44,176 nucleotides of DNA from Gemmatimonadota bacterium (lineage in GTDB: Bacteria; Gemmatimonadota; Gemmatimonadetes; Gemmatimonadales; Gemmatimonadaceae). The translations under genes and the position numbers were made by a program. The notes beneath the pieces were generated by a model. It made no database searches. It saw nothing but the letters and a program-made list of their open reading frames with translations, and was not told the DNA's origin. This document shows positions 1-44,176 of this stretch, piece by piece. Every line of letters starts with the position of its first letter. The first letter of the stretch is position 1. The stretch covers positions 1 to 44,176 of the forward strand of contig JANYBD010000019.1 of assembly GCA_025360995.1 (NCBI GenBank), read 5' to 3'.

Positions 1-2498
1 TAGGCCTGAATGTCACCGCTGGGCGTGGCGAATGGCCACGCGAAGTACACCACATTCTTGTGCACCGGATTTTCCGACGGCCGGAGCGCTAGCACGGCAT
101 TACCACCGGTCACCGTCGACGCCCCATGCGACACCACGGCAATCTCGTCGAGATTCCATTGCAGACCGGTGCTGGCAAAGTCGAACACGAGCGACTTCCC
201 TTTCACGCCACCGACCGTCACGCGCTCCGTATACCACAAGGGAGCAGCGCCCTGCACGCGCAAGATTTGCTGATAGGTGGCGCCGGCATCAGCAGACATC
301 AGCACACGACCGAACAGGGCTTCGCTAAAACCGCTTCCATCGTATCGCGTCCAGAACATCAGCGACACCGTGTCCACGTCCGTCGGAATTTTTATGATCG
401 GCGAACGCAAATCACCGCCGCCGTCCGAGCGCCACGAGACGCGGCCGGCCTCGACAAAATTCGAATCCGCATGAAACTGCGTACCGGTCCAACCGGTCTC
501 GTTCAACTCGCCGCCATTGATCGCCAATACCGTGTAGCTGGTAGTGACGCCGCCGGCACTGACCGTCACCGTGGTTGGCCTCGACGCTTGTCCGGTCGAG
601 AGACGGCGGAGGTAGCGTCCGCCAGCCGTGGAGTCAATGCGAAAGCTGCGCTGTGCAGGAACGCTGATCGTTGCCGTCGGCGCTGCGGCAGCCGGCACCG
701 TGACAATTACCGACGGGGACACACTTTCCACCACGATGTGCTCACTGTGCCCGCCGGTCGTGGTACTCACATAATTGTACGGATCGCGCGCACTCTCAAT
801 TACATCTAGGGCAAATGGCAAATTGTCCTGAAATAATTGCTGGAGTTGCACTTCGTCATCCGGAAACTCAAACCCGTAATACGATCCGCTCTGGTAGCCG
901 CTGGTGAGCTCGGGAGTAAAACCAATTGTGCCAAACCGCGTGCCTGCCCAGTCGTTGTATTCACCGTTGGTGGTGTACAGCGACCAAGCGCTGCCCGGCG
1001 AATAGAACGAACGGGTCGAACCCAAGATGTGATCGGTGACCGCACTCCGGTTGTTTGTTCCGGCAAGCGTCTGATACACCGGAAGATCAGCAGCCAGTTG
1101 ACCGTACACGGCACCGGGCGGATAAAGCAACAAACCGGAATACGTGTGGTAGCTGAGAGCAACGACCGGCGGGTGCAACGCATGAAAGGCTTCGATATTT
1201 CGCGTCTCAATTTCCGACGCCGGTGTGGGCCCGCGAAAAATGTCCGACTGCGGATCGGGTGACGATCCATTGTCATCGAAGCCCCAGTTGGCGCGATGAT
1301 TGCGATTGAGGTCGACTCCAACGCCAGTGCCCTGCGGAGAGCGCGTCTTCCGCCACAGACGGTCGGCGGTGAAGGTGTATTCAAAACCATCTGGATTCGC
1401 GACGGGAACGATCCAGATATCCCGCGTTTGCAACAGTGAGTCGAGCCTGGCGTTTCCGACCGGCGGATTGGCCAAATATTTTATGAGCCGCAACGTCATC
1501 TCTGTGGCCGCCCACTCGCGCGCGTGGTATGTGGCCATGAACAACACGTTAGGGCGCGACGGGCTGTCGCCCTTGGGACCGATTTTCACAGCGAGCATTG
1601 GGCGGCCTTCGTACGACTTACCGAGTGTGTCGACCGAGACGCGTGAATTATTTTTGGCGAGCGAGTCGATAAATGCGCGAATGCCGCGAATCGGATCATC
1701 ATAGTCGCGGTACACTTTCGTGACCGCTATCGCTGGCTGTACCGCACCGATCACTCGGCCCGCGAGCCCGCCGCGACCGACCGGCACGTCCGATCCGTGG
1801 AACCCCAACTGCTCCATTCGGGCGCGCTCGCCAGCTTCGGCAACAACGAGCGGCGTGCCCCGCTCCATGCCTACAACATCGAAGCCGTGCTTAAGTAGCG
1901 ACTCCGCGCGCACACCGGGAACCCGCAACGTGACATGTTGTGCTTGCACCGGTACGACGGCGCCGCCGAGTCCGACCGCGGCAAACGCCACGAGGCGCGC
2001 GGTGGTGCGCTTTGCCGGTTTCCCCACGGACGGTGGAGTCACCAGAACAATCCTTCGCGCCGCATCCCAAAACGCGTCCATACCGTGGAACAGTGCCTGT
2101 ACAGCGGCGAGCCAAATGATCCACGCCGCGTCGCGCTCACCGGCTGACGCGGCGCGAAAGTCGGCCGCCGACCGATCCATCCGGTCGAGCGCCGAGAATG
2201 CCGGAACGGCAAGTTCGCCAAGCGCCGCCGCGAGCGCCCGCCGGTCGGCATCGGACTTGGCGTGCTGCTGCGTCGCCAATGTGTCGATCGCGTCTTGCAA
2301 CGCCCGCCGAATCCGCGACGGATCGAATGCTGCCAGGCGCGCATCAGCGCCCTGCACCCTTGCCGCTGCTTTGCGCGCGGTCAGGAGCGGGGCGAAGACC
2401 AGATCGTGTTGTGGCGTTGCGATCGAGCCAACGCTGGCGAATGCGCGCAGTGAGCGCGTGAATTCGGGGAGCGCGAAAGGCGCAGCGTGCTCAGGCAT
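1..2498 (-). CDS. Secreted M14 zinc carboxypeptidase, C-terminus cut by window edge; in-frame N-terminal extension
   Basis: This is a zinc metallocarboxypeptidase of family M14, predicted to act outside the cytoplasm. The zinc ligands HxxE lie in HAREWAA (His codon 1524-1526). VDLNRN supplies the substrate-binding Asn-Arg, SYHTYSG the third zinc His, and FTPELT the catalytic Glu. Beta-rich segments follow, and the last visible residues (SENPVHKNVVYF) resemble a FlgD/type IX-type C-terminal sorting domain. The reading frame is open from ATG 2498, whose ATG overlaps the CYTH stop as ATGCCTGA. A typical signal peptide (KRTTARLVAFAAVGLGG, ending VQA-Q) appears only about 155 codons later, just after GTG 2042, which has GAAGGA 8 nt upstream. 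The mature enzyme may therefore start at 2042, with the first 152 codons forming a separate coupled product or an unusual fusion. No family is recognised in that helical extension. Family assignment is firm; the start is not. Confidence 0.88.
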   Translation of the reverse strand, partial: MPEHAAPFALPEFTRSLRAFASVGSIATPQHDLVFAPLLTARKAAARVQGADARLAAFDPSRIRRALQDAIDTLATQQHAKSDADRRALAAALGELAVPAFSALDRMDRSAADFRAASAGERDAAWIIWLAAVQALFHGMDAFWDAARRIVLVTPPSVGKPAKRTTARLVAFAAVGLGGAVVPVQAQHVTLRVPGVRAESLLKHGFDVVGMERGTPLVVAEAGERARMEQLGFHGSDVPVGRGGLAGRVIGAVQPAIAVTKVYRDYDDPIRGIRAFIDSLAKNNSRVSVDTLGKSYEGRPMLAVKIGPKGDSPSRPNVLFMATYHAREWAATEMTLRLIKYLANPPVGNARLDSLLQTRDIWIVPVANPDGFEYTFTADRLWRKTRSPQGTGVGVDLNRNHRANWGFDDNGSSPDPQSDIFRGPTPASEIETRNIEAFHALHPPVVALSYHTYSGLLLYPPGAVYGQLAADLPVYQTLAGTNNRSAVTDHILGSTRSFYSPGSAWSLYTTNGEYNDWAGTRFGTIGFTPELTSGYQSGSYYGFEFPDDEVQLQQLFQDNLPFALDVIESARDPYNYVSTTTGGHSEHIVVESVSPSVIVTVPAAAAPTATISVPAQRSFRIDSTAGGRYLRRLSTGQASRPTTVTVSAGGVTTSYTVLAINGGELNETGWTGTQFHADSNFVEAGRVSWRSDGGGDLRSPIIKIPTDVDTVSLMFWTRYDGSGFSEALFGRVLMSADAGATYQQILRVQGAAPLWYTERVTVGGVKGKSLVFDFASTGLQWNLDEIAVVSHGASTVTGGNAVLALRPSENPVHKNVVYFAWPFATPSGDIQA
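2040..2056 (-). promoter_or_regulatory. Internal GTG start with Shine-Dalgarno for the M14 peptidase
   Basis: On the minus strand GAAGGA stands 8 nt before GTG at 2042-2040. The first residues read from this GTG lead directly into a Lys/Arg-rich then hydrophobic signal peptide. A second in-frame GTG lies at 2027-2025. This site decides whether the enzyme is exported; initiation here is inferred, not shown. Confidence 0.5.
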
Positions 2499-3084
2499 CT
2501 GTCGCGAGATAACGATAATCGCCAGTGAGCTCGCGACGGCAGATCGCTGCCCGGGAGAGCGTGCGCTGTTCGAAGCGGCGAATGAAATCGGGGAGCCGGT
2601 CCGACGTGAAGCCCTCACGAGCGAGTCCGGTGCCGGCAATCGCCGCTTCGATGCTTTCTGGCGTTCCTTCGACCTCGACTAGCACATCCATTCGTGGATA
2701 TTCCTCGATGCGCACGGTGGCGCCACGAAACAAAAACTGATGGATCTCGCGATCAATCTCTCGCGTAACTTCATACCCGAGTCGTTCAAGCATTGTTGCC
2801 AGTGCCACCGCGTCCGCGGCATCTGTGGAGAGTTCCTCGCGTACTTTGTACCCGTCATCGTAGCCGGTCGTGCCTTTCCAGTCGAGCGTGGCGCGCCCGC
2901 CATTACTATCGCGATATTCGCGCAGCCGCAACACGTGATCGCGCGACGCGAGCGCGCGTTCCGCCGTATCGTAGCGGCGATCCGTCAGTGTGCCGGCAAA
3001 CTGCAACTCGGCGCCGGCGGCCGCGAGCACCGCGATGAGCGTCGCCGGATCGGCCACCACACTTTTCAGTTCGACTTCACGCAT
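2491..3084 (-). CDS. CYTH-domain protein (class IV adenylate cyclase / triphosphatase fold)
   Basis: This protein of 197 residues belongs to the CYTH superfamily, whose members bind triphosphorylated substrates in a beta tunnel with metal ions. The signature ExExK is present as EVELK at residues 3-7. Further charged strands typical of the fold follow (VLRLREYRD, TLDWKGTT, RIEEYPRMDVLVEVEG). Length matches CyaB-like CYTH proteins of about 180-200 residues. Whether it makes cAMP, hydrolyses thiamine triphosphate or cleaves inorganic triphosphate cannot be told from sequence. ATG 3084 is chosen because the ExExK motif must be near the N-terminus; it overlaps the upstream HAD stop as ATGCGTGA, and this gene's own stop overlaps the next ORF as ATGCCTGA. 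Both 8-nt overlaps suggest translational coupling. Confidence 0.85.
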   Translation of the reverse strand: MREVELKSVVADPATLIAVLAAAGAELQFAGTLTDRRYDTAERALASRDHVLRLREYRDSNGGRATLDWKGTTGYDDGYKVREELSTDAADAVALATMLERLGYEVTREIDREIHQFLFRGATVRIEEYPRMDVLVEVEGTPESIEAAIAGTGLAREGFTSDRLPDFIRRFEQRTLSRAAICRRELTGDYRYLATDA

Positions 3085-3769
3085 CGATGATCGCCTGAAG
3101 TACCGCATCTGTATTTGAGAGGTCGGCGAAGACGGCTTCCGGGCAGCAGGCCGCGAGCGCTGTGACATCATAGTGCCCAGTGGCCACCGCAATGGCCCGG
3201 GCGCCGATGGGACGCGAGCACGCGACATCGTTCGGTGTGTCTCCGATAATCACGCAGTCGGCAGCGGCAATGTCGCGGCCCAGCACTACGCTCGCGCGCT
3301 GCCGGGCAATGGCAGGCAACTCGCTGCGAACTTCGTGATCGCTACCAAACGCACCAACAACAAAACGCCCCGGATCAACACCGACGACGCGGAGTTTGTG
3401 TTCGGCGCCCCGTACGAGATTTCCCGTCAGCAGACCAAGGACGATATCGTCGTGCTGCTCAACCGCATCGAGCAGCGCGGCGACGCCGGGAAGCAGAGCG
3501 GTACCGTGCTGGTCGCCGGCGAGTTCAATCACGAGCTCGCGAACATATCGGTCGAGCACTGCGTCCATGCGCGAGTCGATTTCAGCGCCGGAAAACCCTT
3601 CGTGCTGCATCGCTTCGCGCACGATCTGTTTGTCGGTCTTGCCATCGTACCGATATCCTGCCGGCCCGGGCGTACCAAAAATTCCAGTGAGCGCACGCTC
3701 CATCGATCGGCGGCCGGCACCGCGCGACCACAAAATCGTACCGTCAATATCGAACAGCGCGATTTTCAT
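3077..3769 (-). CDS. HAD-superfamily phosphatase, phosphoglycolate-phosphatase-like
   Basis: A 230-residue haloacid dehalogenase-type hydrolase, probably a cytosolic phosphatase. Motif I is DIDGT at residues 6-10 with the nucleophile Asp. A helical cap follows, then motif II LLTGN and motif IV GDTPNDV. The size and the TGN variant fit the phosphoglycolate phosphatase-like subgroup, but the substrate cannot be read from sequence. The start ATG 3769 overlaps the EamA transporter stop by 4 nt (ATGA), and its stop lies inside the CYTH start. A glycolate oxidase operon occurs about 20 kb away, so phosphoglycolate is a tempting but unproven substrate. Confidence 0.85.
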   Translation of the reverse strand: MKIALFDIDGTILWSRGAGRRSMERALTGIFGTPGPAGYRYDGKTDKQIVREAMQHEGFSGAEIDSRMDAVLDRYVRELVIELAGDQHGTALLPGVAALLDAVEQHDDIVLGLLTGNLVRGAEHKLRVVGVDPGRFVVGAFGSDHEVRSELPAIARQRASVVLGRDIAAADCVIIGDTPNDVACSRPIGARAIAVATGHYDVTALAACCPEAVFADLSNTDAVLQAIIDA

Positions 3770-4692
3770 TCGCCGTGGGCGGGCTCGGTCGACGTCGACG
3801 AACGCGAAAGCCAGAGCCCGGCAAGGACTCCCGCTGCGCCAACGCCTTGCCACGCCGTGGGACGTTCGCCCAGCAGTGGCCATGCCACCGCGACCGCGAC
3901 AATCGGCTGCAGATTCGAAAACATCGACGTGCGCGTGGAACCGATCACGCGCACGCCCCGATACCATGCCAGGTAGGCAATTCCCACCGAGCCAATGCCA
4001 CTGTATGCAATTGCACCCCACGTGAGAGGGGCCACCGACGTCCAATCCGTCCGGAGAATCGAAGGTGCCGCCATCAGGACAATTGGGATCGTGCCGCCAG
4101 CCAACGTCCATGCGGCGATTTGCATGCCGTCAATCCGCTCCGTCAGTGGGCGCACCCACGTCGTATAAAAGGCCCAAATCAATACCGCGCCCAGAATCAG
4201 CATATCGCCGGAAACACTGGCCTGACCTTCGCTGGATTGCGCGGTCCCTACGATAACAAAAGCCAGCCCGCCAATCGACAGTGCAATCCCGAGCACCTGG
4301 CGGCGCGTTACCCGTTCGATGCCAATCAACCGACCGACAATTGCAACCAGCGCCGGACTCGCCGCCATCAGCAGTGACGCAGTACCAGCGCGGGTGCGCG
4401 TAAGTCCTTGAATAAACAGCGCCTGATACATGCCGTGGCCCAAGACGCCGAGCAGCATCAACAGTCCGATGTCGCGTCGTGTCGGTCGCTTTGAGCGCTG
4501 TGGCAATGTCACTGCGAGCATTGTCAGTGCACCGAGCAACATACGCACGCCGTTATACGCGAGCGGCTCGAGCACTTGGGTGCCGTACTTCAGCACCGAA
4601 AAGTTCACGCCCCAAATCACGGCCATCCCCACCAAGCCGAGTTCGGTGAAGGCAATTTCCGACTTGGAGAAACGCAATACAGGTGTTGACAT
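3766..4692 (-). CDS. EamA/DMT-family transporter
   Basis: A 308-residue integral membrane protein of the drug/metabolite transporter superfamily, made of two tandem EamA repeats of about five helices each. Hydrophobic segments begin at about residue 15 (GLVGMAVIWGVNFSVLKYG) and recur through the protein to the C-terminal LLGERPTAWQGVGAAG, a typical last-helix motif. The family exports amino acids, purines or other small metabolites; no substrate is suggested here. ATG 4692 is the start that puts the first helix near the N-terminus. It is the first gene of a four-gene minus-strand run and is divergent from the DUF6941-like gene, with 83 nt between the two starts. Confidence 0.88.
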   Translation of the reverse strand: MSTPVLRFSKSEIAFTELGLVGMAVIWGVNFSVLKYGTQVLEPLAYNGVRMLLGALTMLAVTLPQRSKRPTRRDIGLLMLLGVLGHGMYQALFIQGLTRTRAGTASLLMAASPALVAIVGRLIGIERVTRRQVLGIALSIGGLAFVIVGTAQSSEGQASVSGDMLILGAVLIWAFYTTWVRPLTERIDGMQIAAWTLAGGTIPIVLMAAPSILRTDWTSVAPLTWGAIAYSGIGSVGIAYLAWYRGVRVIGSTRTSMFSNLQPIVAVAVAWPLLGERPTAWQGVGAAGVLAGLWLSRSSTSTEPAHGE

Positions 4693-4775
4693 CAGTGAAA
4701 GGTAACGATCTGCCACCTGCAGTCGACGGTCGGCGCGCCTTTGTATTTCGGCATGCGACGCCGTACTTTCCGCCG

Positions 4776-5198
4776 ATGCATGTTTCCTTCGCTCTCTTCG
4801 CCGACGCCGCAAACATTTCCCAAGAAGGGAAGCTCAACATTCTCGGCGTGTTCGATGCCCTGCAAATCGGTTCGCTGCCGGCGGTGCATCCCCGTGCCAC
4901 GCTCGTCGTGCGCCTCAAAGCCGCCGAGGATGACAGCGGCATGCACACGCTCGCCTTCGGATGGCAGGGACCGAATGGCGAAGAAATCTGGTCATCATCT
5001 GGCGAGCTCGAGGTTGGCGCGCCGCCGCCCGGTGCATACGAGTTGGATATCCCGGTGATCGCGGCGATTGACCTGCCTATTCAGCAGGCGGGGCCGCACG
5101 TAATGCGCATTGATGTTGATGGTGAATTGCGCGCCGAGATAACGCTGCACGTGCGAATCGGCGCTCCTATTGTGCCAGTGAGCGGACTGCTGAGCTAG
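4776..5198 (+). CDS. Small conserved protein, DUF6941-like
   Basis: A 140-residue predicted cytosolic protein, largely beta-strand. The opening (FALFADAANISQEGKLNILG) resembles short uncharacterised proteins of the DUF6941 type; this is recalled, not searched. No catalytic motif is visible. ATG 4776 is preferred because the conserved part begins immediately after it; an in-frame ATG at 4683 would add 31 residues of poor composition. It stands alone, divergent from the EamA transporter, and its stop codon shares the palindrome CTAG (5195-5198) with the stop of the convergent P1 peptidase gene. Confidence 0.65.
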   Translation: MHVSFALFADAANISQEGKLNILGVFDALQIGSLPAVHPRATLVVRLKAAEDDSGMHTLAFGWQGPNGEEIWSSSGELEVGAPPPGAYELDIPVIAAIDLPIQQAGPHVMRIDVDGELRAEITLHVRIGAPIVPVSGLLS

Positions 5199-6166
5199 CC
5201 GGCGAGTCCGGGCACGCCGTCGCGGCCTACTGCCAGACGGACGGCACGTTCGATTGCCGCTTCGAGCGCCACCGTCGCGAGTGCTTCCGCGCGCAACACC
5301 GAACCGGCCTTCCCCTCGCGCGGTGACAGCGCGAAGATCACATCGCCATCAACGCTCGAACCCGCCGGTGTAATCCGCCGATGCATAGCGGCCATCGCCG
5401 ATCGTGCGACCTGCTGCAACTCTACTTTGCTGAGCGGCGCATCGAATACGACCACCGCCAACGTCGTGTTTCGGCCGGCCGCGAACTGGGCGTCCAAGGC
5501 CCCTGCCGCGGCGAGCCGCACTCCGTCGACAAATGCGCCGTTCGCACCGCGCGCACCCGCGAGAATGGCACCGTGGGCATCGCGCACGTCACCGAATGCA
5601 TTCACGGCAACTATGGCTGCCGCCGCAGCGCCGTTCGATTCCGCGACCGCGATTCCGAGACCGCCTTTCATTGCACCGGCAATTCCGGCCATTTTCCCCA
5701 CGGTGCAGCCCGTGCCCGCGCCCACACTTCCTTCGGCCACGCCAGATGACACGGCCGTTTCGCACGCATCGTATGCCATCTGTGCGGTTGGTCGTGATGC
5801 GAAGCTGCCGAGCGGGGCTAGATCGAACAGCACGGCAGCGGGAACAATCGGCACCACGCCGCCGGCAATCGGAAATCCGCGTCCGCGCTCTTCCATCCAG
5901 CGCATGATGCCGGCCGCTGCGTCCAGGCCGTAAGCAGAGCCGCCAGTGAGCAGTACCGCGTCGATACGATCGTTGGAGGCAAGGGGATCGAGGAGTGCAA
6001 GTTCGCGCGAGCCGGTCGATCGCCCCATGACATACGCACTCGCGCGCATCGGGCCCGATATCCCGCGGATAACGGTCAACCCCGTGGCGCCAACGGTGTC
6101 GGTTGCATGTCCAATGGCAACGCCGAACCGCGTGAGGTTTGATGCTTCGGTAAGCTCGTCACTCAC
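5195..6166 (-). CDS. P1-family (DmpA/ArgJ-fold) peptidase
   Basis: A 323-residue member of the self-processing P1/S58 peptidase family, which includes DmpA-type aminopeptidases and nylon-oligomer hydrolases. These are made as one chain and cut themselves into two subunits. Family motifs seen are TGGSAYGLDAA, EGSVGAGTGCTVGK and VNAFGDV. The exact self-cleavage residue cannot be assigned with confidence by eye. GTG 6166 is chosen because it overlaps the stop of the zinc-ribbon gene by 4 nt (GTGA); the longer ATG 6208 form would overlap that gene by 46 nt. It is last in the operon of histidine kinase, response regulator and zinc-ribbon protein. No signal peptide is seen, so it is probably cytosolic. 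Confidence 0.88.
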   Translation of the reverse strand: MSDELTEASNLTRFGVAIGHATDTVGATGLTVIRGISGPMRASAYVMGRSTGSRELALLDPLASNDRIDAVLLTGGSAYGLDAAAGIMRWMEERGRGFPIAGGVVPIVPAAVLFDLAPLGSFASRPTAQMAYDACETAVSSGVAEGSVGAGTGCTVGKMAGIAGAMKGGLGIAVAESNGAAAAAIVAVNAFGDVRDAHGAILAGARGANGAFVDGVRLAAAGALDAQFAAGRNTTLAVVVFDAPLSKVELQQVARSAMAAMHRRITPAGSSVDGDVIFALSPREGKAGSVLRAEALATVALEAAIERAVRLAVGRDGVPGLAG

Positions 6167-6333
6167 TGCGAGGGTGCCGCCTCCGGCTTGCCCTGACAGT
6201 TCCGGCATAGCAGGATTCCGCGAAGGTTACAAATAACGCAGATGAAATTTCCGCAATTATGACACGGGTATCCCTCGCTGGCCCGTTCTTCAAGCCCGCA
6301 GGAATTACAGATCATCCGGTCGGTTGTCGACAT
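6163..6333 (-). CDS. 56-residue double zinc-ribbon protein
   Basis: A tiny protein with four CxxC pairs, Cys9/12, 24/27, 32/35 and 43/46, giving eight cysteines in 56 residues. That number could hold two zinc ions, as two ribbons or one cross-braced fold. The first pair sits in MICNSCG and the second in YPCHNCGNF. It starts 5 nt after the response-regulator stop, has AAGG just upstream of ATG 6333, and its stop overlaps the GTG of the P1 peptidase gene. Such spacing is typical of a co-translated operon member. No specific family is recognised; it may bind nucleic acid or a protein partner. It is below usual ORF-length cut-offs and easily missed. Confidence 0.75.
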   Translation of the reverse strand: MSTTDRMICNSCGLEERASEGYPCHNCGNFICVICNLRGILLCRNCQGKPEAAPSQ

Positions 6334-6338
6334 TCGCC

Positions 6339-7691
6339 TTAACGCGGCTTTTCCATCAGCGCATACTCTCGGATTTTTTTAATCAGCGTTGCCCGCGAAA
6401 TTCCAAGTTCGCGCGCCGCGTGCGTACGATTGTGTTGATTCGCTTTCAGCGTCCGGTCGATATGTGCTTTCTCGACTTCGGACAGCGACTTCGGCACGTG
6501 ATGCGACACTTCGGCACCACTCGCGCCCTGTACTTCGCGGGGCAAATGCACCACTTCGATTTTTGGCTGACCCCGCGCCATCAGCATGGCCCGTTCTGTC
6601 ACGTTGCGCAGTTCTCGAATATTACCGGGCCACGAATAGCGAAGAATCGCGTCCAGGGTGTCATCGCCGAGTTGTGTTGGCGCTGCTGGCAGCGTGGGTG
6701 ACAGATCGTCCAGCACGTGCGCGGCGAGTTCGAGAAGATCCTCACGCGACCGGGCGCGAAGCGGCGGCAGCGTAATTGGCATGACGGACAAGCGATAATA
6801 CAAATCTTCGCGGAACCGGCCCGCAGTGACTTCATTCACCAAGTCCTTCGTCGTTGCCGCGATGACGCGAACATTTGGTGTGATTTCCGCTGTCCCGCCG
6901 TGCCGCCGGAATCCCTTACCTTCGAGTACCCGGAGCAGCTTCGGCTGCAGATGTGAATCGAGGTCGCCGATCTCATCGAGAAAGAGGGTACCCCCATCAG
7001 CGATCTCGAAGAGTCCTTTCTTAGTGGGGCCGCGTGATCCGTCGGGACCGCTCTCCACGCCAAACAATTCGGAGTCGAGCGATTCCGCCGTGAGCGCGGC
7101 ACAGTTGACCTCGACAAACGGCTTTGCCGATCGCGGACTTTGCGCATGAATCAGCTCGGCGACCCGGCCTTTGCCCGATCCACTTTCGCCGACGATCAGC
7201 GCCGTTGTCCGGTCGCTCGCCGCCAACAGCGACACTTGGGCCGAGAGTTCGCGCATGCCTGCGGACGAACCGAAAATCATGCTCGAATCTGTGCCGCGGC
7301 GGTCACTCAGGTACCGATTCATCCGGCGCAATGCGGCCTTTTCCAGCGCTCGTTCTGCGGCGGCAGCCAGATGGCTCAGGTCCACCGGCTTGGTCAGAAA
7401 GTTCTCGGCGCCACGATGGAGAGCATCAACGGCCATCGCCACATCACCGTACGCAGTGACCATGATGACCACCGGATTTTCATCGCGAATTTTGGCCAGG
7501 ACATCGAACCCGGTCATGTCGGGCAACCGAACATCCAGCAGCACCAGATCGGGCTTGGCGCGATGATAGGCCTCAATACCTTCCGCGCCGGTATGCGCCT
7601 CCGTGACGACGTGCGAGCCGTCGTGACGGAAAAACATCGCGAACGCGGTGGCAATGGCGACTTCGTCGTCAATAATGAGAATGCTTGCCAT
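6339..7691 (-). CDS. NtrC-family response regulator lacking the GAFTGA motif
   Basis: A 450-residue transcription regulator. The receiver domain spans residues 1-120 with phospho-acceptor Asp53 (LVLLDVRLPDM). The AAA+ domain has Walker A GESGSGKG and Walker B GGTLFLDEIGDL. A Fis-type helix-turn-helix closes the protein (THAARELGISRATLIKKI). Where sigma-54 activators carry GAFTGA, this one reads GPDGSR in an otherwise collinear stretch between ELFG and KKGLFE. GAFTGA contacts sigma-54, so this protein probably does not activate that polymerase in the standard way. It starts 3 nt after the histidine kinase stop, so the kinase is its likely partner. Target genes are unknown. Confidence 0.93.
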   Translation of the reverse strand: MASILIIDDEVAIATAFAMFFRHDGSHVVTEAHTGAEGIEAYHRAKPDLVLLDVRLPDMTGFDVLAKIRDENPVVIMVTAYGDVAMAVDALHRGAENFLTKPVDLSHLAAAAERALEKAALRRMNRYLSDRRGTDSSMIFGSSAGMRELSAQVSLLAASDRTTALIVGESGSGKGRVAELIHAQSPRSAKPFVEVNCAALTAESLDSELFGVESGPDGSRGPTKKGLFEIADGGTLFLDEIGDLDSHLQPKLLRVLEGKGFRRHGGTAEITPNVRVIAATTKDLVNEVTAGRFREDLYYRLSVMPITLPPLRARSREDLLELAAHVLDDLSPTLPAAPTQLGDDTLDAILRYSWPGNIRELRNVTERAMLMARGQPKIEVVHLPREVQGASGAEVSHHVPKSLSEVEKAHIDRTLKANQHNRTHAARELGISRATLIKKIREYALMEKPR

Positions 7692-7694
7692 CTG

Positions 7695-10600
7695 CTATTG
7701 ATTGCCTGAGGAAGGTGAAGCGATAATCGGCAAAGATACTTCAAATGCGGCTCCGTGACTCGGTTCGGACAGAACCCGAAGAATTCCGCCATGTTCACGG
7801 ATGATGCCAAAACTGATCGAAAGGCCGAGGCCTGTTCCAATTCCGCGCGGTTTTGTTGTGTAGAACGGGTTGAAAATGTGGGCAAGGTGCTCCGGGGCAA
7901 TTCCGGGCCCGGTGTCAGAAATTACCGTGACCAGATACCCGTCGCGCTGGGTCGTGCGGACGGTGATGCGCCGGTCCCCCGGCACTGAGACTAAAGACTG
8001 TTCGGCATTTGACAGCAAATTAATAAAGACTTGCTGCAGTTGAAACGGATCGGCCCAGGTCACGGGCAGCGACTCGGCAAGATCCAGATCGAGGGTGATT
8101 TGCTGCATTTTGAGGGGATACCGACGCAATTCTATTGTGTCCAGCAATACCTGGTTGAGCTCCGTCGGCATTTTTTCGGCCGGATTCTGGCGGGCGAAGG
8201 TGAGCAACTTGCCCACGATCCGCGCGGCCCGCTTCGCCTCTGTGACAATCGTGTCTACCGCCCTCTGGTTCTCGTCGTTCCCCAACGGTTCGGTTTGCAG
8301 GATCTGGGCAAACGCCAAAATGCCGGTGAGCGGTGAATTCACTTCGTGGGCCACGCCGCCAACCATTTCGCCCAGCGCCACCAGTTTTTCGCGACGCACC
8401 ACCTGTTCGAGCAGACTGCGCTCTTCCGTCACGTCGCGGATGATAGCGAGCGCGCCGGCGATCCGGCCATGATCGAGAATTGGCGACGAGTTCACGGATG
8501 CCACGCGTTTTCTTCCCTGCGCATCGAAAAACCGGAACTCACGCCGCTGCCGCTCACCAGTAATCGCCGCGGCAAACATCACCCACTTATCATCGCGTTC
8601 GTCGGCCGGGAGGAGCGTCGTGAAATGCTGTCCAATCACCTCTTCGCGCGTGACGCCCATCGTCCGTTCGAGGGCGCGATTGACCGACGTGAAGTTTCCT
8701 TCCTCGTCTATCGTACAAATGGCGTCATCCGCGCTTTCAACCAGACGCGTATACAGCGCATCCGCCCGTTCAAGCGCCGCCGCACGCGCCCGATCGTCAG
8801 TCACATCGCGCGCCACGCCGAGCACACCGATTACGTCGTTCCCGAGATGGATCGGAGTATTGGACATCGAAAGCAACCGTCGCGTGCCGTCCGGGCGCAC
8901 GAGGTGGGCTTCGTAGCGCCGGGTGGCGCCACCGAGCGCCGCCCGGAAGTGGCCGACGGCCTCGGCAGTCTCCGATGGTTCGAGCATCGGCAGGATGCTG
9001 CGCCCAATCATCGCCTCGCGGGAAATGCCGGTCAGTACTTCGCACGCCACGTTTGCAGAAGTGAAGACGCCGGTGGGAGCCAGCGTATAAATCGCATCCG
9101 CGGCGACCTCGACGAGGTTGCGGTATCGCGAATTCGCCGCCGCGACTTCGCTACGGGCGCGGGTTTCATCAGTCATGTCACGCAGCGAAACTACGAGTCC
9201 CGATACACGCGCCCCGCCCCGAATTGGCGCGAGGCTCATCGACACGGTACGGCATTCACCGCCGGCTCGTATTACGGAGCCATTGAAGCGCATGGCTTCG
9301 CCGATTAGCGCTCGCGATATGTGCCCGCCCAGCTCCTCCTCCAACTCGGCCGGTACGAGCGAGGCCAGAGGCACCCCGATCAGCGAAACTGGCTGGGCGA
9401 AGAGTGCAATTGCGGCATCATTGGCAAATTCGATTGTACCAACATCCGACGTGATAAGAATCGCGTCAGTGGTGGATTCCACGACCAGCCGATAACGCTC
9501 GGCGAGTGCATAGAACGATGTGACGTCATCAATCGTGACTACGGCACCCCCTGCCGGATGCGGTGAAGCAACGAGATTGAACACGCGTCCGCTCCACTCC
9601 TGCCGAATCGTTCCGCGCCCCACAACACGCAGCCGCAGTGCAGCGCCCAATGGATCATCGTCTGAAATTTCGCGCGGCTCGTGTAAGAGCGCATCGAATA
9701 AGGCCCGACCGACCAATGGATGCCCTTCGCCCAGACCGGCGAGCGGCTCGAGCCGTGCATTATGTCGCGTGATGAAGCCTTCGCCGTCAATGACCGCCAT
9801 GCCGCCTGCAATGGCGTCGAATGCCGCATTCACTTCACGCGTCGCCTCGCTGGCTTCTTCATACAAGCGCGCGTTGACCACGGCGAGGGCCAGTTGCGCG
9901 GCAAGGCGTTCGAGTACGCGCGCGTCGTCGTTGGTGAAATCGCGGGCGCGGTTGACCACCGACAGCACGCCGATGGGCCCATTGGGCGTGAGCATCGGAG
10001 CGCTCACGCCCTTGTCGATTCCAGCGATGCCACGGGTGCGTTGATACGCGCTTGGCTCTGTGATCGCATCGTTGACCACTATGCTTCGGCCTTCGAGCAT
10101 CGCACGACCCATCACACTGTCGGCCACCGGTACATAGAACCCCTGCACCGGATCGGCGATTCCCGCCGTCGCGACGAGATGAAGAAACTCACCGCGCCGC
10201 AGCCCCACTGACGCTCCCTCGCCGCCAAGCAGGGTCATGGAATGACGGATCGCAAGATTGAGCACATCAGACAACCGGAGCGATGAGCCCAGCGCACCGG
10301 CCATTGCTGCGAGCGCTTCGCTTTGACGCTTGTCGAGAAGACTTTCCGCGAAGAGTGTGGCGTTAACCAATGCTGTAGCGGCGGTAGCGCCAATCGTGTG
10401 CAACAACTCCTCTTCTTCACTGCCAAACGCCCCGGCCTCGTCACCATACACCGCCACGATTCCGGTCAGTTTGTATCCCACCATCAGCGGTACAGCGAGG
10501 ACGGACGGCGTCGCGGCATCTAATGTATTTCGCGCTCCGGACTCGGTCTTGGCCGTTGCGCGACTTACCCGGCCGGTGCGTGAGACCGCGTCGATGGCCT

Positions 10601-10976
10601 GTGCCGCGGGTGTAGTGGTGTCATCGCTCGTAGCGTTGCCGTCGCGCCAATGCAGCGACACCTGGTGCGACCCACCTTCAGTTGGCCGCGCCACCACTAC
10701 TCCGCCACATTGGATCATCCGGGCAACTTGACGCGCCAATTCGCGCTCAATGTCTTCTTGATCAAGCGAGCGAGAGAGAGTCGCGCTCACTTCCTGGAGC
10801 CGTTGCAGGCGGTCCGCACGGCGATCCGCCAGCGCCACCAGCCGGTCGCGGTCGCGTATGAGCGCATCAACGACCGCCGCCTGCGCCTCCGGCAAGTCGC
10901 GCAAGAGCTCGCGCAACCTCGGGTCGAGCAGCGGTGCCGGCGGTGTACCGGCGAGGGTTGGATCGGTCATTTGCAT
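7695..10976 (-). CDS. Large cytosolic sensor histidine kinase (2 GAF, about 4 PAS, HisKA, HATPase)
   Basis: A 1093-residue kinase with no obvious transmembrane segment. After a coiled-coil start (residues about 15-65) come two GAF domains (about 70-210 and 225-375), then about four PAS domains (roughly 385-480, 490-600, 610-725 and 735-850). The HisKA domain has phospho-acceptor His877 in GGVAHEVNSPLTG. The ATPase domain has NLLSNAEQ, DTGPGIAP and GTGLGLS boxes. Domain limits are estimates. It forms a two-component pair with the NtrC-like gene 3 nt downstream. The many GAF and PAS modules suggest sensing of several internal cues such as cyclic nucleotides, redox or gases; none can be named. 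ATG 10970 is an alternative start two codons inside. Confidence 0.93.
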   Translation of the reverse strand: MQMTDPTLAGTPPAPLLDPRLRELLRDLPEAQAAVVDALIRDRDRLVALADRRADRLQRLQEVSATLSRSLDQEDIERELARQVARMIQCGGVVVARPTEGGSHQVSLHWRDGNATSDDTTTPAAQAIDAVSRTGRVSRATAKTESGARNTLDAATPSVLAVPLMVGYKLTGIVAVYGDEAGAFGSEEEELLHTIGATAATALVNATLFAESLLDKRQSEALAAMAGALGSSLRLSDVLNLAIRHSMTLLGGEGASVGLRRGEFLHLVATAGIADPVQGFYVPVADSVMGRAMLEGRSIVVNDAITEPSAYQRTRGIAGIDKGVSAPMLTPNGPIGVLSVVNRARDFTNDDARVLERLAAQLALAVVNARLYEEASEATREVNAAFDAIAGGMAVIDGEGFITRHNARLEPLAGLGEGHPLVGRALFDALLHEPREISDDDPLGAALRLRVVGRGTIRQEWSGRVFNLVASPHPAGGAVVTIDDVTSFYALAERYRLVVESTTDAILITSDVGTIEFANDAAIALFAQPVSLIGVPLASLVPAELEEELGGHISRALIGEAMRFNGSVIRAGGECRTVSMSLAPIRGGARVSGLVVSLRDMTDETRARSEVAAANSRYRNLVEVAADAIYTLAPTGVFTSANVACEVLTGISREAMIGRSILPMLEPSETAEAVGHFRAALGGATRRYEAHLVRPDGTRRLLSMSNTPIHLGNDVIGVLGVARDVTDDRARAAALERADALYTRLVESADDAICTIDEEGNFTSVNRALERTMGVTREEVIGQHFTTLLPADERDDKWVMFAAAITGERQRREFRFFDAQGRKRVASVNSSPILDHGRIAGALAIIRDVTEERSLLEQVVRREKLVALGEMVGGVAHEVNSPLTGILAFAQILQTEPLGNDENQRAVDTIVTEAKRAARIVGKLLTFARQNPAEKMPTELNQVLLDTIELRRYPLKMQQITLDLDLAESLPVTWADPFQLQQVFINLLSNAEQSLVSVPGDRRITVRTTQRDGYLVTVISDTGPGIAPEHLAHIFNPFYTTKPRGIGTGLGLSISFGIIREHGGILRVLSEPSHGAAFEVSLPIIASPSSGNQ

Positions 10977-11038
10977 TGGTGCCAGAGCTGGTCACAGGAG
11001 CTGACTGGCAACTTACGATACACCGAGTGACGCCACAA

Positions 11039-11917
11039 TCACGGCCGCGGAGCCAAAAGTCTGGCGCCAAGTGGCTCGGCCGTGGCGCGGAGCGGCACGT
11101 ACCCCAATAGTTCTCCGTCCGCTTGGGCAACGGACGGTGACAATGCTTCGAGCGTTACCACGCGACCGCGAGCAAACAGCATATTTGGCCGCGGACGAAA
11201 ATCCTTCATGGCACAGCGGCGCACGACGTCAAAGGCCTGCCAGGACGACTTCGCCGAAAAGAGGCAGAGATCAAGAAGGCCGTCGTCGGCGCGCACACCG
11301 GGCCCCGTAGCAATGAGTCCATTCAGGAGGGACGGCACGTTGGCGATCATCGCCAGGCCGCACTCGCGCTCGTATACCGTGCCGTCAACGGTGGCACGCA
11401 CCGCAACGCTTTGGTTCCGCCACAACGCTACCGTGGCACTCAAGGAATATGCATGCACACCGAATCGTCGTTTGAGCGACGGCGTTGCTCCTTGCATCAT
11501 CGTCGCGTCCATTCCAAATCCCGCGGTTAACGCGAAGCGACGGCCGCTGTCGAGTAACCCGACATCCATTCGGCGCTCGATGCCTGCCAGCAGCGCCCGT
11601 ACCGCACGCGGAATTGCCATCGGCGTCCCGAGATAACGGGCTAGCTGATTGCCAGTGCCGCCCGGCAAAATGCCGACGGGCTGCGCCGCATCAATCAACG
11701 CGCCAACCACCTCCATCGCCGTGCCGTCACCGCCGAGCGTGAACACCGCCCCGAAGCGCTCGGCGTGTGCTGTTGCGAGTACACCAGCGTGTCCTGGGTG
11801 TTCGGTTCGGATGACTTCACAGGGAACGCTCGCCGCGCGAAACGCCCGTATCGCTTCTGCCTCCCCCGCGAGCCCTAATCGCGACGCTGGATTGACGATG
11901 AGCAATGCGGTGCGCAT
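11039..11917 (-). CDS. Diacylglycerol/lipid kinase family protein
   Basis: A 292-residue lipid kinase of the DagK/YegS type, which transfers phosphate from ATP to diacylglycerol or a related lipid alcohol. The nucleotide motif GGDGT is at residues 62-66, followed by GILPGGTGNQLARYLG, a hallmark of the family. The C-terminal half holds the beta-sandwich with the GLLDLCLFS segment. ATG 11917 is chosen because it overlaps the TamB stop by one base (TGATG), implying coupled translation, and places VNP at the N-terminus as in homologues. Its position after the Omp85 and TamB genes suggests a role in envelope lipid metabolism; that is inference. Confidence 0.88.
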   Translation of the reverse strand: MRTALLIVNPASRLGLAGEAEAIRAFRAASVPCEVIRTEHPGHAGVLATAHAERFGAVFTLGGDGTAMEVVGALIDAAQPVGILPGGTGNQLARYLGTPMAIPRAVRALLAGIERRMDVGLLDSGRRFALTAGFGMDATMMQGATPSLKRRFGVHAYSLSATVALWRNQSVAVRATVDGTVYERECGLAMIANVPSLLNGLIATGPGVRADDGLLDLCLFSAKSSWQAFDVVRRCAMKDFRPRPNMLFARGRVVTLEALSPSVAQADGELLGYVPLRATAEPLGARLLAPRP

Positions 11918-14900
11918 CAAAAGCGCCAGATGCGAAACAGATCGAGGCCGAATTGCCGGGGGGTCGGTGCGAAGCCCCGCGCGATCGCATCGCGTGCGCA
12001 GAGCACGGCACTCGTTGCCGGATCCATGCCCAATGACGCCGTCCAACTTGGACTGAGACGGTAGTCGAGTTTGATACCGAGCGCGTCGGTCAGCGAGAGC
12101 GGGTCGGCACTCGTGCCGCCTCCGAGCAACTGGCCAACTTGACATAACCCATAGTCGACCCGGACAAAGGTCTTTTCACTGAGTTGTTTAGCACAGTTGA
12201 AGCGCGTTCCTGACAAAATGTTCGAGCTGACATCACGGAGGCGCCCTTGATATGCGTCAAGTCCTGCCGCGCTGATCTGGGCATCGTCGCAGATGGTGCC
12301 GGCGACTTTCGATCCAAGCACGCTGAACGAGCTCGACAACAACAAACGTGCGGCCGTCGAGGTGTAATCGGCATTGCGCGCCGTGATTTCATAACTGGGC
12401 GCGCCTGTCACCAAGTAGCTGATTAAGTCGGCGTTCGTCACACGAATCGAATCGGGACTCGACAGCTCGGCGGTCGGAGAGAGCAACGTTCCGCCAATGT
12501 GCACGCGCACTCGAACGTCCGGCCGCGATCCCGACTGGCTGTATTGCCGCACGGTATGGAGCGCGTTGATATTCAGCGTGGCATTGAGGTCGGGATCGCC
12601 GTAAAAGCGAATTTCACCCGTTTCCACATCGAACGGCCGCTGCACCGGTCCGAGATTCAGCCGGTATGTGCCGCGCACGGTTTGAAGCGGTCCGTCCAAT
12701 GCCAACTGCAACGTGCCCGCGTTCGGCCCGCGTTGCACCCGTCCCCGCGTGATGTTGACGAGGCCACCGAGATTGATGTTCGCCTCTTCTGATCGAAGCC
12801 ACACGTCACGGCCCATGCGCACGGGCACACTCAGCACTCGGAGATTATCCATAAACTCACCGGTTGGCTGCGGCAACACGCCGCGATCAAGCAGCGCTGT
12901 GGTATCAACGACTCGATAGAGTTCCGGATCATCAAGTGAGATCACGCGCTTTTGGTAAAGTTCCGGCACATAAATTACGCCGCGGTTGACTTCCAGATTT
13001 CCGGCGAGTGTCGCGGACCGCCATGCTCCGGTCAGCGAGAGCTCGCCGGTCAGATCGAGGTCAGCAATGAGCGGCCGCTTGATCACATTGAACCCGCGCG
13101 TGTCTAGCGAAAGTCCGAACGTCGGATTTTCGATGTCACGAATCCCGACAAATCCGCTGAGGGTCGCCGTCGCCGTGTGCGAAATTCCGCTATGCACCGT
13201 CAGTCGTTGGACATCGATACTGTCGCCGAGAAAGCGGATGTCGGCATCGAGCCCGCTGAGTTTCACGTCGCCAATCGGAGCCAGAATGAACGCGCCATCG
13301 AGCACACGCAGCGCTCCGGTCATACGGGGATGTTTCCAGGTGCCAGCGAGATCGACGTTGACATCGAGCGCTCCACTCGCCCCGCTGACTGCTTTTGAAA
13401 AGGACTCGAACAACACCAGTCCGACGCTGTCGGTGCGAATGCGGCCCGCGAGCGGCTCTTCGAGCAACCGCGGGCCAGCCGGGTTCAGCGCCAAATCAAT
13501 GGGCAGCGTGGCTTCGGCATGAAAAGCCGGTATACCAAGCCGGGAATATTCCATCGTGGTGGTCAGCCGGCGTTCGGCGTAGCGTCCATCGGCCTGCAAT
13601 GATTCAATTCGTACGCCACCCAGCGATGCGTCTTTGATCATACCGCTGAAGAACAGATCGGGCCGCGTATGCGTTCCACGCACATCGGCCCGGAACGACA
13701 ACGTTCCGTCGAGTGTCGACTCGGCCTGCATCACCTCGCCAATATCAACGAGCGGGACACGATCGGCCTGCACCAATAATGCAAGCACGGAATCGGCCGA
13801 CGATTGACCACCGACCGTGATCCTGCTGCCGTTCGCGGTGATTAGCGACAAAGTGTCGAGGCGCACTGCGCGAGGCGTCAACGCGATGATTCCGGTGCGC
13901 TGCAATGACCACAAGTTTGCATTCGTTCTCAAGGCAAGGCTGTCGAGGCGCACGTCCGTGGAATCGCCATGACGAAAAATCTCGGCGCGCCCGCGCATCC
14001 GAGTGCCTCTCGACATTTCAACCGCCGCTGTGGCGGTGGCCCGCGATCCACCCCGCAGCTCCGCTGCGGCTTCGAATCGGGCCAGAGAAACGCCGCCCGT
14101 TCGGACCGTGTCGAGACGCACGGCGACCGTTCCGCTCGCCGAATCCGGGAGCGCAGCAAGCCGCACACTCCCCGAAAGTTGGCGCGCGGTCGTCCTCTCA
14201 TACCGCAGATCGGTGCCATTAAACACGCTCTGCAATGCAAAGTTGTGCGTCCAGCCGACGATCGTACCGTTGGCGATTATCGTTCCGCCGAGCGAGTCGG
14301 CGATGGCGAACAGCCCGGTGTCGGCTCGGACGCGGCTCAGGTATCGACGCAAGCCGCCAAGGGAATCGACAACCGTTCGAAAATGCACCGTGTCGGTACG
14401 CGCATCCACCAGTCCGAGTCCGCCATTCGCGATCAGCAGGCCGGCCGATGACTCGACGCGCAGGGAGTCAATGCGTAGCGTGCCAGATTGCAACCGCAAT
14501 CCCGCTCGTCCCGAAAATATCCGGAGACTGTCCACGAAGGATCGGTCGGCGAACAGTTCAACACCGCCGACAGCGTTGGCCAGTGAATCACCCTCAACAT
14601 CCACACTGAAGCGACCATTGAATTCGCTGAGCGGCAGCCCTGCGCGTTCAAACGCGCGACGAAAGTTCAGCCCGGAAACGGCGCCACGGGCTGTCGCGCG
14701 GTACCGGGGCCCTTGTGCGTCGAACTGGCCATCCAATTGGATGCGTCCTGGTCCGCCAACCAAATCGGTTTGGATGGCGAGGTCGGCTACAGTGCCTTTG
14801 AGATGCAATGGGCCATTGTATTCGCCCCGCAACGGCAGACCCGGATACGATCGGGCGACCGTCGTGGCGGAAAGTGGTAACGCCGCTGCTGTGAGTTCGA

Positions 14901-16479
14901 AGGCAATGTTGCCGTCGCCAACTGTCATGCGCCCGCTGCCTTTAAAACGCGAAGGTGGAGCAGTGTCGCCGTCGCGGTGCGTGAGATCCACATCGCGGAA
15001 GCGAATATCCGTCCAAATTGAATCCACAATGCCTGCGCCGGAAAGCATTCCGTTTAATCGCGGGAAGTTTGGGTTCAGAAACTGCGGCGTGCGCAGGTCC
15101 AGCTGGGAAATATCCAGCTGGAGGCCGTGAAATTTGGTGCGACCGGGATCGAGAATATCGATTTCGCCTTGCGCCGTCCCGCGCGTAACTGCACCCGGCA
15201 CGTTTGCGTCGGCGAACGAAAATTTCGCTTCCTCAACTTTGAAATGATTCACCGGACCGCCCGGTGCCCGAAGTGTGCCGCTGATCTGGCCCCGCCACGG
15301 ATACGGGTACTTCTTGCCATTCAGCGTTTCGAGCAACGCAAAGTCTACTGGCAGGAGTTGCAAATTGACGTCCTTCACAATCAACACCGGGCCGCCGACG
15401 CCGTACGTCATCGCGCCGCGAATGTGCGAGCCATTGCTGCGCGCATCAATGTTAGTCATCGCATAGTCGAGAATGCGAAGATCACGCTCATTCTTGATAT
15501 GCAAGTCCATCGAGCCGCCACCGGTTCGTGGCAGCGTCTGGAATATCCACGCGATGTCGTTCATTGCCACCGAGTCACTGTGGACCCGGATGTCGTATCG
15601 AATCGGCAGATCATTGCCCCAGTGCATTTTGCCCTTTGCACGCGCCACCGAGCCGGGGAGTTCCAGGTGATTGAAATCAATCCAAATCGAATCGCCACGC
15701 CACAGTGCGGCACCGCGCACATTGCGCCAGGCGAACGGCGGCAGTGGCTCGGACACGTCCAGTCGTGCAATATCGAACTGACGGCCTGTGCTGTCTGGCT
15801 GCCGTAGGCGAACGCGGTTGAACGTCGCATTCACCGCTTGCCAATGCCACGAACGCTGATAATACGTTTTGCCTTTCGCAGCGACGCGGCGAATCTCGTG
15901 ATCGGCAAGCGCAAGATTTACCGCCACGGCACTATCGCGGCGCGCACCCTTGAGCGAGTCGTCCGGATCCCACGGCAACGTGAGCTGAAAATGTCCGCCA
16001 CGCACTCGGACATTGCGCAGCACCACCAATGCGCCAAACCCACGGCGGGCGATTGGCTGTCCGACAACATCATCGTCCCCGGTCGGAAATACTTTACGGA
16101 AATTCCATCGGTCGTCGTACTCACGACGCATCACCAGAAACGGGTGCTGTAACTCGATCGAGCGCACGATTATGCGGCCGTCAAGAATGTCGCGTGGATC
16201 GTACGTCAGCCGTATCGGTCCACTGGTAGCGAAGACCGAATCATCGCGATCGCGAATCATCAGCGAATCAATCGTCAGATCCGTGAGAAACGAGCCGGAC
16301 AGTTTCCCCAAGTGCAGTGTGCCATTCATCCCACTCGCCAACTGGCGCGCCAACTGCCGGCGCAGCCAGTCGCGGCCGCCGTCGCTTTGCGTCGCGGCAA
16401 TCAGCCCGCCAACGATTCCCGCCCCGAGTACCAGCATCGCCAGTGCCGACAACAGCACCACTGCGCGGCGGCGTCCCAT
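11917..16479 (-). CDS. tamB: TamB-like translocation/lipid-transport module
   Basis: A 1520-residue protein of the AsmA/TamB type. It starts with a short cytosolic tail and one transmembrane anchor (AVVLLSALAMLVLGAG, residues about 5-22), followed by a very long repetitive beta-strand region. The C-terminal domain contains GTYRLNLG and VRVRVHIGGTL segments typical of DUF490. These proteins bridge inner and outer membranes as lipid-lined grooves and help assemble outer-membrane proteins or move phospholipids. The gene begins 3 nt after the Omp85-family gene, its usual partner, and its stop overlaps the lipid kinase start. The last residues, FRIWRF, end in an aromatic residue as outer-membrane-engaging proteins do. 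Confidence 0.88.
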   Translation of the reverse strand: MGRRRAVVLLSALAMLVLGAGIVGGLIAATQSDGGRDWLRRQLARQLASGMNGTLHLGKLSGSFLTDLTIDSLMIRDRDDSVFATSGPIRLTYDPRDILDGRIIVRSIELQHPFLVMRREYDDRWNFRKVFPTGDDDVVGQPIARRGFGALVVLRNVRVRGGHFQLTLPWDPDDSLKGARRDSAVAVNLALADHEIRRVAAKGKTYYQRSWHWQAVNATFNRVRLRQPDSTGRQFDIARLDVSEPLPPFAWRNVRGAALWRGDSIWIDFNHLELPGSVARAKGKMHWGNDLPIRYDIRVHSDSVAMNDIAWIFQTLPRTGGGSMDLHIKNERDLRILDYAMTNIDARSNGSHIRGAMTYGVGGPVLIVKDVNLQLLPVDFALLETLNGKKYPYPWRGQISGTLRAPGGPVNHFKVEEAKFSFADANVPGAVTRGTAQGEIDILDPGRTKFHGLQLDISQLDLRTPQFLNPNFPRLNGMLSGAGIVDSIWTDIRFRDVDLTHRDGDTAPPSRFKGSGRMTVGDGNIAFELTAAALPLSATTVARSYPGLPLRGEYNGPLHLKGTVADLAIQTDLVGGPGRIQLDGQFDAQGPRYRATARGAVSGLNFRRAFERAGLPLSEFNGRFSVDVEGDSLANAVGGVELFADRSFVDSLRIFSGRAGLRLQSGTLRIDSLRVESSAGLLIANGGLGLVDARTDTVHFRTVVDSLGGLRRYLSRVRADTGLFAIADSLGGTIIANGTIVGWTHNFALQSVFNGTDLRYERTTARQLSGSVRLAALPDSASGTVAVRLDTVRTGGVSLARFEAAAELRGGSRATATAAVEMSRGTRMRGRAEIFRHGDSTDVRLDSLALRTNANLWSLQRTGIIALTPRAVRLDTLSLITANGSRITVGGQSSADSVLALLVQADRVPLVDIGEVMQAESTLDGTLSFRADVRGTHTRPDLFFSGMIKDASLGGVRIESLQADGRYAERRLTTTMEYSRLGIPAFHAEATLPIDLALNPAGPRLLEEPLAGRIRTDSVGLVLFESFSKAVSGASGALDVNVDLAGTWKHPRMTGALRVLDGAFILAPIGDVKLSGLDADIRFLGDSIDVQRLTVHSGISHTATATLSGFVGIRDIENPTFGLSLDTRGFNVIKRPLIADLDLTGELSLTGAWRSATLAGNLEVNRGVIYVPELYQKRVISLDDPELYRVVDTTALLDRGVLPQPTGEFMDNLRVLSVPVRMGRDVWLRSEEANINLGGLVNITRGRVQRGPNAGTLQLALDGPLQTVRGTYRLNLGPVQRPFDVETGEIRFYGDPDLNATLNINALHTVRQYSQSGSRPDVRVRVHIGGTLLSPTAELSSPDSIRVTNADLISYLVTGAPSYEITARNADYTSTAARLLLSSSFSVLGSKVAGTICDDAQISAAGLDAYQGRLRDVSSNILSGTRFNCAKQLSEKTFVRVDYGLCQVGQLLGGGTSADPLSLTDALGIKLDYRLSPSWTASLGMDPATSAVLCARDAIARGFAPTPRQFGLDLFRIWRF

Positions 16480-16482
16480 ACG

Positions 16483-18756
16483 CTAAAACGCCTGGCCGAT
16501 CGAAATGCTCGGAGTCAACCGCCGGAAGAACGACGTCTCGCGCGGCGGTTGGTAGGTCGCCGCACAGCTTCCCGACTCCTGAGTCAACACGCGGCCAACG
16601 GAAGTCACGCGCAGTGTGTTGCCGGGACTGACACAGAGCAGCGCCCCGCCGGCCACGGTCGGCGCGTCAAAATAGGCGGCACCCTCGGAACGTTGATACG
16701 AATTGTATGCCACATCGAGCCGCAGGAAACCAACAATTGTTCGGACACGCACACCGATTCCCGGCGTCCATCGGAGTGAACTAAAACCGACGTTTGAACC
16801 GGCCGAGCCGCGATTCCACACCTCGCCAACATCGGTAAATGCTGTCCATTGAATGACGTTTGGCAAAAATGGGCTGCGCCAACGAACTTCGACGTTCGCC
16901 ACAATAAGCGCGTTGCCTCCGGTGGGAATGGTGCGCGCATTGCCGGAGTCCGCGCGGGCGCGGAAATACACCGTGTCGCGCGGGTTGGCCGGATCACCTC
17001 CAATTGCTCCCCTGGCTCGCACCGTGTCATAGGCGGCCGGAATGTACAATGCCGGGCCAAGTTCATTCTGCGCGAAACCGCGGACGGTGGTCGGCCCACC
17101 GGCAAACAGCCGCTCTTGCGGCGGCACATACAATGCGGCGTTTGAGAACTGCAATGTGCTACCGACGACGGCGCCGACTTGCAGCCGTCCGGCGAACACG
17201 AGATCGCTGGTCAGTGGCAAATACATCGCCGCGCCGGCCGTCACTCGCGTAAACCGCAGTGACGGATCCGACCCGGTGAAGTTGCCAGCCGTGCGCAGTT
17301 CAAACCGTACCACGCTGCCGGTGGTGGGATCGACGGGATTGTCGCTGGTCTCGCGCGTCACAGCGAGTCCAACCACCCCAAGACGCTGCAGACGGCTGAA
17401 CGATTCGCGGTCGGCCTCCACGCATGCGTTGAATACCGCGCAGAGTAGCGCCGGCTGCGCTTGGGTCTCTCCGTATTCCAGCGAGTACGACAGCTGTTGC
17501 GTCACGTGCGACAGCCGGCGCGTGAAAGCCAGACTGCCGCCCACTGGTGTGGTACGCAGGTACGCGTTGTATTCCGACCGCCGTTCGCTATACAGCGAAT
17601 ACGATGGCACGAACGCATGAAATAATGCTGGCCGGCTGACGGTTGCGCCGAGATAATAATTCAGATCCTTGCTGTACGGATCGTCGTGGACAAACGGGCA
17701 GAGCCCTTCCAGTCCTGTAAGTGGCCTGCCAACACCAATTTTCGATAACTTCGCGTGCAAGTCGAGCCGGGTGGCGCCGCCCAGAAAATTGTATTGCGTC
17801 AAATCGCCGCTCATGCGAAAGCAGTCGAGCGTGCCATATCCACCACCGAGGCGCGCCGAGCGGGCGAGCCCTTCCGTCACGTCGAGGGACACGCGCACCG
17901 TCGAGTCGCCCGCGGCCAATGCGCTGTCGGCCACGACGCTGACGTGCGTAAACAATTCGGTTTGGTAGAGCGCGCGTTTGGCGCGCTCAAGCCGCTCTTC
18001 GGAATATTGGTCGCCCGTCTGCACGGCAGCGACCTCACGCACGACGGCGTCGCTCACCAATCGCGTCGCGCCGGGCCGCTGCGGATTTGCGTGGACGACA
18101 ATCTCGCCGAGCCGCACCCGCGGACCGAGCGCCACAGTGAACGTAACGCTGGCACGACGCGCCACCGTGCGCGTGTCGTAACCGACAAACACTTCAGCAT
18201 CCGGATACCCGCCATTATGCAATCGCTGTGTGAGCGTATCGCGCGTGGCCTCGTTCGCATACTTGTCGAAGTTGCCGCCCAGCGTTGTCGGCACACCACG
18301 CAACAATGCAGGGCGATCGAGCTCGCGACTGATCCCATCGAACGCGAGCGAATCCACGATCGTCGGTGCCCCTTCACGCACGGAGAATCGCACGGCGATC
18401 TGTTCCGTGCCGACTCGCGTCACCACCGTATCCACTGCCACGGATGCATATCCGTGATTGCGGTACCAGATCAATAGGCGTAACACGTCCAGCGGGAATT
18501 GTGTGCGGTCGAGACAGTGCCGCGCACCAAGAAACCGGAGGTGACGCCGGGTCCACGACGAGGGGGTGGTGACGACACCACCCGCCAGTGTTGCGTCGGA
18601 GAACGCGCTGTTGCCCTCGAAGGTGAGCTGCACGACTTCGAGACTTCCGGGCCGGCACGACACGTTTTGCGCGCGCGCCGCCACCGGGCCGGCAACAATC
18701 AACGCTGCCGCGCACACCGCCCACGCTCGGCGCAGCCTAGTCGTCCTTCTGGCCAA
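16483..18756 (-). CDS. Omp85-family outer-membrane protein (TamA/BamA-like)
   Basis: A 757-residue outer-membrane assembly factor. The signal peptide spans residues about 1-29 (AALIVAGPVAARAQ). POTRA repeats follow, the first beginning VVQLTFEGNSAFSDATL. The C-terminal half is a 16-strand-type barrel with the surface-antigen signatures RLFAGGPTTVRGF and FTDVGEVWN. The final residue is Phe (SISIGQAF), the usual barrel-recognition signal. Pairing with tamB 3 nt downstream argues for a TamA-like role rather than the essential BamA. Its start overlaps the reductase gene upstream by 20 nt. Confidence 0.9.
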   Translation of the reverse strand: MARRTTRLRRAWAVCAAALIVAGPVAARAQNVSCRPGSLEVVQLTFEGNSAFSDATLAGGVVTTPSSWTRRHLRFLGARHCLDRTQFPLDVLRLLIWYRNHGYASVAVDTVVTRVGTEQIAVRFSVREGAPTIVDSLAFDGISRELDRPALLRGVPTTLGGNFDKYANEATRDTLTQRLHNGGYPDAEVFVGYDTRTVARRASVTFTVALGPRVRLGEIVVHANPQRPGATRLVSDAVVREVAAVQTGDQYSEERLERAKRALYQTELFTHVSVVADSALAAGDSTVRVSLDVTEGLARSARLGGGYGTLDCFRMSGDLTQYNFLGGATRLDLHAKLSKIGVGRPLTGLEGLCPFVHDDPYSKDLNYYLGATVSRPALFHAFVPSYSLYSERRSEYNAYLRTTPVGGSLAFTRRLSHVTQQLSYSLEYGETQAQPALLCAVFNACVEADRESFSRLQRLGVVGLAVTRETSDNPVDPTTGSVVRFELRTAGNFTGSDPSLRFTRVTAGAAMYLPLTSDLVFAGRLQVGAVVGSTLQFSNAALYVPPQERLFAGGPTTVRGFAQNELGPALYIPAAYDTVRARGAIGGDPANPRDTVYFRARADSGNARTIPTGGNALIVANVEVRWRSPFLPNVIQWTAFTDVGEVWNRGSAGSNVGFSSLRWTPGIGVRVRTIVGFLRLDVAYNSYQRSEGAAYFDAPTVAGGALLCVSPGNTLRVTSVGRVLTQESGSCAATYQPPRETSFFRRLTPSISIGQAF

Positions 18757-19753
18757 ATACCGCGAGGTTGGACGAGTGGCCGGGATTGACCTTTTTCTCC
18801 GGGTAAATAAAATGCACCGCCTGATTTACCGCCGTGGCCGATTCCGCAAATCCGGTGGCGATTAATTTCAGCTTGCCTGGATACATCGTCACGTCGCCCG
18901 AGGCGTACACCCCGCGCCGGCCCGTTTCCATTTGTGAGTTCACCACAATCTCATCATTCTCCACCGTCAAGCCCCACTCGCCAAGCGGGCCGATATCGCT
19001 CACGAAACCAAGCATTGGCAACACGACGTCAGCGTCAATACGACGCGTAGTTTTCGCTTTGATATCCTTAATTTCCAGCGCAATTATCCTGTCGCCATCG
19101 GAAATCACATCGTGCAACTCATGGAACGTGTGGATGGACGTCCGTCCGGCGGCCTCCGCGGCGCGCACCTCGGAGATCGTCGCTGCATGCGCACGAAAAC
19201 GGTCGCTGCGATGGATCAGGGCGACGCTCGCTGCGCGGTCCCGAAGCTGATGCGCCCAGTCGAACGCCGAGTCGCCGCCACCGATAATCACCACGCGCTT
19301 GCCGATGAAATCGTCGGGACTCGTCACGCGGTCGTGGATCCCACGACCATACCAGGGGCCGGCAGCCGCCTGCGGAAGGCGACGCGGCGAAAATGCACCA
19401 ATACCCGCGGATATAATCACTGCCCGTGTCGGAAATCGGTCGGTCTCCGTCACCAGAACGAAATGACCGTCCGCCTCTTCCAACGCGACCACCCGTTGAT
19501 TGCAGTGAATCTGGCCGGCGAACTGGCGGGCCTGCTCGACGAGCGAGCGCACGAGATCCTTTGCCAGCACCTTCGGAAATCCGGCGACGTCGAAGATATC
19601 TTTTTCCGGGTACAGCGCGGTCAACTGTCCGCCGGGCTCCTGCAGGGCGTCGACAATTTGTGCCGACGCGCCCCGCATGCCAGCATAGAACAGGGCAAAC
19701 AGGCCGGCCGGCCCTGCCCCAATGATTGTGATATCAGTAATCTCGTGCACCAT
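18737..19753 (-). CDS. Ferredoxin/flavodoxin-NADP+ reductase, thioredoxin-reductase-like type
   Basis: A 338-residue FAD/NAD(P) flavoprotein that passes electrons between NADPH and ferredoxin or flavodoxin. It has the FAD dinucleotide motif IIGAGPAG (residues 10-17), the NADP motif IIGGGDSAFDW, and the C-terminal FAD box YASGDVTMYPGKLKLIATG. The CxxC pair of thioredoxin reductases is absent, which places it with the YumC-type ferredoxin reductases. It is first in a run leading to the Omp85 and tamB genes, and its 3' end overlaps the Omp85 start by 20 nt. No functional link to outer-membrane assembly is obvious. Confidence 0.9.
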   Translation of the reverse strand: MVHEITDITIIGAGPAGLFALFYAGMRGASAQIVDALQEPGGQLTALYPEKDIFDVAGFPKVLAKDLVRSLVEQARQFAGQIHCNQRVVALEEADGHFVLVTETDRFPTRAVIISAGIGAFSPRRLPQAAAGPWYGRGIHDRVTSPDDFIGKRVVIIGGGDSAFDWAHQLRDRAASVALIHRSDRFRAHAATISEVRAAEAAGRTSIHTFHELHDVISDGDRIIALEIKDIKAKTTRRIDADVVLPMLGFVSDIGPLGEWGLTVENDEIVVNSQMETGRRGVYASGDVTMYPGKLKLIATGFAESATAVNQAVHFIYPEKKVNPGHSSNLAVFGQKDD

Positions 19754-19805
19754 TCCGAAAGTTCGCCGCCGCGCTCTAATGAATCAACCTATAGAGGTTT
19801 TGTCG

Positions 19806-19907
19806 ATGACCAAGAGTGAGCTGTTGCTCCCCGAATTTGATCTCGAAACGGCCAGCATCCGCCGGGCACGGGAACGTGTCCCCGATGGCCACGTTGAGCC
19901 TATGTGA
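19806..19907 (+). pseudogene. Remnant of a DinB-family gene (N-terminus only)
   Basis: An open frame of 33 codons encodes MTKSELLLPEFD, then ETASIRRARERVPDGHVEP before a stop. This matches the first helix of DinB/YfiT-like metalloenzymes as I remember it (LLPEFD.E...TRR.LERVP). The rest of a DinB domain, about 120 residues with three metal-binding His, is absent; the next gene begins 9 nt later. It is either a decayed gene left by a deletion joined to the kinase gene, or a short leader peptide ahead of that gene. No homologue search was possible. Confidence 0.4.
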
Positions 19908-19916
19908 GCGCGCCCC

Positions 19917-20948
19917 GTGGATGACGCCACCCGCACCATCGAATACCTCGGCAAGTTCCGCTTGCTGCGCCGGCTCGCGCTCGGGGGCATGGCCACCGTG
20001 TATGAGGCCGAGCAAGTCGGCGACCGCGGCTTTACCAAGCGAGTCGCCATCAAGGTTATTCACGAGAAATACGCCCGCGAGCCCGAGTGGCTGCAACTGT
20101 TCATCGACGAGGCAAAACTCTCGGCCAATTTGATGCACGGAAACATCGTGCAAATCTTCCAATTCGAAGAAGTGCGCGGTGAATTTTTCATGGCGATGGA
20201 GTACGTGCGCGGGGTCACGCTGCGCCGGCTGATCGATCATCACCGGGCGATGGGCGAGCCAATGCCGCCACCGCTCGCGGCCTACATTATCAGTCGCGTT
20301 TGTCGTGCCTTGGACTATGCACACAACTTCGTCGACGCCTCAGGCCAGCGTCTGTACATCGTCCATCGTGATGTGTCACCAGGCAACGTGTTACTCACGT
20401 GGGACGGCCAGGTAAAACTCGCCGATTTTGGTATCGCCAAAGCCCGGTCCATGGCCGATCCGGCGGCGCGCCAACAAATGACGATCGGCAAAAAACACTA
20501 CATGAGTCCGGAACAAGTCGTCAGCGCGAACGTCGACTGGCGCACCGATATTTTCTCGACCGGCGTTGTGCTGTATGAAATCCTGGCGCTCGAGCAACTG
20601 TTCAAGGAAGTCGAAACCGAAGCGTCGATGGACGAAGTAACTATTGCGCCAACACCTGATCTCCGAGTGCTCCTCCCCGATCTCGACAAAACCCTCACGG
20701 GGCTGATTTCGCTCGCGATCGCCAAAGACTCGATGATCCGGCCGAATGCCGCGATGCTCGGACTGGCGCTCGACGAATGGTGTGCAAAACAGAAAATGCC
20801 GGGGTCGCCGGAACGGCTGCAGGCGCACTTGGCCAAGCAGTTTCCGCAGAGCTACTCGCCGCCCTCGGACACGCCCCGCTCCGTCTCCGCTCCAATAGTG
20901 CCGGTAAAATCTGTCTGGTCGCTGCTCGATAAAGTGTTCGGTGACTAA
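19917..20948 (+). CDS. Serine/threonine protein kinase, cytosolic
   Basis: A 343-residue Hanks-type kinase. Visible are the glycine loop LALGGMATVYEA, ATP-anchoring Lys46 (VAIKVI), the catalytic loop HRDVSPGN with Asp152, the metal motif DFGIAKA, and the activation segment ending KKHYMSPEQV. The HRDVSPxN form, with Ser where HRDLKPEN kinases have Lys, is the type common in myxobacteria. The tail after about residue 285 is short and Ser/Pro-rich. There is no transmembrane helix or PASTA sensor domain, so it is likely soluble. The start is GTG 19917; an ATG three bases later is out of frame. The downstream adenosyltransferase gene begins 36 nt after the stop. Confidence 0.92.
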   Translation: MDDATRTIEYLGKFRLLRRLALGGMATVYEAEQVGDRGFTKRVAIKVIHEKYAREPEWLQLFIDEAKLSANLMHGNIVQIFQFEEVRGEFFMAMEYVRGVTLRRLIDHHRAMGEPMPPPLAAYIISRVCRALDYAHNFVDASGQRLYIVHRDVSPGNVLLTWDGQVKLADFGIAKARSMADPAARQQMTIGKKHYMSPEQVVSANVDWRTDIFSTGVVLYEILALEQLFKEVETEASMDEVTIAPTPDLRVLLPDLDKTLTGLISLAIAKDSMIRPNAAMLGLALDEWCAKQKMPGSPERLQAHLAKQFPQSYSPPSDTPRSVSAPIVPVKSVWSLLDKVFGD

Positions 20949-20984
20949 CGGGCGTTCTCTATTGGTCGGCGTTAGCTTTTAGCC

Positions 20985-21536
20985 ATGACGTTTAAGATTT
21001 ATACCAAGACAGGCGACGACGGCCAAACCGGCCTCTTCGGCGGCGGAAGGATCGGCAAAGACAGTGCTCGGGTCTCCGCGTACGGCGACGTCGATGAACT
21101 CAACGCGTTTGTCGGCGTTGCCCGTGCTGCCGAATCGATGCCGCGTATCGATGAAGTCTTGGCAGCTGTCCAACGCGACTTGTTCGCGATTGGTGCACTT
21201 CTGGCGACTCCGCATCCGGAGAAAGTCCGCGAGCAACTCGAAAAAGCGCGTCTGACGGATCAGCGCATCGCCCAACTGGAACAGGCAATCGACGATTGCG
21301 ACGCGGAATTGGAACCGTTGAAAGCGTTCATCATGCCAGGCGGCACGCCCAAGGCCGCGGCATTGCACGTGGCCCGCACCGTCTGCCGTCGCGCTGAACG
21401 CGCGATCGTCCGACTCCAACTTACGGACGACGTACCGCAGGTCGTGATCATTTACCTCAACCGGCTTTCCGATCTGTTGTTCATGCTCGCGCGCGTCGCG
21501 AACCGCCGGGCCGGTGCCGGCGAAGTCACCTGGTAG
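20985..21536 (+). CDS. Cob(I)alamin adenosyltransferase, PduO type
   Basis: A 183-residue ATP:corrinoid adenosyltransferase that moves the 5'-deoxyadenosyl group from ATP to cob(I)alamin, making coenzyme B12. The N-terminal ATP motif TKTGDDGQTGLFGG, the YGDVDELNAF segment, and the C-terminal signature around RTVCRRAERAIV are all present. The length is normal for the PduO family. It lies 36 nt after the kinase gene and 11 nt before aroB, so it is probably cotranscribed with them. No other cobalamin genes are in the window, so the substrate may be salvaged corrinoid; that is inference. Confidence 0.93.
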   Translation: MTFKIYTKTGDDGQTGLFGGGRIGKDSARVSAYGDVDELNAFVGVARAAESMPRIDEVLAAVQRDLFAIGALLATPHPEKVREQLEKARLTDQRIAQLEQAIDDCDAELEPLKAFIMPGGTPKAAALHVARTVCRRAERAIVRLQLTDDVPQVVIIYLNRLSDLLFMLARVANRRAGAGEVTW

Positions 21537-21547
21537 GCGGCACGTCA

Positions 21548-22651
21548 ATGACTCGGGCTGCGGCCGACGCCGTTCACCTGCATGGTTCACGCATGCTGAT
21601 TGGGGCTGGCCTCCTCGATGCGTGCGGCCCCGAGTTGCATGCCACACTGCAACGCCGGCGGCTCGCGATCATCAGCGACAGCAACGTTGCACCGCTTTAT
21701 GCGGCACGACTCGCCGCAGCATGCGGAACGCCGTCGCCGACGGTGCTGACCATTCCCGCCGGGGAAGCCAGCAAAACCCGTCAACAGTGGTCGCGGCTCA
21801 CCGACGAATTGCTCGATCTGCATTTTGGTCGCGACTCCGCAATCCTCGCGCTCGGCGGTGGCGTTGTTGGTGATCTCGCCGGATTCGTCGCGTCCACATT
21901 TCTGCGCGGCATCCCAGTGGTGCAGTTGCCCACGACTTTGCTCGCAATGATCGACGCGTCGATCGGCGGAAAAACCGGAGTGGATACGCGCCACGGGAAA
22001 AATCTGGTCGGCGCATTTCATCATCCTGTGCTCGTACTTGCTGACCCGACGCTTCTCGGAACACTGCCCGTCGAACAACTCCGCAATGGGCTCGCCGAAG
22101 CCATCAAGCACGCCGTCATCGCCAGTGCGCCGGAATTCGTTTGGCTCGCCACAAATGGCCGCGCGATCACTCGTACTGGCGGCCCCAACGCTGCGTTGGC
22201 CGATCAACTTGTGCGCCGAAACGTACAGATCAAGGCGGATATAGTCGCCCGCGACGAACGCGAGTCCGGCGTCCGCAAGATCCTGAACTTCGGCCACACC
22301 ATCGGCCACGCCATCGAAACGCTAAGCGGTTTCGCGATGCTACACGGCGAATGCGTGGCCGTCGGAATGGTGGTCGAAGCGCGCATCGCCGCGCGCGCCG
22401 GGATTGGTGATCCGGGACTTCCAGAAATGCTCATCGACGTCCTGCGGCAGGTCGGACTTCCGACCGCTGTTCCCGCGGAAATGTCCGGCGATGCCATTCT
22501 CGAAGCCACTAGAAGCGACAAGAAAGCGCGTGACGGCCTGGTGGAGTATGCATTGCCAGCCAAACTTGGAATGATGGCGGGCGCCGACCGCGGATTCGCC
22601 ATACCGGTGCCAGATGCCATTGTCCTCGATGTCATAGACAGCTCGCGATAA
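21548..22651 (+). CDS. aroB: 3-dehydroquinate synthase
   Basis: A 367-residue enzyme of the shikimate pathway that converts DAHP to 3-dehydroquinate using NAD+ and a divalent metal. The NAD-binding stretch GGGVVGDLAGF and the substrate region TTLLAMIDASIGGKTGV are intact. The metal ligands lie in RNGLAEAIKHA, FGHTIGHAIE and LHGECVAVGM. Length is normal. It starts 11 nt after the adenosyltransferase stop. The 261 nt that follow hold a 9-bp inverted repeat and the promoter of the sigma-factor gene. Confidence 0.95.
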   Translation: MTRAAADAVHLHGSRMLIGAGLLDACGPELHATLQRRRLAIISDSNVAPLYAARLAAACGTPSPTVLTIPAGEASKTRQQWSRLTDELLDLHFGRDSAILALGGGVVGDLAGFVASTFLRGIPVVQLPTTLLAMIDASIGGKTGVDTRHGKNLVGAFHHPVLVLADPTLLGTLPVEQLRNGLAEAIKHAVIASAPEFVWLATNGRAITRTGGPNAALADQLVRRNVQIKADIVARDERESGVRKILNFGHTIGHAIETLSGFAMLHGECVAVGMVVEARIAARAGIGDPGLPEMLIDVLRQVGLPTAVPAEMSGDAILEATRSDKKARDGLVEYALPAKLGMMAGADRGFAIPVPDAIVLDVIDSSR

Positions 22652-22726
22652 GCAGAGCGGCTGTCTAGGAATCAGTCGGCGGCAACCCTTGTGACGCGGG
22701 TCATCACTTTGAAAGATTTGTGACGT

Positions 22727-22769
22727 TCCTGTAACTTATTGTCAGGCAACGGGATAGATCGTTACAGGA
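22727..22769. promoter_or_regulatory. 9-bp inverted repeat upstream of the sigma-factor gene
   Basis: TCCTGTAAC (22727-22735) and GTTACAGGA (22761-22769) are exact inverted copies 25 nt apart. TGTGAC is also repeated nearby (about 22690, 22720 and 22780). The elements lie after the aroB stop and 35 nt before the -35 box of the sigma-factor promoter. They could be an operator or a weak transcript hairpin; no run of T follows. Confidence 0.4.
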
Positions 22770-22803
22770 CCCCCATAATGTGACATGGCACACGTTTTGG
22801 GTG

Positions 22804-22833
22804 TTGACCGCTGGCTGTACCTCTACATATCCT
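22804..22833 (+). promoter_or_regulatory. Candidate sigma-70 promoter for the sigma-factor gene
   Basis: TTGACC (22804-22809), an 18-nt spacer and TATCCT (22828-22833) give a good match to the -35/-10 pattern. Transcription would begin near 22840, leaving a leader of about 70 nt before ATG 22913. Confidence 0.5.
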
Positions 22834-22912
22834 GACCGTCCCTGCATACTGGTCAATGCTTGATCGGTATGCAGCCAGGTTATTCACTTCCCAACGCATG
22901 AACGGGGTGTGT

Positions 22913-23806
22913 ATGCAGCGTGCGACTGAGTCGAGATCGAAAGGATTCTTCCGTTCCTCCCCCTCCACAGCTTTCGACCAGTACCTGCAGGACATTCAAA
23001 AACTCCCGCTCATCACCGACGTCAAAGAAGAGCGGCGTCTGGCCCGCTTGGCCCAAAAGGGCGATGAAGCCGCGGCCGAACGACTGGTCACGGCGAACCT
23101 GCGATTCGTCATTTCGTACGTCAAGAAGTACCAAGGGCACGGTCTCGACCTGTCCGAGCTCGTGGCGATCGGTAACGAGGGACTCCTCAAAGCCGTCCGC
23201 AAATTCGATCCCGACCAAGGCGTAAAATTCATCTCGTATGCCGTGTGGTGGGTGCGTCAGGCGGTCCTCAAAGCGCTCGCGGAACAGACGCGCTCGGTGC
23301 GTATTCCGCTCAATCAGAACTCACAGCTCATTAAGCTTTCCCGCGCCGAAACTGTACTGGCGCAGGTGTTAAAGCGCGACCCGACCGACCATGAAATCGG
23401 CCGGTTGCTCGATGAAACGCCGGAACAGGTGCGCGCCGCAAAACAAATGTCGGCCACCGAACTCTCGCTTGACGCACCGGTCGATCGTTCCGACCGCGAG
23501 GCGTCCACGCTCGGCGAACGGTTCGCCGGCGGCGATGGCATCGAGATCGAAGAGCGGACCGACTTCAACCTGATGCGCGAGTGCATTGCCAAGGTCTTCC
23601 GCAATTATCTCACGCCGCGTGAACGCAAGATTCTGCACCTGTACTACGGTCTTGATGAAGGCGCCGAAGCAATGACGCTCGAAAAGATCGGTGCGCTTAT
23701 GGGTGTCACGCGTGAACGCATTCGGCAGATTCGTGAACGGGCGTTCGAAAAACTTCGCGAATCGCCCGAGGGGCGCTCGCTGATGGGTTTCTGGGCCATT
23801 ACCTGA
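22913..23806 (+). CDS. RNA polymerase sigma factor, sigma-70 family, RpoD/SigA-like
   Basis: A 297-residue sigma factor. Region 1.2 is FDQYLQDIQKLPLIT. Region 2 runs through DLSELVAIGNEGLLKAV to SYAVWWVRQAVL. Region 3 contains RVRAAKQMSATELSLD-like residues. Region 4 has the -35-binding helix-turn-helix LEKIGALMGVTRERIRQI. Region 1.1 and the large non-conserved insert of proteobacterial RpoD are absent, as in the short principal sigma factors of Bacteroidota-like bacteria. It may therefore be the primary sigma factor or a close group 2 relative; the window cannot settle this. ATG 22913 has a purine-rich GGGGTG upstream; ATG 22898 is possible. A hairpin follows the stop. Confidence 0.9.
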   Translation: MQRATESRSKGFFRSSPSTAFDQYLQDIQKLPLITDVKEERRLARLAQKGDEAAAERLVTANLRFVISYVKKYQGHGLDLSELVAIGNEGLLKAVRKFDPDQGVKFISYAVWWVRQAVLKALAEQTRSVRIPLNQNSQLIKLSRAETVLAQVLKRDPTDHEIGRLLDETPEQVRAAKQMSATELSLDAPVDRSDREASTLGERFAGGDGIEIEERTDFNLMRECIAKVFRNYLTPRERKILHLYYGLDEGAEAMTLEKIGALMGVTRERIRQIRERAFEKLRESPEGRSLMGFWAIT

Positions 23807-23818
23807 GTGAACCCCACC

Positions 23819-23844
23819 CATCGCGCTCCCCGGAGAGCGCGATG
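23819..23844 (+). terminator. Hairpin after the sigma-factor gene
   Basis: CATCGCGCTC (23819-23828) and GAGCGCGATG (23835-23844) form a perfect 10-bp stem with a 6-nt loop, 12 nt after the stop codon. No T run follows, so termination would be weak or factor-dependent. Confidence 0.5.
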
Positions 23845-23920
23845 TGATACGCGTGAAAGGTCGAGCGGCCCGGCTGCCCGGCCTTTCGTGCATTCACAGC
23901 GCGACGATTAAGGTTCAGTC

Positions 23921-25336
23921 ATGCCGGAATTGGCCACGACACTCTCGCATATTGTCGGTACGCGCTATTGCCTCACGCGTGCAACTGAGCTGTTGGCTTA
24001 CGCGACCGATGCGTTACCGGGCAATAGACGCCGTCCTCGCCTCGCTGTTATGCCAGGCACACGGGACGAAACCGTGGCCGTCGTGCGCGCACTCTACGCG
24101 GCTGGTATGCCATTCGTTCCACGCGGCGCTGGCACCGGCCTCTCGGGCGGTGCGCTCGCCGACAATGTCGTTTTGCTTGGCCTGCAGCGGCTTCGGCAGA
24201 TCATCACGATCGATCCCGAGTCGCGGACCGCGACCGTAGAGCCGGGTGTCGTGAATGCTGCGCTCAGCAAGGCTGCGTTGCCGTTTGGATTGCACTATGC
24301 GCCCGATCCGTCGAGCCAAACGGCCTGTACGATTGGCGGAAATCTCGCCGAGAATGCCGGTGGCCCGCATTGTCTGAAGTACGGCGTAACGCTCAACCAC
24401 GTTCTGGCCGCCACTGTCGTGCTGCCGAATGGTGAGATCGTCTCACTCACCGCGCCAAGCGAAGAAACACCAGCGTACGATTTACTTGGCGCGTTCGTCG
24501 GCTCCGAAGGTTGCTTTGGTGTGGCGATTGACATCACAGTGCGGCTCACGCCGAACCCGGAACACGTACACACCATGCTCGCCGATTTTTCGTCAATCGA
24601 CGATGCGGCCCGCGCCACGTCGGCGATCATTGCCGCCGGCATACTTCCGGCGGCACTCGAATTGATGGACGCCGCAACCATCCAGGCAGTGGAGAGTTCG
24701 ATTTACGCCGCTGGCTATCCGATCGACGCCGCCGCGGTGCTCCTCGTTGAAGTGGATGGCGCAGCCGACGGTCTCGACGACGATGTTGAAGCTGTTGTGA
24801 GAATTTGCCGCGCCTGTGGCGCTCGTATGGTGCGGTCGGCGAGCGACGCGATCGAACGCGGCCGTCTGTGGCAGGGACGAAAGAAAGCGTTCGGGGCAAT
24901 GGGACGCCTTGCCCCGCACCTCGCGGTTCAGGACGCCGTTGTTCCGCGCTCGCAACTCGCGCCGATCCTCGCTCGCATGGCCGAAATTGGCACGCGGCAC
25001 AATGTGCGCATATGCAATGTGTTTCACGCCGGCGACGGAAATCTGCATCCCAACATTCCGTATGACGCCGGCAACGCCGACGAGTCGGCACGCGTGCACG
25101 CCGCAATGAGCGAAATAATGGAGCTGTGCATTTCTGTTGGTGGCACTATCACCGGAGAGCACGGCGTCGGATCCGACAAGCTCGCTTATATGGAACGGAT
25201 GTTTCCTGGCGATTCACTCGACGCGATGTGTCGCCTTCGCGACGCGTTCGATCCGGAGCGGCGCGCGAATCCCGGTAAAGTCGTCCCCTCGCACCGGTGC
25301 AAAGAGTGGCACGCCGCACCAGGCGCCCATACATGA
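23921..25336 (+). CDS. glcD: Glycolate oxidase FAD subunit GlcD
   Basis: A 471-residue FAD-linked oxidase that oxidises glycolate (or D-lactate-like 2-hydroxy acids) to glyoxylate, as part of the GlcDEF complex. The FAD-binding stretch PRGAGTGLSGG is followed by CTIGGNLAENAGGPHCLKYG. The C-terminal substrate domain carries FHAGDGNLHPNI and GEHGVGSDK. Length and motifs are normal. AAGG lies 7 nt before ATG 23921. The stop overlaps the glcE start by 4 nt (ATGA), beginning a tightly coupled glcD-glcE-glcF series. Confidence 0.94.
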   Translation: MPELATTLSHIVGTRYCLTRATELLAYATDALPGNRRRPRLAVMPGTRDETVAVVRALYAAGMPFVPRGAGTGLSGGALADNVVLLGLQRLRQIITIDPESRTATVEPGVVNAALSKAALPFGLHYAPDPSSQTACTIGGNLAENAGGPHCLKYGVTLNHVLAATVVLPNGEIVSLTAPSEETPAYDLLGAFVGSEGCFGVAIDITVRLTPNPEHVHTMLADFSSIDDAARATSAIIAAGILPAALELMDAATIQAVESSIYAAGYPIDAAAVLLVEVDGAADGLDDDVEAVVRICRACGARMVRSASDAIERGRLWQGRKKAFGAMGRLAPHLAVQDAVVPRSQLAPILARMAEIGTRHNVRICNVFHAGDGNLHPNIPYDAGNADESARVHAAMSEIMELCISVGGTITGEHGVGSDKLAYMERMFPGDSLDAMCRLRDAFDPERRANPGKVVPSHRCKEWHAAPGAHT

Positions 25337-26259
25337 CGCTGCAACCCGCAAACACCGGCGAGCTACAGACGATTGCGCACGACGCGCGTGCGCGATCGAC
25401 TCCATTGCGGCTGGTCAGCCGCGGAACATGGCCAGCGGGAGTGACGGGCGGAGTGGTCGCGTCCACGTCGCTCGACTTGTCTCTATTCACTGGCATCGTG
25501 GAATATGTGCCGGGCGACCTCACGCTTACGGCCGGTTCCGCCACCACGATTTCTGAAATCGACGCCGCGACTGCGGCGCACAACCAATGGTGCCCGCTCC
25601 TGCCGTGGGGCGATGACGGCGGCTCGCTTGGCGCTACTTTCGCCACCGCTACCACCGGTCCGTGCGCGCGATCACTGGGTACGCCGCGTGATGTAGCCAT
25701 TGGGGTGCAGTTCGTTGACGGCACGGGAGCGCTCGCTCGTGGTGGCGGCCGCGTCGTGAAAAATGTGGCCGGGTTTGACCTCACACGACTGATGGTCGGA
25801 TCGTGGGGCACCCTTGGCGCGATCACGGAAATAAGTATTCGCCTACGGGCGCGACCCGTTGTCGACGAATCGTGGACGCTGTACTTCACACCGGGCGATA
25901 TCGCAGCACAATCGCGATTGGCAGCCCTGCGACGCGGTCCCCTCGCGCCACTGGCGAGTGAAATCCTCACCACTGCTCACGCCGCTGCACTTGGATTCCC
26001 ACGCGCCTCAGCGCTCATTCGCCTCGGCGGCAACACTGCATTCGTCGCGGCCGCACGCGCAGCCATGCGCGAGATTGGCCGAACCGAACCGTGTGACACT
26101 ACGGTGTGGTCGCGCTATCGCGCCCTCGATCCGCATCCTCGCGCCGTCACCGCAAACGCGTTTGCGGATCCATTGTCGCGACGAATCAAAATGCTGTTCG
26201 ATCCCGCGCACGTATGGAACCGATTCGAATGCGGGACCGGCGCCGAGGGCAAATCATGA
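25333..26259 (+). CDS. glcE: Glycolate oxidase FAD-binding subunit GlcE
   Basis: A 308-residue FAD-binding protein, the shorter flavin subunit of glycolate oxidase. The family signature GGRVVKNVAGFDLTRLMVG and the preceding GDDGGSLGATFATATTG are clear. It lacks the large C-terminal oxidase domain of GlcD, which is normal for GlcE. ATG 25333 overlaps the glcD stop by 4 nt, and its own stop overlaps the glcF start by 4 nt, so the three chains are likely made in equal amounts. Confidence 0.92.
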   Translation: MTLQPANTGELQTIAHDARARSTPLRLVSRGTWPAGVTGGVVASTSLDLSLFTGIVEYVPGDLTLTAGSATTISEIDAATAAHNQWCPLLPWGDDGGSLGATFATATTGPCARSLGTPRDVAIGVQFVDGTGALARGGGRVVKNVAGFDLTRLMVGSWGTLGAITEISIRLRARPVVDESWTLYFTPGDIAAQSRLAALRRGPLAPLASEILTTAHAAALGFPRASALIRLGGNTAFVAAARAAMREIGRTEPCDTTVWSRYRALDPHPRAVTANAFADPLSRRIKMLFDPAHVWNRFECGTGAEGKS

Positions 26260-27503
26260 CGCGCACCGCTGCCGATCTGCTGCCATTGCGTGGGGCCGAG
26301 CTGTGTGTGCATTGCGGCTTTTGCCTGCAAGCCTGCCCAACTTATCTCGCGCTCGACGACGAAAATGATTCGCCGCGCGGGCGAATCGTACTGATGAAAG
26401 CACTCGCCGAGGGCGCGATCGCGTCCAACGATCCTGACGCGCGGCGCCATCTCGACCGTTGCCTGGGATGCCGCGGTTGCGAGACCGCCTGTCCGTCGGG
26501 CGTTCCCTATGGTCAGTTGCTTGAACAAACGCGCGAGCGACTCACCACCGGACGCCCATTGCCGCTCGTGGCGCGGACAATTCTTTTTGTATTCGCGCGT
26601 CCGCGGCTCCTCGGTATGGTCATGTTTGGCGCGCGTATGTTCCGCGCCACGGGCATGCCTGCCCTGCTCGCTCGCGTACCGGGCCGGCTCGGTTTCGCTA
26701 TGGCCATGCTCGCGTCGACGGCGAGGCCCCAGCGTGCGTATCCCGCGGCCGATCCGGATGGCGGCCGGGGAACGGTCGCGATACTCGATGGCTGCGTGAT
26801 GGAAGGATTGTTCACCAGTATAAATCGCGCCACCGAACATGTCCTCGATGTGAACGGATATTTGCGCGTCGCTGCCCATGGCCAACGGTGCTGTGGCGCA
26901 TTGCACGCCCACGCCGGTGATGCGGCATTGGCGCGCGCATTGGCTCGCGCCAACATTGCCGCCTTCGAGAAAAGTGGCGCTCAATTCGTCTGCACCAACT
27001 CCGCTGGTTGCGGTGCGGCGATGAAAGAGTATTCGCAGCTGTTGCGCGACGACCCCGAGTGGCACAATCGCGCTGCGGCGTTCGGCGCGCGGGTACGCGA
27101 TGTGAGTGAACTGCTTGCCGTAGCCGGCCCGCGAACGGCAGGCTCACTGCCTGGTGCGCCGACCGTCACGTACGACGCGCCCTGCCATTTGCAACACGGC
27201 CAACATGTCACTATACCGCCGCTCACCGTGCTTGCCGCTATGAGCCAACTCACGCTCATTCCGCTCACCGACAGCGATCAATGCTGCGGCAGTGCAGGCA
27301 TCTACAACCTCATCGAGCCGGAGCTGTCGGACCAAGTGCTGGCGCCAAAGCTCGCGCACATTGCCGCTTCCGGGGCGGCGATCGTTGCAACGGGAAATCC
27401 CGGTTGCCTGATGCAGATCGGCGCCGGGCTCGCCCGGTCCGGCAGCCCCGCAACAGCCCGGCACCCAGTCGAGTTGCTTGCCGAAGCCTATCGGAAATCC
27501 TGA
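26256..27503 (+). CDS. glcF: Glycolate oxidase iron-sulfur subunit GlcF
   Basis: A 415-residue protein that passes electrons from the GlcD/GlcE flavins towards the quinone pool. Two ferredoxin-type 4Fe-4S motifs are present: CVHCGFCLQACP and CLGCRGCETACP. Two cysteine-rich CCG-type domains follow, with CCGALHAH, CTNSAGCG and QCCGSAGIYN. ATG 26256 overlaps the glcE stop by 4 nt. The following gene is 42 nt downstream on the same strand. Confidence 0.94.
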   Translation: MTRTAADLLPLRGAELCVHCGFCLQACPTYLALDDENDSPRGRIVLMKALAEGAIASNDPDARRHLDRCLGCRGCETACPSGVPYGQLLEQTRERLTTGRPLPLVARTILFVFARPRLLGMVMFGARMFRATGMPALLARVPGRLGFAMAMLASTARPQRAYPAADPDGGRGTVAILDGCVMEGLFTSINRATEHVLDVNGYLRVAAHGQRCCGALHAHAGDAALARALARANIAAFEKSGAQFVCTNSAGCGAAMKEYSQLLRDDPEWHNRAAAFGARVRDVSELLAVAGPRTAGSLPGAPTVTYDAPCHLQHGQHVTIPPLTVLAAMSQLTLIPLTDSDQCCGSAGIYNLIEPELSDQVLAPKLAHIAASGAAIVATGNPGCLMQIGAGLARSGSPATARHPVELLAEAYRKS

Positions 27504-27545
27504 GCGGACTTCACGCTGGCGTCACCCCGGTGATACCTATATGAC

Positions 27546-28232
27546 ATGCCCCGCCCAGTCATCATGCTGGATTTTGACGATGTGCTCGTCGAAACCCGCG
27601 CGCCAAAACTCGCCGCACTGCGTGCCGCGTTCGCGCACGATGGCGTCGTGATCGATGACGACCTGCTCGACGCTGTCTGTTTGGGCGTGTCGATCCCCGC
27701 CGCCGTCCGCGGCGCCTATCGACAGGCCAACGTGCCCGCCGATGAAACGATGATTGAACTTGCCGCATTGCGTGCCGATCGCGCCCTTGCCGCAACGTTG
27801 CAGCACGGACTCCCGCTTGCGCCGGGTGCCATGGACTTTGTGCTCAATGCCTCGGGTCATGTCCGACTGGCAATCGTTACCAGCGCGCGGCGGCGCGACG
27901 TTGTGGCGCTGCTGGAATTCGCCGGACTGCGCGACGCGTTTGAATGTGTTCTTACGGCCGATGATCACGCCGGCACCGAGCCGTCGTCCGACCCGTACGA
28001 CGCGGCACTGTTCCGTCTTGCCCACGGTGAGAGTATTCGCGCCGGTGGCGAGACCGCGATGGTTGCGTCATTCAACGCGACCGCTGCGGCCCGCGCGGCG
28101 CAGCTGAATGTCGTCGTGGTTGGCCCGGTATCGCCAACCCTCGCGTTCGCCGGCGACGGATACCTCGCCTCTCTCCAGGGCGTCACCTTCGCCGATGCCG
28201 TACACCTCTCGCGGCGCGCTGAGGCTCCGTGA
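27546..28232 (+). CDS. HAD-like protein with degenerate motif IV
   Basis: A 228-residue protein with the HAD fold. Motif I is intact as LDFDDVLVET, and motif II is represented by AIVTSARR. In the motif IV position, where active enzymes have two acidic residues (GDxxxD or EDS), this protein reads VASFNATAAARAAQ with no acid. The metal site may therefore be incomplete and the protein may have lost phosphatase activity or bind a partner instead. It follows glcF by 42 nt, and its stop overlaps the next gene's GTG start by 4 nt (GTGA). No precise function can be given. Confidence 0.75.
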   Translation: MPRPVIMLDFDDVLVETRAPKLAALRAAFAHDGVVIDDDLLDAVCLGVSIPAAVRGAYRQANVPADETMIELAALRADRALAATLQHGLPLAPGAMDFVLNASGHVRLAIVTSARRRDVVALLEFAGLRDAFECVLTADDHAGTEPSSDPYDAALFRLAHGESIRAGGETAMVASFNATAAARAAQLNVVVVGPVSPTLAFAGDGYLASLQGVTFADAVHLSRRAEAP

Positions 28233-29269
28233 TACCAGAAGCGGTCCCGACCGCGCCGGGATTCGAACAGGTCGAGCTCTTTTCGACGCCGGCCAGTGAA
28301 TACGATGCACTCCGCAATGGCGCCGCATTGGTTGATCGCAGCGCCCGCCAGCGAATGATCGTCGCGGGTGCGAAGGCAGGCGACACGCTCACCGGACTCC
28401 TCACGAGCGATGTACTTGCACTCACTCCAGGCACTGGCCAGTACGCCGCGGCACTGACATCCAAAGGGAAGATCATCGCCGACGTTCGTGTCTTCGCGCG
28501 CGAGGGCGACTTCCTGGTCGACGTCGCTGAGGCAGCCGCTCCCGGATTCGCAACGATGATTCGAAAGTTCGTGAACCCCCGCCTCGCACGGTACGCAGAC
28601 GCGAGCACGATCTTGCGCACTGTCGGCGTGTTCGGGCCCAATTCGGCTGGCACGATTGGGCTCACGCTCGGTATTGCAGTGCAAACGCTCAGAGCCCTCA
28701 GTGACTATGCACATTTCGCGATGGACTGGGGCGGGAACACGTTGCGGGTTGCGCGCACGCCCGATTTCGGTGGCGACGGATTCGATATCTTCGTACCTGT
28801 GGAGGCCGCGACGGCGCTGTGGTCGGCGCTCGAGATCGCCGGGGCCACGCCAGTCGGGCGGGCCGCGGTGAACATCGCTCGCATTGAAGCCGGCCGGCCG
28901 CTCTGGGGAATCGATATGGACGAGAACACGCTCGCTCAGGAAGCGAACTTCGACGAGCTGCATGGTATCTCATATACGAAGGGATGTTACACCGGCCAGG
29001 AGATCGTTGCGCGCGTGCATTTTCGCGGCCATGTGAACCGCCATCTGCGCGGCTTGCGGAGCACGGCACTACTGCCGGGTGGTGCTCAGCTTTTCAGTGA
29101 CGATGGCAAACCGGTGGGCGAAGTACGGAGCGCCACCACATCACCATCCCTCGGCGCCATTGCCATCGCGATGGTTCGTCACGAGGTGGCGGCAGCGAGC
29201 CGGCTCACGGTACGGTGGGACGGCGGCGAAACTCACGCCGTTGTACACGAGCTGCCGTTTGCTCCTTGA
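28229..29269 (+). CDS. ygfZ: YgfZ/GcvT-type folate-binding protein
   Basis: A 346-residue protein of the GcvT/YgfZ fold, which binds tetrahydrofolate. YgfZ helps maintain or assemble certain Fe-S enzymes. The YgfZ hallmark KGCYTGQEIVARVHFRG is present; true glycine-cleavage T-proteins lack it. The start is GTG 28229, overlapping the HAD-like gene by 4 nt. It is last in the glycolate oxidase operon, which makes sense since GlcF carries two 4Fe-4S clusters; that link is inference. A strong hairpin lies 21 nt after the stop. Confidence 0.88.
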   Translation: MIPEAVPTAPGFEQVELFSTPASEYDALRNGAALVDRSARQRMIVAGAKAGDTLTGLLTSDVLALTPGTGQYAAALTSKGKIIADVRVFAREGDFLVDVAEAAAPGFATMIRKFVNPRLARYADASTILRTVGVFGPNSAGTIGLTLGIAVQTLRALSDYAHFAMDWGGNTLRVARTPDFGGDGFDIFVPVEAATALWSALEIAGATPVGRAAVNIARIEAGRPLWGIDMDENTLAQEANFDELHGISYTKGCYTGQEIVARVHFRGHVNRHLRGLRSTALLPGGAQLFSDDGKPVGEVRSATTSPSLGAIAIAMVRHEVAAASRLTVRWDGGETHAVVHELPFAP

Positions 29270-29290
29270 TTGTGATTGCGGTTAATACAC

Positions 29291-29320
29291 GAAGGGCGCG
29301 ACCACCTGGTCGCGCCCTTC
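29291..29320. terminator. Bidirectional terminator hairpin between convergent genes
   Basis: GAAGGGCGCGACCA (29291-29304) pairs perfectly with TGGTCGCGCCCTTC (29307-29320), a 13-14 bp GC-rich stem. It sits between the ygfZ stop and the stop of the opposite-strand lipoprotein gene, so it can serve both. No long T run flanks it on either side. Confidence 0.8.
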
Positions 29321-29341
29321 GCACTGACTTCAAATGCCGGA

Positions 29342-29569
29342 CTACGGCTTCTTTGTCGGGGCCGGGGTCTTCGTCGTGGTCGAAGTCGACGTCGTGGTCG
29401 TCGTCGTCTTGGTGGTGGTGTCCTTCTTGGTGCTGTCCATCTTCATCGTGGTGTCAGCAGCCATCGTGGCGGCAGGAGCCGGAGCAACAACTGCGGCCGG
29501 AGCCTCTTCCTTCTTGTCAGCGCAAGCGGCGAGAGCGAGCACGGCAGCGACAAGGGCAATACGCTTCAT
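29342..29569 (-). CDS. Small Thr/Lys-rich lipoprotein
   Basis: A 75-residue secreted lipoprotein. The signal peptide (RIALVAAVLALAAC) has a clear lipobox with the modified Cys16. After a DKKEE stretch comes an Ala/Pro-rich and then a low-complexity tail made almost only of Thr, Lys and Ser, ending TPAPTKKP. No fold is expected; it may be a flexible envelope tether or a heavily modified surface tail. AGGAG stands 8 nt before ATG 29569, and a good sigma-70 promoter lies upstream. The protein has no recognisable family. Confidence 0.8.
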   Translation of the reverse strand: MKRIALVAAVLALAACADKKEEAPAAVVAPAPAATMAADTTMKMDSTKKDTTTKTTTTTTSTSTTTKTPAPTKKP

Positions 29570-29592
29570 GGGGGTTCTCCTAAACGGGATAA

Positions 29593-29616
29593 TAGGCGCA
29601 ATCGAGACTGCGCCTA
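29593..29616. promoter_or_regulatory. Palindrome in the lipoprotein leader
   Basis: TAGGCGCA (29593-29600) and TGCGCCTA (29609-29616) form a perfect 8-bp inverted repeat with an 8-nt loop. It sits 23 nt upstream of the lipoprotein ATG on the minus strand, downstream of the predicted start point. It could be an operator or an mRNA hairpin affecting translation or stability. Confidence 0.45.
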
Positions 29617-29641
29617 ATACGCAGTGCTCGTACAACTGCAC

Positions 29642-29670
29642 AACTTATCGATTTCCTGCGGATTGGTCAA
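29642..29670 (-). promoter_or_regulatory. Candidate sigma-70 promoter of the lipoprotein gene
   Basis: On the minus strand TTGACC (29670-29665), a 17-nt spacer and TAAGTT (29647-29642) match the -35/-10 pattern. The leader would be about 65 nt and would include the palindrome at 29593-29616. Confidence 0.55.
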
Positions 29671-29826
29671 GGGTTTACGGGGCATGGCCAAGAGACAATT
29701 GACAGGGCTAACCCAATGTCACCCCTCAGCTTGGTCCGTTGCCGCCATTGGGGCGAAAGACCCCCATCGCTCTGGTGGCGCGATTAGATTCCTGCTGCGG
29801 GTTCACCCGGAACCGTCGAGCGCGCG

Positions 29827-31926
29827 ATGACCGCAATCCAAATGCCCGATCAGGACCACGCCGGCGCGAATGTTGTCCGCGGCGCCTGCCCGCACGATTG
29901 CCCCGACGCCTGCTCCACCCTCGTCACCGTTGAAAACGGCCGCGCCACGCGAATACAGGGTGACCCCGACCATCCGTTCACTCAGGGCTTCCTTTGCGCC
30001 AAGGTGAATCGGTATCTCGAACGCACCTATCATCGCGACCGCCTCACCACGCCGCTCCGACGCGTGGGCCCGAAAGGAAGCCGGCAGTTCGCACCGGCCA
30101 GTTGGGACGATGCGCTCACCGATATTTCCGCGAGACTCCGGACGATTGTGGCAGCGAATGGCGCCGAATCAATTCTTCCGTATTCCTACGCGGGAACGAT
30201 GGGGCTTATTCAGGGCTCGTCAATGGACCGCCGGTTTTTCCATGCCATCGGCGCATCCAAACTCGACCGCACCATTTGTTCTTCAGCTGGCTCCGTCGGG
30301 ATGCAGATGACCGTGGGCGCAAATGTCGGGGCCGATGGTGAAGGGTTGCCCTCCAGCGATCTCGTGCTCCTCTGGGGGACGAACACGCTCACGGCGAATC
30401 CACATCTTTGGCCGCACGTGCTGGAAGCAAAAGCCAACGGTGCGAAGGTGATCGCCATCGACCCGATTCGCACGCGCACCGCCGATCAATGCGACGAGTG
30501 GATCGCGATCCGGCCGGGCACCGATGGGGCGCTGGCATTGGCAATGATGCACGTGATCTTCGCCGAAGGATTGCAGGATGACAATTATATCGAACGCTAC
30601 ACCCTTGGCGCCGACCAGCTGCGCGAGCGCGTGAAGGAGTATCCTCCTTCACGCGCGACGCAGATCACCGGCATTCCGAGCGAACGGATTGTTGAGCTGG
30701 CACGGCAGTATGGCCGAGCGAAGGCGGCGTTCGTACGCATCAATTATGGGCTGCAGCGTCACGCCGGCGGCGGCATGGCCGTGCGGACGATCGCCTGCCT
30801 GCCAGCGGTCGTCGGCCACTGGCGACGGGCCGGCGGTGGCGTGCAACTCTCGACCAGCGCGAATTTCCAGTTCGACAAAAAGGCGCTTGAGCGCCCCGAT
30901 ATATCTCCGCCCGTGCGGACGATCAACATGATTCGGCTCGGCGAGGCACTCAACGCGCCGGATGGCGGCGTTGGAGGTCCGCCCGTGCAGGCACTAATTG
31001 TATACAATTCCAACCCTGCCGCGGTGGCGCCCGACCGCACGTCCGTCCTGCGCGGGTTGGCCCGTGACGATTTGTTCACCGTAGTGCTCGAGCATTTTCA
31101 GACCGACACGGCCGACTGGGCCGACTGGATTCTTCCAGCCACCACTCAGCTCGAGCACTGGGATATTCATTTTTCCTATGGCCATCACTACGTGCCGCTC
31201 AATCGACCGGCGATTCAACCGATGGGTGAGGCGAAACCGAATAGTGAGATCTTCCGATTGCTTGCGGCCCGCATGGGCCTGACCGACCCGATGTTCGCCG
31301 ACGACGACCTCGCGCTGATTCACCAAGCGCTCGAATCGCCGCACGAGAAAATGAAAGGCGTCACGTTCGACGCGCTGATGGAACGGGGCTGGGTCCGGCT
31401 GAATGTGCCGACACCATACCTGCCGTATGTCGACGGAGCGTTCTCCACACCCAGCGGCAAGGTGGAGTTCTACTCCGAGCGAATGAAACAGATGGGGCTC
31501 GATCCGCTCCCGGCGTTCACACCGCCGTACGAATTCCCCGAGATGGTGCCGGAACTGGCCGCGAGGTATCCGCTGACGCTGATCTCATCGCCGCGCCACC
31601 AGTTCCTGAATTCGACCTTCGTGAATATCGATTCACTGCGCCGCAACGCCGAGCCGGAAGTGATGGTGCATCCGGTGGATGCTGAGCGCCGTGGGATTTC
31701 GGCGGGCGCACGCGTCGTGGTCCGCAACGACCGCGGACACTTTTCGGGCGTCGTTCGCATCTCTGACGCCGTGCGGGAAGGTGTCGTGTGGGCGCCCTCT
31801 ATCTGGTGGACGAAACTCGCCGCCGATGGCGCAAATGCAAACGACACGACGTCGCAGCGTGAAACCGATCTCGGGCACGGGCCCGTCTTCTATGACAATC
31901 TCGTTGAGGTTTCTGTAATCGACTGA
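29827..31926 (+). CDS. Molybdopterin oxidoreductase (MopB family), soluble
   Basis: A 699-residue enzyme of the DMSO-reductase/formate-dehydrogenase superfamily, carrying bis-MGD molybdenum or tungsten. The N-terminal 4Fe-4S motif is C21-x3-C25-x3-C29-x27-C57. RTICSSAGSVG holds a Cys aligned with the Mo-ligand region of related enzymes. The C-terminal dinucleotide-binding domain contains ISSPRHQFLNSTF. There is no Tat signal, iron-sulfur partner or membrane subunit nearby, so it looks cytosolic and single-subunit. Its stop overlaps the MoxR ATPase start by one base (TGATG), which suggests the ATPase acts on it. The substrate is unknown; formate, thiosulfate and other oxo-acids are all possible for this family. 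Confidence 0.88.
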   Translation: MTAIQMPDQDHAGANVVRGACPHDCPDACSTLVTVENGRATRIQGDPDHPFTQGFLCAKVNRYLERTYHRDRLTTPLRRVGPKGSRQFAPASWDDALTDISARLRTIVAANGAESILPYSYAGTMGLIQGSSMDRRFFHAIGASKLDRTICSSAGSVGMQMTVGANVGADGEGLPSSDLVLLWGTNTLTANPHLWPHVLEAKANGAKVIAIDPIRTRTADQCDEWIAIRPGTDGALALAMMHVIFAEGLQDDNYIERYTLGADQLRERVKEYPPSRATQITGIPSERIVELARQYGRAKAAFVRINYGLQRHAGGGMAVRTIACLPAVVGHWRRAGGGVQLSTSANFQFDKKALERPDISPPVRTINMIRLGEALNAPDGGVGGPPVQALIVYNSNPAAVAPDRTSVLRGLARDDLFTVVLEHFQTDTADWADWILPATTQLEHWDIHFSYGHHYVPLNRPAIQPMGEAKPNSEIFRLLAARMGLTDPMFADDDLALIHQALESPHEKMKGVTFDALMERGWVRLNVPTPYLPYVDGAFSTPSGKVEFYSERMKQMGLDPLPAFTPPYEFPEMVPELAARYPLTLISSPRHQFLNSTFVNIDSLRRNAEPEVMVHPVDAERRGISAGARVVVRNDRGHFSGVVRISDAVREGVVWAPSIWWTKLAADGANANDTTSQRETDLGHGPVFYDNLVEVSVID

Positions 31927-33419
31927 TGACGAAAGACCAACCACAACTTCCGCAGACCCTCGGCGCACTTAAGCGATCGCCATTCGCCACTCCCGAGCGG
32001 GCCCATCGCAAAGTGAAGGATGAGATCCGTAAAAACCTCATTGCGCGCTTACGACACGGTGGCCCGCTGTTCGAGGGCGTGCTCGGTTACGAAGACACCG
32101 TGATGCCGCAAATCGTCAATGCCCTGCTCTCGCGGCACAATTTTATTTTGCTCGGCCTGCGCGGGCAGGCCAAGTCACGGATCCTCCGCGCCCTGACGAC
32201 ACTGCTTGACGACGTGATGCCGGTGGTCGCTGGCAGCGAAATTAACGATTCGCCGTTCCACCCGATTTCAAAGTTCGCGCGCCAACGCATTGCCGAAGGC
32301 GGCGACGACACGCCCATCGGTTGGGTCAGTCGTGATCAGCGGTTTGTCGAGAAGCTCGCGACGCCGGACGTGACGGTGGCCGATCTCATCGGCGATCTGG
32401 ATCCGATCAAAGCCGCACGGGGCGGCCATATGCTTTCGGACGAGCTGACAATTCATTACGGGATGCTGCCGCGCGCCAATCGCGGAATATTCGCGCTCAA
32501 CGAGCTTCCGGATTTGGCCGCCAAAGTACAGGTCGGCCTCTTCAATATCCTTCAGGAGGGCGACGTACAAATCAAAGGCTTTCCGATCCGGCTGGAGCTC
32601 GACGTCCTGCTCTGTTTCACCGCCAATCCCGAAGACTACACGGCGCGTGGCAAAATCATCACGCCGCTCAAGGACCGCATTGGCAGTGAGATCATCACGC
32701 ACTACCCGGAGGTCGTGGAACTCGGGATGGCGATCACGCAACAAGAGGCGTGGACGACGCGGGACGTCCCGCATGCGCGAATTTCGCCGTTGCTCGCCGA
32801 ACTGGTGGAACGCGTTGCATTCGAAGCCCGTTCCGACAAACGCATTGATCGCCGGTCAGGAGTATCGCAGCGCATGCCGATTTCCGTGCTGGAAAATGTT
32901 GTGTCGAATGCCGAACGGCGTGCGATCCGGCTGGGTGAAAAGGAAATCGTTCCGCGACTTGCTGACGTCTACGCCGCCCTGCCGGCGATCACCGGCAAGA
33001 TCGAGCTCGAATACGAAGGCGAGTTGGTGGGCGGTGCGGTGATTGCCCGCGACCTCATCCGGCGCGCCGCCGATGCCACGTTGAAGGCGCATGCTCCGCA
33101 TGCCGATCTCGACGCAGCGATTATGTGGTTTGATAGTGGCCAGGCATTGCAGGTGACTGAAGATGCGCCGGCGGCAACATTGCGAAGTGCATTTGAGATG
33201 GTGCCCGGCCTCACCGGCGTGGTCGTCGAGTATGACCTCGCGCCGTCCACGGATGATGCGATGGTCACTGGCGCGTGCGAACTCGTACTCGAAGCATTGG
33301 TCGCACGTCGCAAAATTTCGCGTAGTGATCAGGGTCAGTACGGTCGTGCGCGCGACGAACCGCGACGTCGTCGCGGCGGCAACGCAGGCGAAGAACCTTT
33401 TGGCGGTCTTACAACCTGA
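31926..33419 (+). CDS. MoxR-like AAA+ ATPase
   Basis: A 497-residue AAA+ ATPase of the MoxR/magnesium-chelatase group. The Walker A motif is atypical, GLRGQAKS at residues 77-84, with Ala where GKS/T is normally preceded by Gly. The Walker B region is RGIFALNELPDL, with Asn-Glu in place of the usual Asp-Glu, and the sensor I region is LCFTANPEDYT. Such ATPases work with a VWA protein to insert metals or activate metalloenzymes. That partner is likely the VWA gene at 37360, separated by a kinase and an MFS gene. The start overlaps the oxidoreductase stop by one base. The basic tail (RRRRGGN) is low-complexity. Confidence 0.85.
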   Translation: MTKDQPQLPQTLGALKRSPFATPERAHRKVKDEIRKNLIARLRHGGPLFEGVLGYEDTVMPQIVNALLSRHNFILLGLRGQAKSRILRALTTLLDDVMPVVAGSEINDSPFHPISKFARQRIAEGGDDTPIGWVSRDQRFVEKLATPDVTVADLIGDLDPIKAARGGHMLSDELTIHYGMLPRANRGIFALNELPDLAAKVQVGLFNILQEGDVQIKGFPIRLELDVLLCFTANPEDYTARGKIITPLKDRIGSEIITHYPEVVELGMAITQQEAWTTRDVPHARISPLLAELVERVAFEARSDKRIDRRSGVSQRMPISVLENVVSNAERRAIRLGEKEIVPRLADVYAALPAITGKIELEYEGELVGGAVIARDLIRRAADATLKAHAPHADLDAAIMWFDSGQALQVTEDAPAATLRSAFEMVPGLTGVVVEYDLAPSTDDAMVTGACELVLEALVARRKISRSDQGQYGRARDEPRRRRGGNAGEEPFGGLTT

Positions 33420-33420
33420 T

Positions 33421-36036
33421 ATGCGCGCAAAACCGGAGTTTGGCATTCGGGCGCGACTGGCACTATTGGTCGTGGTGGCAGTGCTGCCGATGCTTGGCCT
33501 GGTTGGTCTCCAGTACGTAGAGCAGCGGGCGAACGCACTCGAGACGGCTCAAAGACACACTGCCGAATTGGCTCGGCTGCTGGCCGCGCATGCGGATGAA
33601 TACGCCCGACGCGCCGAAGTCGTTCTACAAACCGGCGCGTTGCTCGTAAGGATTGCGCCGCCTGACATGCAATACAACGATAGCGTGCTCACGTTGCTCG
33701 ATCACCGGACCCTCGGGCCAATCGGTTCGCTGAATATCCACACCGTGGATGATACGGATATCGGTAGCTCTGTCGAAAATATTCCGCGCCCAAGTCCGGT
33801 TCGTGTAGGCGATCGGCGATTTTTCCGTGACGCCATTAGCACGGGTGCGTTCGCGGTCGGCGACCCGTTCCGTTCTCGCGCTGATACGACGCAATGGCTG
33901 GTGATTTTCGCGCTCCCGGTGCGACACAACAGCAGTCCGATTAGTGCCGTGATTTATTCCTCCGTGCGGCTCGACTCGATTGATCACGTCATTGACGCGG
34001 GGCCATTGCCTCCCGGGTCCGTCGTCACGGTGATCGACCGCGACGGCGGCATTGTCTACCGATCGGTGGAGACAGCAAAGTCTCGCGGCCGAAGCGTTGA
34101 CACATTGTCGAGTTTTCGGGAGGCGTTGGAAAATCCGCGCGGCACGATGATTCGGCCGAGCGAATTGGATCACGTGGAGCGCGTCGTGGCATGGGAACGC
34201 CTGAAACACGCACCATGGACAGTCGTCGTTGGCATTCCCACGTCCGCGATTTTGGCTGCGGATACCCGCTGGGCGCAGCGCGATCTGGCGCTGGTATTAC
34301 TAACAGTCTTTGGAGTGCTCTCTCTCGCAGGATATGTCGCCGGCCGCCTGAGTCGGCCGATCGAAACCCTGAAAACCGACGCGGAGGCACTGGCGAGAGG
34401 CGACCTGACACACCGCAGTCACATCGCCACCGGCAGTGAAGTCGGAACGCTCGCCACCGCATTCAATCAGATGGCGGAAACCATCGAATGGCAAACGGCG
34501 TCGTTGCTGCAGAGCGAGTTGCGATACCGACTGCTGTTCGAAAGTTCGCCGATGCCCATGTGGGTGTGGGATGCCGAGACATTGAGATTTCTCGCGGTGA
34601 ATAACTCCGCCGTGAGCCGCTATGGGTGGACGCGCGAGGAATTCCTTGAGCTAACTATCCGCGATGTCCTGACCGCACCGGACTTGAACCGTTTTGATGC
34701 GCTGGCCTTTGTCGAGCGCTCTCCGGTCGGACGCAATGCGCGCTGGTCGCACCAAACAAAACATGGCGAGCAGTTTGCCGTGCAGACGCATTGGGCTTCC
34801 ATCGACTGGGCCGGACGCCCGTGCACACTCACTATTGTGGAAGATCTGACAGAAAAGCACCGCGCCGAAGCCGAACTTACTGCCTCCCAAGACCAGCTCC
34901 GGCAATTGCAAAAGATTGAAGCGGTCGGCAATCTCGCCGCCGGCGTCGCGCACGATTTCAACAACCTGCTTACCGCGATCCTCGGCAGTTGCGATTTGGC
35001 AATGCTCGCGCTTGCGCCGGACGACCCGGCGATGGTCGAATTGCAATACGTTCGGGACGCGGCCATCAGTGCAACGGATCTGACCAAGCGATTGCTGATC
35101 TTCTCGCGGCAACAGGCGATGGAACCGAAGGACGTCGATGTCCGAAACATCGTGAAGAGTCTGCAACCACTCCTGACCCGCACGTTAGGCGAGCAGGTGA
35201 TCCTCGACATCCGTATGGCCGAAGCGCCCTGCGTCGTGAGTGCCGATCCCGGTCAGATGGAGCAGGTCGTGCTCAATCTCCTGCTGAACGCGCGCGACGC
35301 GATGATACGTGGCGGCACGGTGATCGTTGATGTGCGACTGGTGGACGGCGAATCGGCGAAAGATCCGGTCGGAGCCGGCGACTGGGTGATGATCGCTGTG
35401 ACCGATACGGGGAGCGGAATGGATGCGGCAACGGCCGCCCGCGTTTTCGAGCCGTTTTTCACGACGAAAGAACGTGGCCACGGCACTGGTATTGGACTCG
35501 CAGTCGTGTTCGGTATCGTGAAGAGTGCGGGTGGCAGCATCCACCTTGAAACGGCGCCGGACGCCGGAACTTCGTTTCGAATTTATTTGCCATATCACGA
35601 CGTAGCGCCGACCCAGTCCACATCGAAGCGGGCGACGGCGGCGACCAGCACTGGATCAGAAACCATTCTCGTGGTCGAAGATGATGACGCAGTGCGACGG
35701 GTGTCCGTCCGCGTGCTGCGCGGGATGGGGTTTCACATCCTGAACGCGGCCTCACCAAAAGCGGCTCTGGAAATCGTCCGCGACTGGACCGGACCACTCG
35801 ACCTGCTCTTTACCGACGTGATCATGCCGGGAATGAATGGCCGGGAACTTGCCGAAGCCATTCATAAGACGCGTCCGACCCTCCGCGTGCTGTACGCTTC
35901 AGGGTACACAGATGATGTCGAATTGCTTCGACAGTTGCGTGAGAATACCGTGCACTTCCTGCAAAAACCGTTCACGCCGACCACACTCGGCGCGATGATC
36001 CGTGCCGTTCTGGACGCGCCACCGGAAAGCGATTAG
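33421..36036 (+). CDS. Hybrid sensor histidine kinase (periplasmic sensor, HAMP, PAS, HisKA, HATPase, REC)
   Basis: An 871-residue membrane kinase. The first helix (LALLVVVAVLPMLGLVGL) is at about residues 13-30. A Cache-like periplasmic domain of about 250 residues follows, with FFRDAISTGAFAVGDPF. A second helix lies at about 288-308, then HAMP and PAS (about 365-480). His511 is in GVAHDFNNLLTAI; the ATPase boxes are NLLLNARDAM and DTGSGM. A C-terminal receiver domain has Asp799 (LLFTDVIMPGMNG). ATG 33421 begins one base after the MoxR stop codon. Its stop overlaps the opposing MFS stop by 4 nt. No separate regulator is adjacent, so the signal is probably passed on through a phosphotransfer protein elsewhere. 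Confidence 0.92.
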   Translation: MRAKPEFGIRARLALLVVVAVLPMLGLVGLQYVEQRANALETAQRHTAELARLLAAHADEYARRAEVVLQTGALLVRIAPPDMQYNDSVLTLLDHRTLGPIGSLNIHTVDDTDIGSSVENIPRPSPVRVGDRRFFRDAISTGAFAVGDPFRSRADTTQWLVIFALPVRHNSSPISAVIYSSVRLDSIDHVIDAGPLPPGSVVTVIDRDGGIVYRSVETAKSRGRSVDTLSSFREALENPRGTMIRPSELDHVERVVAWERLKHAPWTVVVGIPTSAILAADTRWAQRDLALVLLTVFGVLSLAGYVAGRLSRPIETLKTDAEALARGDLTHRSHIATGSEVGTLATAFNQMAETIEWQTASLLQSELRYRLLFESSPMPMWVWDAETLRFLAVNNSAVSRYGWTREEFLELTIRDVLTAPDLNRFDALAFVERSPVGRNARWSHQTKHGEQFAVQTHWASIDWAGRPCTLTIVEDLTEKHRAEAELTASQDQLRQLQKIEAVGNLAAGVAHDFNNLLTAILGSCDLAMLALAPDDPAMVELQYVRDAAISATDLTKRLLIFSRQQAMEPKDVDVRNIVKSLQPLLTRTLGEQVILDIRMAEAPCVVSADPGQMEQVVLNLLLNARDAMIRGGTVIVDVRLVDGESAKDPVGAGDWVMIAVTDTGSGMDAATAARVFEPFFTTKERGHGTGIGLAVVFGIVKSAGGSIHLETAPDAGTSFRIYLPYHDVAPTQSTSKRATAATSTGSETILVVEDDDAVRRVSVRVLRGMGFHILNAASPKAALEIVRDWTGPLDLLFTDVIMPGMNGRELAEAIHKTRPTLRVLYASGYTDDVELLRQLRENTVHFLQKPFTPTTLGAMIRAVLDAPPESD

Positions 36037-37262
36037 TTCTGGCGCAGTTCCGGATAGCGCCGGAAGGCGTATGCCGCATAGAGAAGCATCACCATAGCCG
36101 AGCCACCGATCGCCCACGGGGCGCTCGATTGGCGGGCAATCCATCCGGCGAGCGTTGATCCGATCGGCGTCATCCCGACATACACCATCACATAAATCGC
36201 CACCACGCGACCGCGCATTTCATTCGACACGCGCTCTTGCAGCAAGCCATTGATCAACGCGTTGTTGAGAATGGCGCAAATGCCAATAAGGAATAGCATC
36301 GCGCCGGAAAAAACCGGAGACGTGGAAAGAGCAAACAGCACGATAAACAAACCGAAGGCAAGCGATGACACCATGCGCATCATGCCGCGCGGCAGTTGCT
36401 GCCCGACAGCGGCAAGGACAAGCGCGCCAAGAACTGCGCCGGCGCCAAAGCACATCATCAATGCGCCGTATCCGCCAACGTCGAGATGAAGAGTATCGCG
36501 CGCGACCACAGGCAACATGGTGAGAATCGGAATGCCAAGCAGAGAAAACACTGCCACCACGCGCATCAACACCCACATCGTGGGGTCGTGCCGCACATAA
36601 CGCAGCGCCTGCATCATTCCCTCAACCGGAGAGTGCTGTTGCGCAACGGACGAAGCAGCAGCAGGCAGCCGGATCAGCGCCAAACTCACCAGCACAGCCA
36701 GATAACTGAGCGCGTTAAAACCGAAGCACCATGCGATCCCGAATTGTGCAATAACCAACGCGCCGATACTCGGGCCGAGGATGCGGGCCAAGTTGAACCC
36801 GCCGGAGTTGAGTGCGATGGCATCTAGCAGATCTTCCTTGACTACTAAGTCGATGATCAGTGATTGCCGAGCCGGAATTTCGAAAGCCGCCAGCGTACCA
36901 CCGAAGAGCGCCAACGTGAGCAGCCAGTGAATGGTCAGGTGGTGCGACCAGGTAAACCACCACAGCAGCGAAGCCTCGACAAGCATCAGCGCCTGCGCAA
37001 TGCGCACGACCTTGAGCTTCTCGGTACGGTCGGCAAGCACGCCGGCCGGCAGTGAGAGGAGCAAGATCGGGAACGACCCCGCGGCGCTCACCAACCCGAC
37101 CAGAAATGGGTCGTTGGAGAGTTCGAGTGCCAGCCAACCGACCGCGACCTGTTGCATCCAGGTACCGATGAGCGATACGGTTTGGCCAGTCCAGAACAGA
37201 CGGAAGTTCCGATGTTTGGCCAGCGTACGGAACGGGTTGACCGAGCGGGCAGAAGTAGCCAT
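36033..37262 (-). CDS. MFS transporter, EntS/MFS_3-type
   Basis: A 409-residue major facilitator protein with about 12 hydrophobic segments. It begins RNFRLFWTGQTVSLIGTWMQ, typical of the MFS_3 subgroup, which contains enterobactin exporter EntS and related efflux proteins. The loop motif GVLADRTEKLKV between helices 2 and 3 is clear. ATG 37262 is chosen because the conserved N-terminal stretch begins soon after; an upstream ATG at 37361 would add 33 residues of unlikely sequence and overlap the VWA start. It lies opposite to its neighbours and sits between the kinase and the VWA gene, interrupting an otherwise co-oriented MoxR/VWA locus. Substrate unknown. Confidence 0.88.
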   Translation of the reverse strand: MATSARSVNPFRTLAKHRNFRLFWTGQTVSLIGTWMQQVAVGWLALELSNDPFLVGLVSAAGSFPILLLSLPAGVLADRTEKLKVVRIAQALMLVEASLLWWFTWSHHLTIHWLLTLALFGGTLAAFEIPARQSLIIDLVVKEDLLDAIALNSGGFNLARILGPSIGALVIAQFGIAWCFGFNALSYLAVLVSLALIRLPAAASSVAQQHSPVEGMMQALRYVRHDPTMWVLMRVVAVFSLLGIPILTMLPVVARDTLHLDVGGYGALMMCFGAGAVLGALVLAAVGQQLPRGMMRMVSSLAFGLFIVLFALSTSPVFSGAMLFLIGICAILNNALINGLLQERVSNEMRGRVVAIYVMVYVGMTPIGSTLAGWIARQSSAPWAIGGSAMVMLLYAAYAFRRYPELRQN

Positions 37263-37359
37263 GGCTATTCCAATCTTATCGGGAGCGGCCGCACCGACAA
37301 CTCCGCCGGTTTGCCTGCTGACACTCGCCTGATTTGATTGCATGCAAGCGGAGCCGGCC

Positions 37360-38640
37360 ATGCGTTCTCATACCTACTCAAAATTCAGTCCGGAGATGGC
37401 CGACGCGGTCGATCTCCAGTCGCTCCTCGACAACCTCGCGGATTTTCTTTTGCAATCCGGGTTTGCCGGTGGTCAGCAGTATCATCCGTATTGGGGCGAG
37501 ACGGGCGACGATGCGGACAAGTCGCTCGATTCGCTCAAGCAGGCCATTCTAGAGGCGCTGCTCAAAAGCGATCAATTCACACCGGAAATGCTTGACGCTC
37601 TTCGCGGCGGCGGCGACGACCTTTCCGAAGAAAAACTTGCCGAACTGCTCGACAGCATCGTTAAGCGGATGATCGACGAGGGCTTTCTGAATCTCGAGCA
37701 ACCGCCGGAAATGCCGGCCGGTCACCAATCCGTGACTGGTCCTGGCGGCCTCGCCCAAGCCGCGGCCCGCGACGTGCAGTTCAATCTCACTGACAAAGGC
37801 GTCGACTTCCTCGGCTACAAAGCCCTCCGGGGAATTCTCTCGTCGCTCGGCAAGTCGAGTTTCGGTTCACACGATACGCCATTCCTCGCCACCGGCATCG
37901 AAGCCGACGGCTGGAGCAAGCCCTATGAGTTTGGCGACGTATTGAACCTCGACGTGAACGAAACGCTCAAGAACGCCTTGATTCGCAACGGCAATCTCGA
38001 CGTGCCCATTGATCTCGATTATGGTGACTTGATGGTGCGACAAGCCGAGTTTCGCTCGAGCTGCGCGACGGTGCTAATGTTGGACTGCTCACACTCGATG
38101 ATTCTCTATGGCGAGGATCGCTTCACACCGGCAAAGAAAGTTGCGCTCGCACTCACGCACCTTATTCGCACACAATTCCCGGGCGATACAATCAAAGTCG
38201 TGCTCTTTCACGACTCCGCCGAGGAGATCCCGATCGCCGCATTGGCCGGCGCGCAGGTCGGGCCCTATCACACCAATACGGCGGAAGGGCTAAAGCTCGC
38301 AAAGCGATTGCTGATGGCGCAGAAAAAAGATATGCGCCAGATCGTGATGATTACCGACGGGAAACCCAGTGCGCTGACGCTTCCGGGCGGACAAATCTAC
38401 AAAAACTCCATGGGCCTCGATGCGTACGTGCTGCAGGAGACGCTCAAGGAAGTCACCGATTGCCGACGGTCGGGAATTATGATCAACACCTTCATGTTAG
38501 CGCACGACCGGGCGTTGGTGGAATTCGTCAAGATGGTCTCGTCGATCACGCGCGGCCGAGCGTACTTCACGAATACGATGTCGCTTGGTCAATTCATTTT
38601 GATGGACTTCCTGAAACGCAAGACCAAAACGGTGTCGTAG
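37360..38640 (+). CDS. VWA-domain protein, probable MoxR partner
   Basis: A 426-residue protein with a C-terminal von Willebrand A domain. The metal-ion-dependent adhesion site is seen as MLDCSHSM (Asp242, Ser244, Ser246) and a later MITDGKPS. The N-terminal half is acidic and helical ([18 protein letters not shown]). It matches the VWA/CoxE-type proteins that work with MoxR-like ATPases to mature or activate metalloenzymes. The likely partner MoxR gene lies 3.9 kb upstream, separated by the hybrid kinase and the opposing MFS gene. ATG 37360 has GGAG about 6 nt upstream; ATG 37342 is an alternative. The next gene begins one base after its stop codon. Confidence 0.86.
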
Positions 38641-38641
38641 C

Positions 38642-39841
38642 GTGAGGGCTCATCTGATCTGGTCGCTGTCCCTGGTATATTTGGCGGCCAATAACAGTTT
38701 TGGATCGCTGACCGTCGTCCGCCCCGTAAGTACCGCCGTCCCCTCCGTAATCCCCGCCGTCCGGCCCGTACGAATTCGCCCCGACACCACAATCGACACA
38801 ACATTTTACATCACCAACCGCTCCCGTCACGGCGGCGCTTTTGACCGCGCCGCCGCCCAGTCGTTGGAATTTGGATTCGTGATTTCCCGATTCATCGAGC
38901 AAGCACCAAAATCGCAGAGCGATCGGCTGCTCGACAAGCTTTCGACGCAAATCACCGATACCGTTCGACTAACGCGTGATCAGTTTGTCACTCAGCTTCG
39001 CAACGCAGACCACCGTAACCCAGCCGCCGCATCCGGCGGCGGTCCGGTAATCTATGTTCACGGGTACGCCACTTCGTTCGGCCGGGGCGTGTCACAGGCC
39101 GCCGAGATCGCGCATCGCGGCCGCGCGCCGAATCCGTTCGTGGTGTTTTCCTGGCCGGCGCACAAAGTGTTCGCCGTTTGGCCGTCGGTGCACGCGCTCG
39201 TCTCACGTGCGTACCGGCAGGATTCCGCGAGCGCCGCCCACAGCGGCTCGGCGTTTCTCGATGCGCTGAACGTGGTATTTGCGGCAGCACCATCGCCCTC
39301 CGTGACCGTGATCGGACACAGCATGGGCGCGCAGATCGTCGCCGAAGCGCTGAGCGTGCCATCGAGCGTGCGGGACTCACTGAAGGCCGCGCCGCTGTAC
39401 GCGCTGGTGCTTTTTGCGGCGGATATTTCCGCCGAACGGTTTCGCGATTCGCTCGCTGCACCGCTGGCACTAGTAGCCGAGCGGCGGGTGATGTATACAT
39501 CGGCGGCGGACCGCCTGCTGGCAATCTCGCATCTCGTGAATCATGGCAAGCGCGCTGGACAGATGGGCGCCGGTGGTCATCCGGCAGATTTTGAGTATGT
39601 GGATGTCACGAACGGACGACTCTCGTCCGGCGGAGTGCGCGGATTCTTCGACCCCCATCACGCAATGCGGTACGCCGGCTCGGCGCTGTATGATTTCTTC
39701 GGAATATTGCGAGGTCTCCCGGCCAGCTGTCGGGTGACCGAAGGCATCGCCGATCGCGCCACGGACGGCAGTTGGCGTCTGACACGGGCGGCAATTCCCG
39801 ACAGCGTGGCCAAGTGCTCGGTACCGCCGCACGGCAGCTAG
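38642..39841 (+). CDS. Alpha/beta hydrolase, DUF900-like, likely exported
   Basis: A 399-residue serine hydrolase. The N-terminus (HLIWSLSLVYLAANNSFG) is hydrophobic and may be a signal peptide. The oxyanion-hole region reads VIYVHGYATSFGRG, and the nucleophile elbow is VIGHSMGAQ. The architecture resembles DUF900/COG4782-type esterases, whose substrates are unknown. The start is GTG 38642, one base after the VWA stop codon. The nickel transporter gene follows 11 nt downstream, so these may be cotranscribed. Confidence 0.8.
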   Translation: MRAHLIWSLSLVYLAANNSFGSLTVVRPVSTAVPSVIPAVRPVRIRPDTTIDTTFYITNRSRHGGAFDRAAAQSLEFGFVISRFIEQAPKSQSDRLLDKLSTQITDTVRLTRDQFVTQLRNADHRNPAAASGGGPVIYVHGYATSFGRGVSQAAEIAHRGRAPNPFVVFSWPAHKVFAVWPSVHALVSRAYRQDSASAAHSGSAFLDALNVVFAAAPSPSVTVIGHSMGAQIVAEALSVPSSVRDSLKAAPLYALVLFAADISAERFRDSLAAPLALVAERRVMYTSAADRLLAISHLVNHGKRAGQMGAGGHPADFEYVDVTNGRLSSGGVRGFFDPHHAMRYAGSALYDFFGILRGLPASCRVTEGIADRATDGSWRLTRAAIPDSVAKCSVPPHGS

Positions 39842-39852
39842 ATTCCCGTCCG

Positions 39853-40515
39853 ATGCCGTCCGCACTTTCCGCCGCCATCCTCGGATTTCTCCTCGGTCTC
39901 CGTCACGCAACCGACGCCGATCACATTGTCGCCGTGACGGCAATTGTCGCGCGTGAACGAACATTCGCGCGCGCCGCACGTATTGGAGCGCTCTGGGGCG
40001 TTGGCCACTCGCTCACGCTGTTTGTGATCGGCGGGGCTATCGTTGCGTTTCGCCTCGTGATTCCACCGCGGCTCGGACTCGGACTGGAGTTTGGTGTGGC
40101 AATGATGCTCATCATACTCGGCTTTAATAATTTACGGCCCGCTGGCGAGCGCGCACCGCACGAGCATCTCCATCTGGTCGCATTCAATGGACTGCGGCCG
40201 TTGATCATCGGCATCGTCCACGGACTTGCCGGATCCGCCGCCGTCGCGCTACTCGTGCTTGCCACTATCCGCGAGACCGCGTGGGCGATTGCGTACTTGG
40301 CCGTATTCGGGGTCGGTACAATTGCGGGGATGGTGCTTGTGACCGTTCTGCTCGCAGCGCCGGCGATGTACGCGTCGGCGCGTGTGGTGCGATTGCAGTG
40401 GGGTATCCGGTTGGCGGCAGGAACACTGAGTCTACTCTTCGGACTTTTTCTCGCCCGTGAAATCGTCGTGACCAACGGGTTGTTCAGTGCCGTGCCGCTC
40501 TGGACACCCAAGTAA
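39853..40515 (+). CDS. NicO/HoxN-type nickel/cobalt transporter
   Basis: A 220-residue membrane protein with six or more hydrophobic segments. The hallmark HX4DH motif, which binds nickel or cobalt, is present as HATDADH near residue 18, inside LLGLRHATDADHIVAVTA. A second His-rich loop (PHEHLHL) lies midway. It probably imports or exports Ni2+ or Co2+. ATG 39853 is chosen so the first helix carries the metal motif. Its end and the end of the opposing TRIC gene share one hairpin. A cobalamin adenosyltransferase gene elsewhere in the window could use cobalt; a link is not shown. Confidence 0.82.
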   Translation: MPSALSAAILGFLLGLRHATDADHIVAVTAIVARERTFARAARIGALWGVGHSLTLFVIGGAIVAFRLVIPPRLGLGLEFGVAMMLIILGFNNLRPAGERAPHEHLHLVAFNGLRPLIIGIVHGLAGSAAVALLVLATIRETAWAIAYLAVFGVGTIAGMVLVTVLLAAPAMYASARVVRLQWGIRLAAGTLSLLFGLFLAREIVVTNGLFSAVPLWTPK

Positions 40516-40535
40516 GGCGACCCAACTTACTTGGG
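40507..40535. terminator. Hairpin shared by the ends of two convergent genes
   Basis: CCCAAGTAAG (40507-40516) and CTTACTTGGG (40526-40535) form a perfect 10-bp stem with a 9-nt loop. Each arm contains the stop codon of one gene: TAA of the nickel transporter on plus and TAA of the TRIC gene on minus. Both proteins therefore end in Pro-Lys-stop. It probably works as a bidirectional terminator; T runs are short. Confidence 0.6.
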
Positions 40536-41174
40536 CACCTGCCAACGTCCCGTTTGAAGCCAATGCGGGCGCGGCAATGTGGTTCCGAGCCACAGCGCGA
40601 GGAGCCGCACTACAACAATGAATGATGTCGCAATGAGCGCTGAATTTGGCTCGCTCATCCCCACGCGTTGCAGGACAAGAAAGAGCGCCGCACCAGCGAG
40701 CGCCGGCGTCGCATGCATGCGCCCGTGCTGGAACAATAACGGGACTTCGTTGGTGATTAAATCGCGCATCACACCACCGCCCGTTGTTGTGACGACGCCA
40801 AGCAGAGCGCAGACGACCGGCGGCAATCCGGCACGCGCGGCAAGAGTGGTTCCGGAAATCGTAAAGAGCCCAAGCCCAAGCGCGTCAATAATATCGGCCC
40901 GGGCAACAAACGTCGTGCTCCACTCATAGAGCTTCCGGCTATACACAAAACCAAGACACAACACAAACACGATTACCAAATACTCCCAGCGCTCCACCCA
41001 GAAAAATGGCCGCCGGTCGATCAACAGATCGCGGATCGTGCCGCCGCCGAACGATGTGACGACCGCGAGCGCAAACACGCCCACGAAGTCCATTTTCTTC
41101 TTGGCTGCTGTGATCATCGCCGAGAGCGACGCGGCGATCACGGCGGCGGCTTCGAGTACCAGGCCGGAGGTCAT
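40527..41174 (-). CDS. TRIC cation channel family protein (UPF0126)
   Basis: A 215-residue membrane protein made of two inverted repeats of three helices, as in trimeric intracellular cation channels. The repeat signatures FGGGTIRDLL and GGGVMRDLIT are both present. Bacterial TRIC proteins conduct potassium and other monovalent cations; some homologues have been linked to amino acid transport. The divergent mutY gene begins only 39 nt away, so their promoters must overlap. Its 3' end is within the hairpin at 40507-40535. Confidence 0.92.
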   Translation of the reverse strand: MTSGLVLEAAAVIAASLSAMITAAKKKMDFVGVFALAVVTSFGGGTIRDLLIDRRPFFWVERWEYLVIVFVLCLGFVYSRKLYEWSTTFVARADIIDALGLGLFTISGTTLAARAGLPPVVCALLGVVTTTGGGVMRDLITNEVPLLFQHGRMHATPALAGAALFLVLQRVGMSEPNSALIATSFIVVVRLLALWLGTTLPRPHWLQTGRWQVPK

Positions 41175-41213
41175 GCGTGAAAGATAACCGACGCCGAGCT
41201 ACCTTACTCGCCA

Positions 41214-41906
41214 ATGCCTCACCGCCCGAAGTACTTGCCGGACAAAGCCCGTGCCCAAGATTTTAGCCGTCGGCTGCGCCGCTGGTTTCGCCGGAACAGC
41301 CGCGATTTGCCGTGGCGGCGCACGCGCGATCCGTACCGGGTGCTGGTGAGCGAGCTGATGCTCCAGCAGACGCAGGTCTCGCGGGTGGTCGATTTTTACG
41401 GGAAGTTTCTCAAGCGGTTCCCGACCATTCACACACTGGCCGCCGCACCGCCAAAGCGGGTGATGGAATCGTGGGAAGGGCTCGGCTATTACGCGAGGGC
41501 GCGGAATCTGCATAAGCTAGCTAAGCAAGTAACGGTGAACGGTGGCAGCGGCGCATTGCCAACAGTCCCAGCCGAGCTGCAGAAGTTGCCGGGGATTGGC
41601 GCGTACACCGCTGGCGCAGTCGCGAGCTTTGCGCACGAGAAGCGGGCGGCGCTCGTCGATACGAATGTTGCCCGCGTGCTTGCCCGTGTGTTTGCGCCCA
41701 AGCTCAATCCGAAAAGACCTTCTGATCTGAAATGCCTTTGGGTTATCGCGGAGGAAGTGCTCCCGCGCACTGGTTCGGCGACCTGGACGCACAACCAAGC
41801 AATGATGGAATTGGGGGCGTTGGTGTGTACGGCGCGGGTGAAGCGCTGTGCGGACTGTCCGTTGACCAGCGTCTGCCTCACGTTTGCAAGTGACACGAGG
41901 GGATGA
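41214..41906 (+). CDS. mutY: MutY-like A/G-specific adenine glycosylase, short form
   Basis: A 230-residue DNA-repair glycosylase that removes adenine mispaired with 8-oxoguanine. The catalytic Glu47 is in SELMLQQTQ, and Asp149 in LVDTNVARV. The helix-hairpin-helix is LPGIGAYTAGAV. The 4Fe-4S cluster uses Cys205-x6-Cys212-x2-Cys215-x5-Cys221. The protein ends nine residues later, without the C-terminal Nudix-like domain (about 120 residues) that standard MutY uses to recognise 8-oxoguanine. Its reading frame is not interrupted, so this looks like a natural short form. ATG 41214 is used; the TRIC gene diverges 39 nt upstream. Confidence 0.88.
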   Translation: MPHRPKYLPDKARAQDFSRRLRRWFRRNSRDLPWRRTRDPYRVLVSELMLQQTQVSRVVDFYGKFLKRFPTIHTLAAAPPKRVMESWEGLGYYARARNLHKLAKQVTVNGGSGALPTVPAELQKLPGIGAYTAGAVASFAHEKRAALVDTNVARVLARVFAPKLNPKRPSDLKCLWVIAEEVLPRTGSATWTHNQAMMELGALVCTARVKRCADCPLTSVCLTFASDTRG

Positions 41907-41944
41907 ACCCCGGACCCGCCAGCGCGAAACCGGTGGGCAAAACA

Positions 41945-41978
41945 AAGAAGGTCCGACTCTGAAACGTCGAACCTTCTT
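41945..41978 (-). terminator. Intrinsic terminator of citrate synthase gene
   Basis: Reading the minus strand, AAGAAGGTTCGAC (41978-41966) pairs with GTCGGACCTTCTT (41957-41945) across an 8-nt loop. The stem is 13 bp with one T-G wobble. It is followed by TTGTTTTG, a U-rich run. It lies 33 nt after the citrate synthase stop codon. The wobble pair is stable only in the minus-strand RNA, which supports this direction. Confidence 0.8.
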
Positions 41979-42011
41979 CACCTTGCAGTTACAATTCCCT
42001 GCGCGAAAAAC

Positions 42012-43343
42012 CTATTTCGTAATCTTGTGCTTGTAGTCCAAATTCGTCTTATACTCTCGCTCCGGACTGCCCGTATAAATCTGCCGTGGACGCGCGATCT
42101 TCTGCTCCTTGTCCAACAGCATCTCCTCCCACTGTGCTAACCATCCAGCCGTACGCGCGATCGCGAAGAGCACGGTGAAATAATCGGTCGGGAAATGCAG
42201 CGCCCGGTAAATCAGTCCCGTATAAAAATCGACGTTCGGGTACAGTTTCCGTTTGATGAAGTACTCATCAGACAGCGCAATCCGCTCGAGTTCGAGCGCG
42301 ATCTCCATGTCTTTGCCAACGCCCGCAATCTTGAGCACGTCGTCGCACAACGCCTTTACGATCTTGGCGCGCGGGTCATAGCTCTTGTACACACGGTGAC
42401 CGAAGCCCATCAACCGCGCCTCGCCCTTGCCCGTCTTCACACTCTCGATGAACGCCGGGATGTTTTTCACATCGCCAATGTCGTGCAACATCCGCAGTAC
42501 CGCTTCGTTGGCGCCGCCATGCAGCGGGCCGTACAGCGCTGCAATGCCGGCGGCAACCGCTGAATACGGATCCACGTGCGATGACCCTACCGCCCGCACG
42601 GCGTTCGTCGAGCAGTTCTGCTCGTGATCAGCATGCAGAATGAACAGAATGTCGATCGCCTTCGCATACACCGGGTTCGCCTCGTACCGCGGCTCCGACA
42701 TGCGGGCAATCATCGACAAATAATTCTCGGCGTACGGCAACGCGTTGTCAGGGTATACGTACGGCATCCCTTTCACGTGACGATACGCAAACGCCGCAAT
42801 CGTCGGCATCTTGGCGATCAATCGGATGAACGCGATATCGCGCTCCCGCTCGTCATAGATGTTCTTGGCCGTCGGGTAAAAGGACGACAGCGCGGCAACG
42901 CTCGCGCCGAGCATCGACATCGGATGCGCGTCGTAGCGGAACCCTTCCATGAAATGCTTGATGTTTTCGTGTACGTACGTGTGGTACGTGACATCCTCCA
43001 CGAACTGGTCGTATTGCGGCTGCGTCGGGAGCTCACCGCGACGGAGTAGCCACGCCACTTCGAGGAAGCTCGCCTTGCCAGCCAGTTGATCAATTGGATA
43101 GCCGCGATAACGGAGGATCCCCTTGTCGCCATCAATAAACGTGATGGATGAGCGGCACGACGCGGTGTTCATGAACGCCGGATCGTAGCCCATGATGCCG
43201 AAATCGTCGGCGTTGACCTTGATCTGCTTCAGGTCGGCCGTGCGAATCGTTTCGTCGACAATCGGTGCGGTGTACGTTTTGCCGGTGCGGGAGTCTTTGA
43301 TCTCGAGGTGGTCGCCGGATGGTGTTGCAGTCGGACCAGACAT
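42012..43343 (-). CDS. gltA: Citrate synthase
   Basis: A 443-residue type II citrate synthase that condenses acetyl-CoA and oxaloacetate at the entry of the TCA cycle. Catalytic residues are in the expected places: His in GPLHGGANEAVL, His in GFGHRVYKSYDPR, and Asp in NVDFYTGLIY. The N-terminal beta domain (SCRSSITFIDGDKGILRYRG) is typical. ATG 43343 is chosen over an ATG 33 nt upstream because the conserved start follows closely. It has its own terminator at 41945-41978. The S9 peptidase gene diverges 294 nt away. Confidence 0.94.
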   Translation of the reverse strand: MSGPTATPSGDHLEIKDSRTGKTYTAPIVDETIRTADLKQIKVNADDFGIMGYDPAFMNTASCRSSITFIDGDKGILRYRGYPIDQLAGKASFLEVAWLLRRGELPTQPQYDQFVEDVTYHTYVHENIKHFMEGFRYDAHPMSMLGASVAALSSFYPTAKNIYDERERDIAFIRLIAKMPTIAAFAYRHVKGMPYVYPDNALPYAENYLSMIARMSEPRYEANPVYAKAIDILFILHADHEQNCSTNAVRAVGSSHVDPYSAVAAGIAALYGPLHGGANEAVLRMLHDIGDVKNIPAFIESVKTGKGEARLMGFGHRVYKSYDPRAKIVKALCDDVLKIAGVGKDMEIALELERIALSDEYFIKRKLYPNVDFYTGLIYRALHFPTDYFTVLFAIARTAGWLAQWEEMLLDKEQKIARPRQIYTGSPEREYKTNLDYKHKITK

Positions 43344-43421
43344 GGGTCGATTCCAGATCTCACTAGATGGTGGCAAGCCGCGAAGCGCTCGGAGGGCTGG
43401 CGCGGGATTGGCGCGGCTTGG

Positions 43422-43438
43422 TGTACTTCAATTGTACA
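43422..43438. promoter_or_regulatory. Short palindrome in the gltA/S9-peptidase divergent region
   Basis: TGTAC (43422-43426) and GTACA (43434-43438) are inverted copies 7 nt apart. On the minus strand TACAAT (43436-43431) lies inside the palindrome and could be a -10 box for gltA, although no good -35 box is seen. The rest of the 294-nt divergent region shows no gene. Confidence 0.3.
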
Positions 43439-43637
43439 GTATTGGCACCCTAATAGGGATTGGGGGCGGGCGGGAAGATGTGAGGAACCGTCCACAGGTT
43501 GAACATTTGAAGGCTCCCGGCGAGCCATTGATGCCACTGAATCTGTCAGCAATGCCACCCAGCGGCGCGTAAGGTTGGATGTGCAGCCCGACCCCGGAGC
43601 TGCACTCTCGAGTGAATTTTTCTGTCTGAGGTTTCGT

Positions 43638-44001
43638 ATGATGCGGTCACTCCGTTCCGTTCCTATCGCTCTCCTAAGCGCACTAACGTTGGCACTCGCG
43701 GCACTGCCGCTTGCCGCCCAAAACTCTCAGGCCATCGTCGCCGCACAGTTGGCCGCCGACCGGGAGCTACTCGCCAAGGAGAGCTATATCACGCCTCCGG
43801 CGGAGATCGTGAGGCTTGTGACTGCGCCGCGTCACCTGAATGTGACACTCACGCAGCCGAGCCCTGACCGCAGACATTTCCTGAAAGAGCAGAGTGACGG
43901 ACTGCCCAGCGTCACGACTTTCGGAAAGCCGCACTACTACCTCGGCGGACTCCAAGTCGATTTCAAGGCCAATCGGGTGCGAACACTGACTACCCGCGGT
44001 G
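43638..44001 (+). CDS. S9-family (prolyl-oligopeptidase-like) peptidase, N-terminal part; sequence breaks into a foldback
   Basis: The start of a secreted S9-type serine peptidase. The signal peptide (IALLSALTLALAALPLAAQ) ends near residue 28. Then come PPAEIVRLVTAPRHLN and QPSPDRRHFLKEQSDGLPS, typical of S9 proteins before the beta-propeller. The catalytic domain is not in the window. After Arg-Gly at about 44000 the plus strand switches to the reverse complement of this same gene. The true continuation (TTRGAVGLQLIDPVTGKTT) is instead readable on the minus strand from 44069 to 44002. The plus frame stays open to 44176 by chance, and that tail should not be treated as protein. ATG 43641 is an alternative start; GAGG lies upstream. 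Confidence 0.78.
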
Positions 44002-44176
44002 GCATTTTTGGGCAGGTCGATCGCCGTTGTTTTACCGGTGACCGGATCGATCAACTGCAACCCAACCGCACCGCGGGTAGTCAGTGTTCGCACCCGATTA
44101 GCCTTGAAATCGACTTGGAGTCCGCCGAGGTAGTAGTGCGGCTTTCCGAAAGTCGTGACGCTGGGCAGTCCGTCAC
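43894..44176. repeat. 108-bp near-perfect inverted repeat at the window end (foldback)
   Basis: Positions 43894-44001 are the reverse complement of 44069-44176 at 107 of 108 positions. The only mismatch is C43970 versus A44100, which changes GCC to GCT in an Ala codon and is silent. The 67-nt spacer (44002-44068) is unique. The left arm is inside the S9 peptidase gene in its normal order. The spacer and right arm read correctly only on the minus strand. This is most simply a foldback or chimeric join at a contig end. Confidence 0.9.

Follow-up and report, generated by a model that had tools for sequence, protein, structure and literature searches.

In bacteria, tandem inversion duplications at short quasi-palindromes are real chromosomal rearrangements. 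In sequencing libraries, both sonicated and enzymatically cut, single strands can pair at short inverted repeats and then be repaired, which yields fold-back artefact molecules (PMC10908179, PMC8458033). Furthermore, 85% of the chimeras formed in whole-genome (phi29) amplification by MDA are inverted, mostly primed at 2 to 21 nt of complementarity (PMC1855051). The window that we analyzed, 44,176 nucleotides from a Gemmatimonadota bacterium, makes up the whole of contig C152, which belongs to a fragmented bin (298 contigs, 83.5% complete), and it ends in a palindrome. Like the library artefact reads (the PDSM model of PMC10908179 and the artefact chimeric fragments of SRC, PMC8458033), this palindrome has a short natural inverted repeat at its junction, the sequence between the repeats is inverted relative to the reference, and an inverted copy of the flank is present. 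Those artefacts, however, were described in human read data, whereas our case stands in an assembly, at the tip of a metagenome contig. An inverted join at a few complementary bases lying nearby is also shared with inverted MDA chimeras (PMC1855051), although the window bears no sign of whole-genome amplification. The junction geometry is identical to that of the bacterial tandem inversion duplications; however, those are real rearrangements, whereas the window structure occurs only at a contig end and the relatives are intact.

The palindrome at the contig end

The features at this end of the window are given below, with G007 denoting a metagenome-assembled genome (MAG) of the same genus and C240 another contig from the same bin as the window.

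42715..44001, + strand: 100% identity to G007 (~88% elsewhere in the alignable contig), a probable switch of population upstream of the fold-back
43638..44001, + strand: 5' portion of a gene of the S9 (prolyl oligopeptidase) family, which the fold-back cuts short; 100% identical to G007:C222, which has the intact gene (PF00326 on the intact protein)
43894..44001, + strand: left arm of the fold-back
43995..44001, + strand: 7-bp microhomology CGCGGTG at the putative chimeric junction; in the intact gene, its partner CACCGCG follows 67 bp further downstream (alignment to L065/L083)
44002..44068, - strand: spacer, the S9 gene's natural continuation, inverted; equal to the G007 antisense strand, with C240 at 91% over spacer plus right arm
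44069..44176, - strand: right arm, the left arm's reverse complement with one silent difference, reaching the contig end

Each arm is 108 nt long, the spacer between them is 67 nt, and the exact part of the terminal palindrome is 76 bp. The arms differ by one mismatch: position 43970 is C in the left arm, and its counterpart at 44100 in the right arm is T when read in the sense strand. Because this is the third base of a GCC (Ala) codon, the difference is silent. The initial annotation had described a palindrome with a single silent mismatch, and recomputing the arms, the spacer, and the Ala codon bore this out. The palindrome far exceeds what chance would give, and no other inverted repeat in the window has arms of 25 bp or longer within 1 kb of each other. 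The right arm stops at 44176 because the contig stops there, and thus the arm length is dictated by the contig. The minus strand of the arm and spacer reads as natural S9 gene sequence.

The intact gene in relatives and the junction

The G007 contig C222 (public record, Gemmatimonadetes MAG contig GL140_4_k141_481082) has 100% identity to the window over the last 1,287 bp up to 44001. Beyond the equivalent of 44001, it carries the S9 peptidase gene uninterrupted, and the intact product of ~900 amino acids matches Pfam PF00326. The spacer matches G007 on the minus strand only, the sequence between the repeats being inverted relative to this reference, and on that strand the spacer and right arm agree with that part of G007 at all but one of 175 bp, the exception being the T. 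Within the window's own bin, C240 carries the orthologous citrate synthase / S9 peptidase locus intact at ~89% identity. Because the gene is intact in both G007 and C240, the only abnormal point is the join 44001/44002. The comparison with related genomes had been proposed in the initial annotation, and both relatives agree with its claim that the natural continuation of the gene lies on the minus strand of the spacer. Among 60 relatives, we found no match carrying the palindrome junction. At 43970, G007 has C and C240 has A, and the T allele was absent from all genomes searched.

Next to the junction, the G007 sense strand has CGCGGTG just 5' of the join and CACCGCG just 3' of the spacer, so that the fold-back point falls exactly on an inverted microhomology with 7 bp of exact complementarity. 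Of 400,000 inverted joins drawn at random within the contig, 0.07% shared 7 bp or more, and the mean was 0.73 bp. The predicted single-stranded DNA fold of the loop with its flanks closes on the 7-bp stem, and the total fold is not unusually stable.

A spacer flanked by inverted arms could also be an invertible switch or a palindromic regulatory element. Here, however, the arms are coding and single-copy, the gene is restored by neither orientation, and the right arm duplicates coding sequence. In addition, the intact gene of the relatives needs no inversion, none of the relatives has the palindrome, and the palindrome abuts the contig end. We therefore consider such an element exceptionally improbable, and the earlier statement that this is not a phase switch stands.

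Identity to G007 changes along the contig. It is ~88% over 33.5 to 42.0 kb (89% in a test stretch at 20 to 24 kb), 92 to 95% at 42.0 to 42.7 kb, and 100% at 42715 to 44001; C240 has the citrate synthase / S9 locus at the expected 89 to 90%. Judged from these identities, the contig tip, that is, the 1,287 bp leading up to the fold, probably derives from another population. The simplest reading would be that the contig switched inside the citrate synthase gene from its own to a G007-like population and that C240 would be the true continuation of C152. Alternatively, the identity jump at 42715 to 44001 could reflect recent recombination. A tip from another population, if that is what it is, affects the reading of genes near the contig end.

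Other inverted repeats in the bin

In a sample of 110 contigs (1.03 Mb, 210 ends), we searched for inverted repeats whose arms were 25 bp or longer and lay within 1 kb of each other. Arms were counted as single-copy when they were unrepeated elsewhere in the 110 contigs, the C240 ortholog of the C152 case aside. Two inverted repeats in the 1.03 Mb had single-copy coding arms, C152 and C189, and both reach a contig end (2 of the 210 sampled ends in the bin); inside the contigs scanned, there was no single-copy coding fold-back. The C189 fold-back (L131, G000:C189, 10384 to 10467 and 10712 to 10795) lies in a single-copy coding gene unrelated to the S9 gene. It folds at GGATTTTGC versus GCAAACTCC, an annealing site matching at 8 of 9 positions, and the sole mismatch between its arms sits within this mispaired site. 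The whole fold-back is 283 bp in the window and 412 bp in C189, and one library fragment suffices for each, which is a weak test given that arm length is set by the contig end.

These results also bear on the possibility that, in a minority of cells, the S9 peptidase gene truly carries a tandem inversion duplication, which would have arisen in vivo through a template switch at the 7-bp inverted repeat. True bacterial inversion junctions with short inverted repeats are known, but the deduced homology cut-off for true inversions in the same study is at least 12 bp (PMC3411829). Moreover, G007 and C240 are both intact, the structure ends where the contig ends, and an unrelated gene shows a like structure at the C189 contig end. 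A real rearrangement is thus very unlikely.

All of the other inverted repeats in the scan had many copies across contigs and are dispersed palindromic repeats. The terminal fold-back of C16, considered as a second example, is a member of one such family and was not counted. Copies of the dispersed family lie at L038 4523 to 5091, L058 13882 to 14248, L026 13016 to 13285, L124 199 to 555, and L064 12523 to 12746; dozens of partial copies are found in G000 and G007 (84 and 79 matches to one query), and the window holds no clear copy. A short inverted pair of 33 to 36 bp (L038 4426 to 4458 and 4915 to 4950) occurs on many contigs of both G000 and G007, with starts ~77 bp apart in most cases, and is possibly a small mobile palindromic element.

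Origin of the fold-back

The gene is intact in relatives, the microhomology is exact, the structure sits at a contig end, and C189 provides a second case. Taken together, these observations lead us to conclude that the palindrome is almost certainly an artefact of the library or the assembly and no biological feature. The same evidence upholds the initial annotation in its best reading, a contig-end chimera in a metagenome assembly. We think it likely that the palindrome is a self-primed fold-back chimera that formed before assembly and was caught at the contig tip. A single-stranded piece of the intact S9 gene with CACCGCG at its end would fold back and pair with CGCGGTG upstream across a 67-nt loop, and a polymerase would extend the folded end by copying the upstream strand, most likely during end repair in library preparation. 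In such a scheme, a strand U-I-L-I' folded at I/I' would be extended to U-I-L-I'-U'. The complement of U-I-L-I'-U' is U-I-L(inverted)-I'-U', which equals the window end letter for letter except for the one mismatch, and a second template is unnecessary for this structure. MEGAHIT would then follow the chimeric reads off the contig end and stop when the reads run out. The stage at which the chimeric molecule arose and its uptake by the assembler are both inferred.

The lone mismatch between the arms has no unique explanation and counts against the self-primed fold-back. One alternative is an intermolecular chimera, still an artefact, in which the 7-bp microhomology let a strand from one strain anneal to a strand from a related one, followed by extension. 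The bin contains related populations, and two strains would account for C at 43970 in one arm and T in the other. However, the stretch differs from G007 only once in 175 bp, the T allele is found in none of the genomes searched, and a sequencing or PCR error explains the mismatch equally well if the left arm was merged with ordinary reads. We therefore regard an origin from two strains as unlikely. With a self-primed fold-back, assembly may have merged the left arm with ordinary reads, whereas any private or erroneous base would persist in the right arm, and thus the silent difference needs no two genomes. The initial annotation had taken this difference to point to two related genomes rather than to error, a step that does not follow when a single fold-back molecule is enough.

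By default, MEGAHIT discards k-mers seen once, and therefore at least two reads or rescued k-mers would be required, which counts against a fold-back artefact. Contig ends overlap by exactly 141 bases in 16 of the 38 overlapping ends, which fits MEGAHIT with a final k of 141, and the relative's contig name, GL140_4_k141_481082, includes k141. The available parts of the reports on glacier-fed stream projects describe enzymatic fragmentation, 150-base reads, MEGAHIT, and MetaBinner (PMC12684718, PMC11834409). The relative's name fits these projects, and we infer that the relative or the window originated in a project of this kind. An inverted chimera from whole-genome (phi29) amplification, for which the high share of inverted joins among MDA chimeras and their short priming sites speak, is quite unlikely: there is no sign that the sample was amplified, fold-backs are few in the 1.03 Mb, and for the probable source project, to which the window would belong if the link through the relative's name holds, the available part of the description gives enzymatic fragmentation and six PCR cycles and does not mention MDA. 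In short-read MAGs, fold-back chimeras may sit at contig tips, where they cut genes short and resemble palindromes or switches, a point of value for quality control only. A k = 77 de Bruijn overlap was also considered as the source of the exact 76-bp terminal palindrome and was rejected, the commonest contig-end overlap being 141.
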